DNA of 64,000 nucleotides from Yoonia sp. F2084L (GTDB lineage Bacteria > Pseudomonadota > Alphaproteobacteria > Rhodobacterales > Rhodobacteraceae): assembly GCF_023015625.1 (NCBI RefSeq), contig NZ_JALKAH010000002.1, positions 496,001 to 560,000 on the forward strand, in the 5' to 3' direction. This document shows, in pieces, positions 1 to 64,000 of the stretch. Position 1 is the stretch's first letter. Every line of letters begins with the position of its first letter. The translations under genes were made by a program, and so were the position numbers. Under the pieces are notes generated by a model. It saw only the letters and a program-made list of their open reading frames with translations. It had not been told where the DNA came from and did no database searches.

Positions 1-5
1 TGGGC

Positions 6-785
6 GTGCGCCGCTTTGGCAGGGTGAACTGGCTGGGGACATGGACGCTGACGCGCCGGGAAATCCGGCGCTTCATGAACGTTTGGTCACAGACTGTGAT
101 GGCACCGCTGATTAATGCAGGGCTATTTTTGCTAATCTTCACGATCGCCATTGGGTCCCAACGGGGCGAGGTGATGGGTGTACCCTTCATGGTGTTTCTG
201 GCGCCGGGCATTCTGACCATGACGGTGATCCAGAACGCTTTTGCCAATACATCCTCCAGCCTTGCGTCGGCCAAGGTGCAGGGCAATATCGTTGATACAC
301 TCATGCCGCCACTGTCTGCGGCGGAACTGGTGGCGGGCTATATCGGTGGGGCCGTTGCGCGCGGGGCCTTGGTGGCCATTGTGATCGCGCTTGGATCAGC
401 GCTGTTTCTTGGCGTTGGCATGCAGGCACCGGTGTGGGTTATTGTCTTTGTTCTGCTGGGGTCGATCCTGATGGGTGGGCTGGGCATGATCGCTGGGATC
501 TATGCCAATAAGTTCGATCAGCTTTCAGCGATCTCAAACTTTCTGATCACCCCGTTGGCTTTTCTGTCGGGTACGTTTTATTCCATCGAAGCCCTTCCGC
601 CACTGATGCAGACCCTCAGCCACGCCAACCCGTTCTTTTACATCATCGACGGGGTTCGGTTTGGGATGATCGGGGTCAGCGACAGCAGCCCCTGGGTGGG
701 TTTGCTGGTGGTGAGTGCAGCCTGCATCGTCGTACTGGGCGTGTGCCTGCGCTGGATGCAGACGGGCTATCGGTTGAAGGCTTAG
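6..785 (+). CDS. ABC-2 type transporter permease (YadH-like)
   Basis: Membrane subunit of an ABC exporter in the inner membrane, 259 residues, the usual length for this family. About six hydrophobic segments are visible. The C-terminal third carries the family pattern LSGTFYSIEALPP followed by NPFFYIIDGVRFG, as in the YadH/COG0842 group. The start used is a GTG at position 6. An upstream start outside the window cannot be excluded, but little seems to be missing. The ATPase partner would be expected just upstream, outside the window. The substrate cannot be told from sequence. The stop overlaps the end of the convergent gene by 4 bases. Confidence 0.85.
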   Translation: MRRFGRVNWLGTWTLTRREIRRFMNVWSQTVMAPLINAGLFLLIFTIAIGSQRGEVMGVPFMVFLAPGILTMTVIQNAFANTSSSLASAKVQGNIVDTLMPPLSAAELVAGYIGGAVARGALVAIVIALGSALFLGVGMQAPVWVIVFVLLGSILMGGLGMIAGIYANKFDQLSAISNFLITPLAFLSGTFYSIEALPPLMQTLSHANPFFYIIDGVRFGMIGVSDSSPWVGLLVVSAACIVVLGVCLRWMQTGYRLKA

Positions 786-1195
786 GTCACGTCACGCACA
801 GGAATACCCCGTTCGGCCATCACCGCAATCAGTGTGTCAATGTCTGGCAAATCGCCTGAGAAAATCGCCTCTTCATCACCGTTTCGGTAGACAATCCAGA
901 CTTCGGTTTCAAAGCGCACGTCGCTGACACGCAGGTGTGCGATGTCATCCAGGGAAATCGGACGCGGATGACGCCAGGCCGAAAGCACCAGATAATCGGC
1001 GTCGATCCGTATGCCGGAAGGCGGCTTGCGCATGAAGAACCAAGTCACTGTCACAGCGGCCAAGATGCCTGTGAAAAGCAGCAGGTTTTCCACCTCATAG
1101 CGAACAATAGCAACGACCAAGACGACCAAACCGATCAATGCCAGCCAGATGACACCCTTGCCGGGTGCGCGACGATACTCGTAAACCTCACTCAT
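782..1195 (-). CDS. Small membrane protein of unknown function
   Basis: A 137-residue protein that I do not recognise. Two adjacent hydrophobic helices (about residues 15-33 and 38-55) are followed by a soluble domain of about 80 residues rich in beta-type residues. This layout resembles small PH-like membrane-anchored proteins, but that is only an impression. It is convergent with the ABC permease gene, overlapping it by 4 bases. The codon pattern looks like its neighbours and the reading frame is clean, so it is probably a real gene. Confidence 0.6.
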   Translation of the reverse strand: MSEVYEYRRAPGKGVIWLALIGLVVLVVAIVRYEVENLLLFTGILAAVTVTWFFMRKPPSGIRIDADYLVLSAWRHPRPISLDDIAHLRVSDVRFETEVWIVYRNGDEEAIFSGDLPDIDTLIAVMAERGIPVRDVT

Positions 1196-1265
1196 GGTTT
1201 TGCGCGTAACTTAGAAACATGGCCGGATTTTGACCATGATTAATGGGTGATGAACCGCTGCAGAA

Positions 1266-2144
1266 CTATTTGCGTAAATGCCGTTCGCGCCACGCCAAGA
1301 TACTGGCACCGCTCAGAATAATCATGGCACCAATAATGCTGATCTCGTCGGGCCAAACGTCAAAAATGATCAGGTCATAGAGCGTCGCGAAGATCAGAGT
1401 CACATAACTGAACGGTGTGATAAAGCTCGCGTCGGCCCGCGCCATCGCGTTGACGAAACAGGCCTGCGCCGAGGCCATCAGAACGCCTAGTGCGGCCAGC
1501 GCCCCCCATTGCGACAGCGTTGGCATGACCCAAACCGGCAAAACCGCCAATGTTGCGATGCACAGGCCAATCGTGTTGTTGATCAGCAGGATTTGCAGCG
1601 GCGCTTCGCGATTGGCAAGCTTTTTGATGAAGATCAGCTCCATCCCCATGACGACAGCCGCCCCCAGCGCCAAAAGACCCGCCAGTTGAAAGCTCTCCGG
1701 GCCGGGACGCAACAGGATGAGCGCGCCCAGCAGTGCCGTAAAGGCGGCAAACCAACGCCAAGGCCCCACTTTTTCACCCAGCAGCGGGATTGCCAGAAGC
1801 ATCCCGAACACCGGGTTAAGGAAGCTGATCGCGGTTGCGTCCGACAGCGGGATGAAGGCCACCGCAGCAAACATCAGCGTTACACCACCCCAGCCAAACA
1901 GCGTGCGCCCGATATGCAGCCCAAAATGCGGGCGCGATATCTTGGGGCGCAAAACCGCGGCGACCGATGCAATCGCCAGAAAGGCAAACAAGAACCGCCC
2001 GTGGCTGATTTGCAAAGGATGCAGGGGTGGGCCAAGCGCATCGGTGCCCAAGGCCTTTGCCATCAGCATTGTTCCCGCGATAAACGCGGTCGCCGTCAGC
2101 ATGAAAGCTACGGCAACAGGTGGATTGGCCGCGCGCAGGGTCAT
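1266..2144 (-). CDS. EamA-family (DMT) transporter
   Basis: A 292-residue integral membrane protein with about ten hydrophobic segments arranged as two EamA repeats, the drug/metabolite transporter layout. Such proteins export small metabolites or amino acids across the inner membrane; the substrate is not predictable. In the first repeat LNPVFGMLLAIPLLGEK is a typical end-of-repeat motif. It lies 29 bases downstream of the BNR-repeat gene on the same strand, so the two could be co-transcribed. A second EamA gene occurs at 38284. Confidence 0.85.
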   Translation of the reverse strand: MTLRAANPPVAVAFMLTATAFIAGTMLMAKALGTDALGPPLHPLQISHGRFLFAFLAIASVAAVLRPKISRPHFGLHIGRTLFGWGGVTLMFAAVAFIPLSDATAISFLNPVFGMLLAIPLLGEKVGPWRWFAAFTALLGALILLRPGPESFQLAGLLALGAAVVMGMELIFIKKLANREAPLQILLINNTIGLCIATLAVLPVWVMPTLSQWGALAALGVLMASAQACFVNAMARADASFITPFSYVTLIFATLYDLIIFDVWPDEISIIGAMIILSGASILAWRERHLRK

Positions 2145-2173
2145 GACGCATCAGTGAACCCGGAAGCGGGCAG

Positions 2174-3361
2174 TTACAAGAGCGGCAACGGCTGGTTTTG
2201 CGCTGCGTAGTCCACAACTTCGACACTCAGGATCGTGGGCAGATGTCGTGCGATTTCATGCCAGTTGTCGCCCTCATCAAAGCTGCCAAAAACGGACCCA
2301 CTGTTGGAACCGAAGTAGACGCCCGCAGGGTCTTGTTGGTCTCCGCCCATCGCCTGCCGCAATACGGTAAAGAAGCAGCCCTCTTGCGGTAGCCCGTTGC
2401 GGCCGTCTTCCCAACTGGTGCCACCATCGCGTGATCGCCAGACGGCAGCTGCGGCATCAGGGGGGTATCGCCCCGCACTGTCGCCATTCAGGGGCAGGGT
2501 CCAGATCGTATCCGGGTCACGCGGATGCACCCGGATCGGAAAACCGAAGGTTGAGGGCAGCCCCGCATTCGCATCGTCCCAGCTGCGGCCACCGTCAGAC
2601 GATCGCCAAACACCATGGTGGTTTTGCTGATAAAGCAGATCACCATCACCCGGTGCGCGCATCATGTTGTGCACGCAATGTCCAACCTCGCCATCGCTCG
2701 GCGCGGCCGGATGGTCGTGCCCTTCGCAGGCGGCGGCGTTGGTCATGCGGTTGCGCCGCTCCCATGTTGCACCCCCATCCTCTGACGCAAAGACGCCCGC
2801 AGCAGAGATGCCAACCCAGAGTTTTTTTGCATCATGCGGGTCCGTCACAATCGTATGCAGGACCAATCCGGCGGCGCCGGGGTTCCAGTCCTTGGCCGAA
2901 GGGTGTTCGGTCAGAGCATCCACCTTTTCCCACGTTTGCCCAAAATCAGTGCTGCGCAACAAGGTCGCAGGTTTGGCGCCCGCATAAAGCACCCCATGCG
3001 CAAAATGCAGCGACCAGATATCGGTGAATGCGTCCTCAAAGGGTAGTGGTTCTCCGGTCCAGCCCATCATCTTGGCGAAATCGGGGTCATTTGCAGCCCA
3101 ATCGTCCATTTGGCCTTTGGTCAGTCGGGTGAGGTCCCATGTTTGCCCGTGGTCTGTCGACCACCAGATACCGGCGCCGAAGAAATCGCCACCGCCGCCT
3201 GCCCAAATACGGCCAGAGGCGGGGTCGGCCACGACGTGCCCAATCGACCAGCCATCGCAGAATGGTCCACGTACAGACCATGTTGCGCGATCGGTTGATC
3301 CATCAATCAAGAAGGCCCCTTTGGTCGTGCCAACGAGTGCGGTCAGGTCAGGATGTGTCAT
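2174..3361 (-). CDS. BNR/Asp-box repeat beta-propeller protein
   Basis: At least six Asp-box motifs (S-x-D-x-G-x-T/S-W) are spread along the chain: STDHGQTW, STDFGQTW, SEDGGATW, SSDGGRSW, SRDGGTSW and SFDEGDNW. This predicts a beta-propeller of the sialidase/VPS10 type. No catalytic set typical of sialidases is evident, so I would not call it an enzyme. The frame extends upstream to 3427, but the ATG at 3361 is preceded by GGAG at good spacing and opens with MTHPDLTALVGTTKG, typical for the family; it gives 395 residues. No signal peptide is seen, so it is probably cytoplasmic. Confidence 0.75.
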   Translation of the reverse strand: MTHPDLTALVGTTKGAFLIDGSTDRATWSVRGPFCDGWSIGHVVADPASGRIWAGGGGDFFGAGIWWSTDHGQTWDLTRLTKGQMDDWAANDPDFAKMMGWTGEPLPFEDAFTDIWSLHFAHGVLYAGAKPATLLRSTDFGQTWEKVDALTEHPSAKDWNPGAAGLVLHTIVTDPHDAKKLWVGISAAGVFASEDGGATWERRNRMTNAAACEGHDHPAAPSDGEVGHCVHNMMRAPGDGDLLYQQNHHGVWRSSDGGRSWDDANAGLPSTFGFPIRVHPRDPDTIWTLPLNGDSAGRYPPDAAAAVWRSRDGGTSWEDGRNGLPQEGCFFTVLRQAMGGDQQDPAGVYFGSNSGSVFGSFDEGDNWHEIARHLPTILSVEVVDYAAQNQPLPLL

Positions 3362-3572
3362 GAGATGCTCCATTTTTGAACGCACAGAGTTTAGCACACG
3401 CCCAAAGCCGTGCCTAATTGCAGCCATAGGTTGCTTTGCGGATTTACGACTTCCTTTTGCAAATCAACTGGGCTACCACTGCGCTATGATGAATGCTGCG
3501 ACATATGAAATTCGACGCCGACGCTAATGCGCGCCGTCCTTTTGCCACGTCCATCGTAAACCCCTAACATTA

Positions 3573-3602
3573 TTGACACCTCGCAATTGGTCCTGCACCA
3601 AT
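3573..3602 (+). promoter_or_regulatory. Candidate promoter and palindrome upstream of argD
   Basis: TTGACA at 3573-3578 matches a sigma-70 -35 box. The perfect interrupted palindrome ATTGGT-cctgc-ACCAAT at 3586-3602 lies where the -10 region would be, which would suit a repressor site. The -10 hexamer itself is poor. It sits about 30-55 bases before the argD start. Site and role are inferred. Confidence 0.35.
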
Positions 3603-3628
3603 CGAGCTTACGTTTAAGGAAGATCGCT

Positions 3629-4810
3629 ATGATCGCATCTATTCTGCCGACCTATTCACGTGCGCCCCTGACTTTTGTGTCCGGGGAAGGCTCTTGGCTG
3701 GTGGAAGCTGACGGGCGACGCTTTCTTGATTTGGGCGCGGGGATCGCGGTCAATGCGCTGGGCCATGCGCACCCCGCATTGGTTGAGGCGCTGTCAGGGC
3801 AGGCAAATGCGCTGTGGCATGTCTCCAACCTCTACAATATCCCCGCGCAACAGCAGTTGGCTGATGCGCTGGTTGAAAAGACCTTTGCGGATACAGTGTT
3901 CTTCACCAACTCCGGGACGGAAGCCTGTGAACTCGCTGTCAAAATGGCGCGGAAGTATTGGTTTGATAAGGGTGCTCAGGATCGAACCCAGATCATCACC
4001 TTCTCTGGTTCCTTCCACGGTCGCTCCAGTGCGGGTATCGCCGCTGCCGGCTCTGAGAAAATGATCAAAGGCTTTGGCCCGCTCTTGCCCGGGTTCACGC
4101 ATCTGGAGTTCGGTGACCACGATGCCCTGCAAGCGGCAGTCTCGGACAAGATTGCTGCGATCATGGTTGAGCCCGTCCAAGGCGAAGGCGGCATACGCCC
4201 CTTGCCGGATGCATGTCTCAAAGGACTGCGCGATCTGTGCGATGAACATGGCATTCTGATGATACTGGACGAGGTACAATGCGGCATGGGCCGGACCGGT
4301 AAGCTTTTTGCGCATGAATGGGCCGGGATCACACCCGACATCATGATGGTTGCCAAGGGCATCGGCGGCGGCTTTCCATTGGGTGCGGTCCTGGCCACCG
4401 AAAACGCGGCATCGGGCATGACCGCAGGCACGCATGGATCAACCTATGGGGGCAATCCGCTGGCCTGTGCGGTCGGCGCCAAAGTGATGGAGATCGTCGG
4501 CGACGATGCGTTTCTGGCCGAGGTTAATCGCAAGGCGGGGCTGCTGCGGCAAAAACTGGAAGGCGTCGTTGCGGCGTATCCTGAGGTTTTTGAAGCCGTG
4601 CGCGGGTCCGGCCTGATGCTGGGGCTGAAATGCAAAGCGACGAACACCGATGTGGTGGGTGCAGGCTTTGCTGAGGGTGTGCTGACTGTCCCTGCCGCCG
4701 ACAATGTCGTGCGGCTATTGCCTGCGTTGAACATTACCGATGAAGACATCGGGCTTGCGGCAGAAAAGCTTGATGCCGTCGCATCCCGCGTGAAGGAGGC
4801 CAATGCGTAA
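3629..4810 (+). CDS. argD: Acetylornithine aminotransferase
   Basis: Class III PLP-dependent aminotransferase that makes N-acetylornithine in arginine synthesis; related enzymes also act on succinyl-diaminopimelate. The PLP-binding lysine is K243 in VAKGIGGGFPLG, and the family motif DEVQCGMGRTGK is present upstream of it. The frame runs back to 3587, but the ATG at 3629 has AAGGA eight bases upstream and opens with MIASILPTYSRAPL, giving 393 residues, normal for ArgD. It is followed by an overlapping GNAT gene and then argF, so arginine genes are grouped here. Confidence 0.95.
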   Translation: MIASILPTYSRAPLTFVSGEGSWLVEADGRRFLDLGAGIAVNALGHAHPALVEALSGQANALWHVSNLYNIPAQQQLADALVEKTFADTVFFTNSGTEACELAVKMARKYWFDKGAQDRTQIITFSGSFHGRSSAGIAAAGSEKMIKGFGPLLPGFTHLEFGDHDALQAAVSDKIAAIMVEPVQGEGGIRPLPDACLKGLRDLCDEHGILMILDEVQCGMGRTGKLFAHEWAGITPDIMMVAKGIGGGFPLGAVLATENAASGMTAGTHGSTYGGNPLACAVGAKVMEIVGDDAFLAEVNRKAGLLRQKLEGVVAAYPEVFEAVRGSGLMLGLKCKATNTDVVGAGFAEGVLTVPAADNVVRLLPALNITDEDIGLAAEKLDAVASRVKEANA

Positions 4811-5285
4811 CTATTCGTTTCGTCCCCTGACCGAGGCTGACCTGCCTTTGATGCGCCGCTGGCTTGACACGGCGCATGTCAAAGTCTGGTGGCCTGATGC
4901 GGATAAACAGCTCGCGTTGATGCAACAGGATATGAACAAATCAAGCATTGATATGTGGGTGGTCAGCCTGATCAACCAGCCTTTTGCCTATATCCACGAT
5001 CACGATGCGCGGGCTTTTGATATGCCGCAATATGCGGACCTGCCGCAGGGCACACGCGTAATGGCGACCTTTGTGGGGGATACGAATTTCATGGGGCAGG
5101 GGCATTCGGCGGGATACATCGACGCGCGCGTGCGTGACATGCGGTTGCGGTATCCGATGGTGGCTGTGGGTCCGAATACGACCGACACGCGGGCCATCAG
5201 CATTTATCGACAGGCCGGTTTCATGAACCGACGATTGGCATCAACGCGCGACGGACGCCTTGTGCAAGTGATGACACATCTTTGA
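4803..5285 (+). CDS. GNAT acetyltransferase (AAC(6')-like)
   Basis: A 160-residue GNAT-family N-acetyltransferase. The opening [21 protein letters not shown] and the later block ending [10 protein letters not shown] are typical of the group containing aminoglycoside 6'-acetyltransferases and siderophore-type acetyltransferases. The real substrate is unknown and resistance should not be assumed. The start overlaps the end of argD by 8 bases and its ribosome site AAGGAGG lies inside argD, so translation is probably coupled. It sits between argD and argF, which hints at an amine or amino-acid substrate, but this is inference only. Confidence 0.8.
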
Positions 5286-5322
5286 ATTCTCCGGCCCAAG
5301 CGGCCCAACAAAAGCGAAACTC

Positions 5323-6228
5323 ATGACCCATTTTCTTGATATTCATACGACCCCGACCAACGCCCTGCGGGGCATCATCGACAACGCGCAAACGATGAAG
5401 ACAGCGCGCGCAGGCAAACCCAAGGGCACGCCAGATGCCGAGCAACCTCTGGCGGGGCACATGGTGGCGCTGATCTTTGAAAAGCCCTCGACACGGACAC
5501 GCGTGTCCTTTGATGTCGGCGTGCGCCAGATGGGCGGGCAAACGATGGTGCTGTCCGGGGCCGACATGCAGCTGGGCCATGGTGAAACCATCGCCGATAC
5601 CGCGCGCGTGCTGTCGCGCTACGTCGATCTGATCATGATCCGCACGTTTGAGGAACAAACTCTGCTGGATATGGCCGAATACGCGACTGTGCCGGTCATC
5701 AACGGGCTGACCAACCGCACCCACCCGTGTCAGATCATGGCCGATATCATGACGTTTGAAGAACACAACGGTCCGATCAAAGGCAAAAAGGTCGTCTGGT
5801 CAGGCGATGGTAACAACGTCTTTGCCAGCTTCGCGCATGCCGCCAAACAGTTCGAATTTGATCTGGTCTTTACCGGCCCGCCGCCGCTTGACCCCGAACC
5901 CGCGCTTGAAGGGCTCTATACAACCGTACGGGATCCAAATGAGGCCGTTCAGGGGGCTGATCTGGTGGTCACGGACACTTGGGTCAGCATGCATGATCCG
6001 CAATCAGCACGCGAACGGCGGCACAATCAATTGCGGGGGTATCAGGTGAACGATGCGCTAATGGCCAAGGCCAAGGATGATGCGCTGTTCATGCATTGTC
6101 TTCCCGCGCACCGCGATGATGAGGCAACAAGCAGTGTGATGGATGGCCCCCATTCGGTGATCTTTGATGAGGCCGAAAATCGACTGCATGCGCAAAAGGC
6201 GATTATGCGGTATTGTCTGGGGGTTTAA
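5323..6228 (+). CDS. argF: Ornithine carbamoyltransferase
   Basis: Catalyses ornithine plus carbamoyl phosphate to citrulline in the cytoplasm. The carbamoyl-phosphate motif STRTR is at residues 56-60, HPCQ at 134-137 and the ornithine-site motif HCLP at 258-261. Length is 301 residues, slightly short but normal for alphaproteobacteria. It is third in the argD-GNAT-argF group, 37 bases after the acetyltransferase gene. Confidence 0.96.
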
Positions 6229-6325
6229 GGGGACAGGTCGATAGCGTGAAGCCGTCCCGGTGAATAAGGGCCGCGGGCCATCAACCGCGATGCGAACGGT
6301 ATGATAAGGCATTGGAGGATCCGGG

Positions 6326-6925
6326 ATGAAAATCATCGTAGTGGGTGCCGCCGGCGATATTGGGCAGGCAGCATGTAAGGACCTTGGCGAGAGGCACGAC
6401 ATTGTCACCGTTGGGCGTTCTGGCGGAGATTACCGCGTGGACGTGACCGATTTAGATGCCGTAAAAGCGTTGTACCAGAAGGTTGGTACTTTCGACGCGG
6501 TGGTGTCCTGTGCGGGCGATGCAACCTTTGCGCCGTTGCTTGAGTTTGATCAAGACGCCTTCATGGTCGGTCTTCGGCAAAAGGTGATGGGACAGATCAA
6601 TCTAGTTCTTGCTGGGTTGGACGTGATTGCGGATTGCGGATCATTCACCCTGACCAGCGGTGTTCTTGATCGCGACCCGATCCGCATGGGGACCAACGCC
6701 GCGACGGCCAACGGTGCGTTGGCGGGCTTTGTGACGAGTGCTGCGATCGAAATGCCGCGCAGCCTGCGTGTGAATGTCGTCAGCCCGGGACTGTTGGATG
6801 TCTCTGCTCCGCGTTACGGGGAATGGTTTGCAGGCCATAAGCCCGTGCCATCGCGCGATGTCGGGCTCGCATATGCCAAATGTGTAGAGGGCGCTATTAC
6901 GGGTCAGGTTGTTATCGTTGCTTAG
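6326..6925 (+). CDS. Atypical short-chain dehydrogenase-like protein
   Basis: A 199-residue Rossmann protein. The nucleotide-binding glycine pattern is near the N-terminus (VGAAGDIGQAA, from residue 7) and the serine-containing strand FTLTSGVL is present. The usual Tyr-x-x-x-Lys pair is missing: at the expected place the sequence is GTNAATANGAL. It belongs to a short, divergent SDR group often annotated simply as short chain dehydrogenase. A strong ribosome site GGAGGATCC precedes the ATG. It lies 97 bases after argF and need not be part of the same transcript. The reaction is unknown. Confidence 0.75.
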   Translation: MKIIVVGAAGDIGQAACKDLGERHDIVTVGRSGGDYRVDVTDLDAVKALYQKVGTFDAVVSCAGDATFAPLLEFDQDAFMVGLRQKVMGQINLVLAGLDVIADCGSFTLTSGVLDRDPIRMGTNAATANGALAGFVTSAAIEMPRSLRVNVVSPGLLDVSAPRYGEWFAGHKPVPSRDVGLAYAKCVEGAITGQVVIVA

Positions 6926-7227
6926 TGGGCAGAGCAAAACGAACAGTGATCAGATATCGGTTTGCCCGCAGAATTCAATCAAACGGCAAAAAAGGATCAA
7001 TATGGCGGATGCTCTGTTCGTAGTGCACACAGATTAACCATTTGTTAACCGGCGTTACCTTAGCTTGGTGCTTGGCCGTTTGGCTGGGCAGCGCCGCAAC
7101 CGCCCTCACAGGGGTATGCTTTGCGGTATACACCTCCGGATGGGGCGCTGCCGCTAAAAGATCGCATGATTTGTTTTGCAATTGGTTAAAGGGTGTAGCC
7201 AATCGTACCAAAAAGTCGTGCCAGCTG
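6926..7227. other. Intergenic stretch between SDR and Nudix genes
   Basis: About 300 bases with no convincing gene. It holds a perfect CtrA-type site (separate entry). A TTG-initiated 64-codon frame starting at 7042 overlaps that site and has no clear ribosome site. A 78-codon frame on the other strand is equally unconvincing. No tRNA or terminator is clear. Confidence 0.5.
7034..7048. promoter_or_regulatory. CtrA-type binding site
   Basis: TTAA at 7034-7037, a seven-base spacer (CCATTTG), then TTAA at 7045-7048. This matches the full TTAA-N7-TTAA site of the alphaproteobacterial cell-cycle and motility regulator CtrA. No clear gene starts downstream on either strand within normal range, so the target is uncertain. 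Confidence 0.5.
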
Positions 7228-7686
7228 CTACTCTAGCGCCATCAACAGCGCCTTCAGCCCAGTATCATCGACCTTCTTGGCCGCCTTTTTCAGCGGCATC
7301 CACTTGCGTTTCCGCAGGTCCGCTTCTGGATAGGTCTTTGTCATCTCTTTGACGTCGATCCGGTAGACGCTGACATGGCAGATCGCGGTGCGGCCGTCGT
7401 CAAACCGCTTTTCCGTGACATAACCCCCAATCGGCGCTTTGCTGACTTTGCCTTTGCGCAGACCAGCCTCTTCCCAGGCTTCAACCTTTGCCGCTTCTGC
7501 ATCGGTGAGCCCATCCATGGGCCATCCTTTGGGCACGATCCAGCGTCCGCGCGAGGATTTGACCAATAACACCTCTTGCCCGGCCTTGCCGTCACGCAGG
7601 CAAAGCGCACCAACCTGCGCAATCGCAGTCGGATCAATGATACGGACCTTGCGGCCCGTCCAAAAGGAACGGTCTAGATTGCTCAT
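7228..7686 (-). CDS. Nudix hydrolase
   Basis: A 152-residue Nudix-family protein that would hydrolyse a nucleoside diphosphate linked to another group, or an inositol polyphosphate. The core of the Nudix box is clear as VEAWEEAGL with the metal-binding Glu-Glu pair; the first Glu of the classical box (G-x5-E) is replaced by Leu in GWPMDGL. The surrounding motif GRWIVPKGWPMDG is usual for the DIPP-like group common in alphaproteobacteria. The gene lies downstream of hrpB on the same strand with a 67-base gap. Confidence 0.85.
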   Translation of the reverse strand: MSNLDRSFWTGRKVRIIDPTAIAQVGALCLRDGKAGQEVLLVKSSRGRWIVPKGWPMDGLTDAEAAKVEAWEEAGLRKGKVSKAPIGGYVTEKRFDDGRTAICHVSVYRIDVKEMTKTYPEADLRKRKWMPLKKAAKKVDDTGLKALLMALE

Positions 7687-7753
7687 GTACCCGCCAATAG
7701 GCTATTTTTATTACATTTCTTTTAACATAAGCCGAATCGATGCGCAAACAAGC

Positions 7754-10159
7754 TTAGGTGCCGCGGGGTTTCGCCCGTAGCGTAGGGTCGGCCTGAGTCG
7801 GGTCCTCGGGCCAGGGATGACGCGGGTAGCGGCCCCGCATGTCACGCCGGACGTCAGCATAGGATGTGGCCCAAAACCCGACAATGTCCTGTGTCACCTG
7901 TACTGGCTTTTGTCCCGGCGATAGCAAGGTCACACGCAGCGGTGTACGCCCGACAACCGGGTGTTTGGTCACGCCAAACATTTCCTGCAGGCGCAGGGTG
8001 ATTTCTGGTGCCTCGCCCTCATAATCAATTGGGATCTTGCGGCCGAGAGGGGTCACGAAATGCGCAGGGGCCGCGCGATCCAACTGCTGTGATTGGTTCC
8101 AATCCAACATCGCGTGCAGGGCCGGCAAGATATCAAACCGTTTCCAATCCTCCGCACTGCGCACGCCCTCCAGATGCGGTGAGAGCCAAGTTTCCAAGTC
8201 ATCCATGAGGCTTGCGTCATCCATGCGCGGTAAGCCATCAACCAAAGCCACGCGCGCACGAAACCGCTGTGCTGCAGGCGAAGGTCGCAAGCCCAATTGC
8301 CGCACGCCCTCCAGCATTGCAGTCGTGACCGCCTCTGCCGGCGCATCAGACCATTGCCGATCGTCCAAGGCCAGTGTTCCAAAGCGTTCCTGCTGCCGGG
8401 TCAACACCCGGCGTTCCCGCTTGGACCATTCACAAGTATCGACCCATGCGATCTGATCGGCAAAGATTTCGCGCAATTCCCGTTCGGTAAGAGTTGCCGC
8501 CTGCCTGATCCGGGCCTCACGGGGGTCGCCATCCAGGTCGGTCGCCACGATCAACCGCGAACCGGCCATCGGGTCGACGGCATTCATAACTGCCCCTTTG
8601 CCGCCTGACAGAACATAGCGTGGATCATCGCCTTTGCGGCGCAGCCCGATGCGATCAGGGTAAGCAAGAGCGGCTTGTTGCCCAAGGCTTAGCAGTGGCC
8701 CGTCACTCAGGCCTTTGGCCAGACGGGGCACTTCTGTCTTGATCTGTGCAATGGCCGCATGATGCCTTTCGCCGGGGCCTTCATAGCGACCTCGAAGCGC
8801 CGCAATGCGTAAGCTCAAATCAACCGGTGCGCCGCGCAGCGGATCGCGTGCGGACAAGAGTGCGGCCAATGGTGCTGCACTTTTGCCCGCCGTTTGCAAC
8901 ATATGGGCCAGTCGTGGGTGCAAGGGCAGGGCGGCCAAGGCGCGCCCGTGTGATGTGATGTGCCCTTCCGCATCCAATGCTCCCAAACCGTGCAGCAGGG
9001 CTCGCGCTTCGACTAATGCGCCAGTCGGGGGTGGTGTCAGAAACGCCAGATCATCGCTGCCCCACGTCGCTAACTCCAATGCAAGACCAGCCAGATCAGC
9101 AGCCTCAATTTCGGCGGGGGCAAAGGCGGGTAGCGCACCATGTTCGCCCTTGGTCCACAGGCAAAACGCATCCCCCGGCGCCACGCGACCTGCGCGGCCT
9201 GCGCGCTGGGTGGCTTCGGCTTTGCTGACCCTTTCGGTCACCAGCCGGGACATGCCAGAGCCGGGATCGAACCGCGCGCGCCTAGCGCAGCCCGCATCAA
9301 CGACGACGCGGATGTCCTCGATCGTCAGCGAGGTTTCAGCGATCGAGGTTGAAAGCACAATCTTGCGCCCTGATGCGACCGGGCTGATCGCCTTGCGTTG
9401 CTCGGCAAAGGACAAAGCGCCATAAAGGGGGCGGATGGTGCAGCCCTCAGGCAAACGGCCTTCTAGACTTGCCGCAGTCCGGCGAATTTCGCCCTCACCG
9501 GGCAGGAAGACCAAGACGCCGCCTGTGGTATTGCCGACAGCCTCCAGCACCAGATCAGCGGTCGCTTGTTCAAGCCGTTGGGTTTTTGGCAATGCGCGAT
9601 CAAGATAATGAGTTGTAACCGGATAGGATCGCCCCTCTGACGTCACCACCGGCGCGGCGTCCAGCATGGCCGCGACCGGTTCGGCATCAAGCGTTGCGGA
9701 CATTACCAGCACGATCAGATCGGGGCGCAGGACAGTACGGGCTTCCCATGCCAGCGCCAACCCCAGATCGGCATTGAGAGAACGTTCGTGGAATTCGTCA
9801 AAGATCACAGCACCCACGCCGGTCAGTTCAGGGTCTGACTGGATCATGCGGGTCAGAATGCCCTCGGTGACGACCTCAATCCGCTGTCCGGGTTTGTTGT
9901 CGCCACGCATGCGGTAGCCGACAGTCTGGCCCGGTTTTTCACCCAAACCTTCGGCCAACCGTTCTGCTGCGGCGCGGGCAGCAAGGCGGCGGGGTTCCAG
10001 CATGATGATTTTGCCTGTGGTCAGCCCCGCATCCAGCATAGCAAGCGGGACACGCGTTGTCTTGCCCGCACCCGGCGGGGCCTGCAGAACGGCGCGACGG
10101 TGATCGGCCAGGGCAGTCATCAAGGCAGGCAGAATTGGATCAATAGGCAAAGCGGTCAT
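7754..10159 (-). CDS. hrpB: ATP-dependent helicase HrpB
   Basis: An 801-residue DEAH-type RNA helicase. The P-loop APPGAGKTT is at about residues 27-35, the Walker B motif DEFHER at 121-126, then MSATLD (motif III) and ATQRAGRAGRVAPG (motif VI). The C-terminal half has the HrpB-specific region with WVDTCEWSKRERRV. Length is typical. The cellular role of HrpB is poorly defined. It ends 67 bases before the Nudix gene and begins 142 bases after rpmB, with a terminator and REP-like palindromes between them. Confidence 0.93.
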   Translation of the reverse strand: MTALPIDPILPALMTALADHRRAVLQAPPGAGKTTRVPLAMLDAGLTTGKIIMLEPRRLAARAAAERLAEGLGEKPGQTVGYRMRGDNKPGQRIEVVTEGILTRMIQSDPELTGVGAVIFDEFHERSLNADLGLALAWEARTVLRPDLIVLVMSATLDAEPVAAMLDAAPVVTSEGRSYPVTTHYLDRALPKTQRLEQATADLVLEAVGNTTGGVLVFLPGEGEIRRTAASLEGRLPEGCTIRPLYGALSFAEQRKAISPVASGRKIVLSTSIAETSLTIEDIRVVVDAGCARRARFDPGSGMSRLVTERVSKAEATQRAGRAGRVAPGDAFCLWTKGEHGALPAFAPAEIEAADLAGLALELATWGSDDLAFLTPPPTGALVEARALLHGLGALDAEGHITSHGRALAALPLHPRLAHMLQTAGKSAAPLAALLSARDPLRGAPVDLSLRIAALRGRYEGPGERHHAAIAQIKTEVPRLAKGLSDGPLLSLGQQAALAYPDRIGLRRKGDDPRYVLSGGKGAVMNAVDPMAGSRLIVATDLDGDPREARIRQAATLTERELREIFADQIAWVDTCEWSKRERRVLTRQQERFGTLALDDRQWSDAPAEAVTTAMLEGVRQLGLRPSPAAQRFRARVALVDGLPRMDDASLMDDLETWLSPHLEGVRSAEDWKRFDILPALHAMLDWNQSQQLDRAAPAHFVTPLGRKIPIDYEGEAPEITLRLQEMFGVTKHPVVGRTPLRVTLLSPGQKPVQVTQDIVGFWATSYADVRRDMRGRYPRHPWPEDPTQADPTLRAKPRGT

Positions 10160-10174
10160 AAGGCAGCTTTGCCA

Positions 10175-10233
10175 TAAGGTGGGTCAAGACACCACCTTAC
10201 GTAGGCGGCATGTAAGGTGGACATCTGTCCACC
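10175..10233. repeat. Pair of REP-like palindromes
   Basis: Two hairpin-forming units lie side by side: TAAGGTGG at 10175-10182 pairs with CCACCTTA at 10192-10199, and GGTGGACA at 10216-10223 pairs with TGTCCACC at 10226-10233. Both share the core AAGGTGG. They sit between rpmB and hrpB and look like intergenic palindromic repeats, of a different family from those at 19.8 and 20.4 kb. Confidence 0.5.
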
Positions 10234-10240
10234 CCCCGCC

Positions 10241-10277
10241 AACAAAAGGCCCGACCGCTTTGAAAGCGACCGGGCCT
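10241..10277 (-). terminator. Rho-independent terminator after rpmB
   Basis: Read on the minus strand, AGGCCCGGTCGCTTT pairs with a nearly complementary arm (two mismatched or wobble positions) and is followed by TTTTGTT. It lies 25 bases after the rpmB stop and should end that transcript before hrpB. Confidence 0.75.
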
Positions 10278-10301
10278 AAATCTTGCTGAACGGTGGATTG
10301 C

Positions 10302-10586
10302 TTAAGCAGCAGTTGCCTTGGCAATCTCTTTCTTGACCTTCAATGCATCGTCAGAAAGCTCAGCTTCCTTGGCTTTGGCCATGAACGCATCCAGACCACC
10401 GCGGTGATCAACAGTGCGTAGGGCAGCATTGGAAATTTTGAATTTGAAAGACCGGCCCAGCACGTCGGACATTAATGTCACGTCCTGCAGGTTTGGCAAA
10501 AAGCGGCGGCGGGTGCGGTTTTTGGCGTGGCTGACATTGTTGCCAGACATTGGGCCTTTTCCAGTCAGTTCGCAACGGCGTGACAT
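10302..10586 (-). CDS. rpmB: Large ribosomal subunit protein bL28
   Basis: Structural protein of the 50S subunit, 94 residues. It opens [20 protein letters not shown] and continues with the basic stretch NRTRRRF, both characteristic of bL28. The frame extends upstream to 10634, but the ATG at 10586 is the family start and gives the usual alphaproteobacterial length. It is a single-gene unit with its own terminator. Confidence 0.95.
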
Positions 10587-10743
10587 GGGCGTTTTCCTTG
10601 TCTTTTGGACGTCAGCCACCCGGTGATGGCACATCCGTTTGATACGGGGTTAAAACCCCGCATCCGCAGGGTCATGAATAAGATCAGCGCGAGATAGGCG
10701 GATTCCTTGATCCCGTCAACCCGGTTTGCCTCTGCCACACCGA

Positions 10744-11391
10744 TCATTTTGCCCAAACAAGTGGTGTGGGCAAGTCTGCCGCAGCGTAATCAATACGAAG
10801 CACTCTGCGGGTCGTTGGCATAGCGGCAGGGAATGAACGGTGCAGTGTCAGCATGTTCAAAACCAGAATGTCGCAGCGCTGCGCCGTGCAAATGTGATGC
10901 GCATAGGAGTTGGCAACGGTCTCTGCGTCTTCGGCAGGCACGCGGCCCGCATTTTGGCTGCCAGCGGCGATCTCCATTGCGCCGGTTTCTGCCCCGCTGT
11001 CATCAAGGTGGACGCGAACAAACAACATGTGCTTGAGAAGCGAAATTGGTGGTTCGCAATGCCAGACACCGTGTTTGCGGGACCAATTGTGGAAGCCAGA
11101 CACATCATGCTTTGCATCGACCGCGATGACCCGGTCTTGATGCCAAGGCAGCACCCAGTTCGTTTCGGGCGTCTTGTCAAAGGCGATTAGTCGCACTGGC
11201 ACCATGTCGCGATCAAGATTTTGAATGAGACGGGTCACAGGTGAAAGCGCGTCAGTGGCAGACTGATCAAGCGGGATGCGCACACCTGGCCTTTGTCTAT
11301 TTGTGCCGAGTTTGTCCAACGCGGCGAGGTCTTGGCGATCTACCGCGCCGCGCAGCCACGCCATGCCATCGCCAGAGTTGCCCTGATCCAC
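10744..11391 (-). CDS. Phytanoyl-CoA dioxygenase (PhyH) family protein
   Basis: A 215-residue Fe(II)/2-oxoglutarate-dependent oxygenase. The HxD iron ligands are visible in LPWHQDRVIAV, the distal histidine in LTLHRS, and the 2-oxoglutarate-binding arginine in the following RRVLRIDYA. The block HLDDSGAETGAMEIAAGS is typical of PhyH proteins. The start used is a GTG one base after the meaB stop, which suggests coupling; an ATG at 11364 is an alternative. The substrate is unknown; linkage to meaB is positional only. Confidence 0.75.
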   Translation of the reverse strand: MDQGNSGDGMAWLRGAVDRQDLAALDKLGTNRQRPGVRIPLDQSATDALSPVTRLIQNLDRDMVPVRLIAFDKTPETNWVLPWHQDRVIAVDAKHDVSGFHNWSRKHGVWHCEPPISLLKHMLFVRVHLDDSGAETGAMEIAAGSQNAGRVPAEDAETVANSYAHHICTAQRCDILVLNMLTLHRSFPAAMPTTRRVLRIDYAAADLPTPLVWAK

Positions 11392-11392
11392 C

Positions 11393-12388
11393 CTACGCCA
11401 ACCGATCCCGCAAAGGTCCCAGCACCTGCGCTGCCGCTGCCGCAGAGGTCACGCGGCCTGTTTTCACGTCTTCTTGGGCTGCCCTCATCCGTTCTGCTGT
11501 TTGTGGGTCTTCCAACAGGAGTGCCAGCAACCCGTTACGGACATCTTGCGCGAACCAATAGCTTGCCTGCGCCTCGCGGTTCGCGTTCCAGATGCCGTTT
11601 TTGTGCCGCCAATCGGTTAGCGTCATCATCTCGTCCCAAGCGCTTTGCAAACCCTCTACCTCAAGTGCCGAGATGGTCATCGCCTTGGGAAACCCATCAG
11701 GATCTTGCGCCCGTTTGCGCAGCAAGCGCAAGGCACCCGCATAATCCGCACAGGTCCGGGTCGCTTGCGGTTTCAGATCACCATCGGCCTTGTTCACCAA
11801 GATCAAGTCGGCCATCTCCATGATGCCACGCTTGACACCTTGCAGCTCATCCCCGCCCGCAGGGGCCAGCAAAAGCACAAAGAGGTCCGCCATTTGCGCG
11901 ACCACGGTTTCGGACTGGCCTACGCCTACGGTCTCAATCAATACCACATCAAAGCCCGCCGCCTCGCAAAGCGCCACAGCCTCGCGCGAACGTCGTGCCA
12001 CGCCGCCCAGTTGCGTTTGACTGGGTGAGGGCCGGATGAAGGCATTGGGATCGCGCGCTAAGTAATCCATCCGGGTTTTGTCACCCAGAATTGAGCCTCC
12101 AGAGCGGGCCGATGACGGATCAACCGCCAGCACGGCGACACGTTTGCCCAAGCCGGTCAGCATCAGACCAAAGCTTTCAATGAAGGTGGACTTGCCGACA
12201 CCGGGCGTGCCCGACAGACCTATGCGCAAAGCCTGTTTGTCTGTTCCAAGCCTGTCCAGCAGCGCCAGCGCATCGTCGCGATGATCTGCGCGCCCGCTTT
12301 CAACCAGCGTGATCGCGCGCGCCAAAGCCCGGCGATCGCCTGCTTGTACACCTTCGGCCAGTGTCGCGATATCTGTGGTCTTGCTCAT
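11393..12388 (-). CDS. meaB: Methylmalonyl-CoA mutase-associated GTPase MeaB
   Basis: A 331-residue P-loop GTPase of the MeaB/ArgK family, a chaperone that protects and reloads the cobalamin enzyme methylmalonyl-CoA mutase. The P-loop GTPGVGKS is at residues 60-67, with VDPSSARSGGSILGDKTRM and VLIETVGVGQSE further on, both hallmarks of the family. The mutase gene is not in the window. prpE at 25.2 kb supplies propionyl-CoA, the upstream part of the same pathway. It is followed directly by the PhyH-type gene. Confidence 0.93.
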   Translation of the reverse strand: MSKTTDIATLAEGVQAGDRRALARAITLVESGRADHRDDALALLDRLGTDKQALRIGLSGTPGVGKSTFIESFGLMLTGLGKRVAVLAVDPSSARSGGSILGDKTRMDYLARDPNAFIRPSPSQTQLGGVARRSREAVALCEAAGFDVVLIETVGVGQSETVVAQMADLFVLLLAPAGGDELQGVKRGIMEMADLILVNKADGDLKPQATRTCADYAGALRLLRKRAQDPDGFPKAMTISALEVEGLQSAWDEMMTLTDWRHKNGIWNANREAQASYWFAQDVRNGLLALLLEDPQTAERMRAAQEDVKTGRVTSAAAAAQVLGPLRDRLA

Positions 12389-12427
12389 GGCACCCTTCTT
12401 ATCGGGCGACAGCCAAAGGTCCAGCCC

Positions 12428-13099
12428 CTAGCATAGCGTGGCGACCCATGCTGGCACGACCTTGGTTGCGGGGCCAAACAGGTGATCATCGAAGGCATTT
12501 GCGCGAGCGGAAGGCTCCAGATTGATCTCAAGCGTCTGTCCTTTGGCCAGTTCCACAAGACCAGCCGCAGGATAAACCTCAGCCGAAGTGCCAATGGCGA
12601 CAAAGAGGTCGGCCGTCCCCACTGCGTCCATGATCGTATCCATCGCGTAAGGCACTTCGCCAAACCAGACGATGTCGGGGCGAGTCGCGGCTTGGCCGCA
12701 GGACGGGCAGGCATCAGCGGGGTCCATCTTTAAAGGTGCATCCCATCGGGCCGCGCAAACAGCGCAAAGGGCGCGCATCAGTTGGCCATGCATATGGATC
12801 ACATCCGGCGATCCCGCGCGAGCGTGCAGATCGTCGACATTCTGGGTAATCAGCGTCACCTCATGTGCGCTTTGGGCCAGTTGCGCCAGTGCAGTATGCG
12901 CGGCATTGGGCGTGGCCCCTGCACAATTAGCGCGGCGGGCATTGTAGAAATCGTGGACCAGTGCAGGATTGCGGGCAAAACCTTCGGGGGTTGCGACCTC
13001 GTTGAGGTCATAACGGGTCCACAACCCGTCTTTGTCGCGAAAGGTCCCAAGTCCGCTTTCGGCCGACACCCCGGCCCCTGTAAGGATCGCAATTTTCAT
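12428..13099 (-). CDS. cobB: Sir2-family NAD-dependent protein deacylase
   Basis: Removes acyl groups from protein lysines using NAD. From the ATG at 13099 the product has 223 residues. Motifs in order: GAGVSAESGLGTFR (NAD), TQNVDDLHARAG, catalytic His104 in IHMHG, and zinc cysteines C112, C115, C131 and C134. Y52 and R55 in FYNARR match the Tyr/Arg pair that lets class III sirtuins accept succinyl- or malonyl-lysine. The frame extends upstream to 13207, but those residues look unrelated to sirtuins and the M at 13099 starts the conserved core. No strong ribosome site is seen there. Confidence 0.92.
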   Translation of the reverse strand: MKIAILTGAGVSAESGLGTFRDKDGLWTRYDLNEVATPEGFARNPALVHDFYNARRANCAGATPNAAHTALAQLAQSAHEVTLITQNVDDLHARAGSPDVIHMHGQLMRALCAVCAARWDAPLKMDPADACPSCGQAATRPDIVWFGEVPYAMDTIMDAVGTADLFVAIGTSAEVYPAAGLVELAKGQTLEINLEPSARANAFDDHLFGPATKVVPAWVATLC

Positions 13100-13199
13100 G
13101 AGCGTCACTTTGACCGCGAAAGTGGCACCACAGCAAGCCAAAGTGGCGGGGCCCCGCAACATTTGGTAGCATGTCAGCAATTGAAGGGGAGGAAAGACC

Positions 13200-13631
13200 A
13201 TGACCAAAACACCTATCCATCTTTGGGTTGTCGGGGTTCTATCGCTATTGTGGAATGCAGGCGGGGCGGTTGATTACGTCATGACACGCACCAACGCGCC
13301 TGAATATCTGGCGGCGCAGCCCCCCGAACGGCTAACGATGTTGCAGGACGCGCCGATGTGGTTTGGGGTCACCTGGGCGCTGGGCGTGTGGTTTTCGGTC
13401 ATCGGATCACTGTTGCTGCTACTGCGGTCGCGGTTTGCGGGATCGGCTTTCGCGCTGTCGCTGCTCGGGTTGATTGGATCGTCGGTCTACACATACGGCA
13501 TCGCAGAAGGGGGCGGCATGGTGGCCGCCGCTGGACCCGCCGCGATTGCATTCACGGTTGCGATCCCGGTTATCCTGATCCTGCTTTGGATATATGCGCG
13601 GGCGATGACCAGACGCGGAGTGCTGCGCTGA
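13200..13631 (+). CDS. Four-helix membrane protein of unknown function
   Basis: A 143-residue protein with about four transmembrane helices (roughly residues 8-27, 58-78, 84-101 and 109-133). I recognise the general type, WxVGVLSLLWNAGGAxDYVMT, from alphaproteobacterial and gammaproteobacterial membrane proteins without assigned function. A strong ribosome site GGGGAGGAAAG precedes the ATG. The stop overlaps the start of the phosphatase gene as TGATG, so the two are translationally coupled. It is divergent from cobB across about 100 bases. Confidence 0.7.
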   Translation: MTKTPIHLWVVGVLSLLWNAGGAVDYVMTRTNAPEYLAAQPPERLTMLQDAPMWFGVTWALGVWFSVIGSLLLLLRSRFAGSAFALSLLGLIGSSVYTYGIAEGGGMVAAAGPAAIAFTVAIPVILILLWIYARAMTRRGVLR

Positions 13632-14059
13632 TGCGGATTGTCTTTGTCTGTCTTGGAAATATCTGCCGGTCGCCCGCTGCGGAAGGGGTAATGCGCAGCC
13701 TCGCGCCAGACCTGACGCTGGACAGTGCGGGCACTGGAGGCTGGCATGTGGGGGACGCGCCTTATGGGCCGATGCAAGAAGCTGCAGCGGCAAGGGATAT
13801 CGACTTCAGCAGCCTGCGCGCACGCCAGTTCAGCCGGGCTGACTTTGACACCTTCGACCTGATTGTCGCGATGGACCAACAAAACAAGGCAGATATCGAA
13901 AGGCTGCGGCCTGCGGGGAATACCACGCCTGTGCAGTTAATGGCGGATCAGGACGTCCCTGATCCCTATTACACGCGCGACTTCGAAGGGGCGCTGGACA
14001 TGATTGAGGTGGCGGCTAGACGTCTACTGGCTGACATATCTCGGACGCCAGATCGGTGA
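13631..14059 (+). CDS. Low molecular weight protein-tyrosine phosphatase
   Basis: A 142-residue cytoplasmic phosphatase. The catalytic loop CLGNICRSP (C7 nucleophile, R13) lies at the N-terminus and the general-acid motif DPYY begins at D111. The start overlaps the stop of the upstream membrane-protein gene (TGATG). The 3' end overlaps the convergent lipoprotein gene by 44 bases. The longer frame from 13358 is not used because the family core begins exactly at the ATG at 13631. Confidence 0.92.
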   Translation: MRIVFVCLGNICRSPAAEGVMRSLAPDLTLDSAGTGGWHVGDAPYGPMQEAAAARDIDFSSLRARQFSRADFDTFDLIVAMDQQNKADIERLRPAGNTTPVQLMADQDVPDPYYTRDFEGALDMIEVAARRLLADISRTPDR

Positions 14060-14339
14060 AGGACCTATAGCGGTCCCAGAACCGCTCATCCCCGCGACGG
14101 TCAGACTGGCGGGTGTCCTGCGCCAGTTGCGGGTTTTCAAAGAATGTGACAGCGCGGGCCTGATCACTGTTCGACAGGGTCTGGTTCGCGACTTGCTGAA
14201 TACACGAACACAGTGCTGGCGAGGCCGCACGGCGATCCGCGTCAATACAGGCACGGCTGATGTCACCTGTCGCGCCCCGGCTACCACCGCCACAGGCGGC
14301 AACTGATGCCAAAGCACCTGCCAATAGAAAATACCGCAT
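14016..14339 (-). CDS. Conserved Rhodobacterales lipoprotein
   Basis: A 107-residue protein starting at the ATG at 14339. The signal peptide MRYFLLAGALASVAAC ends in a lipobox with Cys16 as lipidation site, so it should be membrane-anchored in the periplasm. The mature part has a cysteine pair (CSCIQ) and the block SDRRGDERFWDRYRSF. I recall similar short roseobacter proteins labelled arginine transporter in databases; nothing in the sequence supports transport. The longer frame back to 14519 lacks a sensible signal peptide. Confidence 0.7.
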   Translation of the reverse strand: MRYFLLAGALASVAACGGGSRGATGDISRACIDADRRAASPALCSCIQQVANQTLSNSDQARAVTFFENPQLAQDTRQSDRRGDERFWDRYRSFTDLASEICQPVDV

Positions 14340-14535
14340 TCGCCTATCCTCTGCCCGACCTCCGGGTTTGTCCCGGATGATCCACGTTAGGTTATGCCCC
14401 ACGGGGAGAGTATGGCGGGGAGAGGGGGATGTTGCAATTAGACAAATGACTTTCTGCAAGCGTGGCAACCCTTGTCTTGAAATAAGAATGCCCAGATGGT
14501 GGTATAGACCAACATTCAACTAAGGATTGTTTTCA

Positions 14536-16125
14536 ATGCGATTTCTAGGCTTTGCTTTGCTGTTTGTTTTGCTACCAGTCTGTGTCATGTCGCAAAGTCG
14601 CGCGGATGATATTCGGGCATTTTCATATGATGGCAATTTCGAAGCGCTGGAGGCTGCTTTCGCGCAAGCGCACGAACAGTCGCTGACAGGTGAACTTGAG
14701 TTTGATGAACTGCGCGATCTTGTTTCGGCGATAGCAACAAGTCATCCGACCTTTTTTGAAACGATTAATCAATGGCTAGTTGCTTATCCTCAGTCGCCTT
14801 ATGCAAATGCGGTGCGCGCTTTTCAGTACAGAACGACCGGCTGGAACATACGCGGTAGCGGTCCCGCAAGACAAAAACCGCGCGATGCGCTGGCATTGTT
14901 TTCAGAGTATCAAAATGCTGCTGCCGAGCATGCCATGATAGCCTATCAAGCTGCGCCGGATTATGTGCCAGCAAGTGATGCAATTTTTAGATTGCAGCCC
15001 GCAACCAAAATGGTTCCGCGCCTTGCTTATCTTGTTGTGGTCGCGAAAGTCATGGAAACAACGCCAAATTTGGGATCCCTTGAACGCGCAGCAGGATTTG
15101 CCGAACCTGGTTGGGGCGGTCGTGGTCTGGAAGACGTAAGGCTGCTGTGTGAAACCCATGCTGAAAAAGTGCCTGACCCCGATTATGACGTCGATATCTG
15201 TGTCGTTCAACTGTCTTATGCCTCTGGGTGGCGGGGCGGAGAGCTTCCACGAATATGGCAAAACATTAGGGATCGAACGCATCCCTCAATCGCTTACGCT
15301 TGGGCCTACCGCGTTACCGCTGGCGCATATGAACGGCGCGCGGCACATGATATCGCGGTTGTTCAAGATTATCTGACAGGTGCGGGTCAGACTGACTACG
15401 AGGTTGCAGAACGGTTTATGCAATCATTTGATGTGCGTGGGCCGGAACCGCAACGGATTTTGACTGACTTGGCACAGCGGCTGATGGCCGAAGCCCGTAA
15501 AGAAATCGAGCATGACCCATTCAATCCGCAGCTTATTCGTGTCTTGTTGCGTGAGCCACGGGTGCTGCAAATGAACATAAATGAGCATTTGGACGAGTCC
15601 AGGAGTGATGCGTACCGTATTTTGCGGTCACGCTTAGCCGTGGCCCGTCCGTTTGATCCAGACATTTGGCTTAGCGTTGCCAGCAGTTATTCAAATGACA
15701 TCGAAGAAGTGCTTTCCAACCGCGCGATGCCGTATTTTCAGAATGCGCTCTACTACAGCGATTATGACGTCTATACTATTGAAAAAACACTATTTTACTT
15801 GATCGATCGCTTGGCTACTACGCATTATACCAGAAACCCCGGCGATCCGGATGTCCGGGTCGTCGACAGTATGCCCGCCGATCTCGTTTGCGAATTTGTG
15901 AGGTTAGACAGGATTGCGACGCATCAATGCCGTGGTGATGGCTTGGGGCCTGACAGGTGTATGGAAGTGATAAAAGAGTTTCGGCCCAATTATGAACGCT
16001 ATGTTTCAGAAGCTGCCGCGACAGGGCTTTGTTCTGCAGAGATAAGTCAGAGCATAGCGGATCTCAGACATCAACCTGCAACTATACTGCTGCAGCAACT
16101 TGCAAAGCCGTTGAATTGGGACTGA
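14536..16125 (+). CDS. Secreted protein of unknown function, possibly DUF4034-like
   Basis: A 529-residue exported protein. The ATG at 14536 has AAGGA nine bases upstream and begins a signal peptide (MRFLGFALLFVLLPVC, cleavage near SRADD). The mature chain is largely helical, in the manner of repeat proteins. The segment around YPQSPYANAVRAFQYRTTGW resembles the DUF4034 pattern in which a long helical protein senses or scaffolds, but I hold this loosely. The gene is visibly AT-richer than its neighbours. It stands alone before lepA, so context gives no clue. Confidence 0.6.
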   Translation: MRFLGFALLFVLLPVCVMSQSRADDIRAFSYDGNFEALEAAFAQAHEQSLTGELEFDELRDLVSAIATSHPTFFETINQWLVAYPQSPYANAVRAFQYRTTGWNIRGSGPARQKPRDALALFSEYQNAAAEHAMIAYQAAPDYVPASDAIFRLQPATKMVPRLAYLVVVAKVMETTPNLGSLERAAGFAEPGWGGRGLEDVRLLCETHAEKVPDPDYDVDICVVQLSYASGWRGGELPRIWQNIRDRTHPSIAYAWAYRVTAGAYERRAAHDIAVVQDYLTGAGQTDYEVAERFMQSFDVRGPEPQRILTDLAQRLMAEARKEIEHDPFNPQLIRVLLREPRVLQMNINEHLDESRSDAYRILRSRLAVARPFDPDIWLSVASSYSNDIEEVLSNRAMPYFQNALYYSDYDVYTIEKTLFYLIDRLATTHYTRNPGDPDVRVVDSMPADLVCEFVRLDRIATHQCRGDGLGPDRCMEVIKEFRPNYERYVSEAAATGLCSAEISQSIADLRHQPATILLQQLAKPLNWD

Positions 16126-16273
16126 GACAAGAGGTGTAAATCGAGGAAGGGTGAGGGCTGACGCCATGTAACGTGCGGAACGCCGCATCGATAGCCGGCC
16201 GCGTAACGTCGTACAGTTTTGCTGCCTCACCATCCCACTTGACCGCCCCTCAAAACCCCTACATATCCCTGCT

Positions 16274-18073
16274 ATGACAGACCTCTCGCATATCCGCAAT
16301 TTCTCGATCGTGGCGCATATCGACCACGGTAAATCGACGCTTGCTGACCGGCTGATCCAGTCCACCAACACGGTGGCCGATCGCGACATGAAGGCGCAAT
16401 TGCTTGATAGTATGGATATCGAGCGTGAGCGCGGCATTACCATCAAAGCGAACACCGTGCGCATTGATTACACAGCTGACAACGGTGAGGCCTATATCCT
16501 CAACCTCATCGACACCCCCGGTCACGTCGATTTCGCCTATGAGGTGTCGCGCTCCATGCGCGCCGTCGAAGGGTCCTTGCTGGTTGTTGACAGCACCCAA
16601 GGGGTCGAGGCGCAGACGCTGGCTAATGTTTATCAGGCCATTGATGCGGATCACGAAATCGTCCCCGTCCTGAACAAGATCGACCTGCCTGCGTCAGAAT
16701 GTGACCGTGTGGCGGAACAAATCGAAGATGTGATCGGGATCGACGCATCCGGGGCCATTCGGGTCAGTGCCAAAACCGGCATCGGCATCCATGAGACGCT
16801 GGAAGCCATCGTCAACCTGCTGCCTGCGCCCAAGGGCGACCGCGATGCGCCGCTGAAAGCGATGCTGGTGGATAGCTGGTACGACAGCTACCTTGGCGTC
16901 ATCGTGCTGGTGCGCGTCATCGACGGGGTGATGAAGAAAAACGACCGCGTCAAATTCATGTCCAACGGGACGGTCCACGGGATCGACAAGATCGGGGTGT
17001 TCCGCCCGCAAATGCAGGACGTGGCCGAATTGGGACCGGGCGAGATCGGGTTCATCACCGCCTCCATCAAACAGGTGCGCGACACGCGGGTAGGGGATAC
17101 GATCACGTCGGAACGTAAAGGAACCGAAGTGGCGCTGGACGGCTTTAAGCCCGCGCAACCCGTGGTCTTCTGCGGGCTCTTCCCCGTCGACAGTTCCGAA
17201 TTCGAAGACCTGCGCGATGCGATTGAAAAACTCGCGCTCAACGATGCGTCCTTCAGTCACGAGATGGAGACATCGGCGGCGCTGGGCTTCGGCTTCCGCT
17301 GCGGCTTCCTCGGGCTTTTGCACCTCGAAGTCATCCGTGACCGGATCGAGCGGGAATATGACATCGACCTGATCACGACCGCCCCCTCGGTCGTCTACCA
17401 CGTCTACATGCGCGATGGTGAGATGATCGAACTGCACAACCCCGCCGACATGCCCGACCTGACGCATGTGGACCACCTGGAGGAACCGCGGATCAAGGCC
17501 ACGATCCTTGTGCCCGATGAATACCTGGGCGATGTGCTGAAGCTGTGCCAGGACCGGCGCGGCGTACAGCTGGACCTGACCTATGCAGGATCGCGCGCGA
17601 TGGTGGTCTATGATCTGCCGCTGAACGAGGTGGTGTTCGACTTCTACGACCGGCTGAAATCGGTGACCAAGGGCTATGCGTCCTTTGATTATCAGATGAC
17701 GGGGTATCAGCAGGACAATCTGGTGAAAATGTCGGTGCTGGTGAATGACGAACCCGTCGATGCGCTGTCGATGATGGTGCACCGCGACCGGGCTGAGGCG
17801 CGCGGCAGGGCGATGGTCGAAAAGCTCAAAGACCTGATCCCGCGCCACATGTTCAAAATCCCGATCCAGGCGGCGATTGGCGGCAAGGTGATCGCCCGCG
17901 AGACGCTCTCGGCACTGCGCAAGGACGTGACCGCGAAGTGCTACGGCGGGGACGCCACACGGAAACGCAAACTGCTGGACAAGCAGAAGGCCGGTAAGAA
18001 GAAGATGCGGCAGTTCGGTAAAGTTGATATCCCGCAGGAAGCATTTATCTCCGCCCTGAAAATGGACAGCTAG
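16274..18073 (+). CDS. lepA: Elongation factor 4 (back-translocating GTPase LepA)
   Basis: A 599-residue ribosome-binding GTPase of the translation apparatus. GTPase motifs in order: [12 protein letters not shown] (G1), RGITIK (G2), DTPGH (G3) and NKIDLP (G4). The LepA-specific C-terminal domain ends in [20 protein letters not shown]. Length is exactly as usual. There is no clear ribosome site before the ATG, and TTGACC at about 16238 with an AT-rich hexamer just before the start suggests a very short leader or leaderless mRNA. A diverged second copy of the last 34 codons lies at 18816. Confidence 0.97.
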
Positions 18074-18076
18074 AAT

Positions 18077-18808
18077 ATGACAATGGTCCCGCCCCCCAAG
18101 CTGCGCAAAAGACTGCGCAAACTGTCGCTGAAACTGGCGCGGCTGGGACGGGAACCTTCGGATCGTCAGGATTACACCTGCCCGCTTTGCGGCTACGAAG
18201 GGCCGTTCAAACCGCGCTTTGGAACCGTTGCCATCCGTCTTGATGCGGCCTGCGCGCAATGTGGCGCGCTGGAACGGCACCGCCATATCGGGTTGTGGTT
18301 TCGTGACAACGCGCACCGGACCTGGGGGGATATCCTGCACTTTGCCCCCGAACGGCAGATGCGCAAGCTGTTGCAGGGGCTGGGGTCCAGCTACACAACG
18401 GCCGAGTTGTTGGCAGGCGTCGCCGACCTTGCGCTGAATATCGAGGCGATTGACCTGCCCGATGCGTCCTACGACACGATCATGTGCAATCACGTGCTGG
18501 AACATGTGGATGATGCCAAGGCGCTGCCGGAACTCTACCGTATCCTGCGGCCCGGCGGGCAAGCCATTCTGACCTTCCCCCTGATCGCGTCATGGCCCGA
18601 AAGCTATGAAAACCCGGACGTGAAAACGGAGGCCGACCGACACAAGCACTTCGGACAAAGCGACCACGTGCGCTACTTCGGCTGGGACGCCACGACACGG
18701 ATCGCGGCGGCGGGGTTCAAACTGACAACAATCGTCGCAACAGGGCAAGAAGCGGTGACCTATGGGGTTGCCCGGGGGGATGTGATTTTTCTGTGTGAGA
18801 AGGGGTAG
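18077..18808 (+). CDS. SAM-dependent methyltransferase with zinc-ribbon-like start
   Basis: A 243-residue class I methyltransferase (Methyltransf_11 type). The N-terminus has a cysteine arrangement CPLCGYEG ... [11 protein letters not shown] that may bind zinc. Then come ILHFAPE, a short motif I region, and the late motifs [24 protein letters not shown]. The substrate is unknown; similar proteins act in surface polysaccharide or small-molecule modification. It starts four bases after the lepA stop without a visible ribosome site; the ATG at 18083 is an alternative start. It lies exactly between two copies of the lepA 3' end, a sign that it arrived by recombination. Confidence 0.8.
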
Positions 18809-18815
18809 GGGGATG

Positions 18816-18917
18816 CTCTTGAGCACGCAGAAGGCCGGTAAGAAAAAGATGCGGCAGTTTGGCAAGGTGGATATCCCGCAGGAAGCGTTTATTTCGGCTT
18901 TGAAGATGGATGAGTGA
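18816..18917 (+). pseudogene. lepA': Duplicated 3' end of lepA (remnant)
   Basis: Thirty-three codons plus a stop repeat the C-terminus of LepA: the copy reads [20 protein letters not shown] and continues to an in-frame TGA at 18915-18917. At nucleotide level it differs from the intact lepA end mostly at third positions, so it is an allele from a related genome rather than a fresh duplication. The remnant has no start region of its own. It most likely marks the end of the ancestral lepA, displaced when a segment with a new lepA end and the methyltransferase gene recombined in. Confidence 0.85.
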
Positions 18918-19791
18918 TGTATTTCTGCTTGGAAGACAGAGGGCATTGGCCGATGCGCGCGAATTGCTTTGGGACAACCTGGAAGAAAGCATTTGGTGGG
19001 ACAAATACCGTGACCTTACTGCAAGCGAATTATCTGCCGAGAAAATTCGACTTCAGCACGAGAATTTTCATCCCGTACTTGTTTCCTTTCAAACGTCTTT
19101 TGTTCCGACCATCCTTGAGGTCCAAAATGAAGCTGCCCGTTTGGTGCTACAGTATGGGGCATCAAGACGCCTAGCATCTATCTATGCAGCAATGAATGTC
19201 ATTGCGGATGTATCATATCCTGCGCGAAGCGAGGTTTGCTCTGAAGAGGAACATGGCCGTCTTAGCGATGCTTTGATGATATTCTATGTTAGTATTCCAG
19301 CATTTTTTGATGCCCTTTCAATGGCAAGCCATCGTGTTTTTCAGCCGAAGCACTACTCGGAAAAAGACGCTGATTTGTTTTCAAGAAAATACTGGGATGC
19401 AATCGGATTGATCGAGGGCTACTCGAATATATCCGGCTTTACCGGATGGTTTCGTCGAATAAAGAACGTAATGAGGCATCCGTACGCACACCGAATTCCG
19501 CCTTACGTGCCGGCGGCAGAACACTCGATAGAAGACGCAGAAAAGAACAAACGGCTTCAAGCAGCTTATTCTACAGCTTTAGTCGAAAAAAGGTTCGATG
19601 ATCTTTCAAGAATAATGGGTGATCAAAGGCGACTTGGTACCTTTTCTCCGAAGATTTACTTCTTTGAAGAAGACTCTTGGACGCCGCTGAATCCTACAGT
19701 TTTCGAAGATTTATTCACATTTCAGGTTGCCGCACTGTCTATGCTTGAGGCGTTGCTACCGTCCGAGGGGTTTCTCAATAAAGGAACGTAG
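18910..19791 (+). CDS. AT-rich orphan protein of unknown function
   Basis: A 293-residue soluble, mostly helical protein that I do not recognise. It starts with an ATG that overlaps the stop of the lepA remnant in another frame. No signal peptide or membrane segment is seen. Base composition is clearly AT-richer and codon choice looser than in neighbours (many AAA, GAA, TTT, AGA-type codons), which points to acquisition from elsewhere. It sits between the lepA remnant and a REP/transposase unit, a likely recombination hotspot. A role in defence is possible for such a gene but nothing in the sequence shows it. Confidence 0.6.
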
Positions 19792-19856
19792 GGTGGGTGA
19801 AACCCACGCGTCACCCAAACCCGGACCGTTTACGCGTGGGTTTCACCCACCCTACG
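19787..19856. repeat. Inverted REP pair (left of transposase)
   Basis: Two 24-base arms, 19787-19810 and 19833-19856, are perfect reverse complements separated by 22 bases. Each arm itself folds as GTGGGT-gaa-ACCCAC. This is a BIME-like pair of REP sequences. The right arm also encodes the last eight codons of the transposase gene on the minus strand. Confidence 0.9.
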
Positions 19857-20306
19857 GAAACTCGAATACGGCCAATCTTCCGGTCGCTTAACCAAACCGT
19901 GTTTCACCGGGTTCCACCGACAATAATCCACATGCGCCTGAAAATCACTGGCGTCCCGGATCGCGTGCTCCCAATACCGCCGTTGCCAAATGCCCTTTTC
20001 ACCGCGCGCCACTTTGCTGGGCGATGGCGCACCCGTTGCCCGGCAAGCTTGTGAAAACCGCCCCTTGATCTTTTTCCAACGGACCGAGAAATCCGCGTCC
20101 CCCGGCGGTAACGTCCACACTGCATGGATGTGGTCCGGCAGGATCACCATGGCGTCACAGCTGATTGGATGTTCGCGCGCCACAGACGCATAAACCGACC
20201 TAAGAAGGTCAATCTCATCCACCAGCGTCGTTGCCGACCGGTCCGCGAGCGTGACCGTGAAGAAATAGGTACCACCCGGCACATAAAGACGACGATAGCG
20301 CGACAT
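19830..20306 (-). CDS. REP-associated tyrosine transposase (RAYT)
   Basis: A 158-residue Y1/HUH-type transposase of the IS200-like REP-associated group, which nicks and moves REP palindromes. The HUH pair is H59/H61 in PDHIHAVW and the catalytic tyrosine is Y128 in VDYCRWNPVKHG. The start MSRYRRLYVPGGTYFFTVTL is characteristic. The unit is bracketed by inverted REP pairs on both sides. The C-terminus RRVGETHA is encoded exactly by one 24-base REP arm, with the TAA stop immediately after it. The gene appears intact. Confidence 0.92.
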   Translation of the reverse strand: MSRYRRLYVPGGTYFFTVTLADRSATTLVDEIDLLRSVYASVAREHPISCDAMVILPDHIHAVWTLPPGDADFSVRWKKIKGRFSQACRATGAPSPSKVARGEKGIWQRRYWEHAIRDASDFQAHVDYCRWNPVKHGLVKRPEDWPYSSFRRVGETHA

Positions 20307-20339
20307 GCCGCCACTATGACGAAAGATGGTTAATAATGC

Positions 20340-20404
20340 GTAGGGTGGGTGAAACCCACGCGCAAAAATATCGGTTCAATGCGCGTGGGTTTCACCCACC
20401 CTAC
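20340..20404. repeat. Inverted REP pair (right of transposase)
   Basis: Arms at 20340-20364 and 20380-20404 are perfect 25-base reverse complements with a 15-base loop region, and they share the sequence of the pair at 19787. The pair lies 33 bases upstream of the transposase start. Confidence 0.9.
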
Positions 20405-20413
20405 AGCGCGTTA

Positions 20414-20512
20414 TCAATCGCCGCGCCCGATCCCTTGGACGGTTTCACAGGCGGCAAGGCCAAGAATGGAAAGGACAAGGGCGATACGGATCGTGGGTGA
20501 ACCTCTTTGCAT
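20414..20512 (-). CDS. Entericidin-like mini-lipoprotein
   Basis: A 32-codon gene whose product begins MQRGSPTIRIALVLSILGLA and continues ACETVQGIGRGD. The hydrophobic stretch ends in a lipobox LAAC, and the CETVQGIG start of the mature part is the signature of entericidin A/B-type lipoproteins of the outer envelope. Members are normally a little longer. Here a plus-one shift near the end would continue as GAAIDNAL and stop at the edge of the adjacent REP, so the present end may be a frameshifted form. Confidence 0.55.
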   Translation of the reverse strand: MQRGSPTIRIALVLSILGLAACETVQGIGRGD

Positions 20513-20554
20513 CGCGATGTTCGGCGGCAGCCTAGCGCACAAGGCTTTGCCTTT

Positions 20555-21292
20555 TCAGCCCAAAAAAGCGCTTACTGCCGCCGCGAACTCACGCGGCCTT
20601 TCGGCGTGCAGCCAGTGGCCTGCGCCGGGGATTTTGGCGAATTTTGCATTGGGGAAAAGGGTTTTGATTTGGGGGCGCGCGTCGCGTTGTACGTAGTCCG
20701 ATGTGCCGCCTGACAAGAACAGTGTGGGGCCGTCGAATTGGCCTGAGACCTGCGGAAATCCGATGATCTTGTCCATCTCGATGCTCAGCACATCCAGATT
20801 TAGCCGCCACTTTCGGTCTTTCATATCAAGGCTTTGCAGTAGGAAATCTGCGACCCCGGGTTCCAGATCACCCAGTTGCGCCTTGGCGTCGGCCCGGCTT
20901 TCCACGGCTGTCAAATCAACCCGCCGCATCGCCTCAATCGGCCCCATCTGGCTGTGGCTATAGGTGACAGGGGCGATATCTGCGACAATCAACCGGTTCA
21001 CCAGCGACGGGTTTTGCAGCGCCAGCACCATCGCGGCTTTGCCTCCCATCGAGTGTCCGAGTACGTCTGTTGGCCTGTCGATGACCTCAGCTAGGTCAGT
21101 CGCTAAATCGGGGTAGCTGTGGCTATCCGCCCAATCGCTGCCCCCATGATTGCGCATATCAACCGTGATCACAGGCTGCGTGGCCGACAACCGTTTCGCG
21201 ATCACTCCCCAATTGCGCGCGGACCCAAAGAGCCCATGCGCGATCAATAGCGGGGTGCCCGCAGGCCCGTCATATGTCACCGTGTTCAACAT
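20555..21292 (-). CDS. Alpha/beta-fold hydrolase (YbfF-like esterase)
   Basis: A 245-residue serine hydrolase. The oxyanion region IAHGLFGSARNWG, nucleophile S81 in GHSMGG and the catalytic histidine in PGAGHWLHAE are all present, in the pattern of the YbfF acyl-ester hydrolase group. The frame extends back to 21637, but the extension overlaps the divergent gene and is low-complexity. The ATG at 21292 begins MLNTVTYDGPAGTP, the normal family start. The substrate is unknown. Confidence 0.88.
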   Translation of the reverse strand: MLNTVTYDGPAGTPLLIAHGLFGSARNWGVIAKRLSATQPVITVDMRNHGGSDWADSHSYPDLATDLAEVIDRPTDVLGHSMGGKAAMVLALQNPSLVNRLIVADIAPVTYSHSQMGPIEAMRRVDLTAVESRADAKAQLGDLEPGVADFLLQSLDMKDRKWRLNLDVLSIEMDKIIGFPQVSGQFDGPTLFLSGGTSDYVQRDARPQIKTLFPNAKFAKIPGAGHWLHAERPREFAAAVSAFLG

Positions 21293-21376
21293 GCATCTGT
21301 TGGTAGCCAACCGCGGCGTCGGGGGCCAGAGGGATTGAGCATATTGCCCCAACCAATTACCGGGGGCCTCATGGGG

Positions 21377-21739
21377 ATGACGCTGCAACAGATGGTGGAT
21401 GAGGTTCGTGACGCGCTGGCAGACAAGTTGCGCGTGCGGGGGCGGACGTTGGATGCACAGGTCCGCAAGGCGGGGCGCTTGTTGCCCCGTGCGGTGCGGC
21501 GGGACGCCACCTTTCTGGCGCAGGCCGTTGGGTTGGCGGACAATCCAAAGCTGGCTCGCATGGTGGACATGGCCAAGGCCCGGCAGGCGCGTCGCCGCGT
21601 CTTGGCCTATCTGCAAAGTGTGGATATGGCCGCACAACGGCGTGATGCTGCGCTGAACCTCGTGGCCTCGATTGCCTTTGCTTTGCTGGCAACGGGTGTC
21701 TTGCTGCTGTTTGTGTTGTGGGCGCGCGGGTTTGTGTAA
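21377..21739 (+). CDS. Conserved membrane-anchored protein of unknown function
   Basis: A 120-residue protein with a basic, helical N-terminal part (KLRVRGRTLDAQVRKAGRLL) and a single C-terminal transmembrane helix at about residues 94-116. I recognise it as a conserved type in Rhodobacterales but know no function. The start is uncertain: ATGs at 21371 and 21377 are in frame, and the longer frame from 21335 is possible. It is divergent from the esterase gene and convergent with glyA. Confidence 0.65.
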   Translation: MTLQQMVDEVRDALADKLRVRGRTLDAQVRKAGRLLPRAVRRDATFLAQAVGLADNPKLARMVDMAKARQARRRVLAYLQSVDMAAQRRDAALNLVASIAFALLATGVLLLFVLWARGFV

Positions 21740-21774
21740 GGTGGCCCGGCATTACCGCCAGGCCGAACCTTGAT

Positions 21775-23070
21775 TTAGAGCGCCGGATAAATCGGGAACT
21801 GATCGCAGAGCGCTTCGACTTCGCCGCGCACCTTCGCTTCAACCGTGCCATTGCCATCTTCACCGTTCGCTGCCAGCCCTTCGGTGACTTCCACGATCCA
21901 GTCGGCGATCTGTCGGAATTCAGGTTCGCCAAAGCCCCGTGTGGTCCCCGCGGGTGACCCAAGGCGGATGCCGGATGTCACCATCGGCTTTTCAGGATCA
22001 AAGGGAATGCCGTTTTTGTTGCAGGTGATATGGGCGCGACCGAGCGCCTTTTCCGTCGCGTTGCCCTTCACACCTTTGGGGCGCAGGTCAACCAGCATAA
22101 CGTGGGTGTCTGTGCCGCCTGTGACGATATCCAGACCACCTTTCATCAGTTGGTCAGCCAGGGCTTGGGCGTTCTTCACAACTTGTTCTTGGTAAGTCTT
22201 GAACTCAGGGCGCAGTGCCTCGCCAAACGCGACAGCTTTGCCTGCGATGACGTGCATCAAAGGCCCGCCTTGGATGCCGGGGAAGATGGCGGAGTTGAAT
22301 TTCTTCGCCATCGCTTCGTCATTGGTGACGATCATGCCGCCGCGTGGACCGCGCAGGGTTTTGTGCGTTGTGGTTGTTGCCACATGTGCGTGCGGGAAAG
22401 GCGATGGATAGAGGCCAGCGGCAACGAGACCTGCGAAATGCGCCATGTCGACCAAGAGGTAGGCACCGACGCTATCGGCAATCTCGCGCATTTTTGCGAA
22501 ATCAATGATGCGTGGGATGGCAGAACCACCGGCGATGATCATCTTGGGCTGGTGTTCGGTGGCAAGACGCTGCACCTCATCATAGTCCAGCATGCTGTCT
22601 TGCTGGCGGACACCATACTGCACCGCGTTGAACCATTTGCCGGATTGGTTGGGCTTGGCGCCGTGGGTCAGGTGGCCGCCTGCATCCAGCGACATCCCTA
22701 GGATCGTGTCACCGGGCTGGAGAAGCGCTTGAAAGACGCCTTGGTTGGCCTGAGAGCCTGAGTTGGGCTGCACATTGGCGAAACCGCAGTTGAAAAGCTG
22801 CTTGGCGCGTTCAATGGCAAGGTTCTCGGCCACGTCCACGTGTTCGCACCCGCCGTAGTAGCGGCGGCCCGGATAGCCTTCGGCGTATTTGTTCGTCATC
22901 ACGCCGCCTTGCGCTTCCATCACCGCGGCGCTCACGATGTTCTCGGATGCGATCAGCTCGATCTCTTTGCGCTGGCGCTTGAGTTCAGCTTGCATTGCGG
23001 CGTGGATTTCTGGATCGCGGGTTTCCAGTTTTTCTGTGAAAAAGCCGTTGTCGCGGACAGTGACGTTCAT
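21775..23070 (-). CDS. glyA: Serine hydroxymethyltransferase
   Basis: PLP enzyme that interconverts serine and glycine and charges tetrahydrofolate with a one-carbon unit. Product of 431 residues, normal length. Visible motifs: [20 protein letters not shown], the PLP lysine in [13 protein letters not shown] and NSGSQANQG. The frame extends upstream to 23133, but the ATG at 23070 is followed by a typical start and preceded by the purine run GAGGGG on the minus strand. It is divergent from nadK across 187 bases. Confidence 0.96.
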
Positions 23071-23257
23071 GGGTGCATCCCCTCTTTTGCAGGTGCCATG
23101 TTTGAATTCTTGCGCCCTCATAGCGCAGCGCACGGCCTTTCTAAAGCATCAAAACGACCATGATCTTCATGAGGGCGGCACGGGGGTTTCGTATCGGCGT
23201 CTTGCGTTTCGGGGCTGATCACCGCACAACTTATCGGAAATGAAAGGTTTTTGACCA

Positions 23258-24022
23258 ATGCCCCGCCCCAAGATTGCCTTTGTCGCAAGCCCTGTGCCGA
23301 TTGCGCAGACAGCCCTGCGCGAATTGGCCGCAAAGCATGGTGACGTCCCGCAGGCCGAGGCGGATGTGATCGTAGCCCTTGGTGGCGATGGTTTCATGTT
23401 GCAGACTTTGCATAGCACCCAAGGATTGGACGTGCCCGTTTATGGGATGAACCGGGGCACCGTTGGGTTCTTGATGAATGAGTATCACGACGGCGATCTG
23501 CGCGCCCGGCTGGACGAGGCTGAGGAAGAGGTGATCAACCCGCTGACCATGACCGCCCTGACGGTTGACGGCACCATGCATGAGGCGCTGGCCATCAACG
23601 AAGTCAGCCTGCTGCGCGCGGGTCCACAAGCGGCCAAGCTGCGGATCACGGTGGACGGACGGTTGCGGATGAACGAACTGGTTTGCGACGGCGCGCTGGT
23701 CGCGACGCCTGCGGGATCGACGGCCTATAACTACTCCGCGCATGGCCCGATCTTGCCGATTGGGTCGGACGTCTTAGCACTCACCGCGATGTCCGCGTTC
23801 CGCCCACGTCGTTGGCGCGGCGCGTTGTTGCCCAAGAAGGCTGTCGTCCGGTTCGATGTGATTGATCCCGCGAAGCGGCCTGTGATGGCGGACGCTGACG
23901 GGAAATCCGTACGGGATGTGGTGAGTGTTGAGATACACTCAGAACCTGCCATCGCCCATCGGATATTGTTTGATCCCGGGCATGGGCTGGAAGAGCGGTT
24001 GATTAGGGAACAGTTTGCCTGA
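23258..24022 (+). CDS. nadK: NAD kinase
   Basis: Phosphorylates NAD to NADP. A 254-residue protein with the GGDG motif at residues 42-45 (ALGGDGFML), NRGTVGFLMNEY, NEVSLLR and TPAGSTAYNYSAHGPI, all family hallmarks. Length is that of compact alphaproteobacterial enzymes. It stands alone, divergent from glyA and convergent with the BLUF gene 42 bases downstream. Confidence 0.95.
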   Translation: MPRPKIAFVASPVPIAQTALRELAAKHGDVPQAEADVIVALGGDGFMLQTLHSTQGLDVPVYGMNRGTVGFLMNEYHDGDLRARLDEAEEEVINPLTMTALTVDGTMHEALAINEVSLLRAGPQAAKLRITVDGRLRMNELVCDGALVATPAGSTAYNYSAHGPILPIGSDVLALTAMSAFRPRRWRGALLPKKAVVRFDVIDPAKRPVMADADGKSVRDVVSVEIHSEPAIAHRILFDPGHGLEERLIREQFA

Positions 24023-24064
24023 CGGTGTAGATTGGATGTGGTCTGACCCCAGCAGATAGCGCAG

Positions 24065-24475
24065 CTATTCTTCTGTCTCGGACACTTGCTGCGCAAGCCG
24101 CTGAAATATGCCCATGACCTCTTCCGTCGTGGCGTGGTTGAAGGCGCCCGCGTTGATCTGCTCGCGTGTCCACATCCAACTTTGCACCGGGTCGTCGCGC
24201 ATGGCCCACTTCCCAAACAGCCGTTCAGACACATCATGACGCAGCAGTTCGGTGACCTCAACATGGCGGTCGTCTTGCTGGATTTTGCCATAGATGCGCC
24301 TGACGCTATGCGCGGGCCCTTCTAGTAGTTGGAGGTAGATATCATCGCGGCAGATCAGACAGCCTGTCACTTCGGACTGTGCATTATGGGCGCGGGCATG
24401 AAACAGGATACTAAGCAGCGTACTCGCATCAAATCCAAAGGGACGCGATGCATAAACGATCTGGAGATAGGACAT
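24065..24475 (-). CDS. BLUF-domain blue-light sensor protein
   Basis: A 136-residue protein consisting of little more than a BLUF domain, which binds FAD and responds to blue light. The key residues are all present: Y8 (IVYASRP), N31, Q49 (YLQLLEGP), and W92/M94 (FGKWAMRDDP). The short C-terminal part may form helices for dimerisation or partner contact. There is no fused output domain, so it should act by binding a partner. The frame extends upstream to 24637, but the ATG at 24475 starts exactly at the domain. No signalling partner is adjacent. Confidence 0.9.
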   Translation of the reverse strand: MSYLQIVYASRPFGFDASTLLSILFHARAHNAQSEVTGCLICRDDIYLQLLEGPAHSVRRIYGKIQQDDRHVEVTELLRHDVSERLFGKWAMRDDPVQSWMWTREQINAGAFNHATTEEVMGIFQRLAQQVSETEE

Positions 24476-24612
24476 GGTGCGGGTCAATTCCTTAGGAAAG
24501 GGTGTCCACCCCTCAGGATCGCAGGACGCAGCAAAAATTAGCGTGCCGCCTTTTCGCGTGATTGTCCAGCGAGATGCAATCGCAATGGTTGTGCGATCCC
24601 CCTTTGATGTCT

Positions 24613-25155
24613 CTAGGGTGTGCTGGATGCGATCCAATCCACATCCAGTTCAGCCTCATAATCCGCGCCATAGGCGACGATCCCAAGGCTGCGGATGCCG
24701 CCGGCTGCAAAGGCCCCCGATAGTCCGCCTTGCGGTTTGAAGGCGGACCAAGGCAATGCAATCTCTTGCCAGTCACCGGAGGTTTCAAAGGCAGCTTGAT
24801 AGAATTGCCACGGGCGGCGCGAAGCATCCGGGCGGATGTGGATATAGTAGGTGGCGCCATTGCCTCTGGCACGCAGCGCAATGCCTGTCGCATCGGCGGG
24901 CAGGCGCGTTGCCAGTTCTTGCCGTACCTGAATGAATCCACCGTTGTTTGCCGTGCTGACGGTACCGCGCAGTTGGACATAGGTAACCCCACCCTCGGCG
25001 CCGATCCCGGCGCGACCTTCCGAGACACCGCCCATCACCTGGTCGCTGGTATAGCGCCAGCGGGTTTCGGCACCTTCAGAGAAATCTTCAATCAGCATAG
25101 GCTCCGCCACGACAGGGGCTGCTAGAAACAGCAAGGTCAGGATCATCTTCATCAC
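24613..25155 (-). CDS. Exported CIA30-family protein
   Basis: A 180-residue protein with a signal peptide (MMKMILTLLFLAAPVVAEP) and a CIA30/NDUFAF1-like jelly-roll domain: IEDFSEGAETRWRYTSDQVMGG, then GFIQVRQEL and IRSLGIVAYG. In eukaryotes this fold helps assemble respiratory complex I; the bacterial exported versions have no settled role. Start could be either of two adjacent ATG codons near 25155. It is downstream of the prpE stop direction but separated, and probably independently expressed. Confidence 0.75.
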   Translation of the reverse strand: MMKMILTLLFLAAPVVAEPMLIEDFSEGAETRWRYTSDQVMGGVSEGRAGIGAEGGVTYVQLRGTVSTANNGGFIQVRQELATRLPADATGIALRARGNGATYYIHIRPDASRRPWQFYQAAFETSGDWQEIALPWSAFKPQGGLSGAFAAGGIRSLGIVAYGADYEAELDVDWIASSTP

Positions 25156-25200
25156 CCTGACCTAGTGCGTGTGCCTGCGATTTCTATGCCGTGCCAGAGA

Positions 25201-27093
25201 CTAGCCCTGCGCGTAGCCCAAGGGTACCAGCGCCGCCTTGATCTCATCCAGAATAGCCGGGTCATCAATCGTCGCGGGCATTTTGAAGTCCTGCCCGTCC
25301 GCGATCTTCACCATCGTGCCGCGTAGAATCTTGCCCGAGCGCGTTTTAGGCAGCCGGTCCACCACTGCAACCATCTTGAAAGCGGCCACTGGGCCGATCT
25401 TGTCACGGACCAATGTCACGATTTCCTTGGCAATCTCATCATGTGGGCGGTCGCAGCCTTTGTTGAGGCAGACAAACCCCATGGGCAGTTGCCCTTTGAG
25501 TTCGTCCGTCACGCCGATCACGGCACATTCGCCAACGTCCGGGTGCCCTGCAAGGACTTCCTCCATCGCACCCGTCGAAAGCCGGTGCCCGGCGACGTTG
25601 ATCACGTCATCGGTGCGCGCCATGATGTAAAGGTATCCGTCCTCATCAATCATGCCTGCGTCGCCCGTCTCGTAATAGCCGGGGAAGGTGTTGAGGTAGG
25701 ATTTAATGAACCGATCTTCAGCATTCCAAAGCGTCGGCAACGTGCCCGGCGGCAGGGGGAGTTTCACGGCGATAGCGCCAAGCTCACCCGCAGGCAAAGG
25801 GTGCCCGCCATCGTCCAAAATCTGCACGTCGTAGCCGGGCATTGCCACGGTGGGCGAGCCGATCTTGACCGGCAGCGCCTCGATCCCCGCAGGGTTGCCC
25901 GCGATGGTGTAGCCGGTTTCCGTTTGCCACCAGTGGTCATAGACCGGCACGCCCATGACGCGCTGTGCCCATTCAATTGTATCGGGGTCCGCACGTTCGC
26001 CCGCGAGGTAGAGTGCGCGCAGGCCAGAGATGTCGTAGTTCTTGATCATCTCGCCTTTGGGGTCTTCGCGCTTGATCGCGCGGAAGGCGGTGGGGGCGGT
26101 GAAGAAGGATTTGACGTCATATTCTTCGATCACCCGCCAAAAGGTGCCTGCATCGGGCGTGCCGATAGGTTTGCCTTCGAATACAACGGTCGTGTTGCCG
26201 TGGATCAGTGGTGCGTAGCAGATGTAGGAATGGCCCACGACCCAGCCGACATCAGACGCGGCCCAGAAGACCTCGCCCGGGTTCACGTCATAGATGGCTT
26301 TCATGGTCCAGTTGAGGGCGACAAGGTGGCCCGCCGTGGGTCGCACAACTCCTTTAGGTGCGCCCGTGGTGCCAGAGGTATAGAGGATATAGGCTGGGTG
26401 GTCGCCTTTTACGGGGACGCATTCGGCGGGTTCTACACCGGCCTGAAAGCCGTGCCAGTCATAGTCGCGACCTTCGATCAGCTCGGCGACTTCCTGTTCA
26501 CGCTGGAAAATGACGGTGAAGTCAGGCTTGTGCGCCGCCAGTTCAATGGCACCATCCAGCAGCGGTTTGTAATGTACAACGCGTCCCGGTTCAATCCCGC
26601 AGGACCCGGCAATGATCGCCTTGGGGGCCGCATCATCAATCCGCACGGCCAGTTCGTTTGCCGCAAAACCGCCGAACACAACCGAGTGGATGGCACCAAG
26701 GCGCGCACAGGCCAACATCGCCTCCAGTGCTTCGGGGATCATCGGCATGTAGATGATGACACGGTCACCTTTTTCGACACCTTTGGCGCGCAAAGCACCG
26801 GCAAGCGAGGCAACGCGGGTTTGTAACTCCGCATAAGTGATCTGGCGTTTGGTGTTTGTAACGGGGCTATCGTAGATAATCGCCGCCTGATCACCGCGCC
26901 CGTTTTCGACGTGGCGGTCAACGGCATTGTAGCAGGTGTTCACCTCGGCATCGGTAAACCAGCGATAAAGCGGGGCTTTGCTGTCATCCAGCGCCTGCGT
27001 CGGCGGGGTTACCCAGTCGATTGCTTTGGCCTGATCCATCCAGAAACCCTCTGGATCGTTCTTCCAAGCGCCATAAACGTCAGCGTATCCCAT
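25201..27093 (-). CDS. prpE: Propionate--CoA ligase
   Basis: A 630-residue acyl-AMP-forming synthetase that activates propionate (and related short acids) to the CoA ester. The adenylation motif YTSGTTGAPKG is present, and the N-terminal pattern YADVYGAWKNDPEGFW with the ACS-type C-terminal KTRSGKILRGTM identifies the PrpE group. The catalytic acetylatable lysine lies in that last motif. A strong ribosome site GGGAGGAC precedes the ATG. Together with meaB at 11.4 kb it indicates use of propionyl-CoA via methylmalonyl-CoA. Confidence 0.9.
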   Translation of the reverse strand: MGYADVYGAWKNDPEGFWMDQAKAIDWVTPPTQALDDSKAPLYRWFTDAEVNTCYNAVDRHVENGRGDQAAIIYDSPVTNTKRQITYAELQTRVASLAGALRAKGVEKGDRVIIYMPMIPEALEAMLACARLGAIHSVVFGGFAANELAVRIDDAAPKAIIAGSCGIEPGRVVHYKPLLDGAIELAAHKPDFTVIFQREQEVAELIEGRDYDWHGFQAGVEPAECVPVKGDHPAYILYTSGTTGAPKGVVRPTAGHLVALNWTMKAIYDVNPGEVFWAASDVGWVVGHSYICYAPLIHGNTTVVFEGKPIGTPDAGTFWRVIEEYDVKSFFTAPTAFRAIKREDPKGEMIKNYDISGLRALYLAGERADPDTIEWAQRVMGVPVYDHWWQTETGYTIAGNPAGIEALPVKIGSPTVAMPGYDVQILDDGGHPLPAGELGAIAVKLPLPPGTLPTLWNAEDRFIKSYLNTFPGYYETGDAGMIDEDGYLYIMARTDDVINVAGHRLSTGAMEEVLAGHPDVGECAVIGVTDELKGQLPMGFVCLNKGCDRPHDEIAKEIVTLVRDKIGPVAAFKMVAVVDRLPKTRSGKILRGTMVKIADGQDFKMPATIDDPAILDEIKAALVPLGYAQG

Positions 27094-27191
27094 GATGTCC
27101 TCCCAAACCTGTTGGGCGGATTGTTAAGCGCGCTGCGAGGGCAGAGCAAGCGCGGCCTCGTAAAGACCCAGTCAGGATGTCAAAAACTTGA

Positions 27192-29471
27192 CTACCCGTA
27201 GTGCGCGACGGGTGTGCCTGCCACGGCTGACATGTTCAGCAATCCGCGTGCGGTAATTGACGGCGTTACGATATGGCAGCGGTTGCCCATGCCCATCAGG
27301 ATCGGTCCAACCTCAAGCCCGCCACCCTTCATTTTCAGGATGTTACGCACGCCAGAGGCCGCATCGGTGTTGGCGAAAACCAATGTGTTGGCCGCACCCG
27401 GCAGGTGGGCCGCAGGGAAAACGCGGTTGCGCAACTCGACATCCAGTGCCGCATCGACGTGCATTTCGCCTTCATAGTCAAAATCGCGGGGTGCTGCGTC
27501 AAGGATCTCCATCGCCGCGCGCATTCGCCGTCCGCTATCACTGTCGAGGTTGCCGAATTGGCTGTGTGAGCACAGCGCGATCTTGGGATCAACGCCAAAG
27601 CGCCGCACATGGCGGGCTGCACCGATGACCGTTTCAGAGATTTGTTGCGGCGTCGGTTCTGGGTGTACCTGTGTATCTGCGATAAACAGTGGTCCATCTT
27701 CGAGGATCATCAGCGACAGGCCAGCAATCGGGTGGAATTCCGTCGCGCCAAGGATTTCGCAGACATATTTCAAGTGCCACAGATACTGGCCGAATGTGCC
27801 GCAAATCATACTGTCAGCTTCACCACGCTGCACCATCACTGCCGCAATCGCGGTGGTATTTGTGCGCATGATTGCTTTCGCCAGATCAGGGGTCACGCCC
27901 TTGCGCGCCATCAGATCGTGGTAGGTGCCCCAATAGTCGCGGTACCGGGGGTCGTTTTCTGGGTTCACGATGCTGAAATCGACGCCGGGCCGGATTGTCA
28001 GGCCCGCGCGCTTACAGCGCCGCTCGATCACCTCGGGGCGGCCGATCAGGATCGGCGTGTCGGTGGTTTCTTCCATGATTGCTTGTGAGGCACGCAACAC
28101 GCGTTCATCTTCGCCTTCGGCAAAGACGATTGAGCGCGAGGCGGTGCGCGCAGCGTCAAACACCGGGCGCATGATCATCGCGGACTTGAAGACAGAGCCG
28201 TCGAGGTTGGCTTTGTATGTTTTCATGTCTTCCACGGGCCTAGTTGCCACGCCGGTTTCGATGGCGGCACCGGCAACCGCGCTTGCAACGACGCCCATGA
28301 GGCGCGGATCGAACGGTTTTGGGATCAGGTAGTCGGCCCCGAACGTCAGTTGCTCGCCTTGATAAGCGGCGGCTGCTTCCGCGCTTGTTGTCGCACGGGC
28401 AAGGGCCGCGATGCCTTCAACGCAGGCGACTTTCATCTCGTCGTTGATCTCGGTCGCGCCAACATCAAGCGCGCCGCGGAAGATGAAGGGAAAGCACAGC
28501 ACGTTGTTGACCTGATTGGGGAAATCGCTGCGGCCTGTGGCGATGATGGCGTCGGGGTTGGCGGCGCGGGCATCCTCTGGGCTGATTTCAGGGTTAGGGT
28601 TGGCCAGCGCAAAGATGATTGGCCGCGCGGCCATTTTCTTGACCATTTCGGGCTTGAGGATGTTCGGCCCTGACAAGCCCAAGAATAGGTCGGCACCGTC
28701 GATGACATCCCCCAGCGTAGCGGCGGTTTTGCCTTGTGCGTACTCCGCCTTTTGCGGCGTCATGTCCTTTTCGCGGCCTTCGTAGACAAGGCCCTCGATA
28801 TCGCAAAGATAGATGTTTTCGCGCTTCACGCCGAGTTTCAGCAGCATGTTCAGACAGGCAATACCCGCCGCGCCGCCGCCGGTGCTGACAATCTTGATGT
28901 CTTCGAATGCCTTCCCCGCGATGCGCAGAGCGTTGGTTGCCGCTGCACCGACCACGATGGCTGTGCCGTGCTGGTCATCGTGGAAAACGGGGATGTTCAT
29001 GCGCTCGCGGCAGAGTTTTTCTACGATAAAACAGTCAGGCGCTTTGATGTCTTCAAGGTTGATCGCGCCAAACGTGGGTTCCATCGCGCAGACGATATCT
29101 GCTAGCTTTTCAGGATCAGGTTCGTTCAATTCAATATCAAAGCAGTCGATGTTGGCGAATTTCTTGAACAAAACCGCCTTACCTTCCATCACCGGTTTGG
29201 ACGCCAACGCGCCAATGTTGCCAAGGCCCAGTACCGCAGTGCCGTTCGTGACGACGGCCACCAAGTTGCCGCGCGATGTATAGTCACGGGCGGTGTCGGG
29301 ATTGGCTTTGATTTCGGTGCAGGCCTCGGCGACGCCGGGTGAATAGGCACGTGCCAGGTCGCGACCTGTCGCCAGCGGTTTAGTTGCGCGGATTTCGAGT
29401 TTTCCGGGTTTGGGGTACTTATGATAGTGAAGTGCGGCCTCTCTCAGGCTGTTCTTTGCATCGTCTGTCAT
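27192..29471 (-). CDS. maeB: NADP-dependent malic enzyme (malic/PTA fusion)
   Basis: Converts malate to pyruvate and CO2 with NADP. Product of 759 residues from the ATG at 29471, which has GGGAGGACG upstream; the longer frame to 29528 is not supported. Order of domains: malic N-terminal domain (residues 1-190, with IFHDDQHGTAIV-type motif), NAD-binding domain (to about 420) and a C-terminal phosphotransacetylase-like domain (about 430-755), the usual bacterial MaeB layout where the last domain is regulatory. It follows prpE by about 100 bases on the same strand, upstream in transcription. Confidence 0.94.
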   Translation of the reverse strand: MTDDAKNSLREAALHYHKYPKPGKLEIRATKPLATGRDLARAYSPGVAEACTEIKANPDTARDYTSRGNLVAVVTNGTAVLGLGNIGALASKPVMEGKAVLFKKFANIDCFDIELNEPDPEKLADIVCAMEPTFGAINLEDIKAPDCFIVEKLCRERMNIPVFHDDQHGTAIVVGAAATNALRIAGKAFEDIKIVSTGGGAAGIACLNMLLKLGVKRENIYLCDIEGLVYEGREKDMTPQKAEYAQGKTAATLGDVIDGADLFLGLSGPNILKPEMVKKMAARPIIFALANPNPEISPEDARAANPDAIIATGRSDFPNQVNNVLCFPFIFRGALDVGATEINDEMKVACVEGIAALARATTSAEAAAAYQGEQLTFGADYLIPKPFDPRLMGVVASAVAGAAIETGVATRPVEDMKTYKANLDGSVFKSAMIMRPVFDAARTASRSIVFAEGEDERVLRASQAIMEETTDTPILIGRPEVIERRCKRAGLTIRPGVDFSIVNPENDPRYRDYWGTYHDLMARKGVTPDLAKAIMRTNTTAIAAVMVQRGEADSMICGTFGQYLWHLKYVCEILGATEFHPIAGLSLMILEDGPLFIADTQVHPEPTPQQISETVIGAARHVRRFGVDPKIALCSHSQFGNLDSDSGRRMRAAMEILDAAPRDFDYEGEMHVDAALDVELRNRVFPAAHLPGAANTLVFANTDAASGVRNILKMKGGGLEVGPILMGMGNRCHIVTPSITARGLLNMSAVAGTPVAHYG

Positions 29472-29594
29472 AACGTCCTCCCAATATGGTTTAATGTTAA
29501 ACCATTCTGCTTCCCTTAGGGAAAGCATGTCGCGGGGTCAATCGCGGTACGCCTACTCTTGCAAAAAATTCACCGCAGGGACAGGGTGCAAAAC

Positions 29595-30677
29595 ATGACA
29601 CAGACACATGAAATACGCGCTGAGGTCTGCCTGAGTACGACGGACCTGCGTGCAGACTTGGGCTTTTTTGGCGGTACCTTGGGGATGCGGTTGGATATGA
29701 TTTATCCGGCGGATGATCCTTCTGTAGCGGTTTATTCGGGGCATGGGTTGCGGGTGCGGTTGGATCAGGCCGCCGGGGTGAACCCCGGCTTACGGATTTT
29801 GACAGACGATCCTGCGTTTGCGGATGGGGCGACTGAATTGACCTCACCGGGCGGCACGCAGGTGCAGGTGCGACCGCTGAACCCACCGCTAGAGCTGCCG
29901 CAGACAGATCATGCCTTTGTTGTCCGCCGTCTTGCAGACCAAGCGCCTTGGGTGATTGGCCGTGCGGGGATGCAGTACCGCGATTTGATCCCCAGCCGTT
30001 TGGGCGGTTCGATCATTGCCAGTCACATCCGTATTCCCGATGGCGGCCCGGTCCCTGATATGGTGCATTTCCATAAGGTCGGGTTTCAGTTGATCTTTTG
30101 TTATCGTGGCTGGGTCGATGTTGTGTACGAAGACCAAGGGCCGCCGATCAGACTGAAGGCAGGGGATTGCTTTATCCAGCCGCCCGAGATCAGGCACCGG
30201 GTGCTGGAAGCGTCAGATGGCATTGAAGTGATTGAGATTGGTGTGCCCGCCGAACACATCACAGAGATTGATCACGAGATGGACCTGCCGACCCCGCATC
30301 TGCGCCCAGACCGTGAATGGCAGGGGCAGAAGTTCGTTTTCAACGAAGGGGCAACGGCCACATGGCATTCTGCGCATTTACCCGGCTTCATCGCGCGCGA
30401 CACCACGATCGCCACAAATACCAAAGGCGTCGCGGGCGTGAATGTGATCCGCACAGGGGAAGGCGCGCCGGTTTGGGCCAGCCATGACGCGGACATCCAC
30501 TTCACCTTCGTGATGGAAGGCAGCATGACGTTAGAAGGTGAAGGCAAAGACCCCTTTGCGCTCGCCCCCGGCGATGCCTTCGTCATTCCACCGGGGATGC
30601 GGACACGCTACTCTGATCCGTCCGACGATCTGGAACTGTTGGAAGTAACGCTTCCGGGTGTCTTCACGACGACCTAA
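29595..30677 (+). CDS. VOC-cupin fusion protein of unknown function
   Basis: A 360-residue protein from the ATG at 29595. Residues 1-100 look like a glyoxalase/VOC half-domain (EVCLSTTDLRADLGFFGG). Two cupin domains follow, one around residues 125-230 with HFHKVGFQLIFCYRGWVDVVYE, and one around 255-355 with HFTFVMEGSMTLEGEG and LAPGDAFVIPPG. The histidines and acidic residues would allow metal binding in both cupins. No enzyme function can be assigned. It is divergent from maeB and precedes the nucleoside salvage operon by 60 bases, but is probably a separate unit. Confidence 0.7.
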   Translation: MTQTHEIRAEVCLSTTDLRADLGFFGGTLGMRLDMIYPADDPSVAVYSGHGLRVRLDQAAGVNPGLRILTDDPAFADGATELTSPGGTQVQVRPLNPPLELPQTDHAFVVRRLADQAPWVIGRAGMQYRDLIPSRLGGSIIASHIRIPDGGPVPDMVHFHKVGFQLIFCYRGWVDVVYEDQGPPIRLKAGDCFIQPPEIRHRVLEASDGIEVIEIGVPAEHITEIDHEMDLPTPHLRPDREWQGQKFVFNEGATATWHSAHLPGFIARDTTIATNTKGVAGVNVIRTGEGAPVWASHDADIHFTFVMEGSMTLEGEGKDPFALAPGDAFVIPPGMRTRYSDPSDDLELLEVTLPGVFTTT

Positions 30678-30737
30678 GCCTCTTGCATCCGCCCGCGTCC
30701 CGTCACACTCTGGTTTGAAGTTCAGTAGGAGGCCGAT

Positions 30738-31130
30738 ATGTCCTTGATCGACAGCGCGCGTCGCGTCCGTGAAAACGCCCATGCACCCTATTCCAAGTTC
30801 AAGGTGGGGGCAGCACTCAAGGCAGCGTCTGGCGCGGTCTATACCGGGTGTAACGTGGAAAACGTAGCCTATCCCGAAGGCACATGCGCAGAGGCAGGTG
30901 CGATCGCTGCCATGGTCGCGGGCGGCGATACAGCCATCGCTGAGATTGCAGTGATTGCCGACAGTCCCAAGCCCGTAAGCCCGTGCGGTGGATGCCGCCA
31001 AAAGATCGCAGAGTTCGCGCAAGGCGATGTGAAGGTGACCCTCGCCACGACGGATGGTGTGGTCCATGAAACGACCGTTGCGGCGCTTTTGCCGGGTAGT
31101 TTTGATGCCGACTATATGAGCCGCGTGTGA
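30738..31130 (+). CDS. cdd: Cytidine deaminase
   Basis: Deaminates cytidine and deoxycytidine to uridine forms. A 130-residue tetrameric-type enzyme: the zinc site is C50-A-E52 plus C83 and C86 in SPCGGCRQ, and NVENVAYPEGTCAEAGAI is the family signature. A strong ribosome site TAGGAGG lies before the ATG. First gene of a tight operon with deoA, deoB, add and upp. Confidence 0.94.
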   Translation: MSLIDSARRVRENAHAPYSKFKVGAALKAASGAVYTGCNVENVAYPEGTCAEAGAIAAMVAGGDTAIAEIAVIADSPKPVSPCGGCRQKIAEFAQGDVKVTLATTDGVVHETTVAALLPGSFDADYMSRV

Positions 31131-31131
31131 T

Positions 31132-32433
31132 ATGGACGCCCGTGCGATCATCGCAGCCGTTCGTGGTAAGACGACCCCAACGCAGGAGGAACTGACGTGG
31201 TTTGCCCAAGGCCTTGCCTCGGGTGATGTCAGTGACGCGCAGGCCGGCGCATTTGCGATGGCCGTCGTGCTGAACGGGCTGTCAGACGAAGGTCGTGTGG
31301 CCCTGACCCAAGGGATGCGTGACAGCGGTGATGTGATGGCCTGGGATTTGCCCGGCCCTGTGATTGATAAACACTCGACAGGCGGGGTGGGTGACTGCGT
31401 ATCGCTGATCCTTGCCCCTGCATTGGCCGCTTGTGGCGCGTATGTTCCGATGATTTCTGGGCGGGGTTTGGGCCATACCGGCGGCACGCTGGATAAGCTT
31501 GAGGCGATACCGGGCCTGAACATCAACGTCACCGACAAGCAGTTGCGTTTGATCACGCGCGAAGTGGGTTGCGCGATTGTCAGTGCCACAGGCCAGATCG
31601 CGCCTGCTGACCGCCGCCTTTATGCAATCCGCGATGTCACAGCGACGGTGGAAAGCGTTGATCTGATCACGGCTTCGATCCTATCGAAAAAGCTTGCCGC
31701 AGGCTTGGAAAGCCTGATCTTGGATGTGAAATGCGGCTCTGGCGCCTTCATGAAAACCCACGATGAAGCGCGAAAGCTTGCCCGTGCTTTGGTGGATGCC
31801 GCGAACGGGGCAGGGTGCAAGACGGCTGCCCTGATCACTGACATGAACGAACCGCTGGCGCCTGCATTGGGCAATGCGGTCGAAGTGGCCGTCTGCATGG
31901 AGGTGCTGGCGGGCAATACCGCTGCCGCCCCACGTCTTTACGACCTGACCGTTGCACTTTGCGCGCAGCTTTTGGTGATGCAGGGTGAAGACGCCGCATC
32001 CGCTGCGGATCGCGTGACCGTGGCAATCAGTTCGGGTGCCGCGATGGAACGCTTTGCCCAGATGATCGCCGCTTTGGGTGGTCCGCCCGATATGGCGCAT
32101 GACTGGCACACCCATTTGCCAAAAGCGCCGGTTGTGGGTGAGGTGACGGCGCCTGCATCAGGTCACATCGCAGCGATTGACGGAGAGGCGCTGGGCCTTG
32201 TTGTTGTTGGCTTGGGCGGTGGGCGCAAGGTCGAAACGGACCGTGTTGATCCAAGCGTTGGACTGACCGAGATGGTGGGTTTGGGCGATGCCGTCAGCCG
32301 TGGTGATCCGCTTTGTGTGCTGCATGCCGCTGATGAGGATGCAGCTATCGCGGCGGCACAGGCCGTGCAGGCTGCGATCACAATTGGCGATCCGGTTGAG
32401 CCCGGTCCATTGATCATAGAAGGAATAACCTGA
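31132..32433 (+). CDS. deoA: Thymidine phosphorylase
   Basis: Splits thymidine or deoxyuridine with phosphate into base and deoxyribose-1-phosphate. A 433-residue protein of the glycosyltransferase family 3 fold. The signature KHSTGGVGD (phosphate binding) and DVKCGSGAFM are present, and the C-terminal PYNP domain carries GGGRKVETDRVDPSVG. It starts one base after the cdd stop and its stop shares bases with the deoB start. Confidence 0.94.
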   Translation: MDARAIIAAVRGKTTPTQEELTWFAQGLASGDVSDAQAGAFAMAVVLNGLSDEGRVALTQGMRDSGDVMAWDLPGPVIDKHSTGGVGDCVSLILAPALAACGAYVPMISGRGLGHTGGTLDKLEAIPGLNINVTDKQLRLITREVGCAIVSATGQIAPADRRLYAIRDVTATVESVDLITASILSKKLAAGLESLILDVKCGSGAFMKTHDEARKLARALVDAANGAGCKTAALITDMNEPLAPALGNAVEVAVCMEVLAGNTAAAPRLYDLTVALCAQLLVMQGEDAASAADRVTVAISSGAAMERFAQMIAALGGPPDMAHDWHTHLPKAPVVGEVTAPASGHIAAIDGEALGLVVVGLGGGRKVETDRVDPSVGLTEMVGLGDAVSRGDPLCVLHAADEDAAIAAAQAVQAAITIGDPVEPGPLIIEGIT

Positions 32434-33608
32434 TGCCACGCGCGTTTCTTGTGGTGATTGATAGCGTCGGCATTGGCGGCGCGCCGGACGCTGATCAGTT
32501 TTTCAACGGTGATTTGCCAGACACAGGGGCCAACACTGTGGCACATATCGCCCGCGAAGCCGGGCTTAATGTGCCAACGCTGGACGCGCTGGGGCTTGGG
32601 GCTGCGGTCAAGCTGGCCTCTGGCGAAGACGCAGTTGGTTTAGGGATAGAACCCATTGGCGCATGGGGTGCAGCTACTGAGGTGTCGCGCGGTAAAGACA
32701 CCCCATCGGGACATTGGGAACTGGCCGGCGTTCCAGTGCCGTGGGAGTGGCACACCTTCCCGGATGATGATCCTGCATTCCCGGACGACGTGACCGCTTT
32801 GATTTGCAAGCTGGCGGGAACAGACGGGATTTTGGGCAACCGCCACTCCTCAGGCACCGTTGTGATCGAAGAGGAGGGCGAGGCGCATCTCAAAACCGGC
32901 TGGCCGATCTGCTATACATCGGCGGATAGCGTGCTTCAGATCGCGGCGCATGAAGAGACGTTCGGGCTTGAGCGGTTGATGCAGCTTTGCAAAGATCTGG
33001 CCCCCGCGTTGCACAAGATGAAAGTCGGTCGCGTCATCGCCCGGCCATTTGTGGGCGAGGTGGGCAATTTCAGCCGCACCGCCAACCGCAAAGACTTTGC
33101 CATTGCACCCCCGTCACCCACGCTTTGCGACTTCGTGCATGATGCCGGACGGACCGTGCATGCGGTCGGCAAGATCGGCGATATCTTTTCGATGCGCGGT
33201 ATTGATGACCTGCGCAAAGGGCGCGATGTGGCCTTGATGGATCACTTGAATAATCTGGCAGATGAGGCGGGTGACGGATCGTTCGTCTTTGCCAACCTCG
33301 TCGAATTTGACAGCGAATATGGGCACCGTCGCGATCCCGTGGGTTATGCTGGCCATCTGGAATGGTTTGACAAAGAACTCGCCGCATTGCTGCCGAAACT
33401 GCGCGATGATGATCTGTTGATCGTTACCGCCGATCATGGCAATGACCCGACATGGGCAGGCACCGATCACACGCGCGAACGGGTGCCGGTTCTGGTGCAT
33501 GGTATGGGGGCGAAAGCTTTGGGCCAATTGGCGTTTACGGATGTTGCAGCGACGATCGCTGCCCATTTGAATGTGCCCTACAAAGGTAAAGGAAAGAGCT
33601 TTCTATGA
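32433..33608 (+). CDS. deoB: Phosphopentomutase
   Basis: Converts (deoxy)ribose-1-phosphate to the 5-phosphate. A 391-residue alkaline-phosphatase-superfamily enzyme with metal-site motifs DSVGIGGAPDADQF near the N-terminus, GKDTPSGHWELAG, and TADHGNDPTWAGTDHTRE near the C-terminus. It overlaps deoA by one base and add by four bases, so the operon is translationally coupled. Confidence 0.95.
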   Translation: MPRAFLVVIDSVGIGGAPDADQFFNGDLPDTGANTVAHIAREAGLNVPTLDALGLGAAVKLASGEDAVGLGIEPIGAWGAATEVSRGKDTPSGHWELAGVPVPWEWHTFPDDDPAFPDDVTALICKLAGTDGILGNRHSSGTVVIEEEGEAHLKTGWPICYTSADSVLQIAAHEETFGLERLMQLCKDLAPALHKMKVGRVIARPFVGEVGNFSRTANRKDFAIAPPSPTLCDFVHDAGRTVHAVGKIGDIFSMRGIDDLRKGRDVALMDHLNNLADEAGDGSFVFANLVEFDSEYGHRRDPVGYAGHLEWFDKELAALLPKLRDDDLLIVTADHGNDPTWAGTDHTRERVPVLVHGMGAKALGQLAFTDVAATIAAHLNVPYKGKGKSFL

Positions 33609-34594
33609 ATTTCCGCGAGCTACCGAAAGTTGAGCTGCATACGCATCTGGAAGGCTGCGCGCCGCCTGCGTTCATCAGGCAGTTGGCGCATGAAAAACGG
33701 CTCGATCTCTCGGGGATTTTCACCGCAGAGGGTGGCTATGATTTTCGCGATTTCGATCATTTCTTGCAAGTCTATGAGGCAGCATGCACCACGCTGCAAA
33801 GCCCAGAGGACTTTCGCCGTCTGACGATGGCCGTGCTGGAAGAAACCGCATCGCATGGTGTGGTTTACATGGAAACTTTCGTCTCGCCCGACTTTTGCGG
33901 TGGGGGCGATCTGGTGGCATGGACAGACTATCTGGCTGCGATGCAAGAGGCAGCGGCTGAGGCCGAAGACAAGTTCGGGATCACACTGAAGGGTATCGTC
34001 ACCGGCATCCGCCACTTTGGGCCAGAGGCCTGCAAGCCAGCGGCGCTTTGCGCGGCCGAGACCTATGGCGATTTCATCACCGGCTATGGGATGGCGGGTG
34101 GCGAAATGGTGGGGCGTCCGGCTGATTATGCCTACAGCTTTGATCTGGCGCGAGAGGCGGGGATGCCGTTGACCTGTCACGCGGGCGAATGGGGTGGTGC
34201 CTTGATGGTGGCCGAGACGATCCGTGATTTGCGCGTCGCCCGGATCGGACATGGCATTGGCGCGATTGATGATCCAACACTCATTGATGAAATTCTGGAA
34301 AAAGATATCGTGCTTGAGGTCTGCCCCGGCTCAAACGTGGTGCTGAAGGCGGTGGATGGCTGGGCCAGCCACCCGATTGCCAAGCTGCGCGATGCGGGCG
34401 TGAAGGTTACGGTGTCCACCGATGACCCGCCGTTTTTTCATACAACGATGACTGCTGAATATGACATGCTGCACCAGACCTTTGGCTGGGGTGAGGACGA
34501 ATTCAAAGCGCTGAATGCCACAGCCCTCGCAGCCGCTTTCTGCGATGATGATACAAAGGCCCGTGTGGCCAAACGACTGGAGCCTGCCCAATGA
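33605..34594 (+). CDS. add: Adenosine deaminase
   Basis: Deaminates adenosine and deoxyadenosine to inosine forms. A 329-residue amidohydrolase with the zinc-binding start ELHTHLEGC, the motif CHAGEWGG, then RIGHGIG, and [16 protein letters not shown] with the catalytic aspartates. Adenine deaminases share much of this pattern, but the neighbouring nucleoside genes favour adenosine. The start overlaps deoB by four bases (ATGA-type junction). Confidence 0.9.
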
Positions 34595-35223
34595 CTGATC
34601 ATGTCACGCATGTCACACACCCGCTGGTACAACATAAGCTGACGCTGATGCGCCAGCAGGACACCTCTACGGCGGTGTTCCGGCAGTTGCTGCGCGAGAT
34701 CAGCCAACTGCTCGCCTATGAGGTGACGCGTGGGCTGCCGATGACAACCAAGCGGATTGATACGCCGCTTGAGCCGATGGACGCGCCGGTGATCGACGGC
34801 AAAAAGCTGGCGCTGGTGTCGATCCTGCGCGCGGGTAACGGCCTGTTGGATGGTGTGCTGGAACTGATCCCATCGGCCCGCGTGGGGTTTGTTGGGCTAT
34901 ACCGAGATGAGGAAACGCTCAAACCTGTCCAGTATTATTTCAAAGTGCCGACTGAGTTAGAGGACCGTTTGGTCATTGCTGTTGATCCTATGCTGGCGAC
35001 AGGCAACTCATCCGTCGCCGCGATTGATCTGCTGAAAGAAGCAGGGGCCAAGAACATCCGGTTTTTATGCCTTTTGGCGGCACCCGAAGGGATCGCGCGG
35101 ATGAAAGAAGCGCACCCGGATGTGCCCATCGTCACCGCCGCGATTGATAGTCACCTGAATGAAAAAGGCTATATCGTGCCCGGCCTTGGTGACGCGGGTG
35201 ACCGGATGTTCGGTACGAAGTAA
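34591..35223 (+). CDS. upp: Uracil phosphoribosyltransferase
   Basis: Makes UMP from uracil and PRPP. A 210-residue protein with the PRPP-binding motif [18 protein letters not shown] and the uracil-site end [17 protein letters not shown]. It overlaps add by four bases and ends the five-gene salvage operon. The order cdd, deoA, deoB, add, upp lets the cell take pyrimidine and purine nucleosides to usable base and pentose-5-phosphate. The convergent gene begins four bases after the stop. Confidence 0.95.
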
Positions 35224-35226
35224 TCT

Positions 35227-36243
35227 TCAGATATTGCAGATATTCTGTAAGCTGACCCAATCGCTGTCGTTCAGGATCAACGGGATCGTGCGCTCAGTCA
35301 GCGGATCTGCACCCAGTTCCGGCATTGTGCCGGTGCGCGCATCGGCGGCAGCCAGATAGGGGGCTTGCGGTATTTCTGCGGCAGCCAGCGTGGCCCTGAG
35401 GATATCTGCGTCCGGTTGGGGTGCGTCACCTTGCAGAAGGGCTACTGCGTTTTCGCGCAGGATTGCGCTGGGGATTTCGCCTGTCGTTAGCAGACGGAAC
35501 GTTGTGCCAAGCCCCTCGCGGTGCAGCAAGCTTTCGAGCGGATCATCGTGGATGACCGCGGCACGCGCGGCGAGGATGAAACCCGCGGCGACCGCTGGGT
35601 CATCAGAGAGTTGCAAAATCCCATAATCCAGCACTGTCAGCCCGCCGGGCAGGGCGAGAGCCGCTTGCGGCAGGTTGGGAACGACGACAATACGCGCGGC
35701 GGTGTCGAGGCCGAAAAGCCGCTCGGCGAGGCTTGTGGCCGCATCGTTTGCGCGGGGTGACTGGCAGATAGCCCCTGTTTGGTCCTGTAGATAGCCCAAC
35801 ATCTCGATCCCGATTTCGGCCCGTTTGGGGGCGGGTACAACGGCAAGCGTCTGCCGGGTCAGCGCACCGGGTAACCAAAAGATCGCCAGCGCCAAAGTCA
35901 CGATGATGAATGCACCTGTCAGCCAATGGCGCAATTTTCCGGGATGCGGTTGGGCCTTGGCAAGGGCGCGGCGTACCTCCTCAATCGCGTCGATCATGGT
36001 GGTGTCCGCGATCTCTAGAATCTCGCTGGCGTCCTCATCAGGGGCATAGATCGCTGGCGTGTCCTCTGGGTTTTGCCGGATCAGCGCAGGCAAGGACCAA
36101 TGCGCCAAAGGGCTGCCAGTGGGGTCAGTGATGACCAGCGTCGCATCGCCAAATGAAATGGCAACATCGCGGCGCTGTCCATCAGGTTCGGCGCGCCAAA
36201 GCGCCTCGCTTTCCAGACGCACGTATCGGTCGAGTGCTGTCAT
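35227..36243 (-). CDS. Membrane protein resembling an inactive M48 peptidase
   Basis: A 338-residue protein. Residues 1-105 are soluble, one transmembrane helix follows (about 108-126), then a domain whose strand ALALPGGLTVLDYGILQLSD closely matches the ALPGG...N-x-GLL segment just before the zinc site of M48 peptidases. Where HExxH should follow, the sequence is FILAARAAVIHDDP, so the zinc site is missing. It is either a non-catalytic relative or convergent in appearance. The ATG at 36243 is chosen (GGGG upstream); a GTG at 36252 is in frame. It is convergent with upp. Confidence 0.6.
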   Translation of the reverse strand: MTALDRYVRLESEALWRAEPDGQRRDVAISFGDATLVITDPTGSPLAHWSLPALIRQNPEDTPAIYAPDEDASEILEIADTTMIDAIEEVRRALAKAQPHPGKLRHWLTGAFIIVTLALAIFWLPGALTRQTLAVVPAPKRAEIGIEMLGYLQDQTGAICQSPRANDAATSLAERLFGLDTAARIVVVPNLPQAALALPGGLTVLDYGILQLSDDPAVAAGFILAARAAVIHDDPLESLLHREGLGTTFRLLTTGEIPSAILRENAVALLQGDAPQPDADILRATLAAAEIPQAPYLAAADARTGTMPELGADPLTERTIPLILNDSDWVSLQNICNI

Positions 36244-36564
36244 GTGCCCCACTGCCCTTTTTGGCGCAGCGTAGCGGGCTGTGCGCGGATTGTCATGTTG
36301 GAAACGAAGAGCCAGCGACAGCGCGCTTTGCGGGGGTGGACCCTCCGGGGGAAGTTTGATTGGACGAAGAAAGGTGGAGGGTGCGCACTGACAACTTGCC
36401 CACTACAGGCGGATCGGTTCAGATCATTGTCAGTGCGACTTTCCACGTCACGGTCATCAACGCTTCCGCCTGTACCGTGCGGTTAGACTTAAGTGAGCAT
36501 GGTTAACAAACTTTTGACTTTCTTCGTCCAATCAAACTTCCGCCGGAGGCATCCGACCATTTGC
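36244..36564. other. Intergenic stretch with inverted-repeat element
   Basis: About 320 bases without a gene, between two genes on the minus strand. Most of it is taken up by a 208-base element with long terminal inverted repeats (separate entry). The part nearest 36244 should hold the promoter of the M48-like gene, but no good match was seen. Confidence 0.6.
36342..36549. repeat. 208-base element with 32-base terminal inverted repeats
   Basis: The left arm 36342-36373 and right arm 36518-36549 are reverse complements with one mismatch in 32 bases. The arm begins CCTCCGGCGGAAGTTTGATT, which resembles a motif frequently seen just after Rhodobacterales genes. Inside lie two further inverted pairs in interleaved order: GCACTGACAA (36385) with TTGTCAGTGC (36427), and ACAGGCGG (36405) with CCGCCTGT (36466). 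It could be a MITE-like element, a structured RNA, or a pair of gene-end motifs. Confidence 0.65.
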
Positions 36565-38190
36565 TCAGAGCGCCTTTGCCTGCTTTCTAAGCTCAAACTT
36601 CTGGATTTTCCCGGTTGATGTTTTGGGTAGCTCTTGGAACACCACCTTCTTGGGGCATTTGAAACCAGCCAGACGTTCGCGGGTGAAGGCGATGATTTCG
36701 GCCTCACTCGCCGTTGCGCCGTCTTTCAACTCAACAAAGGCGCAGGGCACCTCGCCCCATTTGTCGTCAGGCTTTGCCACCACCGCGCAGAGGTTAATCG
36801 CTGTGTGGTGCATCAATGCGCCTTCGACCTCGACCGAACTGATGTTTTCGCCGCCAGAGATGATGATGTCCTTGGCCCGATCCGAGATTTGGATCGACCC
36901 GCTGGGATGCTGAATGGCGAGGTCTTCGGAATGGAAGTAACCGCCAGCAAAGGCTTTCTCGGTCGCATTGGCGTTTTTGAGGTAGCCTTTCATCACCGCA
37001 TTCCCACGCATCACGATCTCACCCTGCGTGGCCCCATCGCGTGGAACTTGCCCCATCTTGTCATCCACAACAGTAACGTCTTCCATCATCGGGAAGGCGA
37101 CGCCCTGGCGTGCTTTTATGGCGGCTTGTTCATCTTCCGGCTGCGCATCCCATGCGTCATCCCAGATGCATTCGGTGACGTGACCATAGGTTTCGGTCAG
37201 CCCGTAAACCTGCTTGACGTTGAACCCCAGCTTGCCAATCGCGGCCAGCGTGGCGGGGGCGGGGGGCGCACCAGCGGTAAAAACCTCGACCGTGTGGTCG
37301 AAGGCGCGCCGTTCGTCATCCTTGGCGTTGACGATCAGGTTCAGCACAATGGGTGCCCCGCCGAAATGTGTGACGCCTTCGTCGCCAATTGCATCGTAGA
37401 CTGCCTTGGCCGAGATATCGCGGCAGCAGATCACAGTGCCGCCCAAGGCCGGCATCATCCATGTGTGATTCCAGCCGTTGCAGTGGAACAGCGGGACGAT
37501 TTGCAGATACCGCATAAACAGCGGCAGTTCCCAGCTGATCGGCGTGCCCATCGTCATCAGGTAAGCGCCGCGATGGTGATAGACGACGCCCTTGGGCCGC
37601 CCTGTGGTGCCGGAGGTGTAGTTCAGCGCGAGGCTTTCCCATTCGTCTTCGGGCAGCACCCAGGCGAACTCTGGATCACCAGTCGCCAGAAAGTCTTCGT
37701 AGTTTTGCTGTTCGGCCATCGCATGCACGCCCGCCTGATCATCGGGGACTTCGATGATCAGGGGGGCGGGGCCTTCGATCAATTCGATGGCGGCCATGGC
37801 CAGCGGCAGGAACTGGCTGTCGACCAAAGCGACCTTGGCTTCGCCGTGATCAAAGATGTAGGCGACCGTATCGACATCCAGCCGTGTGTTGATTGTGTTC
37901 AGCACCGCACCACAGGCAGGCACCCCAAAGGCGGCCTCTGACTGCGCAGGGATGTTTGGCAGGATTGTCGCGACCACATCGCCCGGTTTGACTCCAACCT
38001 TGGTGAGCGCGGACGCCAGTCGCGACACGCGGCGATAGTATTTCGCATAGGTCAGCCGGGTTTTTCCGTAGACAACGGCCTCCCGATCCGCAAAGATCAG
38101 GGCTGCCCGTTGTAAGTGAGACAATGGCGTGAGCGGCACATAATTGGCCGCTCTTTTGCCCAGTCCCGTTTCATCACGCATCCAACCCAT
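36565..38190 (-). CDS. Acyl-CoA synthetase (AMP-forming), medium/long-chain or DmdB-like
   Basis: A 541-residue ligase that activates a carboxylic acid to its CoA ester. Adenylation motif YTSGTTGRPKG, the A5-type motif YGLTETYGHVTE, HSEDLAIQHPSG and the C-terminal KTSTGKIQKFELR with the catalytic lysine are present. It belongs to the group that includes medium/long-chain fatty acid ligases and methylmercaptopropionate--CoA ligase DmdB of marine roseobacters; sequence alone does not separate them. The ATG at 38190 has GGGAGGGCG upstream; the longer frame to 38292 is not used. Confidence 0.85.
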   Translation of the reverse strand: MGWMRDETGLGKRAANYVPLTPLSHLQRAALIFADREAVVYGKTRLTYAKYYRRVSRLASALTKVGVKPGDVVATILPNIPAQSEAAFGVPACGAVLNTINTRLDVDTVAYIFDHGEAKVALVDSQFLPLAMAAIELIEGPAPLIIEVPDDQAGVHAMAEQQNYEDFLATGDPEFAWVLPEDEWESLALNYTSGTTGRPKGVVYHHRGAYLMTMGTPISWELPLFMRYLQIVPLFHCNGWNHTWMMPALGGTVICCRDISAKAVYDAIGDEGVTHFGGAPIVLNLIVNAKDDERRAFDHTVEVFTAGAPPAPATLAAIGKLGFNVKQVYGLTETYGHVTECIWDDAWDAQPEDEQAAIKARQGVAFPMMEDVTVVDDKMGQVPRDGATQGEIVMRGNAVMKGYLKNANATEKAFAGGYFHSEDLAIQHPSGSIQISDRAKDIIISGGENISSVEVEGALMHHTAINLCAVVAKPDDKWGEVPCAFVELKDGATASEAEIIAFTRERLAGFKCPKKVVFQELPKTSTGKIQKFELRKQAKAL

Positions 38191-38283
38191 GTCGCCCTCC
38201 CGCAGTGCCTGTCGCTTTGAGGGTTGAGTATTGCGCCATGTTGGTCGTTTTTGGAAGTCAGAATTAAGAAGGTGGATATTTCC

Positions 38284-39177
38284 ATGACCCAAGCCGTTGC
38301 CCCCACCCGTGCCGCCCTGACGATTTTGGCAGGTATGGCCGTGCTGGGGTTAAGCGATAACTTTATCCTTTACATCACCGATGCCAGTTCACTTTGGCAG
38401 TTTCACCTGCTGCGCAGTCTGGTTGCCTTGCTGATCATTGGCGCGGTGGCTGCATTGGGGCTGGGGGTGATCCGTCCCAAAAGGTTCGGCGCTGTTGCGG
38501 CGCGTAGCGCCATTCAGGGTATCTCCATGCTGATCTATTTTGGCTGTCTGGCCATTCTGCCGGTAGGCTTGGTTGTCGCAGGCTTCTTTACCGCGCCTCT
38601 GTTCGTGGCGTTGATTGCAGCCGTGTTTCAAGGCAAGCGGATCACGCCGCTGCATGCCTTTGCGATCCTGCTTGGGTTTACGGGCGCGCTGCTGGTCATC
38701 CGGCCCGATCCTGCCAATCTGGATCTGGTGGCCTTTCTGCCGATCGTGGCGGGTCTGTGCTATGCCATTGGTGCGGTTGCCACGCGGGCGTGGTGTGAGG
38801 GTGAGGGTACGCTTTCGCTGACTGCCGGTTTCTTTGTCGTGCTTGTGCTGATGGGGGCGGTGGGTTGTCTGATCTTCCCCGGCGCCGGGGCCGGGGCGGA
38901 TGGGTTTGCCAGCCGTGGCTGGATGCCGCTGAGCACCAGTATTTTCTTTTGGATCGCATTGCAGGCGATAGGCACGCTGATCGGGATCATGTGTTTATTC
39001 CGGGGCTATCAGATTGGCGAGGCAAGCTCGGTCGCGGTGTTTGAGTTTTCATTGCTGATCTTTGCCAGCGCATGGGCGTGGTATTTGTGGGATCAGGCGG
39101 TGACGCCATTGGCCTTGTTTGGCATGGCATTGATCGTGCTGTCGGGGATTGTGATCGCACTACGCAGGACGCCGTGA
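38284..39177 (+). CDS. EamA-family (DMT) transporter
   Basis: A 297-residue inner-membrane protein with ten hydrophobic segments in two EamA repeats, predicted to export a small metabolite of unknown identity. The end of repeat one, PLFVALIAAVFQGKRITPLH, is typical. The ATG at 38284 has AAGGTGG upstream; the frame back to 38224 is not supported. It is divergent from the acyl-CoA synthetase and convergent with fadJ, so it is expressed alone. Confidence 0.85.
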   Translation: MTQAVAPTRAALTILAGMAVLGLSDNFILYITDASSLWQFHLLRSLVALLIIGAVAALGLGVIRPKRFGAVAARSAIQGISMLIYFGCLAILPVGLVVAGFFTAPLFVALIAAVFQGKRITPLHAFAILLGFTGALLVIRPDPANLDLVAFLPIVAGLCYAIGAVATRAWCEGEGTLSLTAGFFVVLVLMGAVGCLIFPGAGAGADGFASRGWMPLSTSIFFWIALQAIGTLIGIMCLFRGYQIGEASSVAVFEFSLLIFASAWAWYLWDQAVTPLALFGMALIVLSGIVIALRRTP

Positions 39178-39188
39178 CCTGTGAAAAA

Positions 39189-39206
39189 CTTAGCTCCTAA
39201 GCTAAG
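39189..39206. terminator. Hairpin between convergent EamA and fadJ genes
   Basis: CTTAGCT at 39189-39195 pairs with AGCTAAG at 39200-39206, 12 bases after the EamA stop. On the plus strand the tract that follows (TGTCTTG) is only partly T-rich, so this is a moderate terminator candidate; on the minus strand it is followed by TTTTTCAC, which would serve fadJ. Confidence 0.55.
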
Positions 39207-39222
39207 TGTCTTGCCTGACAAG

Positions 39223-39249
39223 CGGCGCACCCCATCACAGGATGCGCCG
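39223..39249. terminator. Second hairpin near the end of fadJ
   Basis: CGGCGCA at 39223-39229 pairs with TGCGCCG at 39243-39249, eight bases after the fadJ stop. No T-run follows in either direction, so it may only stabilise the 3' end. Confidence 0.35.
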
Positions 39250-39256
39250 TATTGCC

Positions 39257-41455
39257 TTAGGCCGCTTTCGCAGCGGTGCCGAAACGCTTGTAAAAGTCCT
39301 GACCTTTGTCGGCCATCTCGCGCAGCAGGTCGGGCGTTTTGAAACGCTCGCCGAACTGTTCGGTCAGCTGGTCACACAGCTCGGCGGCATAAGGTGCGCC
39401 GATGATATCAAGCCAGCTGAACGGGCCACCGGACCAGGGTGCAAAGCCCCAGCCGAGGATCGCGCCAACGTCGCCTTCGCGGATGTCTTCCAGCACGCCT
39501 TCTTCCAGCGCGCGGACCGCTTCCAGCGTTTGTGCAAACAGCAGGCGATGCTGCACGGTGGTCAGATCAGGCTGTTCGTCAGCGACCGGGTATTGGGCGG
39601 CCAGCCCTTCCCAAAGACCGCCGCGCTTGCCCTTTTCATCGTAGCTGTAGAAACCCGCGTTGGATTTCCGGCCAAGGCGTTCTTGGTCAAACATCCAGAA
39701 CAGGACCTCGTCGACTTCACCGTCTGGGTAGGCGTCGCCCATCGCGGCTTTGGTCGCTTTGGCGATCTTCACGCCCAAATCGACAGAGGTTTCATCGACC
39801 AGTTGCAGCGGGCCGAGTGGCATGCCCACCAGTTTGGCGGCGTTTTCGATCAGTGCGGGTTCCACACCTTCCTTCACCATCCGAATGCCTTCGTTGATGT
39901 ATGGAATGATGCAGCGGTTGGCGTAGAAGAAACGTTCGTCGTTGACGACGATTGGCGTCTTCTTGATTTGGCGCACGAAGTCGAGCGCCTTGGCCACGGC
40001 CACATCGCCGGTTTCCTTACCCTTGATGATCTCGACCAGCAGCATCTTGTCGACAGGGCTGAAGAAGTGGATGCCAATGAACTTTTCAGGATCGTTTGAG
40101 GCTTTTGCCAGTTCCGTGATTGGCAAGGTAGATGTATTGGTGGCAAAGATGCAGTCGGGGCCAGTGACGGCTTGCACCTTGGCAGTGACGTCCGCCTTCA
40201 CGCCCACATCCTCGAACACCGCTTCAACGATCAGATCGCAACCTTTCAGCGCGTCATAATCGGTAGTCGCGTTGATCAAGCCCAGCACGGCATCTTTCTT
40301 TTCCTGTGTGACCTTCTTGCGGGCCATGCCTTTGTCGAGATGCGCGGTGGTGTAGGACTTACCCTTGTCTGCGGCTTCCTGTGTGCTGTCGATCAGCACA
40401 ACTTCGATGCTAGCCAGCGCGGATACCAGCGAGATACCCGCGCCCATCATACCCGCGCCAATGACGCCAACCTTCTTGACCTTCTGGTCGGGGGCTTCGG
40501 GGCGGTTCGCACCTTTTTCCAAAGCTTCTTTATTGATGAAGAGGCTGCGGATCATGGCTGAGGACGAGGGGTTCATCAGGACGTTGGTGAACCAGCGGGC
40601 CTCAATCTTGATGGCGGTATCGAAAGGCACCAATGCGCCTTCATAGACAGCCGACAGCAGCGCCTTGGCGGCCGGATAGACGCCTTGGGTCTTGCCGTTG
40701 ACCATGGCAGAGGCGCCAACGAAGGTCATGAAACCGGCAGGGTGATAGGGGGCGCCACCGGGCATCTTGTAACCCTTTTCGTCCCATGGTTTGACGATTG
40801 ATGGCTCGGACAGGACCCATGCTTTCGCGGCAGACAGCAGCTCGTCGGCAGGGACGACTTCATCCACGACACCAGCAGCCTTGGCCTTCTTGGGGTCATT
40901 CAACTTACCCTCAAGCAAGAGCGGCGAGGCACCCATCGCGCCCAGCTTGCGTGACAGACGTGTTGTGCCGCCCGCACCGGGGAAGATACCAACAAGGATT
41001 TCTGGCAGGCCGATTTTGGCCTTCGGGTTATCAGCGGCAAAGATGCGGTGACAGGCCAGTGGAATTTCCAGACCAATCCCAAGGGCAGTGCCGGGCAGGG
41101 CGCAAGCAATCGGCTTGCCGCCTTTGTTGGTCTTGGGGTCCATGCCCGCGCGTTCGATCTTGCGCAGCACAGCGTGCATGTTCATCACACCTTCGAACAG
41201 GCCACGCGCTGGATCATCGCCCGCGCTTTCTTTCATCCTGGCGATGATGTTGAGGTCCATACCACCGGCAAAAGAGCCTTCCTTGCCGGATGTGATGATC
41301 ACACCCTTGATGGCATCATCGGCCAGCGCCTGATCCACAAGCGCGTCCAGATCAAGGAAACCCTGCTGGTTCATAACGTTCATGGATTTGCCAACAGTGT
41401 CCCAGACGATGGTGGCAACGCCGTCGGCGTCTGTGCTCATGGTGAAATCGGTCAT
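39257..41455 (-). CDS. fadJ: Fatty-acid oxidation complex alpha subunit
   Basis: A 732-residue bifunctional enzyme: residues 1 to about 300 form the enoyl-CoA hydratase (crotonase) domain with SGKEGSFAGGMDLN, and the rest is 3-hydroxyacyl-CoA dehydrogenase with the NAD motif GAGMMGAGIS and the signature IGIHFFSPVDKMLLVEIIKG. It performs the second and third steps of beta-oxidation. It is the last gene of a minus-strand group that includes the thiolase and acyl-CoA dehydrogenase. The name fadJ rather than fadB is chosen by habit for roseobacters; the two cannot be separated here. Confidence 0.93.
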   Translation of the reverse strand: MTDFTMSTDADGVATIVWDTVGKSMNVMNQQGFLDLDALVDQALADDAIKGVIITSGKEGSFAGGMDLNIIARMKESAGDDPARGLFEGVMNMHAVLRKIERAGMDPKTNKGGKPIACALPGTALGIGLEIPLACHRIFAADNPKAKIGLPEILVGIFPGAGGTTRLSRKLGAMGASPLLLEGKLNDPKKAKAAGVVDEVVPADELLSAAKAWVLSEPSIVKPWDEKGYKMPGGAPYHPAGFMTFVGASAMVNGKTQGVYPAAKALLSAVYEGALVPFDTAIKIEARWFTNVLMNPSSSAMIRSLFINKEALEKGANRPEAPDQKVKKVGVIGAGMMGAGISLVSALASIEVVLIDSTQEAADKGKSYTTAHLDKGMARKKVTQEKKDAVLGLINATTDYDALKGCDLIVEAVFEDVGVKADVTAKVQAVTGPDCIFATNTSTLPITELAKASNDPEKFIGIHFFSPVDKMLLVEIIKGKETGDVAVAKALDFVRQIKKTPIVVNDERFFYANRCIIPYINEGIRMVKEGVEPALIENAAKLVGMPLGPLQLVDETSVDLGVKIAKATKAAMGDAYPDGEVDEVLFWMFDQERLGRKSNAGFYSYDEKGKRGGLWEGLAAQYPVADEQPDLTTVQHRLLFAQTLEAVRALEEGVLEDIREGDVGAILGWGFAPWSGGPFSWLDIIGAPYAAELCDQLTEQFGERFKTPDLLREMADKGQDFYKRFGTAAKAA

Positions 41456-41516
41456 ATTTGTCGTTCCTTTGTGTCGGGGGCTCTTGACGCGGTGTCGCGG
41501 CGGCCCGGCCTATGGA

Positions 41517-41984
41517 TTAATTCGTGGGTTCCGGGCGGTGGGATGCATCCGCCCGGCTGATTGCAAGTGCTTGGCCATTCGAGGCTTCGAGTGCATATTC
41601 GCCGCCTGTCACCTTCCAGTTGCCGTCGATCATCTTGAGAACTGAGAATACCGGATAAGGTTCGTTCAGGCGTTTCCCGTCCTGCAGCAGTTCAGTTACA
41701 TGGGTCGATTCGATCATGCTGGGTGCCTTGAACTCTGCCGCAACAACGGTGCGGTACATATGGGTCACGCCCATCGCCGTGAGGTGTTCGTGCATCCCAT
41801 CAAAGGCGCGCCGCATATCATCCACTGTTTCCATGTGAACTGGCCCGGCCATCGTCGCCATGACCTGCGGCGCATGAAAGACAGCCGCAAAGGCATCAAA
41901 GTCACCAGACATCAAGGCATTGCCTGTGGTCTCCAGCAATGCCTCTGCGATATCTTTTGCGGCAATCTGTGCGTCGGTGGGCAT
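41517..41984 (-). CDS. SnoaL-like (NTF2-fold) protein
   Basis: A 155-residue small protein. Its layout of N-terminal helices followed by [20 protein letters not shown] and a sheet region fits the SnoaL/NTF2-like fold, often used for small ligands or minor enzymes; no catalytic residues can be named. The ATG at 41984 lies four bases after the fadA stop, so it is in the same transcript as the thiolase; the long frame upstream is a shadow of fadA. A place between thiolase and fadJ suggests an accessory role in fatty-acid breakdown. Confidence 0.7.
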
Positions 41985-41988
41985 TCGA

Positions 41989-43200
41989 TCAGACCCGCTC
42001 GATGATTGTGGCTGCCCCCATGCCAGAGGCGATGCAAAGCGTAGCAAGGCCCGTGCCTTTGCCGGTCCGTTCCAACTCATCCAGCAGCGTGCCGATGATG
42101 ATCGCGCCAGTGGCCCCCAACGGGTGACCCATCGCGATAGAGCCGCCGTTGACGTTGACCTTGCTGTTGTCGACGTCGAAAGCCTGCATGAAACGCAGCA
42201 CGACTGAGGCGAAAGCTTCGTTGACTTCGAACAGGTCGATGTCGCTGATGGACATGCCACTGTCTGCCATGATCTTTTCGGTCACCGGCACCGGGCCGGT
42301 CAGCATGATGGTCGGATCGGTGCCAATCTTGGCCGTCGCACGGATCACAGCGCGCGGTTTGATGCCCATTGCTTCGCCATATTCCTTGGACCCGATCAGA
42401 ACGCCCGCGGCGCCGTCCACGATACCAGAGGAGTTACCTGCGTGGTGGATGTGGTTGATCTTTTCCAAATGCGGGTACTTCATGAGTGCCACTTTATCAA
42501 AGCCCGGCATGACCTCACCCATCGCTTGGAACGCGGGGTTCAGACCACCCAGCGACTGCATGTCAGTGCCGGGGCGCATGTATTCGTCATGATCCAGAAT
42601 GGCCAAACCGTTCACATCGCGCACAGGTACGATGGACTTGTCGAAACGTTTGTCGTCCCACGCCGCCTTGGCACGCTTTTGGCTTTCCATAGCGAGCTGG
42701 TCGGCATCGTCACGAGAGAAGCCATACTCGGTGGCGATGATATCAGCAGAGATACCCTGCGGGACAAAGTAGGTGTCCATTGCAATGGAGGGATCAACCG
42801 CAATCGCCGCACCGTCCGAACCCATCGCCACACGGCCCATCATCTCAACACCGCCAGCGATATAGGCTTGGCCAGCGCCGCCTTTCACTTGGTTTGCCGC
42901 AAGGTTCACGGCTTCCATGCCCGAGGCGCAGAAACGGTTGATGGCAAGGCCGGGGATCGACTGATCCAGATCAGAGGCCAGCACTGCCGTCCGCGCAAGG
43001 CAACCGCCCTGTTCGCCGACTTGGGTCACGTTGCCCCAGATCACATCCTCAACGGCATGGCCTTCGAGGTTATTCCGTTCTTTCAGGGCATTCAGCACGC
43101 CAGCGGACAGGCGCGCAGATGTCACCTCATGCAGGCTGCCGTCTTTGCGGCCTTTGCCGCGCGGGGTGCGGATGGCGTCATAGATATAGGCTTCGGTCAT
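41989..43200 (-). CDS. fadA: Acetyl-CoA C-acyltransferase (3-ketoacyl-CoA thiolase)
   Basis: A 403-residue thiolase for the last step of beta-oxidation. The nucleophile cysteine is in [11 protein letters not shown], the active-site histidine in GHPLGATGA, and the second cysteine in [10 protein letters not shown] near the C-terminus. A ribosome site GGAGGACC precedes the start. It is the functional partner of fadJ, which lies 530 bases downstream. Confidence 0.94.
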
Positions 43201-43227
43201 AGGGTCCTCCGGGTATTTGGGTCCGCG

Positions 43228-43854
43228 TTAGCCAAGGGCGCGCGGCATCAGGTCATAGGGGTGTTTCCAACCGGGCTGATCTGCGATTGCAGTCAGCCAA
43301 CGGTTGATATTGGGGTAATCGGCGCGGTCGAAGGTGAAATCTTCGGTGTAAAACAGGTAACCAGCGCAGGCGATATCGGCGATCGTGATCTCCTCACCTG
43401 CCAGCCAGTTGCGACCGTCCAGATGGGTCTCCATCACCTTGAGGGCAGAGGCGAGGCGCATCGCCATGAAACTATTCACATCTGCGTTTCGCTTGTCTTC
43501 CGGCAGGAAGTTCATGTTGAACCGCAGGGGCCCCGCAACGCCAGACACTTTGTGGTTATCAAAGAACATCCAGCGCAGCACTTCGCGGCGTTCAGCGGCG
43601 GAACGACCGCCCAGTTTGCCAGTTTTGGAGCTGATGTAATCTTGGATCACGCCGGATTGGGTCAGGATCATATCGCCGTCCTCAAGCACAGGCACTTCGC
43701 CCATGACGTTGAGCGCGCGAAACTCGGGGCTGCGGCCTTCACCTTTGAAAAAATCAACAAAAACAGGTTCCCACTCGGCATCAGCGAGGGTCAGGGTCAA
43801 GGCTGCTTTGTAAGCGTTTCCGCTTTCAGCAAAGCAATGTAGTTTCATGGTCAT
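43228..43854 (-). CDS. Glutathione S-transferase family protein
   Basis: A 208-residue protein with an N-terminal thioredoxin-like domain (MKLHCFAESGNAYKAALTL, then EVPVLEDGDMILTQSG, the cis-proline and glutathione-binding Ser/Asp-type site) and a helical C-terminal domain. The ATG at 43854 has GGAGG at good spacing; 43848 is the alternative. The substrate is unknown. Its place between the dehydrogenase and thiolase genes is notable and suggests detoxification of reactive acyl intermediates, which is inference. Confidence 0.85.
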   Translation of the reverse strand: MTMKLHCFAESGNAYKAALTLTLADAEWEPVFVDFFKGEGRSPEFRALNVMGEVPVLEDGDMILTQSGVIQDYISSKTGKLGGRSAAERREVLRWMFFDNHKVSGVAGPLRFNMNFLPEDKRNADVNSFMAMRLASALKVMETHLDGRNWLAGEEITIADIACAGYLFYTEDFTFDRADYPNINRWLTAIADQPGWKHPYDLMPRALG

Positions 43855-43941
43855 CTTGCAGGCCTCCCAACCCAAGCGGGGGATTTCCTGGGTGTGGAAA
43901 TCCGGTAAGGGCGCGTTGAAATCAACGCGCCCTTGCAGAGC

Positions 43942-45717
43942 TTAGAAGTTTGCGGCTTCAAGCGCCATGATAGTATCGCCGCCTGTGTTGATGCGCGCGA
44001 GGTGCATCGCTGTTGCGGGCAATTGGCGGGCCATGTAGTAGCGGCCCGTTGCGATCTTGGTCTCGTAGAACTCGGTGTCAGATGCACCACCTTCCAGCGC
44101 TTCCATCGCCGCTTTTGCCATCCGTGCCCACATCAGGCCAAGGCAGACGTGGCCCATCATATGCATAAAGTCGTAAGACCCTGACAGCGCGTTGTTTGGC
44201 TTGGTGGCGTTCTGCATAAAGTACATGCCAGCGGCCTGCAGATCCTTGGAGGCGGCTTTCAGCGGTGTCAGGAAGTCCTTGTTCAGCGCCTCATTGCCTT
44301 CGTTTTCCTTAATGAAGGTTTTGATCATCTCAAAGAACGCCATCACATGCTTGCCGCCATCGAGTGCCAGCTTGCGGCCCACAAGGTCCAGCGCCTGCAC
44401 ACCGTTGGCCCCTTCGTAGATCATCGCGATGCGCGCGTCGCGGGCGTATTGGGACATGCCCCATTCTTCGATATAGCCGTGCCCGCCGTAAACCTGCTGG
44501 GCGGCTGTAGCGTATTCAAAACCCTTGTCGGTCAGGAAGCCTTTGATCACAGGCGTCATCAAGGAGATCAGGCCATCTGCTTCGGCGTCCTGGTTTTTAT
44601 GTGCGCGGTCGATCAGATATGCGCCCCAGAATGTGAAGGCACGTGCGCCTTCGACAAAGCTTTTCTGATCCATCAGGTTGCGGCGAATGTCCGGATGCAC
44701 GATCAGCGGATCGGCAGGGCCATCGGGATTCTTGGCGCCGGTCACATCGCGCCCTTGCAGGCGGTCGTTGGCGTAGGCCACAGCGTTTTGGTACGCGCTT
44801 TCCGCTTGGGCATAGCCTTGCAGGCCCACACCCAGACGCGCTTCGTTCATCATGGTGAACATGGCGCGCATGCCCTTGTGCTCTTCACCCACAAGGTAAC
44901 CGGTCGCCTCGTCATAGTTCATCACACAGGTCGAGTTGCCGTGGATGCCCATCTTTTCTTCGATTTTGCCGCAAGCAACGCCGTTGCGTGCGCCAAGTGA
45001 ACCGTCATCATTGACCATGAATTTCGGTACGATGAAGAGCGACACACCCTTGATGCCCTCTGGCCCACCTTGGATCTTGGCCAGCACGAGGTGGATGATG
45101 TTTTCGGCCATATCGTGTTCACCGGCAGAGATGAAAATCTTTTGGCCAGAAATTTTGTAAGACCCATCATCATTTGGGACGGCCTTTGTGCGCATCAGGC
45201 CCAGATCAGTACCGCAGTGCGGCTCGGTCAGGTTCATGGTGCCGGTCCATTCGCAGGACACCATTTTTGGCAGGTACTTTTGCTTCTGCTCGTCCGACCC
45301 ATGCGCGTAGATTGCGGAGTAGGCACCATGGGTCAGGCCCTGATACATGTTGAATGCCATGTTGGCGGACACGAAGGGTTCCTGTGCCGCGGTGTGCATG
45401 ACGTAAGGCAGGCCTTGGCCGCCATATTCAGGATCGCAATCCATTGCGGTCCAGCCACCTTCTTTCATCTGCTCGAAAGCTTCTTTGAAACCTGTGGGCG
45501 TGCGCACGACGCCGTTTTCCATGACACAGCCTTCGGTGTCACCCACCACGTTCAGCGGGTGCAGCACTTCGGAGGCCACCTTGCCGGCTTCTTCGACAAC
45601 GGCACTGGTAAAGTCACGGTCAAGGTCGTCAAACCCTGGGATGTCTTGCTCTGAGACCTTCAAAAGGTCGTGCAGCACGAACTGGATGTCTTTGTTGGGT
45701 GCGTTGTAGATCGGCAT
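43942..45717 (-). CDS. Acyl-CoA dehydrogenase, long form (DmdC/AcdA-like)
   Basis: A 591-residue FAD enzyme catalysing the first step of beta-oxidation. It has the acyl-CoA dehydrogenase core ([18 protein letters not shown] for FAD/substrate binding, and [20 protein letters not shown] near the active site) plus the extra N- and C-terminal segments of the about-600-residue subfamily. That subfamily contains ordinary acyl-CoA dehydrogenases as well as 3-methylmercaptopropionyl-CoA dehydrogenase DmdC of DMSP-degrading roseobacters; the exact substrate is open. It follows a MerR regulator by 45 bases on the same strand. Confidence 0.9.
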
Positions 45718-45762
45718 CTGGTGTCTCTCCGTTTTGGTCGTGTTGGGTGGTTGCGCCCTGTT

Positions 45763-46164
45763 TTAGGCAGCAACCGTTTTCTGTTTGGCTAACTGGGTCA
45801 GTTTTTCGGCGCCCCATGCCATTTGTTCTTTCAATTCGCCAATAGCCTCTTCCAACTCGGCCTTTTGGGCCTCCATGTCGGCAAGGTGGCTTTCGGCAAG
45901 TTCGTAAGTCTTTGACAGCTGGGCCTCTTGCCCATCGTCCATGTGGTAGAGGTCAAGCAGCTGGCGGATTTCCTCCAAGGAGAACCCAAAGCGCTTGCCG
46001 CGCAGGATCAACTTGAGGCGTGCGCGGTCGCGCTTGGTGAACAGGCGTTTCTGACCTTCGCGGATCGGGAACAACAACTCCTTGGCTTCGTAAAAGCGAA
46101 GCGTGCGTGGCGTCACATCAAATGCGTCACACATCTGGCGGATGTTAAGTGTTTCGGTCGTCAT
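45763..46164 (-). CDS. MerR-family regulator of the fatty-acid oxidation genes (1)
   Basis: A 133-residue regulator: winged helix-turn-helix at residues 5-75 (FDVTPRTLRFYEAKELLFP, KRDRARLKLILRGKRFGFSLEE) and a C-terminal dimerisation coiled coil. No metal-binding cysteines, so it should sense a metabolite. It is first in the unit that continues with the acyl-CoA dehydrogenase. It resembles the second MerR at 46488 closely. A palindromic operator candidate lies in its upstream region. Confidence 0.88.
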   Translation of the reverse strand: MTTETLNIRQMCDAFDVTPRTLRFYEAKELLFPIREGQKRLFTKRDRARLKLILRGKRFGFSLEEIRQLLDLYHMDDGQEAQLSKTYELAESHLADMEAQKAELEEAIGELKEQMAWGAEKLTQLAKQKTVAA

Positions 46165-46233
46165 CTTCTCATTCCTTTATGCGTGTTTCGAATGCCACGC
46201 ACTTGCGAAGGATGTGACTACCATACAAGCAAA

Positions 46234-46251
46234 GTTGACGTGCACGTAAAC
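46234..46251. promoter_or_regulatory. Candidate MerR operator
   Basis: An 18-base imperfect palindrome reading GTTGACGTGCACGTAAAC (one mismatched pair), extended by another ACGTAAC-type repeat to the right. It resembles the ACGT/AAC words bound by MerR regulators of fatty-acid and branched-chain amino-acid degradation (LiuR type). It lies about 70-90 bases upstream of the first MerR gene on the minus strand. Role inferred. Confidence 0.5.
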
Positions 46252-46315
46252 GTAACGTGGCGTCACGGGCAAGCTGACGAAAGGTCAGCAAAGATGACGC
46301 GGGGTCAGGCGCAAT

Positions 46316-46347
46316 TAAAAAACGGGGAAAAATTTCATTTTTTCCCC
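46316..46347 (-). terminator. Rho-independent terminator downstream of second MerR gene
   Basis: Read on the minus strand, GGGGAAAAA pairs with TTTTTCCCC around a five-to-six base loop and is followed by GTTTTTTAATT. It lies about 140 bases after the stop of the MerR gene at 46488, and separates it from the next transcript. Confidence 0.85.
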
Positions 46348-46487
46348 TCAAAGCGCTTTGAATGGGTTTTTTGGCCTATTTTTGAGGTGAGTCTTTTGCA
46401 TTGTTTGGATAGCTGATGCCCATCGAGAGACAGACGATCAGCGGCTATTAACGCAATTGTGACCCCCATGCTCGGGCAGTGTCGCAC

Positions 46488-46856
46488 TTAGCCGAGCGTT
46501 TGGGCCGTTGTGTCGCGTAGATTCTTTAGCTCGTCGATCGTTTCTTCGAGCTGCTGTTTTTGCTCTGCCAGTTCGATCAGCTGTCTGTCAGCAAGGGCGA
46601 CCCATTCATGCATCTGTGCGGTGGTGCCCTCTTTTTCGTAGATCAACAGCCATTGTCGGATATCTTCAAGCGAGAACCCAAATCGCCGTCCGCGCAGGAT
46701 AAGCGTCATGCGCGCCAGTTCTTTCGCGCCGTAAAACCGCGAACGCCCCTCTTTTTCGGGGTGAAGCAGTTCAATGTATTCGTAGTAGCGCAACGTGCGT
46801 GGCGTTACGTCGAATTTTGCGCACATCTCTTTGAATGACAGGCGTGTGTCCGACAT
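46488..46856 (-). CDS. MerR-family regulator (2)
   Basis: A 122-residue MerR protein and close relative of the one at 45763 (same FDVTPRTLRYYE opening, LILRGRRFGFSLEDIRQWL helix pair and C-terminal coiled coil). No cysteines for metal binding are seen in the usual places. The ATG at 46856 has GGGAGAA upstream. It is divergent from the thioesterase genes across about 135 bases and could control them or the beta-oxidation group. Confidence 0.85.
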   Translation of the reverse strand: MSDTRLSFKEMCAKFDVTPRTLRYYEYIELLHPEKEGRSRFYGAKELARMTLILRGRRFGFSLEDIRQWLLIYEKEGTTAQMHEWVALADRQLIELAEQKQQLEETIDELKNLRDTTAQTLG

Positions 46857-46993
46857 CGTATTCTCCCTTACCCGCAATCGTAGCCGTTACAATTAAATGG
46901 GGCAACAGGTGGGATGCTGAACAACGAAGTGTTGAAGGTGGTCAATTGCATAAAACGGGGATACCCAAATACCAGACGACATCAGGAGCGCAT

Positions 46994-47434
46994 ATGTCTG
47001 ACACACAAAAGACCCGTCGCGACCTACTGGCCCGCCAGTTTATCGAAGCCATTCCGCATGCGCAGGAACTTGGGATGCAATTGACGGCCATTGAGGATGG
47101 CAAGGCCGTGATCGGGATGGATTACGACCCGCGCTTGGTGGGTGATCCTGAAACAGGCGTCATTCACGGCGGTGCGGTGTCTGCGTTGATGGATACCTGC
47201 GCAGGCGCTGCAGTGATGTCGCATCCGGCGGCGGCTGTTGCGACAGCGACTTTGGACTTGCGCATCGACTACATGCGTCCGGCCACCCCCGGTGAGCGGA
47301 TCACGGCAACGGCGGAGTGTTACCATGTGACCCGTTCGGTGGCCTTTGTCCGCGCAACCGCTGTTGATGGCGATCCCGACCGACCGGTAGCGACCGCGAC
47401 GGGTGCCTTTACGATTGAAAGGGCAAAATCGTGA
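46994..47434 (+). CDS. PaaI-type hotdog thioesterase (1)
   Basis: A 146-residue hotdog-fold protein of the PaaI thioesterase family that hydrolyses acyl-CoA esters. The motif GVIHGGAVSALMDTCAG contains the catalytic aspartate and the conserved HGG. The ATG at 46994 has AGGAG upstream; the longer frame is a run-on. Its stop overlaps the GTG start of a second thioesterase, so the pair is translated together. Confidence 0.88.
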   Translation: MSDTQKTRRDLLARQFIEAIPHAQELGMQLTAIEDGKAVIGMDYDPRLVGDPETGVIHGGAVSALMDTCAGAAVMSHPAAAVATATLDLRIDYMRPATPGERITATAECYHVTRSVAFVRATAVDGDPDRPVATATGAFTIERAKS

Positions 47435-47925
47435 GCCGCCGCCCTGAACCCGTCCAAGTTATCAAGCAGCGCCGCGATGCGACGTTGCAAAAGCTGGTCG
47501 CGGGTGTGCCTTACATCCAGTTCCTCGGCATTCAGATCGACCGGCGCGGGGATGAGTTGACGGCTGTACTACCTTACGCGGACAAGCTGATCGGGAATCC
47601 CATGCTGCCTGCGATCCACGGCGGGGTAACCGCAGCCTTTCTTGAAGTGACCGCGATTGTTGAGCTGAGCTGGGCAATGATCTGGGAAGATATGGAAGCG
47701 GGGCGCGTGGACGAGGATGCGCCACGCATCCAACTGCCCAAGACGATCGACTTCACCGTCGATTACCTGCGCTCTGGCCTGCCGCGCGATGCCTATGCGC
47801 GGGCGCGTGTGAACCGCTCTGGCCGCCGTTATGCCTCTGTGCATGTAGAGACGTGGCAGGACAATCGCAGCCGGTTGTTCGCGCAAGCCACTGGGCATTT
47901 CCTGATGCCTCCGCGCGATGGCTGA
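47431..47925 (+). CDS. PaaI-type hotdog thioesterase (2)
   Basis: A 164-residue hotdog protein. The motif PAIHGGVTAAFLEVTAIVEL corresponds to the HGG segment of the first thioesterase, with Glu in the position where the other has Asp. Starts with GTG overlapping the previous stop by four bases and ends overlapping the MATE gene by eight bases. Two different hotdog proteins from one transcript suggest a hetero-oligomer or two acyl-CoA specificities. Confidence 0.85.
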   Translation: MSRRPEPVQVIKQRRDATLQKLVAGVPYIQFLGIQIDRRGDELTAVLPYADKLIGNPMLPAIHGGVTAAFLEVTAIVELSWAMIWEDMEAGRVDEDAPRIQLPKTIDFTVDYLRSGLPRDAYARARVNRSGRRYASVHVETWQDNRSRLFAQATGHFLMPPRDG

Positions 47926-49252
47926 GGTGCTGACGCACAAACGGGTCCTCGCGATTGCCTTACCAATTGTGCTGTCGAACGCGACGGTGCCGATCCTTGG
48001 GGTGGTGGACACCGGCGTGGTCGGGCAACTGGGCGAAGCCGCACCCATCGGGGCCGTTGGCATCGGTGCGATTATCCTGTCGGCGGTCTACTGGATTTTT
48101 GGCTTTCTGCGGATGGGCACGACTGGCCTGACATCGCAGGCCAGCGGGGCAGGGGACGCAGAAGAGGTCGATGCGCTGCTGTCGCGAGCGCTGTTGATCG
48201 GCATTTCGGCTGGTCTGGTGATGATTGCCGCACAGGTCGCCATCTTCAAAGGCGCGTTCTGGGTGTCACCCGCCAGCGCCGAGGTCGAGACGCTCGCACG
48301 TGAGTACATGACGATCCGTATTTGGTCGGCCCCGGCGACGATTGCACTTTATGGCATCACCGGATGGCTCATTGCCCAAGAACGGACCCGCGCCGTGTTG
48401 GTCATTCAGGTGGGTATGAATGGCGTCAACATCGCGCTGAGTTTCTATTTAGGGCTAGAGCTTGGCTGGGGCGTGCAGGGGGTGGCTTGGGCCACGTTTA
48501 TTGCTGAATGGGGCGGGCTGGCGCTGGGCCTTTGGTTTTGCCGGGGGGTTTTTGTGCGACCAGCATGGCTTTCTGCCGCGCGGGTGTTTGATCTTGCGCG
48601 GCTCAAGCACATGGCGTTGGTAAACACCGATATCCTGATCCGGTCGGTGTTGTTGCAGGCGATCTTTGTCAGTTTCCTGTTCTACGGCTCGGACTTTGGT
48701 GACGTTCAATTGGCGGCCAATCAGATATTGATGCAGTTTTTGCAGGTGACGGCATATGCCTTGGATGGGTTTGCTTTTTCAGCCGAAGCCTTGGTTGGAC
48801 AGGCGTTGGGCGCACGCGCAAGGGCGGCATTGCGGCGTAGTGCGGTCCTCAGCAGCCTGTGGGGTGGCATTGTGTGCGCGATCTTGGCTGTTTGTTTCGC
48901 AGTCTTTGGTGGCGCAATCATCGACATTATGACCACTGCACCTGAGGTGCGTGAAACAGCGCGTATCTATCTGCCCTATATGGTGGCCGCCCCCATTGTC
49001 GGTGTGGCTGCTTGGATGCTTGATGGCATATTCATTGGCGCAACGCGCACCAAGGACATGCGCAACATGATGATTGTCTCGGCAGTGATCTATTTTGCCA
49101 CCGTTATCCCGCTGATGGCCATGTTCCAGAATCACGGTTTGTGGATTGGACTATTGCTCAATTTCGTTGTGCGCGGCGCGACATTGGGTTGGAAATATCC
49201 TGGGCTAGAGGCCGAGGCGGACAGGCCTTCACGTCCAGTCGCTGCGGCTTGA
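47918..49252 (+). CDS. MATE-family efflux transporter (DinF-like)
   Basis: A 444-residue inner-membrane exporter with about twelve transmembrane helices in two MatE halves. The opening [20 protein letters not shown] is the typical DinF-like start. It would use a sodium or proton gradient to expel organic compounds. It overlaps the second thioesterase gene by eight bases, so the three genes form one unit. The 3' end overlaps pyrD on the other strand by 24 bases. Confidence 0.9.
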
Positions 49253-50281
49253 CCCAACAGCATCGGCGACATTTGCGAAACCATCACGCGTGAGCAAGTC
49301 GTCAAGACCTTGTGCGATGTCGCCTGCCAGTGAAATGCCGCCATAAACCAAGGCGGTGTAAAGCTGCACCGCAGACGCGCCAGCGCGGATTTTCTGATAG
49401 GCTTGGTCCGCGTTGCTGACACCGCCGACACCGATGATCGGCAGCGTTGTTAGCCCTGCCAGTTGCGCCAGCACACGGGTGGATTTTTCAAAGAGCGGCT
49501 GACCTGACAGCCCACCCATTTCAGTCTTATGCGGTCCGTGCAGACCTTCGCGGTCCAGCGTTGTGTTGGTCGCGATGATCGCGTCGATGGCCGAAGCGTT
49601 AGCGACCTCTGCCACTTCGGCGATTTCATCGCTGCTGAGGTCTGGTGCGATTTTCAGAAAGATGGGGATAGGCTTGGCAAGGCCTGCACGCGCTTCCATC
49701 ACGCCAGCCAGCAAACCCGCCAAAGCCGCCTTGCCCTGCAAATCACGCAGCTTTTCAGTGTTGGGCGAGGACACGTTTACCGTGGCAAAGTCGACAACCG
49801 GCCCACAGCGCGTCAGGACGGTCGCAAAGTCGGCGGCTTTGTCTGCGCTGTCTTTGTTGGCCCCCAGGTTCAGCCCGATAACGGCGCCTTGTGGACGAGC
49901 GGACAGCCTGTCAGCTATCGCATCCATGCCATCGTTGTTAAAACCAAAGCGGTTGATGGCTGCCTGATCATCGGTCAATCGAAACAGTCGCGGTTTTGGA
50001 TTGCCTGGTTGGGCGCGCGGCGTTGCCGCTCCGACTTCTAGAAAACCAAAGCCTGTCTTCGCCAGTGCGTGCAAGGCCGTTGCGTTTTTATCGAAACCGG
50101 CGGCAAGGCCGACAGGGTTCGCAAGAGCGATACCGGCCAGTGTGGTCTTGAGCCGATCAGAAGTGACCGGCCCCGATCGCGGGCCCAACCCAGTGTTGAG
50201 CGCCTTCAGCGCCAGCCCATGCGCTGTTTCTGGATCTATCCGGCGCAAAGCCGTCAGGCCGATTTTCTCCAGTGCGCTCAT
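49229..50281 (-). CDS. pyrD: Dihydroorotate dehydrogenase (quinone), class 2
   Basis: FMN enzyme of pyrimidine synthesis that oxidises dihydroorotate and passes electrons to ubiquinone at the inner membrane. A 350-residue protein with the class 2 N-terminal helix ([22 protein letters not shown]), [23 protein letters not shown]-type block around residue 85, and [14 protein letters not shown] with the catalytic-loop serine. It overlaps the DUF952 gene start-to-stop by four bases. Confidence 0.94.
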
Positions 50282-50610
50282 GTCAGATCAGGAAATTGAT
50301 GCACGCCGTCCTGCAAGGGCAGGGGTTTGCTCCAGACGACATCATCCATCCGCAGTTTGCGGTAGAGATGCGGGAATAGCACATCCTCGCGGGCGGGTTC
50401 CCATTTGAGCTGCTCAAGCCCTTCGGTCTCAACGGCCAGCAGCATAAGGCCCTCTGCATCGGCAAAATACTTCGCCGCCGTTTCAGCGACTGTTTGGGTC
50501 GTCGAAAAGTGGATATACCCATCGGCCACGTCAATCGGTGCACCCACAGTTTCACCATCGGCTTGCAAAGTGGACCATTCATCGGCGCGGAAGATTTTGT
50601 AAATCAGCAT
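50278..50610 (-). CDS. DUF952-family protein
   Basis: A 110-residue protein of the DUF952 type: [10 protein letters not shown], then [20 protein letters not shown] and FPHLYRKL are the family signatures. The fold is related to ADP-ribosyltransferase-like proteins, but no activity is known. It is coupled to pyrD (four-base overlap) and probably shares its promoter. The pairing of DUF952 with pyrD is common in Rhodobacterales in my memory. Confidence 0.85.
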
Positions 50611-50761
50611 ATGCGCGTGATGGCCTTTGCGACAAAGATGGTCAAGCGCCCAAGGACTGCGCGTTGACGTAAGGGTCGCTTGACGCGAGGCGTATTCAAT
50701 TTGACTCTCGCAAACGGCCTCGCCAAGCTGACGTTATTCCAACCTTGGGGGACACGATCCA

Positions 50762-52318
50762 ATGATTTTACGTATGATGACGACGACCTGCGCGCTGGCG
50801 ATGACCGCAAGTGTGGCAGCGGCGGACTATTCGCTGACCATCCTGCACACCAACGACTTTCATGCACGGTTTGAGCCGATCAGCCGTTTTGACAGCGGTT
50901 GTTCCGCCGAAGACAACGCTGAAGGCAAATGCTTTGGCGGTACGGCCCGTTTGGTGACAGCGATTGCCGATGCGCGCGCTCGGACGAATAACTCTATCCT
51001 CGTGGATGGCGGCGACCAGTTTCAGGGCACATTGTTTTACACCTACTATAAGGGTGCGATGGCTGCTGAGTTTATGAACAAGCTTGGCTATGACGGCATG
51101 ACCGTCGGCAACCACGAATTTGATGACGGGCCCGAAGTGCTGCGTGGCTTTATGGATTCGGTCGAGTTTCCAATCCTGATGTCCAACGCTGATGTCTCGG
51201 CAGAGCCGCTTCTGGCTGACGCTCTGATGAAATCAACCGTCATCGAACGCGGCGGTGAGCAGATCGGCATGATCGGCCTGACGCCAGAGAACACCGACGA
51301 ACTGGCAAGCCCCGGTCCGAACGTCACCTTCTCTGATCCGGTTGCTGCGGTGCAGGCCGAGGTCGATAAGCTGACCGAGATGGGCGTGAACAAGATCATT
51401 GTTCTGTCACACTCGGGCTATGGTGTGGATTTGGACGTTGCTGCCAACACGACCGGCGTTGACGTGATTGTTGGTGGTCACACAAACACGCTTTTGGGCG
51501 ATGATGAGGATGCCGCAGGGCCGTACCCGACAATGGTCGGCGACACGGCCGTTGTTCAGGCTTACGCCTATGGTAAATTCCTTGGCGAGTTGAATGTCAC
51601 CTTTGACGATGAGGGTGTGATCACCGAAGCCGCAGGAGCGCCATTGCTGATTGACGCCTCAGTCGCCGAAGACGCGGCAACCGTTGCGCGTGTGGCAGAG
51701 CTTGCTGCTCCGCTGGATGAAATCCGTCAGCAGGTCGTGGCCGAGGCAGCCGCACCAATTGAAGGTGATCGGTCCGTTTGCCGTGCCATGGAATGCTCAA
51801 TGGGGAACCTGATCGCAGATGCGATGCTTGCACGTGTGGCTGATCAGGGCATCCAGATTGCCTTCCAGAACTCGGGCGGTATTCGTGCATCAATCGACGC
51901 GGGCGAAGTGACAAAGGGCGAAGTGCTGACTGTGCTGCCGTTCCAGAACACGCTGTCCACGTTCCAAGTGACGGGTGAGGCGATGATCGCCGCCTTAGAG
52001 AACGGCGCCAGCCAGCATGAAGAGGGATCTGGCCGCTTCCCGCAGGTATCCGGCATGTCGTTTGTCGTCGATCTGAGCCAAGAGCCCGGTTCGCGGATCA
52101 GCGACATCATGGTTGGCGGAGAACCGATTGATCCCGCCGCGACTTATGGTGTTGTGTCCAACAACTTTGTGCGCAACGGCGGTGACGGCTACTCCATGTT
52201 TGAGGACGCGATGAACGCCTACGACTTTGGTCCCGATCTGGCCGATGTGACGGCTGAGTATATCGCCGCGAATGCGCCGTATCAGCCATATACCGACGGT
52301 CGTATCACGATGAAGTAA
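50762..52318 (+). CDS. Periplasmic 5'-nucleotidase / metallophosphatase
   Basis: A 518-residue exported enzyme that removes phosphate from nucleotides outside the inner membrane. A signal peptide ends near ASVAAAD. The metallophosphatase domain shows TILHTNDFHARFEPI, VDGGDQFQGT, VGNHEFDDG and VGGHTNTLLG, and the C-terminal 5_nucleotid_C domain shows GNLIADAML and NSGGIRASI. The nucleosides it frees could feed the salvage operon at 30.7 kb. It ends in a strong terminator. Confidence 0.92.
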   Translation: MILRMMTTTCALAMTASVAAADYSLTILHTNDFHARFEPISRFDSGCSAEDNAEGKCFGGTARLVTAIADARARTNNSILVDGGDQFQGTLFYTYYKGAMAAEFMNKLGYDGMTVGNHEFDDGPEVLRGFMDSVEFPILMSNADVSAEPLLADALMKSTVIERGGEQIGMIGLTPENTDELASPGPNVTFSDPVAAVQAEVDKLTEMGVNKIIVLSHSGYGVDLDVAANTTGVDVIVGGHTNTLLGDDEDAAGPYPTMVGDTAVVQAYAYGKFLGELNVTFDDEGVITEAAGAPLLIDASVAEDAATVARVAELAAPLDEIRQQVVAEAAAPIEGDRSVCRAMECSMGNLIADAMLARVADQGIQIAFQNSGGIRASIDAGEVTKGEVLTVLPFQNTLSTFQVTGEAMIAALENGASQHEEGSGRFPQVSGMSFVVDLSQEPGSRISDIMVGGEPIDPAATYGVVSNNFVRNGGDGYSMFEDAMNAYDFGPDLADVTAEYIAANAPYQPYTDGRITMK

Positions 52319-52344
52319 AGACCCGTTTTTGGGTTTGGCAGAGG

Positions 52345-52376
52345 GCGCGCCGCGGGAAACCGTGGCGCGCTTTTTG
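52345..52376 (+). terminator. Rho-independent terminator after 5'-nucleotidase gene
   Basis: GCGCGCCGCGG pairs with CCGTGGCGCGC (one wobble) around a GAAA loop, followed by TTTTTGTTAT. It lies 26 bases after the stop codon. Confidence 0.92.
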
Positions 52377-52742
52377 TTATGATTTGCCCTGAAATAAGCG
52401 TTTTAACAGCGCTAATCGGTAAATCTGCGTTCCCTGAATAAGTGGCGCGACAAGAGATACATGCGCCGTCTCGCGCCCCCGGCCAGTGCCCTGACACTTC
52501 AAGCGTCAGGCGCGCGCAAACAGGTGCTGATGGGGCCTGCGATGTATAATTGTTTTGTGAGAGAGGTTGGGGATTAGGCAACACAGTGGCCGACGCCGCA
52601 ACTATTGCGTGGGCGCCAGACGTCGGCTGTGTGGGACTTTGCTGCCGTTCACAGCAGGCGTTTCAATGTCAGCTTTCGTAATGGCGTTAAAAGTTGTTTA
52701 TTGGCGATCACGGTGACCATTTGAGGACGTTGAGACAAGGCT
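52377..52742. other. Intergenic stretch before the orphan gene
   Basis: About 365 bases with no supported gene. The words CCCTGAAATAAGCG (52387) and CCCTGAATAAGTGG (52433) form a near direct repeat about 46 bases apart. A 100-codon frame on the minus strand overlaps the terminator and is rejected. No tRNA is seen. Confidence 0.5.
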
Positions 52743-53279
52743 ATGATCGAGTGGATCAAATCTCTTTTTGGAAAGCGCAGGGCGGAAAACTCTTCAACCG
52801 ACATGGCGCAAGACGGCGATCTGCTAAAGCAGTTTGAGGTCTTCCTCGCTAATCGGATGGAAGAGTATTATCCCGATGTTAGAGACGCATTCGCTAAACT
52901 GCTGGACACTGACTTTCCCGATAGCATCAAAGGGCTTCACATCGAAGTATTTCTAGATGATCCCGCCTTTTCTTTTCGGCTCTTCAGCAAAGGAAAAAAC
53001 GAGGTTTGGGTAAATGAACCTGAACCAGTCAAAGAGCTAAATGATACCGTCGATCGTCTTTGGCCCATCGTGACAGAGGACGAACTGGATCAATACACGA
53101 TTTGGGAAGATGATCCAAAGTGGGGGCGTCAGGTGGCCTTGGAGCAACCACTCGACAAGCTAAACGTATCTAGGATCGTCTTCCCTTGGCTCAAGAAGAT
53201 TGTGTCAGAGACCAAAAGAGATTTCTCACATCCCATTACAGCGTCGATTCACGATATAACTTTGCCGAAAGAACTTTAG
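52743..53279 (+). CDS. Orphan soluble protein of unknown function
   Basis: A 178-residue acidic protein that I do not recognise. It begins MIEWIKSLFGKRRAENSS, has no membrane segment, and carries several aromatic-rich patches (DPAFSFRLFSKGKNEVWV). The gene is AT-richer than neighbours and stands alone between two gene-free stretches, which suggests acquired DNA. It may belong to an uncharacterised immunity-type or regulatory family, but nothing in the sequence proves it. The ribosome site is only AAGG eight bases before the ATG. Confidence 0.55.
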   Translation: MIEWIKSLFGKRRAENSSTDMAQDGDLLKQFEVFLANRMEEYYPDVRDAFAKLLDTDFPDSIKGLHIEVFLDDPAFSFRLFSKGKNEVWVNEPEPVKELNDTVDRLWPIVTEDELDQYTIWEDDPKWGRQVALEQPLDKLNVSRIVFPWLKKIVSETKRDFSHPITASIHDITLPKEL

Positions 53280-53405
53280 TCAAAGCACTCAATAGCCGCC
53301 GTTCATGCGCTGCGCAGCATCGGCTACATTGGCCTCATTGCAGACCTTCGCCGCTACTTGTTCTTGGGGCAGCAAAGCAGACAGAGCGGACCTCGATGTC
53401 TGTTT

Positions 53406-53482
53406 GATCAATGGTGACTGCCTTCGAGATCGAAAGTTTTTTCTTGGCGTCAACTTTCATTGGAAGGGAAGTCACCATAATC
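53406..53482. repeat. Imperfect inverted repeat upstream of the LysR gene
   Basis: ATGGTGACT at 53411-53419 and AGTCACCAT at 53470-53478 are exact reverse complements. The similarity extends outward on both sides (TGATCA/TAATCA and CCTTC/GAAGG) for about 20 bases with gaps. It lies between the orphan gene and the LysR gene; a hairpin or mobile-element edge is possible. Confidence 0.45.
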
Positions 53483-53551
53483 AATGCCCGAGTTTATCCG
53501 GATAATTCTTAATCGGTTTGCAACCCAAATGATCCAATCTATGAATGGGGA

Positions 53552-54430
53552 ATGACATTTGATCAGATCAAGACTTTTCTTTGGGTGGCCCGCCTAGGCG
53601 GGTTTCGCCGCGCGGGAAAGCGGTTAAATCTATCGCAACCCGCGATCTCCACCCGCATCGCCAACCTTGAACAAGAGCTGCGCGTCCCGTTGTTTGAACG
53701 CGGCCCCGGAGAGTTGGTCCTGACCAAACAGGGCACTTTGCTGTTGTCCTATGCCGAACAGATGCTGTTCGTCGAGGAAGAGATCAAACAGCGCGTCGCC
53801 AACCCCTCCGAGACCGAAGGCCTGTTCCGCGTCGGCGCATCCGAAACGATTGCCCAAGCGTGGTTGCCCGATTTCCTCAAGGCACTCAGCGAAGAATACC
53901 CCCGCGTGAACGTGGATCTTACGGTCGATATTTCCCTGAACCTGCGGTCCGCGCTACTGGAGCGGAAACTGGATCTTGCGCTCCTCATGGGGCCGGTGTC
54001 TGAATTTTCGGTGGAGAACGTCGATCTGCCATCCTTTGATCTTCATTGGTATCGCGCCAGTGCCAATCCGCAGACGGACCTGACCCAGATCCCGGTCATT
54101 TCGTACTCCAGCAAGACGCGCCCATACCGCGAACTGATGTCGGAGTTGTCGCGCAGGGTGGGGCCGAAGTTGCGGGTCTTTGCCTCGGCCTCATTGTCGG
54201 CCAGTCTAAAGATGATCGCGGCGGGAATCGCTGTTGGGCCTTACCCCCGGGCGCTGGCGAATGATTTTCTTGCCTCCGGGCAGATCGTGGAATTCGATCC
54301 GGGGTTCCGGCCACAGCCGCTGTCGTTCACGGCGTCCTATCTTTCAGAACCGCGCAGTTTTCTTGTCGAAAACAGTGCGGAAATGGCGCGTGCGGTGGCT
54401 GTCGACTGGGACAGGTCGCATCCAAAATAG
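53552..54430 (+). CDS. LysR-family transcriptional regulator
   Basis: A 292-residue regulator with an N-terminal helix-turn-helix (residues 2-60: TFDQIKTFLWVARLGGFRRA and LNLSQPAISTRIANLEQELR) and a LysR substrate-binding domain. The sensing domain should bind a small carboxylate related to the pathway. It is encoded just upstream, in the same direction, of the hydrolyase-TRAP-pxp genes and separated from them by a short AT-rich region with a perfect palindrome. Likely the local activator, inferred from position. Confidence 0.9.
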   Translation: MTFDQIKTFLWVARLGGFRRAGKRLNLSQPAISTRIANLEQELRVPLFERGPGELVLTKQGTLLLSYAEQMLFVEEEIKQRVANPSETEGLFRVGASETIAQAWLPDFLKALSEEYPRVNVDLTVDISLNLRSALLERKLDLALLMGPVSEFSVENVDLPSFDLHWYRASANPQTDLTQIPVISYSSKTRPYRELMSELSRRVGPKLRVFASASLSASLKMIAAGIAVGPYPRALANDFLASGQIVEFDPGFRPQPLSFTASYLSEPRSFLVENSAEMARAVAVDWDRSHPK

Positions 54431-54439
54431 ATTTAGAAA

Positions 54440-54455
54440 ATCTATCACGATAGAT
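54440..54455. promoter_or_regulatory. Candidate LysR operator
   Basis: ATCTATC-AC-GATAGAT is a perfect 7-base inverted repeat with a 2-base centre, in an AT-rich stretch between the LysR stop and the next gene. It includes the T-N11-A spacing commonly seen in LysR sites. Operator function for the catabolic operon is inferred. Confidence 0.5.
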
Positions 54456-54490
54456 ACAAAATGATAATTTGATTGGAGACGTGACACCAT

Positions 54491-55342
54491 GTGATGCTGA
54501 GATTGATCACACCGGGGGCAAGCGTGACCATAACCACAGTTTCACATTCCGATCTCATAGGTGCCTCTGCTGCAGAAGTTCGTGCCGCAATCCGCAGCGG
54601 TGCCTACACCGGCCATACGGCTGGGTTGGCGGCTGGAAAGCTGCAATGCAACGTGGCCATTCTGCCCGAGCAAGACGCACTCGACTTCTTGCGGTTTTGT
54701 CTGCGCAATCCCAAGCCCTGCCCTGTCGTGGGTGTCGGCGACAGCGGCGACGCAAAGCTGCCCACGCTGGGCCGCGACATCGACATGCGCACAGACGTCG
54801 CCAGATATCGCGTATTCCGCGATGGTGCATTGAGCGAGGAAGTCACGGATATTTCGGATGTGTGGACCGATGACCTAGTGACCGTTGCCCTGGGCTGTTC
54901 GTTCACCTTTGAAAACGCGCTGGTGCGTCACGGCATTCCCGTGCGCCATCTGGAAACGGGCCGCAATGTACCGATGTTCAAATCCAATATCAATCTGGTC
55001 CCTGCTGGGCGGTTTGGTGGGCAGATGGTGGTGACCATGCGCCCTATCCCGGCCGATCAGGTTGATGCCGCCCGCGAGATCAGCCGCCGCTATCCGCAAG
55101 CCCACGGCGCCCCCATCGCGGCGGGCGACCCCGCACATATCGGCATTACCGATCTGTCTGCCCCCGATTGGGGCGACGCGGTCGAGATCAGAGACGGCGA
55201 AGTCCCCGTCTATTGGGCCTGCGGTGTCACCCCGCAGAACGTGCTGCTGGACGCGGCACTGCCAATCTGCATCACGCATTCGCCCGGTCATATGCTGATC
55301 GCTGATGTGGCCGAAGACGCCGAAACAACAATCCTCAACTGA
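54491..55342 (+). CDS. DUF1445 hydro-lyase / D-glutamate cyclase-like protein
   Basis: A 283-residue protein of the DUF1445 family, members of which include D-glutamate cyclase, which turns D-glutamate into 5-oxo-D-proline. Recognised by EVRAAIRSGAYTGHTAGLAAG, LQCNVAILPEQDALDFLRFC, GCSFTFENAL and WACGVTPQNV. The start is uncertain: GTG 54491, ATG 54494 and GTG 54524 are in frame; GGAGAC at 54475 favours the first two. First gene of the operon that continues with TRAP transport and oxoprolinase, which fits a role in feeding 5-oxoproline chemistry. Confidence 0.8.
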   Translation: MMLRLITPGASVTITTVSHSDLIGASAAEVRAAIRSGAYTGHTAGLAAGKLQCNVAILPEQDALDFLRFCLRNPKPCPVVGVGDSGDAKLPTLGRDIDMRTDVARYRVFRDGALSEEVTDISDVWTDDLVTVALGCSFTFENALVRHGIPVRHLETGRNVPMFKSNINLVPAGRFGGQMVVTMRPIPADQVDAAREISRRYPQAHGAPIAAGDPAHIGITDLSAPDWGDAVEIRDGEVPVYWACGVTPQNVLLDAALPICITHSPGHMLIADVAEDAETTILN

Positions 55343-55374
55343 GGACCGACAAATCCAACAAGGAGACTAAGACA

Positions 55375-56406
55375 ATGAAAAAGATGATCTCAATTCTGGC
55401 CGCAACAACGGCACTGGCTGCACCGGCCAACGCTGAAAACCTGTCAGTTGTCGGCAGCTGGTCCAGCCTGCCGCTGCACAACCAATACGAAGCGCCGTTC
55501 TGGTCCACGACCCTGCCCGAAGCCTCTGGCGGTGCCATCACGGTTGAGCTGACGACCCACAACCAGATGAGCCTTGGTCTGGGCGATATCTATCCGCTGC
55601 TGGGTCAGGGTGTGTACGATGTTGCAATGACTGTGGCTGACTATGCGGTGGCCGATGCACCCGAACTTGAAGGCCTTGATGTGCCGCTTCTGGCGCTCAC
55701 CGCGGATGAAGCGCGCGCCATGGTGGACGCGGCCCGGCCGATGGTCTCTGACATTTACCGCGACCGTTTCAACAGCCACGTGCTGGCGATTGCGCCTTAC
55801 CCGCCGCAGGTCGTGTTCTGTAACCACGAGATTGCGAACCTTGGCGATCTGGAGGGCCTCAAAGTGCGTGCATCAGGCCGCATGACCGCCAAACTGCTTG
55901 AAGCGCTGGGCGCTGAGGGCGTGAATGTGTCCTTCGCCGAAGTTCCGGGCGCCTTGCAGAACGGCGTTGTCGATTGCGCCGTCACCGGTGCCGGCTCGGG
56001 CTACAGCGCGGGCTGGTGGGAAGTGTCCACACATCTGTTGCCGATCCCGCTGGGTGGCTGGGACTCTGTGGTCACTGCGATCAACCTCGACAAATGGAAC
56101 AGCCTTGACGCAGACACACAGGCGCTGATCAGCGGCGAAGTTGCCAGCGGTTTCGAAGACCCGGCATGGGCCAGCGCGCAGAACGCCTTGGTTAACGACA
56201 TCGCCTGCCTGACCGGCAATGGTGAGTGCCCATCAGGTGACGCGCGGTCCATGATATTGGTTGCGGTCAGCGACGCTGATTTTGATCGCGCCCGCGAGAT
56301 CCTGACCAGTGAAGTTCTGCCGGAATGGGCAGAGCGCGCAGGAGGAGACTGGGCAACGCGCTGGAATGACAGTGTTGGCCAGGTTGTTGGCGTGACAATC
56401 GAGTAA
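55375..56406 (+). CDS. dctP: TRAP transporter substrate-binding protein (DctP)
   Basis: A 343-residue periplasmic binding protein with a signal peptide (cleavage near PANAEN). It carries the TRAP pattern GDLEGLKVRASGRMTAKLLE, where the arginine normally salt-bridges a carboxylate of the ligand, followed by VSFAEVPGALQNGVVDCAVTG. The ligand is therefore likely an organic acid; the flanking pxp genes point to pyroglutamate or a related amino acid derivative. The gene follows the DUF1445 gene by 32 bases and has AAGGAG upstream. Confidence 0.9.
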   Translation: MKKMISILAATTALAAPANAENLSVVGSWSSLPLHNQYEAPFWSTTLPEASGGAITVELTTHNQMSLGLGDIYPLLGQGVYDVAMTVADYAVADAPELEGLDVPLLALTADEARAMVDAARPMVSDIYRDRFNSHVLAIAPYPPQVVFCNHEIANLGDLEGLKVRASGRMTAKLLEALGAEGVNVSFAEVPGALQNGVVDCAVTGAGSGYSAGWWEVSTHLLPIPLGGWDSVVTAINLDKWNSLDADTQALISGEVASGFEDPAWASAQNALVNDIACLTGNGECPSGDARSMILVAVSDADFDRAREILTSEVLPEWAERAGGDWATRWNDSVGQVVGVTIE

Positions 56407-56447
56407 GGTCTTGCACCTTTAACCGACTGACAGGGGACGGACCTATC

Positions 56448-56996
56448 ATGGAACGCAAGATGATTCAAAGCCTTCGGGTGATCAACAGAGGGGTGGCGCT
56501 GGTCGTCGGCTTTGGCCTGCTTGCCTGCGCAGCCTTTGTGCTGCTCGATATCATCATGCGCCAGATCGGGACGTCCCTTGGCGGCACCGAAGAGATCGCA
56601 GGCTACGCTATGGCGCTCGTGACGTCTTGGGGCATGTCCTACACTCTGCTGGAACTGGGGCATGTGCGCATTGATCTGCTGCGGTCGCGCTTTCAAAGCT
56701 TCGGGCGCGCATTGCTGGATGTGTTTTCCATGATCGTGATGTCGGGCGTGATCATCACCATCGCGATCAAGGCCTGGCCGGTTTTGGAACGCTCTCTGAC
56801 CATGGGATCGCGCGCCAACACACCGCTTGAAACGCCTCTCGCCTGGGTTCAGTTGCCTTGGTTTGCGGGATGGGTCTGGTTTGCGGCCATGTCGTGCCTG
56901 ACAACCCTTGCCGCGCTCAGCTTACTGATCAAACGCCGCTTTGAGGACAGCGAAGCGATTGTCGGCGCTTTTGCCGAGCAGGAGACACTGCAATGA
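56448..56996 (+). CDS. dctQ: TRAP transporter small permease (DctQ)
   Basis: A 182-residue membrane protein with four transmembrane helices and the DctQ pattern LLDIIMRQIGTSLGGTEEIAGY. It is the small membrane subunit that pairs with the large permease. Its stop overlaps the start of dctM by four bases. Confidence 0.9.
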   Translation: MERKMIQSLRVINRGVALVVGFGLLACAAFVLLDIIMRQIGTSLGGTEEIAGYAMALVTSWGMSYTLLELGHVRIDLLRSRFQSFGRALLDVFSMIVMSGVIITIAIKAWPVLERSLTMGSRANTPLETPLAWVQLPWFAGWVWFAAMSCLTTLAALSLLIKRRFEDSEAIVGAFAEQETLQ

Positions 56997-58276
56997 TCGG
57001 GTTTGTTTCTGTCGGGCTTCTGGGGCTGCTGGCCCTGTCCATTCCGGTTGGCATCGTCCTGTTCTTGCTGGGTTTTGGGATTGATACCTTCTTTTCGAGT
57101 TTTCCATTGACGCGCGGTCTGGGTAACATGGTCTGGTCGTCATCCAATTCCGCGACGCTAATCGCCATCCCGTTTTTTGTACTGCTGGGTGAAATCCTCG
57201 TGCGCAGCGGGGTTGCAACGCGAACCTACGCCGCCCTTGACCGCTGGGTCAGCTGGCTGCCCGGCGGGTTGATCCATGCCAATGTGGCGACCGCGACGAT
57301 GTTTTCCGCAACCTCTGGGTCGTCTGTTGCCACCGCAGCCACGGTCGCGACCGTGGCCATGCCGCAGGCCGAAAAGCTGGGGTATGACCCCAAGCTGTTT
57401 TCCGGCGCCATTGCTGCGGGCGGCACACTCGGGATCATGATCCCGCCGTCGATCAACCTGATCGTCTATGGGTTTTTGACACAATCCTCGATCCCGCAAC
57501 TGTTTCTGGCGGGTCTGATCCCCGGTATCGCGCTGGCTTTGGCGTTTATGGTTGTTACGGCAATCATTTGTCTCATTCGCCCGGATCTGGGCGGTGTGCG
57601 CCGGACATTCCCGTTTGGGCAAATGCTGCGCGCGCTGGTTGATCTGATCCCGATCCTGATCCTGTTTGGCCTGATCGTGGGGTCGATCTATCGCGGCTGG
57701 GCCACCCCGACAGAGGCCGCCGCCGTGGGCGTTGCAGGCGCGTTTCTGATCGCTTTCGCCTTTGGCGGCGTGTCATGGGACATGCTGACGCAAAGCCTGA
57801 CCGGCACCATCAAGATCACCTCGATGATCATGCTGATCGTCATCGGCGCGTCATTCCTGAATTTCACGCTGGCATCAGCGGGATTGGGCCGCGAGCTGAC
57901 TGCATTCATGGAAGGGCTGGGCCTGTCGCCATTAGGCTTCATCCTTGTGGTGGTCGTCCTTTACATCGTGCTGGGCTTTTTCATCGAAACCCTGTCACTC
58001 ATGGTTGTGACGATCCCGATCATCGTGCCCATGGTCCTTGTACAGGGCTATGATGTGATCTGGTTCGGCATCCTGATGATTGTGCTCATTGAAATGGCGT
58101 TGATCACCCCGCCCGTTGGTTTGAACCTCTACGTCGTGCAAGGGGCGCGCAAGTCAGGTAGCCTGAACGAAGTCATGCTGGGGGCGCTCCCTTACTGCCT
58201 GACGATGCTGGCCATGGCCTTCCTGCTGATCGCTTTCCCCAACATCGCGTTGTTCCTGCCCACCGCCTTGCAATAG
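56993..58276 (+). CDS. dctM: TRAP transporter large permease (DctM)
   Basis: A 427-residue membrane protein with about twelve helices, the sodium-coupled transport subunit. Typical blocks: IPFFVLLGEILVRSGV, SATSGSSVATAATVATVAMP, GGTLGIMIPPSINLIVYG and TPTEAAAVGV. It completes the TRAP system and is followed by pxpA after ten bases, so uptake and breakdown are in one operon. Confidence 0.94.
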   Translation: MIGFVSVGLLGLLALSIPVGIVLFLLGFGIDTFFSSFPLTRGLGNMVWSSSNSATLIAIPFFVLLGEILVRSGVATRTYAALDRWVSWLPGGLIHANVATATMFSATSGSSVATAATVATVAMPQAEKLGYDPKLFSGAIAAGGTLGIMIPPSINLIVYGFLTQSSIPQLFLAGLIPGIALALAFMVVTAIICLIRPDLGGVRRTFPFGQMLRALVDLIPILILFGLIVGSIYRGWATPTEAAAVGVAGAFLIAFAFGGVSWDMLTQSLTGTIKITSMIMLIVIGASFLNFTLASAGLGRELTAFMEGLGLSPLGFILVVVVLYIVLGFFIETLSLMVVTIPIIVPMVLVQGYDVIWFGILMIVLIEMALITPPVGLNLYVVQGARKSGSLNEVMLGALPYCLTMLAMAFLLIAFPNIALFLPTALQ

Positions 58277-58286
58277 GACTGAGGCT

Positions 58287-59048
58287 ATGCGCATCGACCT
58301 TAATTCAGATTTGGGTGAAGGGTTTGGTCCTTGGGACATGGGCGAGGATGCGCAGATGCTGTCCATCGTTACCTCTGCAAATATCGCCTGTGGCGGTCAT
58401 GCAGGTGATCCCGACACCATGTTTCGCACGCTTTCGCTGGCCCGTGACAACGGCGTGACTGTGGGTGCCCACCCCGGATACGCTGATCGCATCGGGTTCG
58501 GGCGGCGTGTGATCCCCATGTCGATGGATGAGATCGCACGCATGTGCGCAGCCCAGATTGGCGCGTTGCAAGGGGTGGCCGCATTAGTCGGCGTGCCCGT
58601 GGCCTATGTCAAACCACATGGCGCGCTGGCCAACCTTGCGGCGCGGGATCGTCACGTGGCCGATGCCATCATGGCGGCCATTCAAAAGATCGACCCGGAT
58701 ATGGCGGTTTTGGCGATATCCGGCACCCAAACCGAACACGCCGCCCGTGCGGCAGGCATGAACGTGTATTCCGAGATTTTTGCGGATCGCGCCTATCTGT
58801 CATCGGGCCAGCTGGTGCCCCGCGACCAGCCCGGCGCGATGATCCACGACGCAGGCAAGGCCGCAGCGCGTCTTTTGTCGTTCCTTGAAACCGGGCGGAT
58901 GCCCGTAGTAGACGGTGACCCGGTCAAGCTTGCAGCGCATTCGATCTGTGTGCACGGCGACAGCCCTGGTGCATTGGCGATGGCGCGCGAAATCCGCGAT
59001 CGGTTGATGGCGCAAGGCGTGCAGATCGTCTCTTTTCTGGACAGCTGA
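58287..59048 (+). CDS. pxpA: 5-oxoprolinase subunit A
   Basis: A 253-residue LamB/YcsF-family protein. The signature DLNSDLGEGFGPWDMGED and ANIACGGHAGDPDTM occupy the N-terminus and the later [12 protein letters not shown] is also diagnostic. With PxpB and PxpC it hydrolyses 5-oxo-L-proline (pyroglutamate) to glutamate at the expense of ATP. Gene order pxpABC is intact and follows the TRAP genes. Confidence 0.93.
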   Translation: MRIDLNSDLGEGFGPWDMGEDAQMLSIVTSANIACGGHAGDPDTMFRTLSLARDNGVTVGAHPGYADRIGFGRRVIPMSMDEIARMCAAQIGALQGVAALVGVPVAYVKPHGALANLAARDRHVADAIMAAIQKIDPDMAVLAISGTQTEHAARAAGMNVYSEIFADRAYLSSGQLVPRDQPGAMIHDAGKAAARLLSFLETGRMPVVDGDPVKLAAHSICVHGDSPGALAMAREIRDRLMAQGVQIVSFLDS

Positions 59049-59055
59049 GGACCGC

Positions 59056-59745
59056 ATGGACCCGCAATTCAAAGCCATCGCTGATCACGCGCTGCTTGTG
59101 ACCTTCGCTGAGGAAATCTCGGACGCCGCGCATGGCGCTGTGCTGGCGCTGGATGCAGCCCTTGGCGCAAATCCGCCAGATGGGATGATCGAAACAGTCC
59201 CTGCCATGGTCAACCTGCTGGTCTCGTTTGACCCTATCTTGACCGAACATGACGCCATCAAAACCTATGTTCAAGGCTGCCTTGGGGCGTCGCTCAAGGC
59301 CCGGACGGAGGGTATAACGCGCACGGTGCAGGTTTGCTACGAAGCGCCATTTTCGCCCGATCTGGCGGCCGTGTCCTCGGCCACGGGCCTCACCCCGGAG
59401 GCCGTGATCAATGCCCATCTGTCCGGAGATTTTCGCGTGCTTATGTATGGCTTCTCACCGGGCTATGCCTATTTGTCGGGCGTCCCAGGCGCCATTCAGG
59501 TGCCACGCAAACCCGCACCTGTGCGCGATGTCCCCGCAGGGAGCGTGATCATCGCCGGGCCGCAATGCCTGATCACGACGCTGAAAATGCCCACGGGCTG
59601 GTCGATCATTGGGCGATCGCCCACAGCGATCCTGACGGGCGACCCGGATGCGCCGTTCCTGTTTGACGTCGGCGACCGGGTGACGTTCCAACGGATTGAT
59701 GCCGCTACCTTTGCGCAACTGGACAAGGCAAGCGACCATGGCTGA
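59056..59745 (+). CDS. pxpB: 5-oxoprolinase subunit B (KipI-like)
   Basis: A 229-residue protein of the KipI/allophanate hydrolase subunit 1 family. The block LMYGFSPGYAYLSGVPGAIQVPR-like segment (residues 130-155) and GWSIIGRSPTAI are typical; the family is related to urea-carboxylase-type enzymes. It forms a complex with PxpC. The gene overlaps the pxpC start by eight bases. Confidence 0.92.
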   Translation: MDPQFKAIADHALLVTFAEEISDAAHGAVLALDAALGANPPDGMIETVPAMVNLLVSFDPILTEHDAIKTYVQGCLGASLKARTEGITRTVQVCYEAPFSPDLAAVSSATGLTPEAVINAHLSGDFRVLMYGFSPGYAYLSGVPGAIQVPRKPAPVRDVPAGSVIIAGPQCLITTLKMPTGWSIIGRSPTAILTGDPDAPFLFDVGDRVTFQRIDAATFAQLDKASDHG

Positions 59746-60739
59746 GGCTGCCTTCACTGTCGCTTTTGCCGGCCCGCTGGTCACGCTGCAGGATGCGGGC
59801 CGCCCCGGACACATGCGTTTCGGCGTTCCTCAATCCGGGGCCATGGACCGGCTGGCGTTTGACGCGGCCAACGCCGCCCTTGGCAACAAAAGCGGGCAGA
59901 CCGGAATCGAAATATCGCTGGGCGGGTTGGTCCTGCAATGCACCCATGGGGCGGCCACAGTGGCCATTGCGGGTGGCGATTTTACCGTCCAGCTTGGCAC
60001 GCAAAAGACCCGCTCATGGACAATCCTAACGGTTCAAAAGGGCGAGCGTTTGTCGATCACCGCAGGCAAGGTCGGAAGCTGGGCCTATCTTGCCTTCGCG
60101 GGGCGGATCACGGCGCCGGAGTGGTTGGGTAGTCAGGCGACGCACGCGACGTCCGGTTTCGGCGGGGGTGCCTTGCAAAGCGGACAAACGATTATCTTGT
60201 CCGATACGGCCGTGCGCGAGGATCGTCTGGGCGACATCCCAAAACCGGACTTTCAAACCTCCCGGCCGATCCGTGTCGTTACCGGCCCGCAAGATCAGCA
60301 TTTTGCCAAAGAGACGGTCACGCAGTTTCTGACGGACAGTTTCGCCGTCTCAGACGCCTTTGATCGCATGGGGATGCGCCTGAAAGGGCCGGAGTTGCCC
60401 TTGGCCGGGGCGCTTTCGATCCCTTCGGAACCCATTGTGCGCGGGTCCGTGCAGGTATCTGGCGACGGCGTCCCGACAGTGCTGCTGGCTGACCATCAAA
60501 CCACAGGCGGCTATCCCAAGATCGCCACCGTCATTTCACCCGATATTGACCGGTTGGTACAGCATCGCGCAGGGCAGAGCGTGCGGTTCGCGGATATCAC
60601 CAGCGCCCAAGCTGTGGCAGAGGCCCGCAGCTATGCCCAGCAAAAGGCGGCATATCTGGCCGAGGTTTCCGTCGCACGCGGGACTTTGGCGCAGCGCTTA
60701 ATGCGCGAAAACCTCAGTCATGGCTGCGCTTTCGACTAA
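59738..60739 (+). CDS. pxpC: 5-oxoprolinase subunit C (KipA-like)
   Basis: A 333-residue biotin-independent carboxyltransferase-like protein of the KipA/allophanate hydrolase subunit 2 family. The opening LVTLQDAGRPGHMRFGVPQS and GAMDRLAFDAANAALGN are diagnostic. The frame extends back to 59696, but the ATG at 59738 starts the family core. It is the last gene of the pxp operon and is convergent with the DUF2848 gene, whose stop lies only four bases away. Confidence 0.92.
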   Translation: MAEAAFTVAFAGPLVTLQDAGRPGHMRFGVPQSGAMDRLAFDAANAALGNKSGQTGIEISLGGLVLQCTHGAATVAIAGGDFTVQLGTQKTRSWTILTVQKGERLSITAGKVGSWAYLAFAGRITAPEWLGSQATHATSGFGGGALQSGQTIILSDTAVREDRLGDIPKPDFQTSRPIRVVTGPQDQHFAKETVTQFLTDSFAVSDAFDRMGMRLKGPELPLAGALSIPSEPIVRGSVQVSGDGVPTVLLADHQTTGGYPKIATVISPDIDRLVQHRAGQSVRFADITSAQAVAEARSYAQQKAAYLAEVSVARGTLAQRLMRENLSHGCAFD

Positions 60740-60743
60740 CGCG

Positions 60744-61430
60744 TCACGCAACAATCGGCAGCGTCTTTACTGTATAGGACAGGTCTATGGTCTTGCCACG
60801 GTGGGGGTCCGATACTTCCATCCGATAAGAACGGGCGGGTCGCACTCCGCCGATTGCGGCGAAGGTGCCACATAGCATGGCTGTCCCATCGTCAAACCCG
60901 GCCCCGTCGCACAGATCTTCCAGCGGGCGAATGCCAGCCAGGGTTCCATCTTGATACAAAACCTCTTGCCCGTTCTCTGTGATCCAACAACGCAAGCGCA
61001 TATCATCAAGATGGCCGACAATATCGTCAAAGTCCCACAGCGTGGTGGCAATGGGTTTGGCGCAAACTTGCTTGGACGCGGCAACGGAATGGGCCTCCAG
61101 ATCGCGGTCCGTGTGGTCGGATGCGAGGCCAAAATAGGTCTTGCCACCCGCCCGGATCAACAAGGGTTCGACCTCGCCCGAAGAGCCTTCGCCCAGAACC
61201 TCGATCTTGTCAGATTGGGTCAAAAGCGCGGTTGAGACGCGATAGTACAGGGGGACCTGACTGGGCGGGCTGATACCCAGTTCGGCCAACTCATCAATGT
61301 GGTGCTGGACAGCCGCCAAGTCTCGCCCCGTCCACCCTGCGACGACACACGCGTTTATCGGCAGAGTGATGCTCCTGTTTTCAACATTGAAAGCTATATC
61401 CACGGTTTCAAGTCCTTTCGTGATCATCAA
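60744..61430 (-). CDS. DUF2848-family protein
   Basis: A 228-residue protein of the DUF2848 type, of unknown function. It is soluble and has the motif TYFGLASDHTDRDLEAHSVA and GFDDGTAMLCGTF, resembling the fold of fumarylacetoacetate hydrolase-like proteins, though this similarity is only an impression. It is encoded on the opposite strand with its stop four bases from the pxpC stop. In other genomes, as I recall, such genes accompany amino-acid or hydantoin catabolism. The place here suggests a step in handling the imported substrate. Confidence 0.75.
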   Translation of the reverse strand: MMITKGLETVDIAFNVENRSITLPINACVVAGWTGRDLAAVQHHIDELAELGISPPSQVPLYYRVSTALLTQSDKIEVLGEGSSGEVEPLLIRAGGKTYFGLASDHTDRDLEAHSVAASKQVCAKPIATTLWDFDDIVGHLDDMRLRCWITENGQEVLYQDGTLAGIRPLEDLCDGAGFDDGTAMLCGTFAAIGGVRPARSYRMEVSDPHRGKTIDLSYTVKTLPIVA

Positions 61431-61663
61431 TGCGATTAGCGGCGCTCAAAGCAACAGCGTGACAATCTATCGGATCGCACATTTGCCAGTTGGGCAAGCG
61501 GCAGCAGAAGCGGCGTTCCAAGTGATCCCTTCAAAAGTTTGGAAGATCCAGCCTCGCATGAATTTCTAACGTGGAACGCATTGGCATTCGCACATGACCA
61601 AAGAAGACATCCGCTTCACTTGAAGCATCCGTCACTTTGGGCTTTAAGCGGTCATCCAATGTC

Positions 61664-61909
61664 TCACCCGCCCACCATATAGGGCATCAAGATCACCTCG
61701 TTCTCTGGCCCGATCTTGGTGAACCATGCTTCCCGGTAGATCACCCCGTCCAGTGCCAGCGATACGCCGCGTTTGATTTGCGGTTTCAATCCGGGGTACT
61801 TCTCTGCCAAGGCATCCAGCAATTCCTTGAAATTGCTCGCCTCGACCTCGACCCATTCTTCGCCATCGGCCAAGGCGCGCAATGATCCCCAGAGTTTGAC
61901 CCGCACCAT
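61664..61909 (-). CDS. MoaD/ThiS-family sulfur carrier-like protein
   Basis: An 81-residue ubiquitin-fold protein (WGSLRALADGEEWVEVEA, LDALAEKYPGLKP) ending in the diagnostic Gly-Gly, where a thiocarboxylate is formed for sulfur transfer. It follows the molybdenum hydroxylase gene after four bases on the same strand. This suggests sulfur delivery for that enzyme's cofactor or for its own maturation, but a different role is possible. Starts with ATG at 61909. Confidence 0.8.
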   Translation of the reverse strand: MVRVKLWGSLRALADGEEWVEVEASNFKELLDALAEKYPGLKPQIKRGVSLALDGVIYREAWFTKIGPENEVILMPYMVGG

Positions 61910-61913
61910 GGCC

Positions 61914-64000
61914 CTAGCCTGTCATCGCTTTCAGCAATCGCGGTGGTGACATCGGCAGTTCCGTCATCCGCACACCCGCCGCCCGCGATACCGCGTTTGA
62001 AACCGCAGCCAAAGGCGGCACAATGGGTGTCTCGCCCACGCCGCGCACGCCGTAGGGGTGGCCGGGGTTGGGGATTTCAAGGATCACCGTTTCGATTGGC
62101 GGCAGGTCGGAGGCCACGGGCACGCGGTAGTCCAAAAACCCAGCGTTTTGCAGCCGCCCATCTTCGCCGTAGATATACTCTTCGTTCAGCGCCCAGCCGA
62201 TGCCTTGCACGGCCCCGCCCTGCATCTGCCCTTCGACGTAATCGGGGTGCACGGCTTTGCCTGCGTCTTGAAACACCGTGTAGCGCAGAATTTTGACCGC
62301 GCCTGTTTCGCGGTCCACTTCGGTGTCGCACAGGTGCACGCCAAAGCTGACGCCTGCGCCGTCTGCGTTCACCTCATGGTGCCCCGCAATCGGCCCGCCG
62401 GTTTTGCCTGCGATTGCGGCAATCTCGGCCAGTGTCATTGGGGGATGTGTGCCCGCGTTTGGCCCTGCCGGTTTGGCACAGCCGTCTTCCCAGATCACCG
62501 CCTCTTCGTCGATATCCCATATTTTCGCGACACGGCGGCACATCTCTTTGATCGCGGCGCGCGCGGCCTCGATCGTGGCGAGGCCGACGGCAAAGGTCAC
62601 CCGGCTGCCGTCGGTGATATCGTTGAACCCCAGCGACGAGGTGTCTGCGATGACCGTACGTACCTTGTCGTAAGGGACACCCAGTTCCTCTGCCGCCATC
62701 ATCGAAATGGAGGCGCGCGAACCGCCGATATCAGGGTTGCCTTCGACCACGCCGATGGTGCCATCATCGTTGATATTCAGCGACACGCAGGTGTTGCCGC
62801 CAAAGTTGAACCAGAACCCGCAGGACAGACCCCGCCCTTGGTTCGGCCCAAGGGGGGCGGTGTAATGTGGGTGGGCCTTGGCGGCTTCGAGCGTAGCGAC
62901 CAGTCCGATTTCATTGAATGTTGGCCCGTAGGACGACCGCGTGCCTTTGCGTGCCGCGTTCATCAGGCGCACGTCCAGCGGGTCGAGACCCAGCTCCTGA
63001 CACAGCTCATCCACCACGCTTTCAACAGCGTAGATCGCGGTCGGCGCACCGGGTGCACGATAGGGAATTTCCTTAGGACGGTTCGTCATCGCGTTCCACC
63101 CGACAGTTTCCACTGCTTCAAGGTCATACGCCGCAAAAGCCGCCTGCGCGCCCATATCCACCGTCGCGTTCGGATAGGCGCCGCCGGAATAGCGCAGCTC
63201 GCCCCGTGCCGCCGTGATACGGCCATCTTTGGTCATGCCGATCTTGATATCCATCGACGTCGAAATCGTTGGTCCCGTCGCTTTAAGAACCTCATCGCGG
63301 GTCATCACGATTTTCACCGGTTTGCCCGCCTTGCGTGACAGGGCAAGTGCGACAGGTTCAATGAAGGTCGAGGTTTTGCCGCCAAAGCCGCCCCCGATTT
63401 CGGACGCGGTGATGCGCAGCTGGCTTTCCTCGACCCCCAGTGCTGCGGCGCAATTCGCGCGCACCATGTATTGCCCTTGCGTACAGCACCAGACCTCGCC
63501 TCGGCCATCGCTGCCAAGGCTCGCCATGCAGGCCTGTGGTTCGATGTAGCCTTGGTGCGTTGCGGCAGTCTTGAAGCTGCGTTCGATAATCTTGTCGGCC
63601 TTGGCGAACCCGGCCTCCAGATCGCCATGACCGAACTGGCAATGTGTGGTGACGTTTTGGGACATGCCTGCAGGCACGGTTTCAAGTGCGCGACCTTCCT
63701 GCACCACGGGCGCGTCGGGCTTCATCGCTTCGTCCACGTCCGTCACATGCGGCAGTTTCTCGTAGTTGACCTTGATCAGCCGGATCGCCTGTTTGGCAAT
63801 CGCTTTGCTGGTTGCGGCAACAGCGGCGACAGCATGCCCATCATAGAGAACCTTGTCGCGTGCAAGGCAGTTGATCGCGACATCCGCAAAGGCTTCGTCC
63901 TCGGGCTGTGCAAGATCTGTGCCAGTGACTACGGCTTTGACGCCAGTCAGCGCCTTTGCCGCTGACGTATCAATCGACACGATCCGTGCGTGTGCATGCG
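61914..64000 (-). CDS. Xanthine dehydrogenase-family molybdopterin-binding subunit (5' end outside window)
   Basis: The large subunit of a molybdenum hydroxylase (xanthine/aldehyde oxidase or CO-dehydrogenase-like). The frame continues past 63980 to the window edge as HAHARI just before VSIDTS, the normal internal sequence of this family, so the N-terminus lies outside and the gene is cut at 64000. Motifs: ITASEIGGGFGGKTST for the cofactor, PYRAPGAPTAIYAVES, and GVRGVGETPIVPP with the catalytic glutamate. The substrate cannot be told. FAD and iron-sulfur subunits would be expected upstream, outside the window. Confidence 0.9.
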   Translation of the reverse strand, partial: HAHARIVSIDTSAAKALTGVKAVVTGTDLAQPEDEAFADVAINCLARDKVLYDGHAVAAVAATSKAIAKQAIRLIKVNYEKLPHVTDVDEAMKPDAPVVQEGRALETVPAGMSQNVTTHCQFGHGDLEAGFAKADKIIERSFKTAATHQGYIEPQACMASLGSDGRGEVWCCTQGQYMVRANCAAALGVEESQLRITASEIGGGFGGKTSTFIEPVALALSRKAGKPVKIVMTRDEVLKATGPTISTSMDIKIGMTKDGRITAARGELRYSGGAYPNATVDMGAQAAFAAYDLEAVETVGWNAMTNRPKEIPYRAPGAPTAIYAVESVVDELCQELGLDPLDVRLMNAARKGTRSSYGPTFNEIGLVATLEAAKAHPHYTAPLGPNQGRGLSCGFWFNFGGNTCVSLNINDDGTIGVVEGNPDIGGSRASISMMAAEELGVPYDKVRTVIADTSSLGFNDITDGSRVTFAVGLATIEAARAAIKEMCRRVAKIWDIDEEAVIWEDGCAKPAGPNAGTHPPMTLAEIAAIAGKTGGPIAGHHEVNADGAGVSFGVHLCDTEVDRETGAVKILRYTVFQDAGKAVHPDYVEGQMQGGAVQGIGWALNEEYIYGEDGRLQNAGFLDYRVPVASDLPPIETVILEIPNPGHPYGVRGVGETPIVPPLAAVSNAVSRAAGVRMTELPMSPPRLLKAMTG

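Follow-up and report, generated by a model that had tools for sequence, protein, structure and literature searches.

5-Oxoproline forms unavoidably from glutamate and glutamine, and its recycling by bacteria has been little studied. In Bacillus subtilis, the operon pxpA(ycsF)-ycsG-ycsI-pxpB(kipI)-pxpC(kipA) combines, like the locus described here, a DUF1445 protein (YcsI) with pxpABC and a transporter (PMC10448178), but it uses the NRAMP-type YcsG instead of a TRAP transporter, lacks dctPQM and DUF2848, and is regulated in another way. The pxpTABC/PxpR system of C. glutamicum also joins regulated uptake to PxpABC, with growth on 5-oxo-L-proline shown (PMC13274462), although PxpT is APC/NRAMP-like, PxpR is of the GntR type and the named operon contains no DUF1445. 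On the transport side, DctP6 and DctP7 of Bordetella pertussis are TRAP receptors that were solved with pyroglutamate bound and are encoded near a 5-oxoprolinase gene, which in those loci is of the eukaryotic type and not a PxpABC as here. Mammalian DGLUCY (9030617O03Rik/C14orf159) has the DUF1445 domain in common with our locus, fused in that case to DUF4392. Finally, hydantoin utilisation clusters, which combine a stereo-converting enzyme, a ring-opening enzyme and an importer, offer an analogy in the way they work; the HyuA/HyuB families are common to these clusters and to OPLAH-type proteins, whereas hydantoin racemase and DUF1445 showed no homology by sequence or fold search.

The locus analysed here lies in a stretch of 64,000 nucleotides (the window) from the marine bacterium Yoonia sp. 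F2084L. A sequence-only reading had described the gene order LysR, DUF1445, dctP, dctQ, dctM, pxpA, pxpB, pxpC with a convergent DUF2848, and Pfam matches confirmed it, as all eight genes and DUF2848 scored above their own gathering thresholds (Table 1). The gaps from DUF1445 through pxpC are short, with some genes overlapping, so that this segment looks like one operon. For DUF1445, GTG 54524 is most likely the start (product of 272 aa), because the upstream GTG 54491 falls inside a conserved non-coding leader; DUF2848 probably starts at ATG 61427. The gene order is not due to chance, since LysR-DUF1445-dctPQM recurs throughout the Roseobacters. Two further candidate 5-oxoprolinases are encoded in the same genome outside the operon, a second pxp set (C5, at about 39 kb) and an OPLAH-type gene (C6, at about 200 kb).

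Table 1. Features of the locus, with positions in the window and the matches or observations on which each assignment is based.
Feature	Position	Strand	Basis
LysR-type regulator	53552..54430	+	PF00126 and PF03466
Inverted repeat TATCACGATAGATA, probable LysR operator half	54443..54456	+	conserved TATC-N-GAT block
Conserved box AAATGATAATTTG, probable LysR/promoter element	54459..54471	+	conserved core and uniqueness
DUF1445/PF07286 ("D-glutamate cyclase", "putative hydro-lyase")	54524..55342	+	PF07286 214 bits (143/143 positions); NF003969 392 bits (cut-off 324); 2PIF, 3DB9
DctP, TRAP solute-binding protein	55375..56406	+	PF03480
DctQ, TRAP small permease	56448..56996	+	PF04290
DctM, TRAP large permease	56993..58276	+	PF06808; TIGR00786 above cut-off
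PxpA, 5-oxoprolinase subunit, LamB_YcsF	58287..59048	+	PF03746 319 bits; NF003814 353 bits, above subfamily cut-off (226)
PxpB, 5-oxoprolinase subunit, CT_C_D	59056..59745	+	PF02682; equivalog TIGR00370 128 bits, below cut-off (145.55)
PxpC, 5-oxoprolinase subunit, CT_A_B	59738..60739	+	PF02626; equivalog NF045499 184 bits, below cut-off (500)
DUF2848, FAH-fold	60744..61427	-	PF11010; start alternatives ATG 61427 and 61430

In nearly all Roseobacter loci lysR adjoins DUF1445, and the gap between the two genes contains an operator-like block that is probably a LysR site. The TATC-N-GAT block is kept in this gap across the Roseobacter loci, and the core TGATAATTTG is present 5' of DUF1445 in 53/60 of them; the exact 13-mer AAATGATAATTTG occurs only once in the 3.9 Mb genome.

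Downstream, three adjacent genes encode the subunits of a prokaryotic 5-oxoprolinase PxpABC (PF03746, PF02682 and PF02626), with 1V6T, 2DFA and 1XW8 as PDB matches of PxpA. Judging from these families, the enzyme would open the lactam with ATP and release L-glutamate.

The gene neighbourhoods of about 180 DUF1445 loci were compared, including subsets of 60 from Roseobacters and 102 from class and phylum samples; B. subtilis, used as a control for the PF07286 search, was positive. Among the Roseobacters, LysR-DUF1445-TRAP forms a constant core, and the place after dctM is taken by pxpABC (16/60 loci) or by an unrelated HyuAB/OPLAH-type 5-oxoprolinase, a single PF05378-PF01968-PF02538 chain (20/60). 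Mapped on the DUF1445 tree, the Roseobacter loci changed between the two enzymes at least three times. The operon holds no oxoprolinase in 20/60 Roseobacter loci, which counts against our preferred reading, as does the absence of any tested partner near DUF1445 in 37 of the 102 sampled loci. In this sampled set, pxp was found near DUF1445 in 26 loci and the OPLAH-type gene in 12, never both together, nearly always on the same strand and mostly less than 6 kb away. The HyuAB/OPLAH-type proteins match by family only, and the nearest solved protein is named N-methylhydantoinase, which also weighs against the assignment. An apparent OPLAH remnant at the exchange site of the closest relative (L077) was discarded, as the fragment belongs to an opposite-strand gene that is truncated where the stretch ends.

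Both enzyme types occur in three transporter contexts, namely the TRAP type of the window, a second TRAP family (pxp in L189, L195 and L205; OPLAH in L035, L171, L179 and L182) and an MFS carrier (pxp in L143-146, L167 and L168; OPLAH in L149, L201 and L202). NRAMP-pxpABC-DUF1445 operons were additionally found in Klebsiella and in Bacillota (Lactiplantibacillus and Bacillus badius). That two unrelated 5-oxoprolinases replace each other while regulator, DUF1445 and importer stay the same is strong genetic evidence as to the substrate and, together with the varied transporters, points to 5-oxoproline, with DUF1445 on its pathway. Gene content and locus comparison thus support the proposal of the sequence-only reading that this is a LysR-controlled import and 5-oxoproline module ending in glutamate, and we regard uptake and catabolism of 5-oxoproline as its likely function.

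The adjacent DctP, DctQ and DctM genes encode a DctP-type TRAP transporter, which from its families would import a small carboxylate, most likely 5-oxoproline. The substrate-binding Arg of DctP (R165) is invariant in alignment A3 and aligns with the Arg of 2PFZ. In a single-sequence search 2PFZ was the top PDB match and 2PFY was also listed, and we take these entries to be the Bordetella DctP6/DctP7 receptors; with a family profile, however, unrelated TRAP receptors matched equally well or better (5IGA, 5I5P, 7NRR and 7NSW all ranked above 2PFY and 2PFZ). Hence, no ligand is claimed from these matches, and binding of 5-oxoproline by DctP is proposed only as a hypothesis.

As for DUF2848, every one of the 29 PDB entries that its predicted fold matched at E<=0.001 belongs to the FAH superfamily (best 4MAQ, E 9.4e-10), and the ExE, D and Lys residues of that superfamily (E85, E87, D104 and K119) are invariant in 14 sequences; by analogy, the three acidic residues may be metal ligands. 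The gene is convergent in the window, yet co-directional inside the operon in relatives, and because relatives hold it there, DUF2848 is not a bystander; we hypothesize that it takes part in the pathway. It was found in 18 of the 102 sampled loci; a PF01425 amidase accompanies it in 14 of these, pxp is present as well in 6, and loci with all these genes have the order DUF1445-dctPQM-DUF2848-amidase-pxp. Such neighbours would fit a module for a related lactam or amide, such as cyclic 2-oxoglutaramate or a substituted 5-oxoproline, in which DUF2848 and the amidase share the work and DUF1445 is a hydro-lyase; the FAH fold is typical for 2-oxo-acid enzymes, and several cyclic amides are substrates of the HyuAB family. 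We consider this unlikely, given that many DUF1445-pxp and DUF1445-OPLAH operons have neither DUF2848 nor amidase, that 5-oxoproline is the sole experimentally known substrate of PxpABC, and that DUF2848 lies on the opposite strand in the window, with no amidase relative found downstream.

NCBIfam names DUF1445 only "putative hydro-lyase", and its fold is that of 2PIF/3DB9. It could be a mere accessory (damage control, metabolite sensing or complex assembly) to ordinary uptake and hydrolysis of L-5-oxoproline, without any stereochemical role, as the C. glutamicum pxp operon supports growth on 5-oxo-L-proline without it and the second pxp set of our genome has no adjoining DUF1445. This seems improbable to us, since DUF1445 is rich in invariant residues and is kept while transporter and oxoprolinase are swapped, as expected of a pathway enzyme. 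All 80 proteins linked to an oxoprolinase and all 53 linked to TRAP or DUF2848 (133/133 linked in total) carry a conserved Cys/Cys pair, C125 and C233 in the 272-aa product of the window, and Ser variants are confined to unlinked ones (12/47), although these stem from few lineages, which limits the argument. In the predicted model, each half carries one Cys at a strand-helix junction, and a half-to-half profile alignment pairs the two Cys motifs, which favours the reading that follows; the internal-repeat signal is weak, however (2/100 shuffles scored as high), and this weakness counts against it.

We propose, tentatively, that DUF1445 converts 5-oxo-D-proline into 5-oxo-L-proline by two-Cys proton transfer, acting on the cytoplasmic pool whatever the transporter and whichever the 5-oxoprolinase, so that both enantiomers would be usable. 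Such a racemase would supply the step missing between the D-form and PxpABC. No known racemase was found among the fold matches of DUF1445, which speaks against this role. Despite a Foldseek E of 4e-6, 3NEK (NrpR-like) was rejected as a fold relative on account of its TM of 0.38-0.45 and rmsd of 9.6. Apparent domain fusions in several loci (open frames of 440-806 aa) were likewise dismissed as upstream read-through of high-G+C frames. A scan of 65 unassigned neighbour proteins revealed no recurrent racemase near DUF1445, the hits being a single PLP-type Ala_racemase_N and a single DAO member, and our literature searches found no paper on a 5-oxoproline racemase or on bacterial D-pyroglutamate. 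For the whole reading, a LysR-controlled 5-oxoproline scavenging operon including this role of DUF1445, we see an even chance.

The enzyme from which the cyclase name derives is the full-length mouse DUF1445-DUF4392 fusion, which forms 5-oxo-D-proline from D-glutamate; its activity was mapped to neither half, and the racemase-like homology lies in the DUF4392 half (PMC5339696). The D-product was reported with both enantiomer standards run and human excretion of 5-oxoproline is mostly of the D-form, which together speak against a strong racemase in mammals. DUF4392 alone is a Mn-dependent enzyme (PMC5132392) and may be the catalytic half of DGLUCY. A search for DUF4392 (PF14336) gave no match in the window genome, and therefore neither the fusion nor the pair of domains, while the same search found the family in 9 related genomes, 7 of which have DUF1445 (versus 65/399 genomes overall). 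In some Gammaproteobacteria, stand-alone DUF4392 genes adjoin DUF1445, in part together with pxpABC. Such genes lie beside DUF1445 and pxpBC in L150, L185 and L186, and beside DUF1445 alone in L184 and L241.

These data bear on the possibility that DUF1445 acts by itself as a D-glutamate cyclase, with the TRAP transporter importing D-glutamate (for instance from peptidoglycan) and 5-oxo-D-proline reaching PxpABC directly or via a racemase. The Pfam name of PF07286 and the mouse product agree with it, as does a class IV aminotransferase in the DUF1445-pxp-DUF4392 cluster of L150, L185 and L186; that family includes D-amino acid transaminases. We nevertheless judge it doubtful, because the activity was never assigned to DUF1445, the partner domain was not found in this genome, the path requires an unlisted racemase or a D-active PxpABC, and DUF1445 accompanies 5-oxoprolinases in many transporter contexts that include no D-glutamate gene. 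The earlier statement that DUF1445 makes 5-oxo-D-proline is not established, and nothing found here speaks for the suggested D-glutamate or peptidoglycan source. The stereochemical puzzle raised in the same reading holds for a DUF1445 that is a cyclase, and vanishes if DUF1445 is itself stereo-converting.

The widely used label "D-glutamate cyclase" for PF07286 derives from a protein with two domains, and it may have been given to the wrong half. That DUF1445 represents a new fold of cofactor-independent two-Cys 5-oxoproline racemase, with the DGLUCY cyclase residing in DUF4392, is a more speculative proposition than racemisation itself. If true, bacteria would possess a route from D-glutamate via 5-oxo-D-proline and 5-oxo-L-proline to L-glutamate with its parts encoded as separate genes, and the window operon would combine the final two steps with a TRAP importer. 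The bacterial DUF1445 is small, well folded and of a known structure type, which makes its role directly testable.

Pfam assignments confirmed the gene order and positions proposed by the sequence-only reading: a LysR regulator, DUF1445 (PF07286, now named D-Glu_cyclase in Pfam), dctPQM (DctP, DctQ, DctM) and pxpABC (LamB_YcsF for PxpA, CT_C_D for PxpB, CT_A_B for PxpC), with a DUF2848 gene convergent with the operon. The pairs dctQ/dctM and pxpB/pxpC overlap and the other gaps span 7-41 bases, which fits a single transcript. The start of DUF1445 was placed downstream of a block around 54491, because this block is kept across species as a non-coding leader. Near the window end, a ThiS/MoaD-like gene lies directly 3' of a molybdenum hydroxylase large subunit gene (xanthine/aldehyde dehydrogenase type; MoCoBD_1, MoCoBD_2) that extends toward the end, and the two are probably a unit apart from the 5-oxoproline module.

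Positions of features in the window
Feature	Position	Strand	Comment
Operator-like element TATCACGATAGATA	54443-54456		lysR-DUF1445 gap, conserved block
Operator-like box AAATGATAATTTG	54459-54471		lysR-DUF1445 gap, conserved block
DUF1445 start, GTG	54524	+	most likely start
DUF2848 start, ATG	61427	-	probable start
ThiS/MoaD-like gene	61664-61909	-	
ThiS/MoaD-like and molybdenum hydroxylase genes	61664-63980	-	

DUF1445 loci were compared from 80 named contigs, mostly of Roseobacters, a class sample (190 genomes, 38 with DUF1445) and a phylum sample (399 genomes, 65 with DUF1445). LysR-DUF1445-dctPQM was an invariable core in Roseobacters, with differing content 3' of dctM. In this set, which is biased toward the window's relatives, pxp genes were found in 16 of 60 loci, an unrelated OPLAH-type 5-oxoprolinase in 20 and neither in 20, four being too short to judge. 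The OPLAH-type protein is a single chain of about 1190-1210 aa that combines Hydant_A_N, Hydantoinase_A and Hydantoinase_B domains, and the DUF1445 tree requires a minimum of three switches from one enzyme to the other. In five Roseobacter loci it was instead the TRAP transporter that was swapped (L090, L095, L101, L103, L108; DctM 51-52% identical, DUF1445 75-79%).

Counting pxp as near DUF1445 when at least two of the three genes lay within 9.5 kb, we found pxp in 26 and an OPLAH-type gene in 12 of the 102 class and phylum loci, and never both together; TRAP was present in 44, DUF2848 in 18, and none of the four in 37. Oxoprolinase genes were nearly always on the DUF1445 strand and became fewer with rising distance, a built-in control against chance adjacency. 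Both enzyme types occurred with the window-type TRAP, with a second TRAP family (pxp in L189, L195, L205; OPLAH-type in L035, L171, L179, L182) and with an MFS carrier (pxp in L143-146, L167, L168; OPLAH-type in L149, L201, L202). Plasmid annotations from Klebsiella, Lactiplantibacillus and Bacillus badius show NRAMP-type genes together with pxpABC and DUF1445, and the B. subtilis DUF1445 gene, ycsI, sits within the pxp operon. A conjugative Sulfitobacter plasmid (L247) carries LysR-DUF1445-TRAP-OPLAH-DUF2848; DUF1445-oxoprolinase operons were also plasmid-borne in Klebsiella (L243) and Lactiplantibacillus (L242), and 93 Klebsiella plasmid records contained DUF1445 matches.

In the literature, 5-oxoproline is the sole substrate common to PxpABC and the eukaryotic-type 5-oxoprolinase. 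It is therefore the best-supported substrate of the module. The OPLAH-type proteins fell below every equivalog cut-off, and their nearest solved structure is named N-methylhydantoinase. The window DctP retains R165, the carboxylate-binding arginine of DctP-type receptors, and a single-sequence structure search returned 2PFZ first and 2PFY among the next, which we take to be pyroglutamate-bound Bordetella receptors. In a profile search, receptors for other ligands scored equal to or above these two, and therefore no DctP ligand was assigned from sequence. Single knockouts may show little phenotype, because the genome also holds a second pxp set (near 39 kb on contig C5; PxpA 49% identical) and an OPLAH-type gene (near 200 kb on contig C6; 74-80% identical to DUF1445-linked ones in other Roseobacters). 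The latter adjoins a TRAP operon whose DctP resembles the second DUF1445-linked family; in this region (L160, G000:C6:193000-212000) the TRAP operon points away from the OPLAH-type gene, and DUF1445 is absent.

DUF1445 had been read as making 5-oxo-D-proline. This activity is known for a two-domain mouse protein, but is not mapped to DUF1445: the DUF1445-DUF4392 fusion was assayed full-length, its activity was assigned to neither domain, and its racemase-like homology lies in DUF4392 (PMC5339696). A stand-alone Thermococcus DUF4392 is a Mn-dependent phosphatase-like protein, whose authors already proposed that the fusion joins sequential steps (PMC5132392). DUF4392 was not detected in the window's genome, so DUF1445 would act there without this partner, which is itself part of the basis for the cyclase label. 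Four Gammaproteobacteria of the sample (G302, G406, G489, G515) have a separate DUF4392 gene directly next to DUF1445, and in G497 the two lie about 5 kb apart. DUF1445 was present in 7/9 DUF4392 genomes versus 65/399 overall (hypergeometric P 6e-5, relatedness ignored; four of the seven genomes belong to a single family). One operon reads DUF1445-pxpABC-DUF4392-LysR-aminotransferase IV (L150:10001-15876), and L185 and L186 likewise cluster DUF1445, pxp genes, stand-alone DUF4392 and a class IV aminotransferase, possibly a route from D-glutamate to L-glutamate whose steps are divided among separate genes.

The DUF1445 structure model (pLDDT 92.6) matched 2PIF and 3DB9. In it, C125 (GCSFTFENAL) and C233 (ACGVTPQNVL; 272-aa numbering) each lie between a strand and the helix after it, and a half-versus-half profile alignment paired exactly both motifs, weakly (2/100 column shuffles as high). 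Cysteine occupied both sites in 80/80 oxoprolinase-linked and 53/53 TRAP- or DUF2848-linked proteins; the 12 serine variants all fell within the 47 unlinked loci (Fisher P 3e-8, inflated by relatedness). Both cysteines are serine in L151-L156, L213, L214 and L216, with no oxoprolinase found nearby; in L151-L156 (Mesorhizobium) the variant lies just 3' of a fliR-like flagellar gene. One cysteine in each half is the arrangement found in racemases that work without a cofactor, for example those of proline and hydantoin. By analogy, DUF1445 could be a 5-oxoproline racemase, a reading we offer tentatively, as possible rather than probable. Imported D- or L-5-oxoproline would then yield L-5-oxoproline and, from it, L-glutamate, making the operon complete for both enantiomers. 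Against this, the mouse fusion product is the D-form and humans excrete mainly D-5-oxoproline; the structure model search matched no racemase fold.

DUF2848 has a predicted FAH superfamily fold, with an ExE, D, K pattern invariant in 14 relatives. Close relatives share its convergent position 3' of pxpC. It is likely a working part of the module, since many relatives carry it within the operon and in the same orientation, mostly with a PF01425 amidase after it (14/18 loci) and in six loci with pxp downstream as well. From the fold, we would guess a substrate of the 2-oxo-acid or 2-oxoglutaramate type. Large LysR-DUF1445-dctPQM-DUF2848-amidase-pxp operons were seen in L188, L190, L192, L196 and L197.

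A TGATAATTTG core precedes DUF1445 in 53/60 Roseobacter loci, with either pxp or OPLAH-type genes downstream, and the exact 13-mer AAATGATAATTTG occurs once in the 3.9 Mb genome. The kept core and the unique 13-mer suggest a dedicated LysR switch with one target operon.

Overall, the observation behind the sequence-only reading was borne out, and its interpretation found support in part only. This kind of operon is already known, and TRAP with DUF1445 and LysR is a variant. What is new is the repeated exchange of two unrelated 5-oxoprolinases behind an unchanging DUF1445 core, the argument that DUF1445 should not be called a cyclase without qualification, and the predicted FAH fold of DUF2848.
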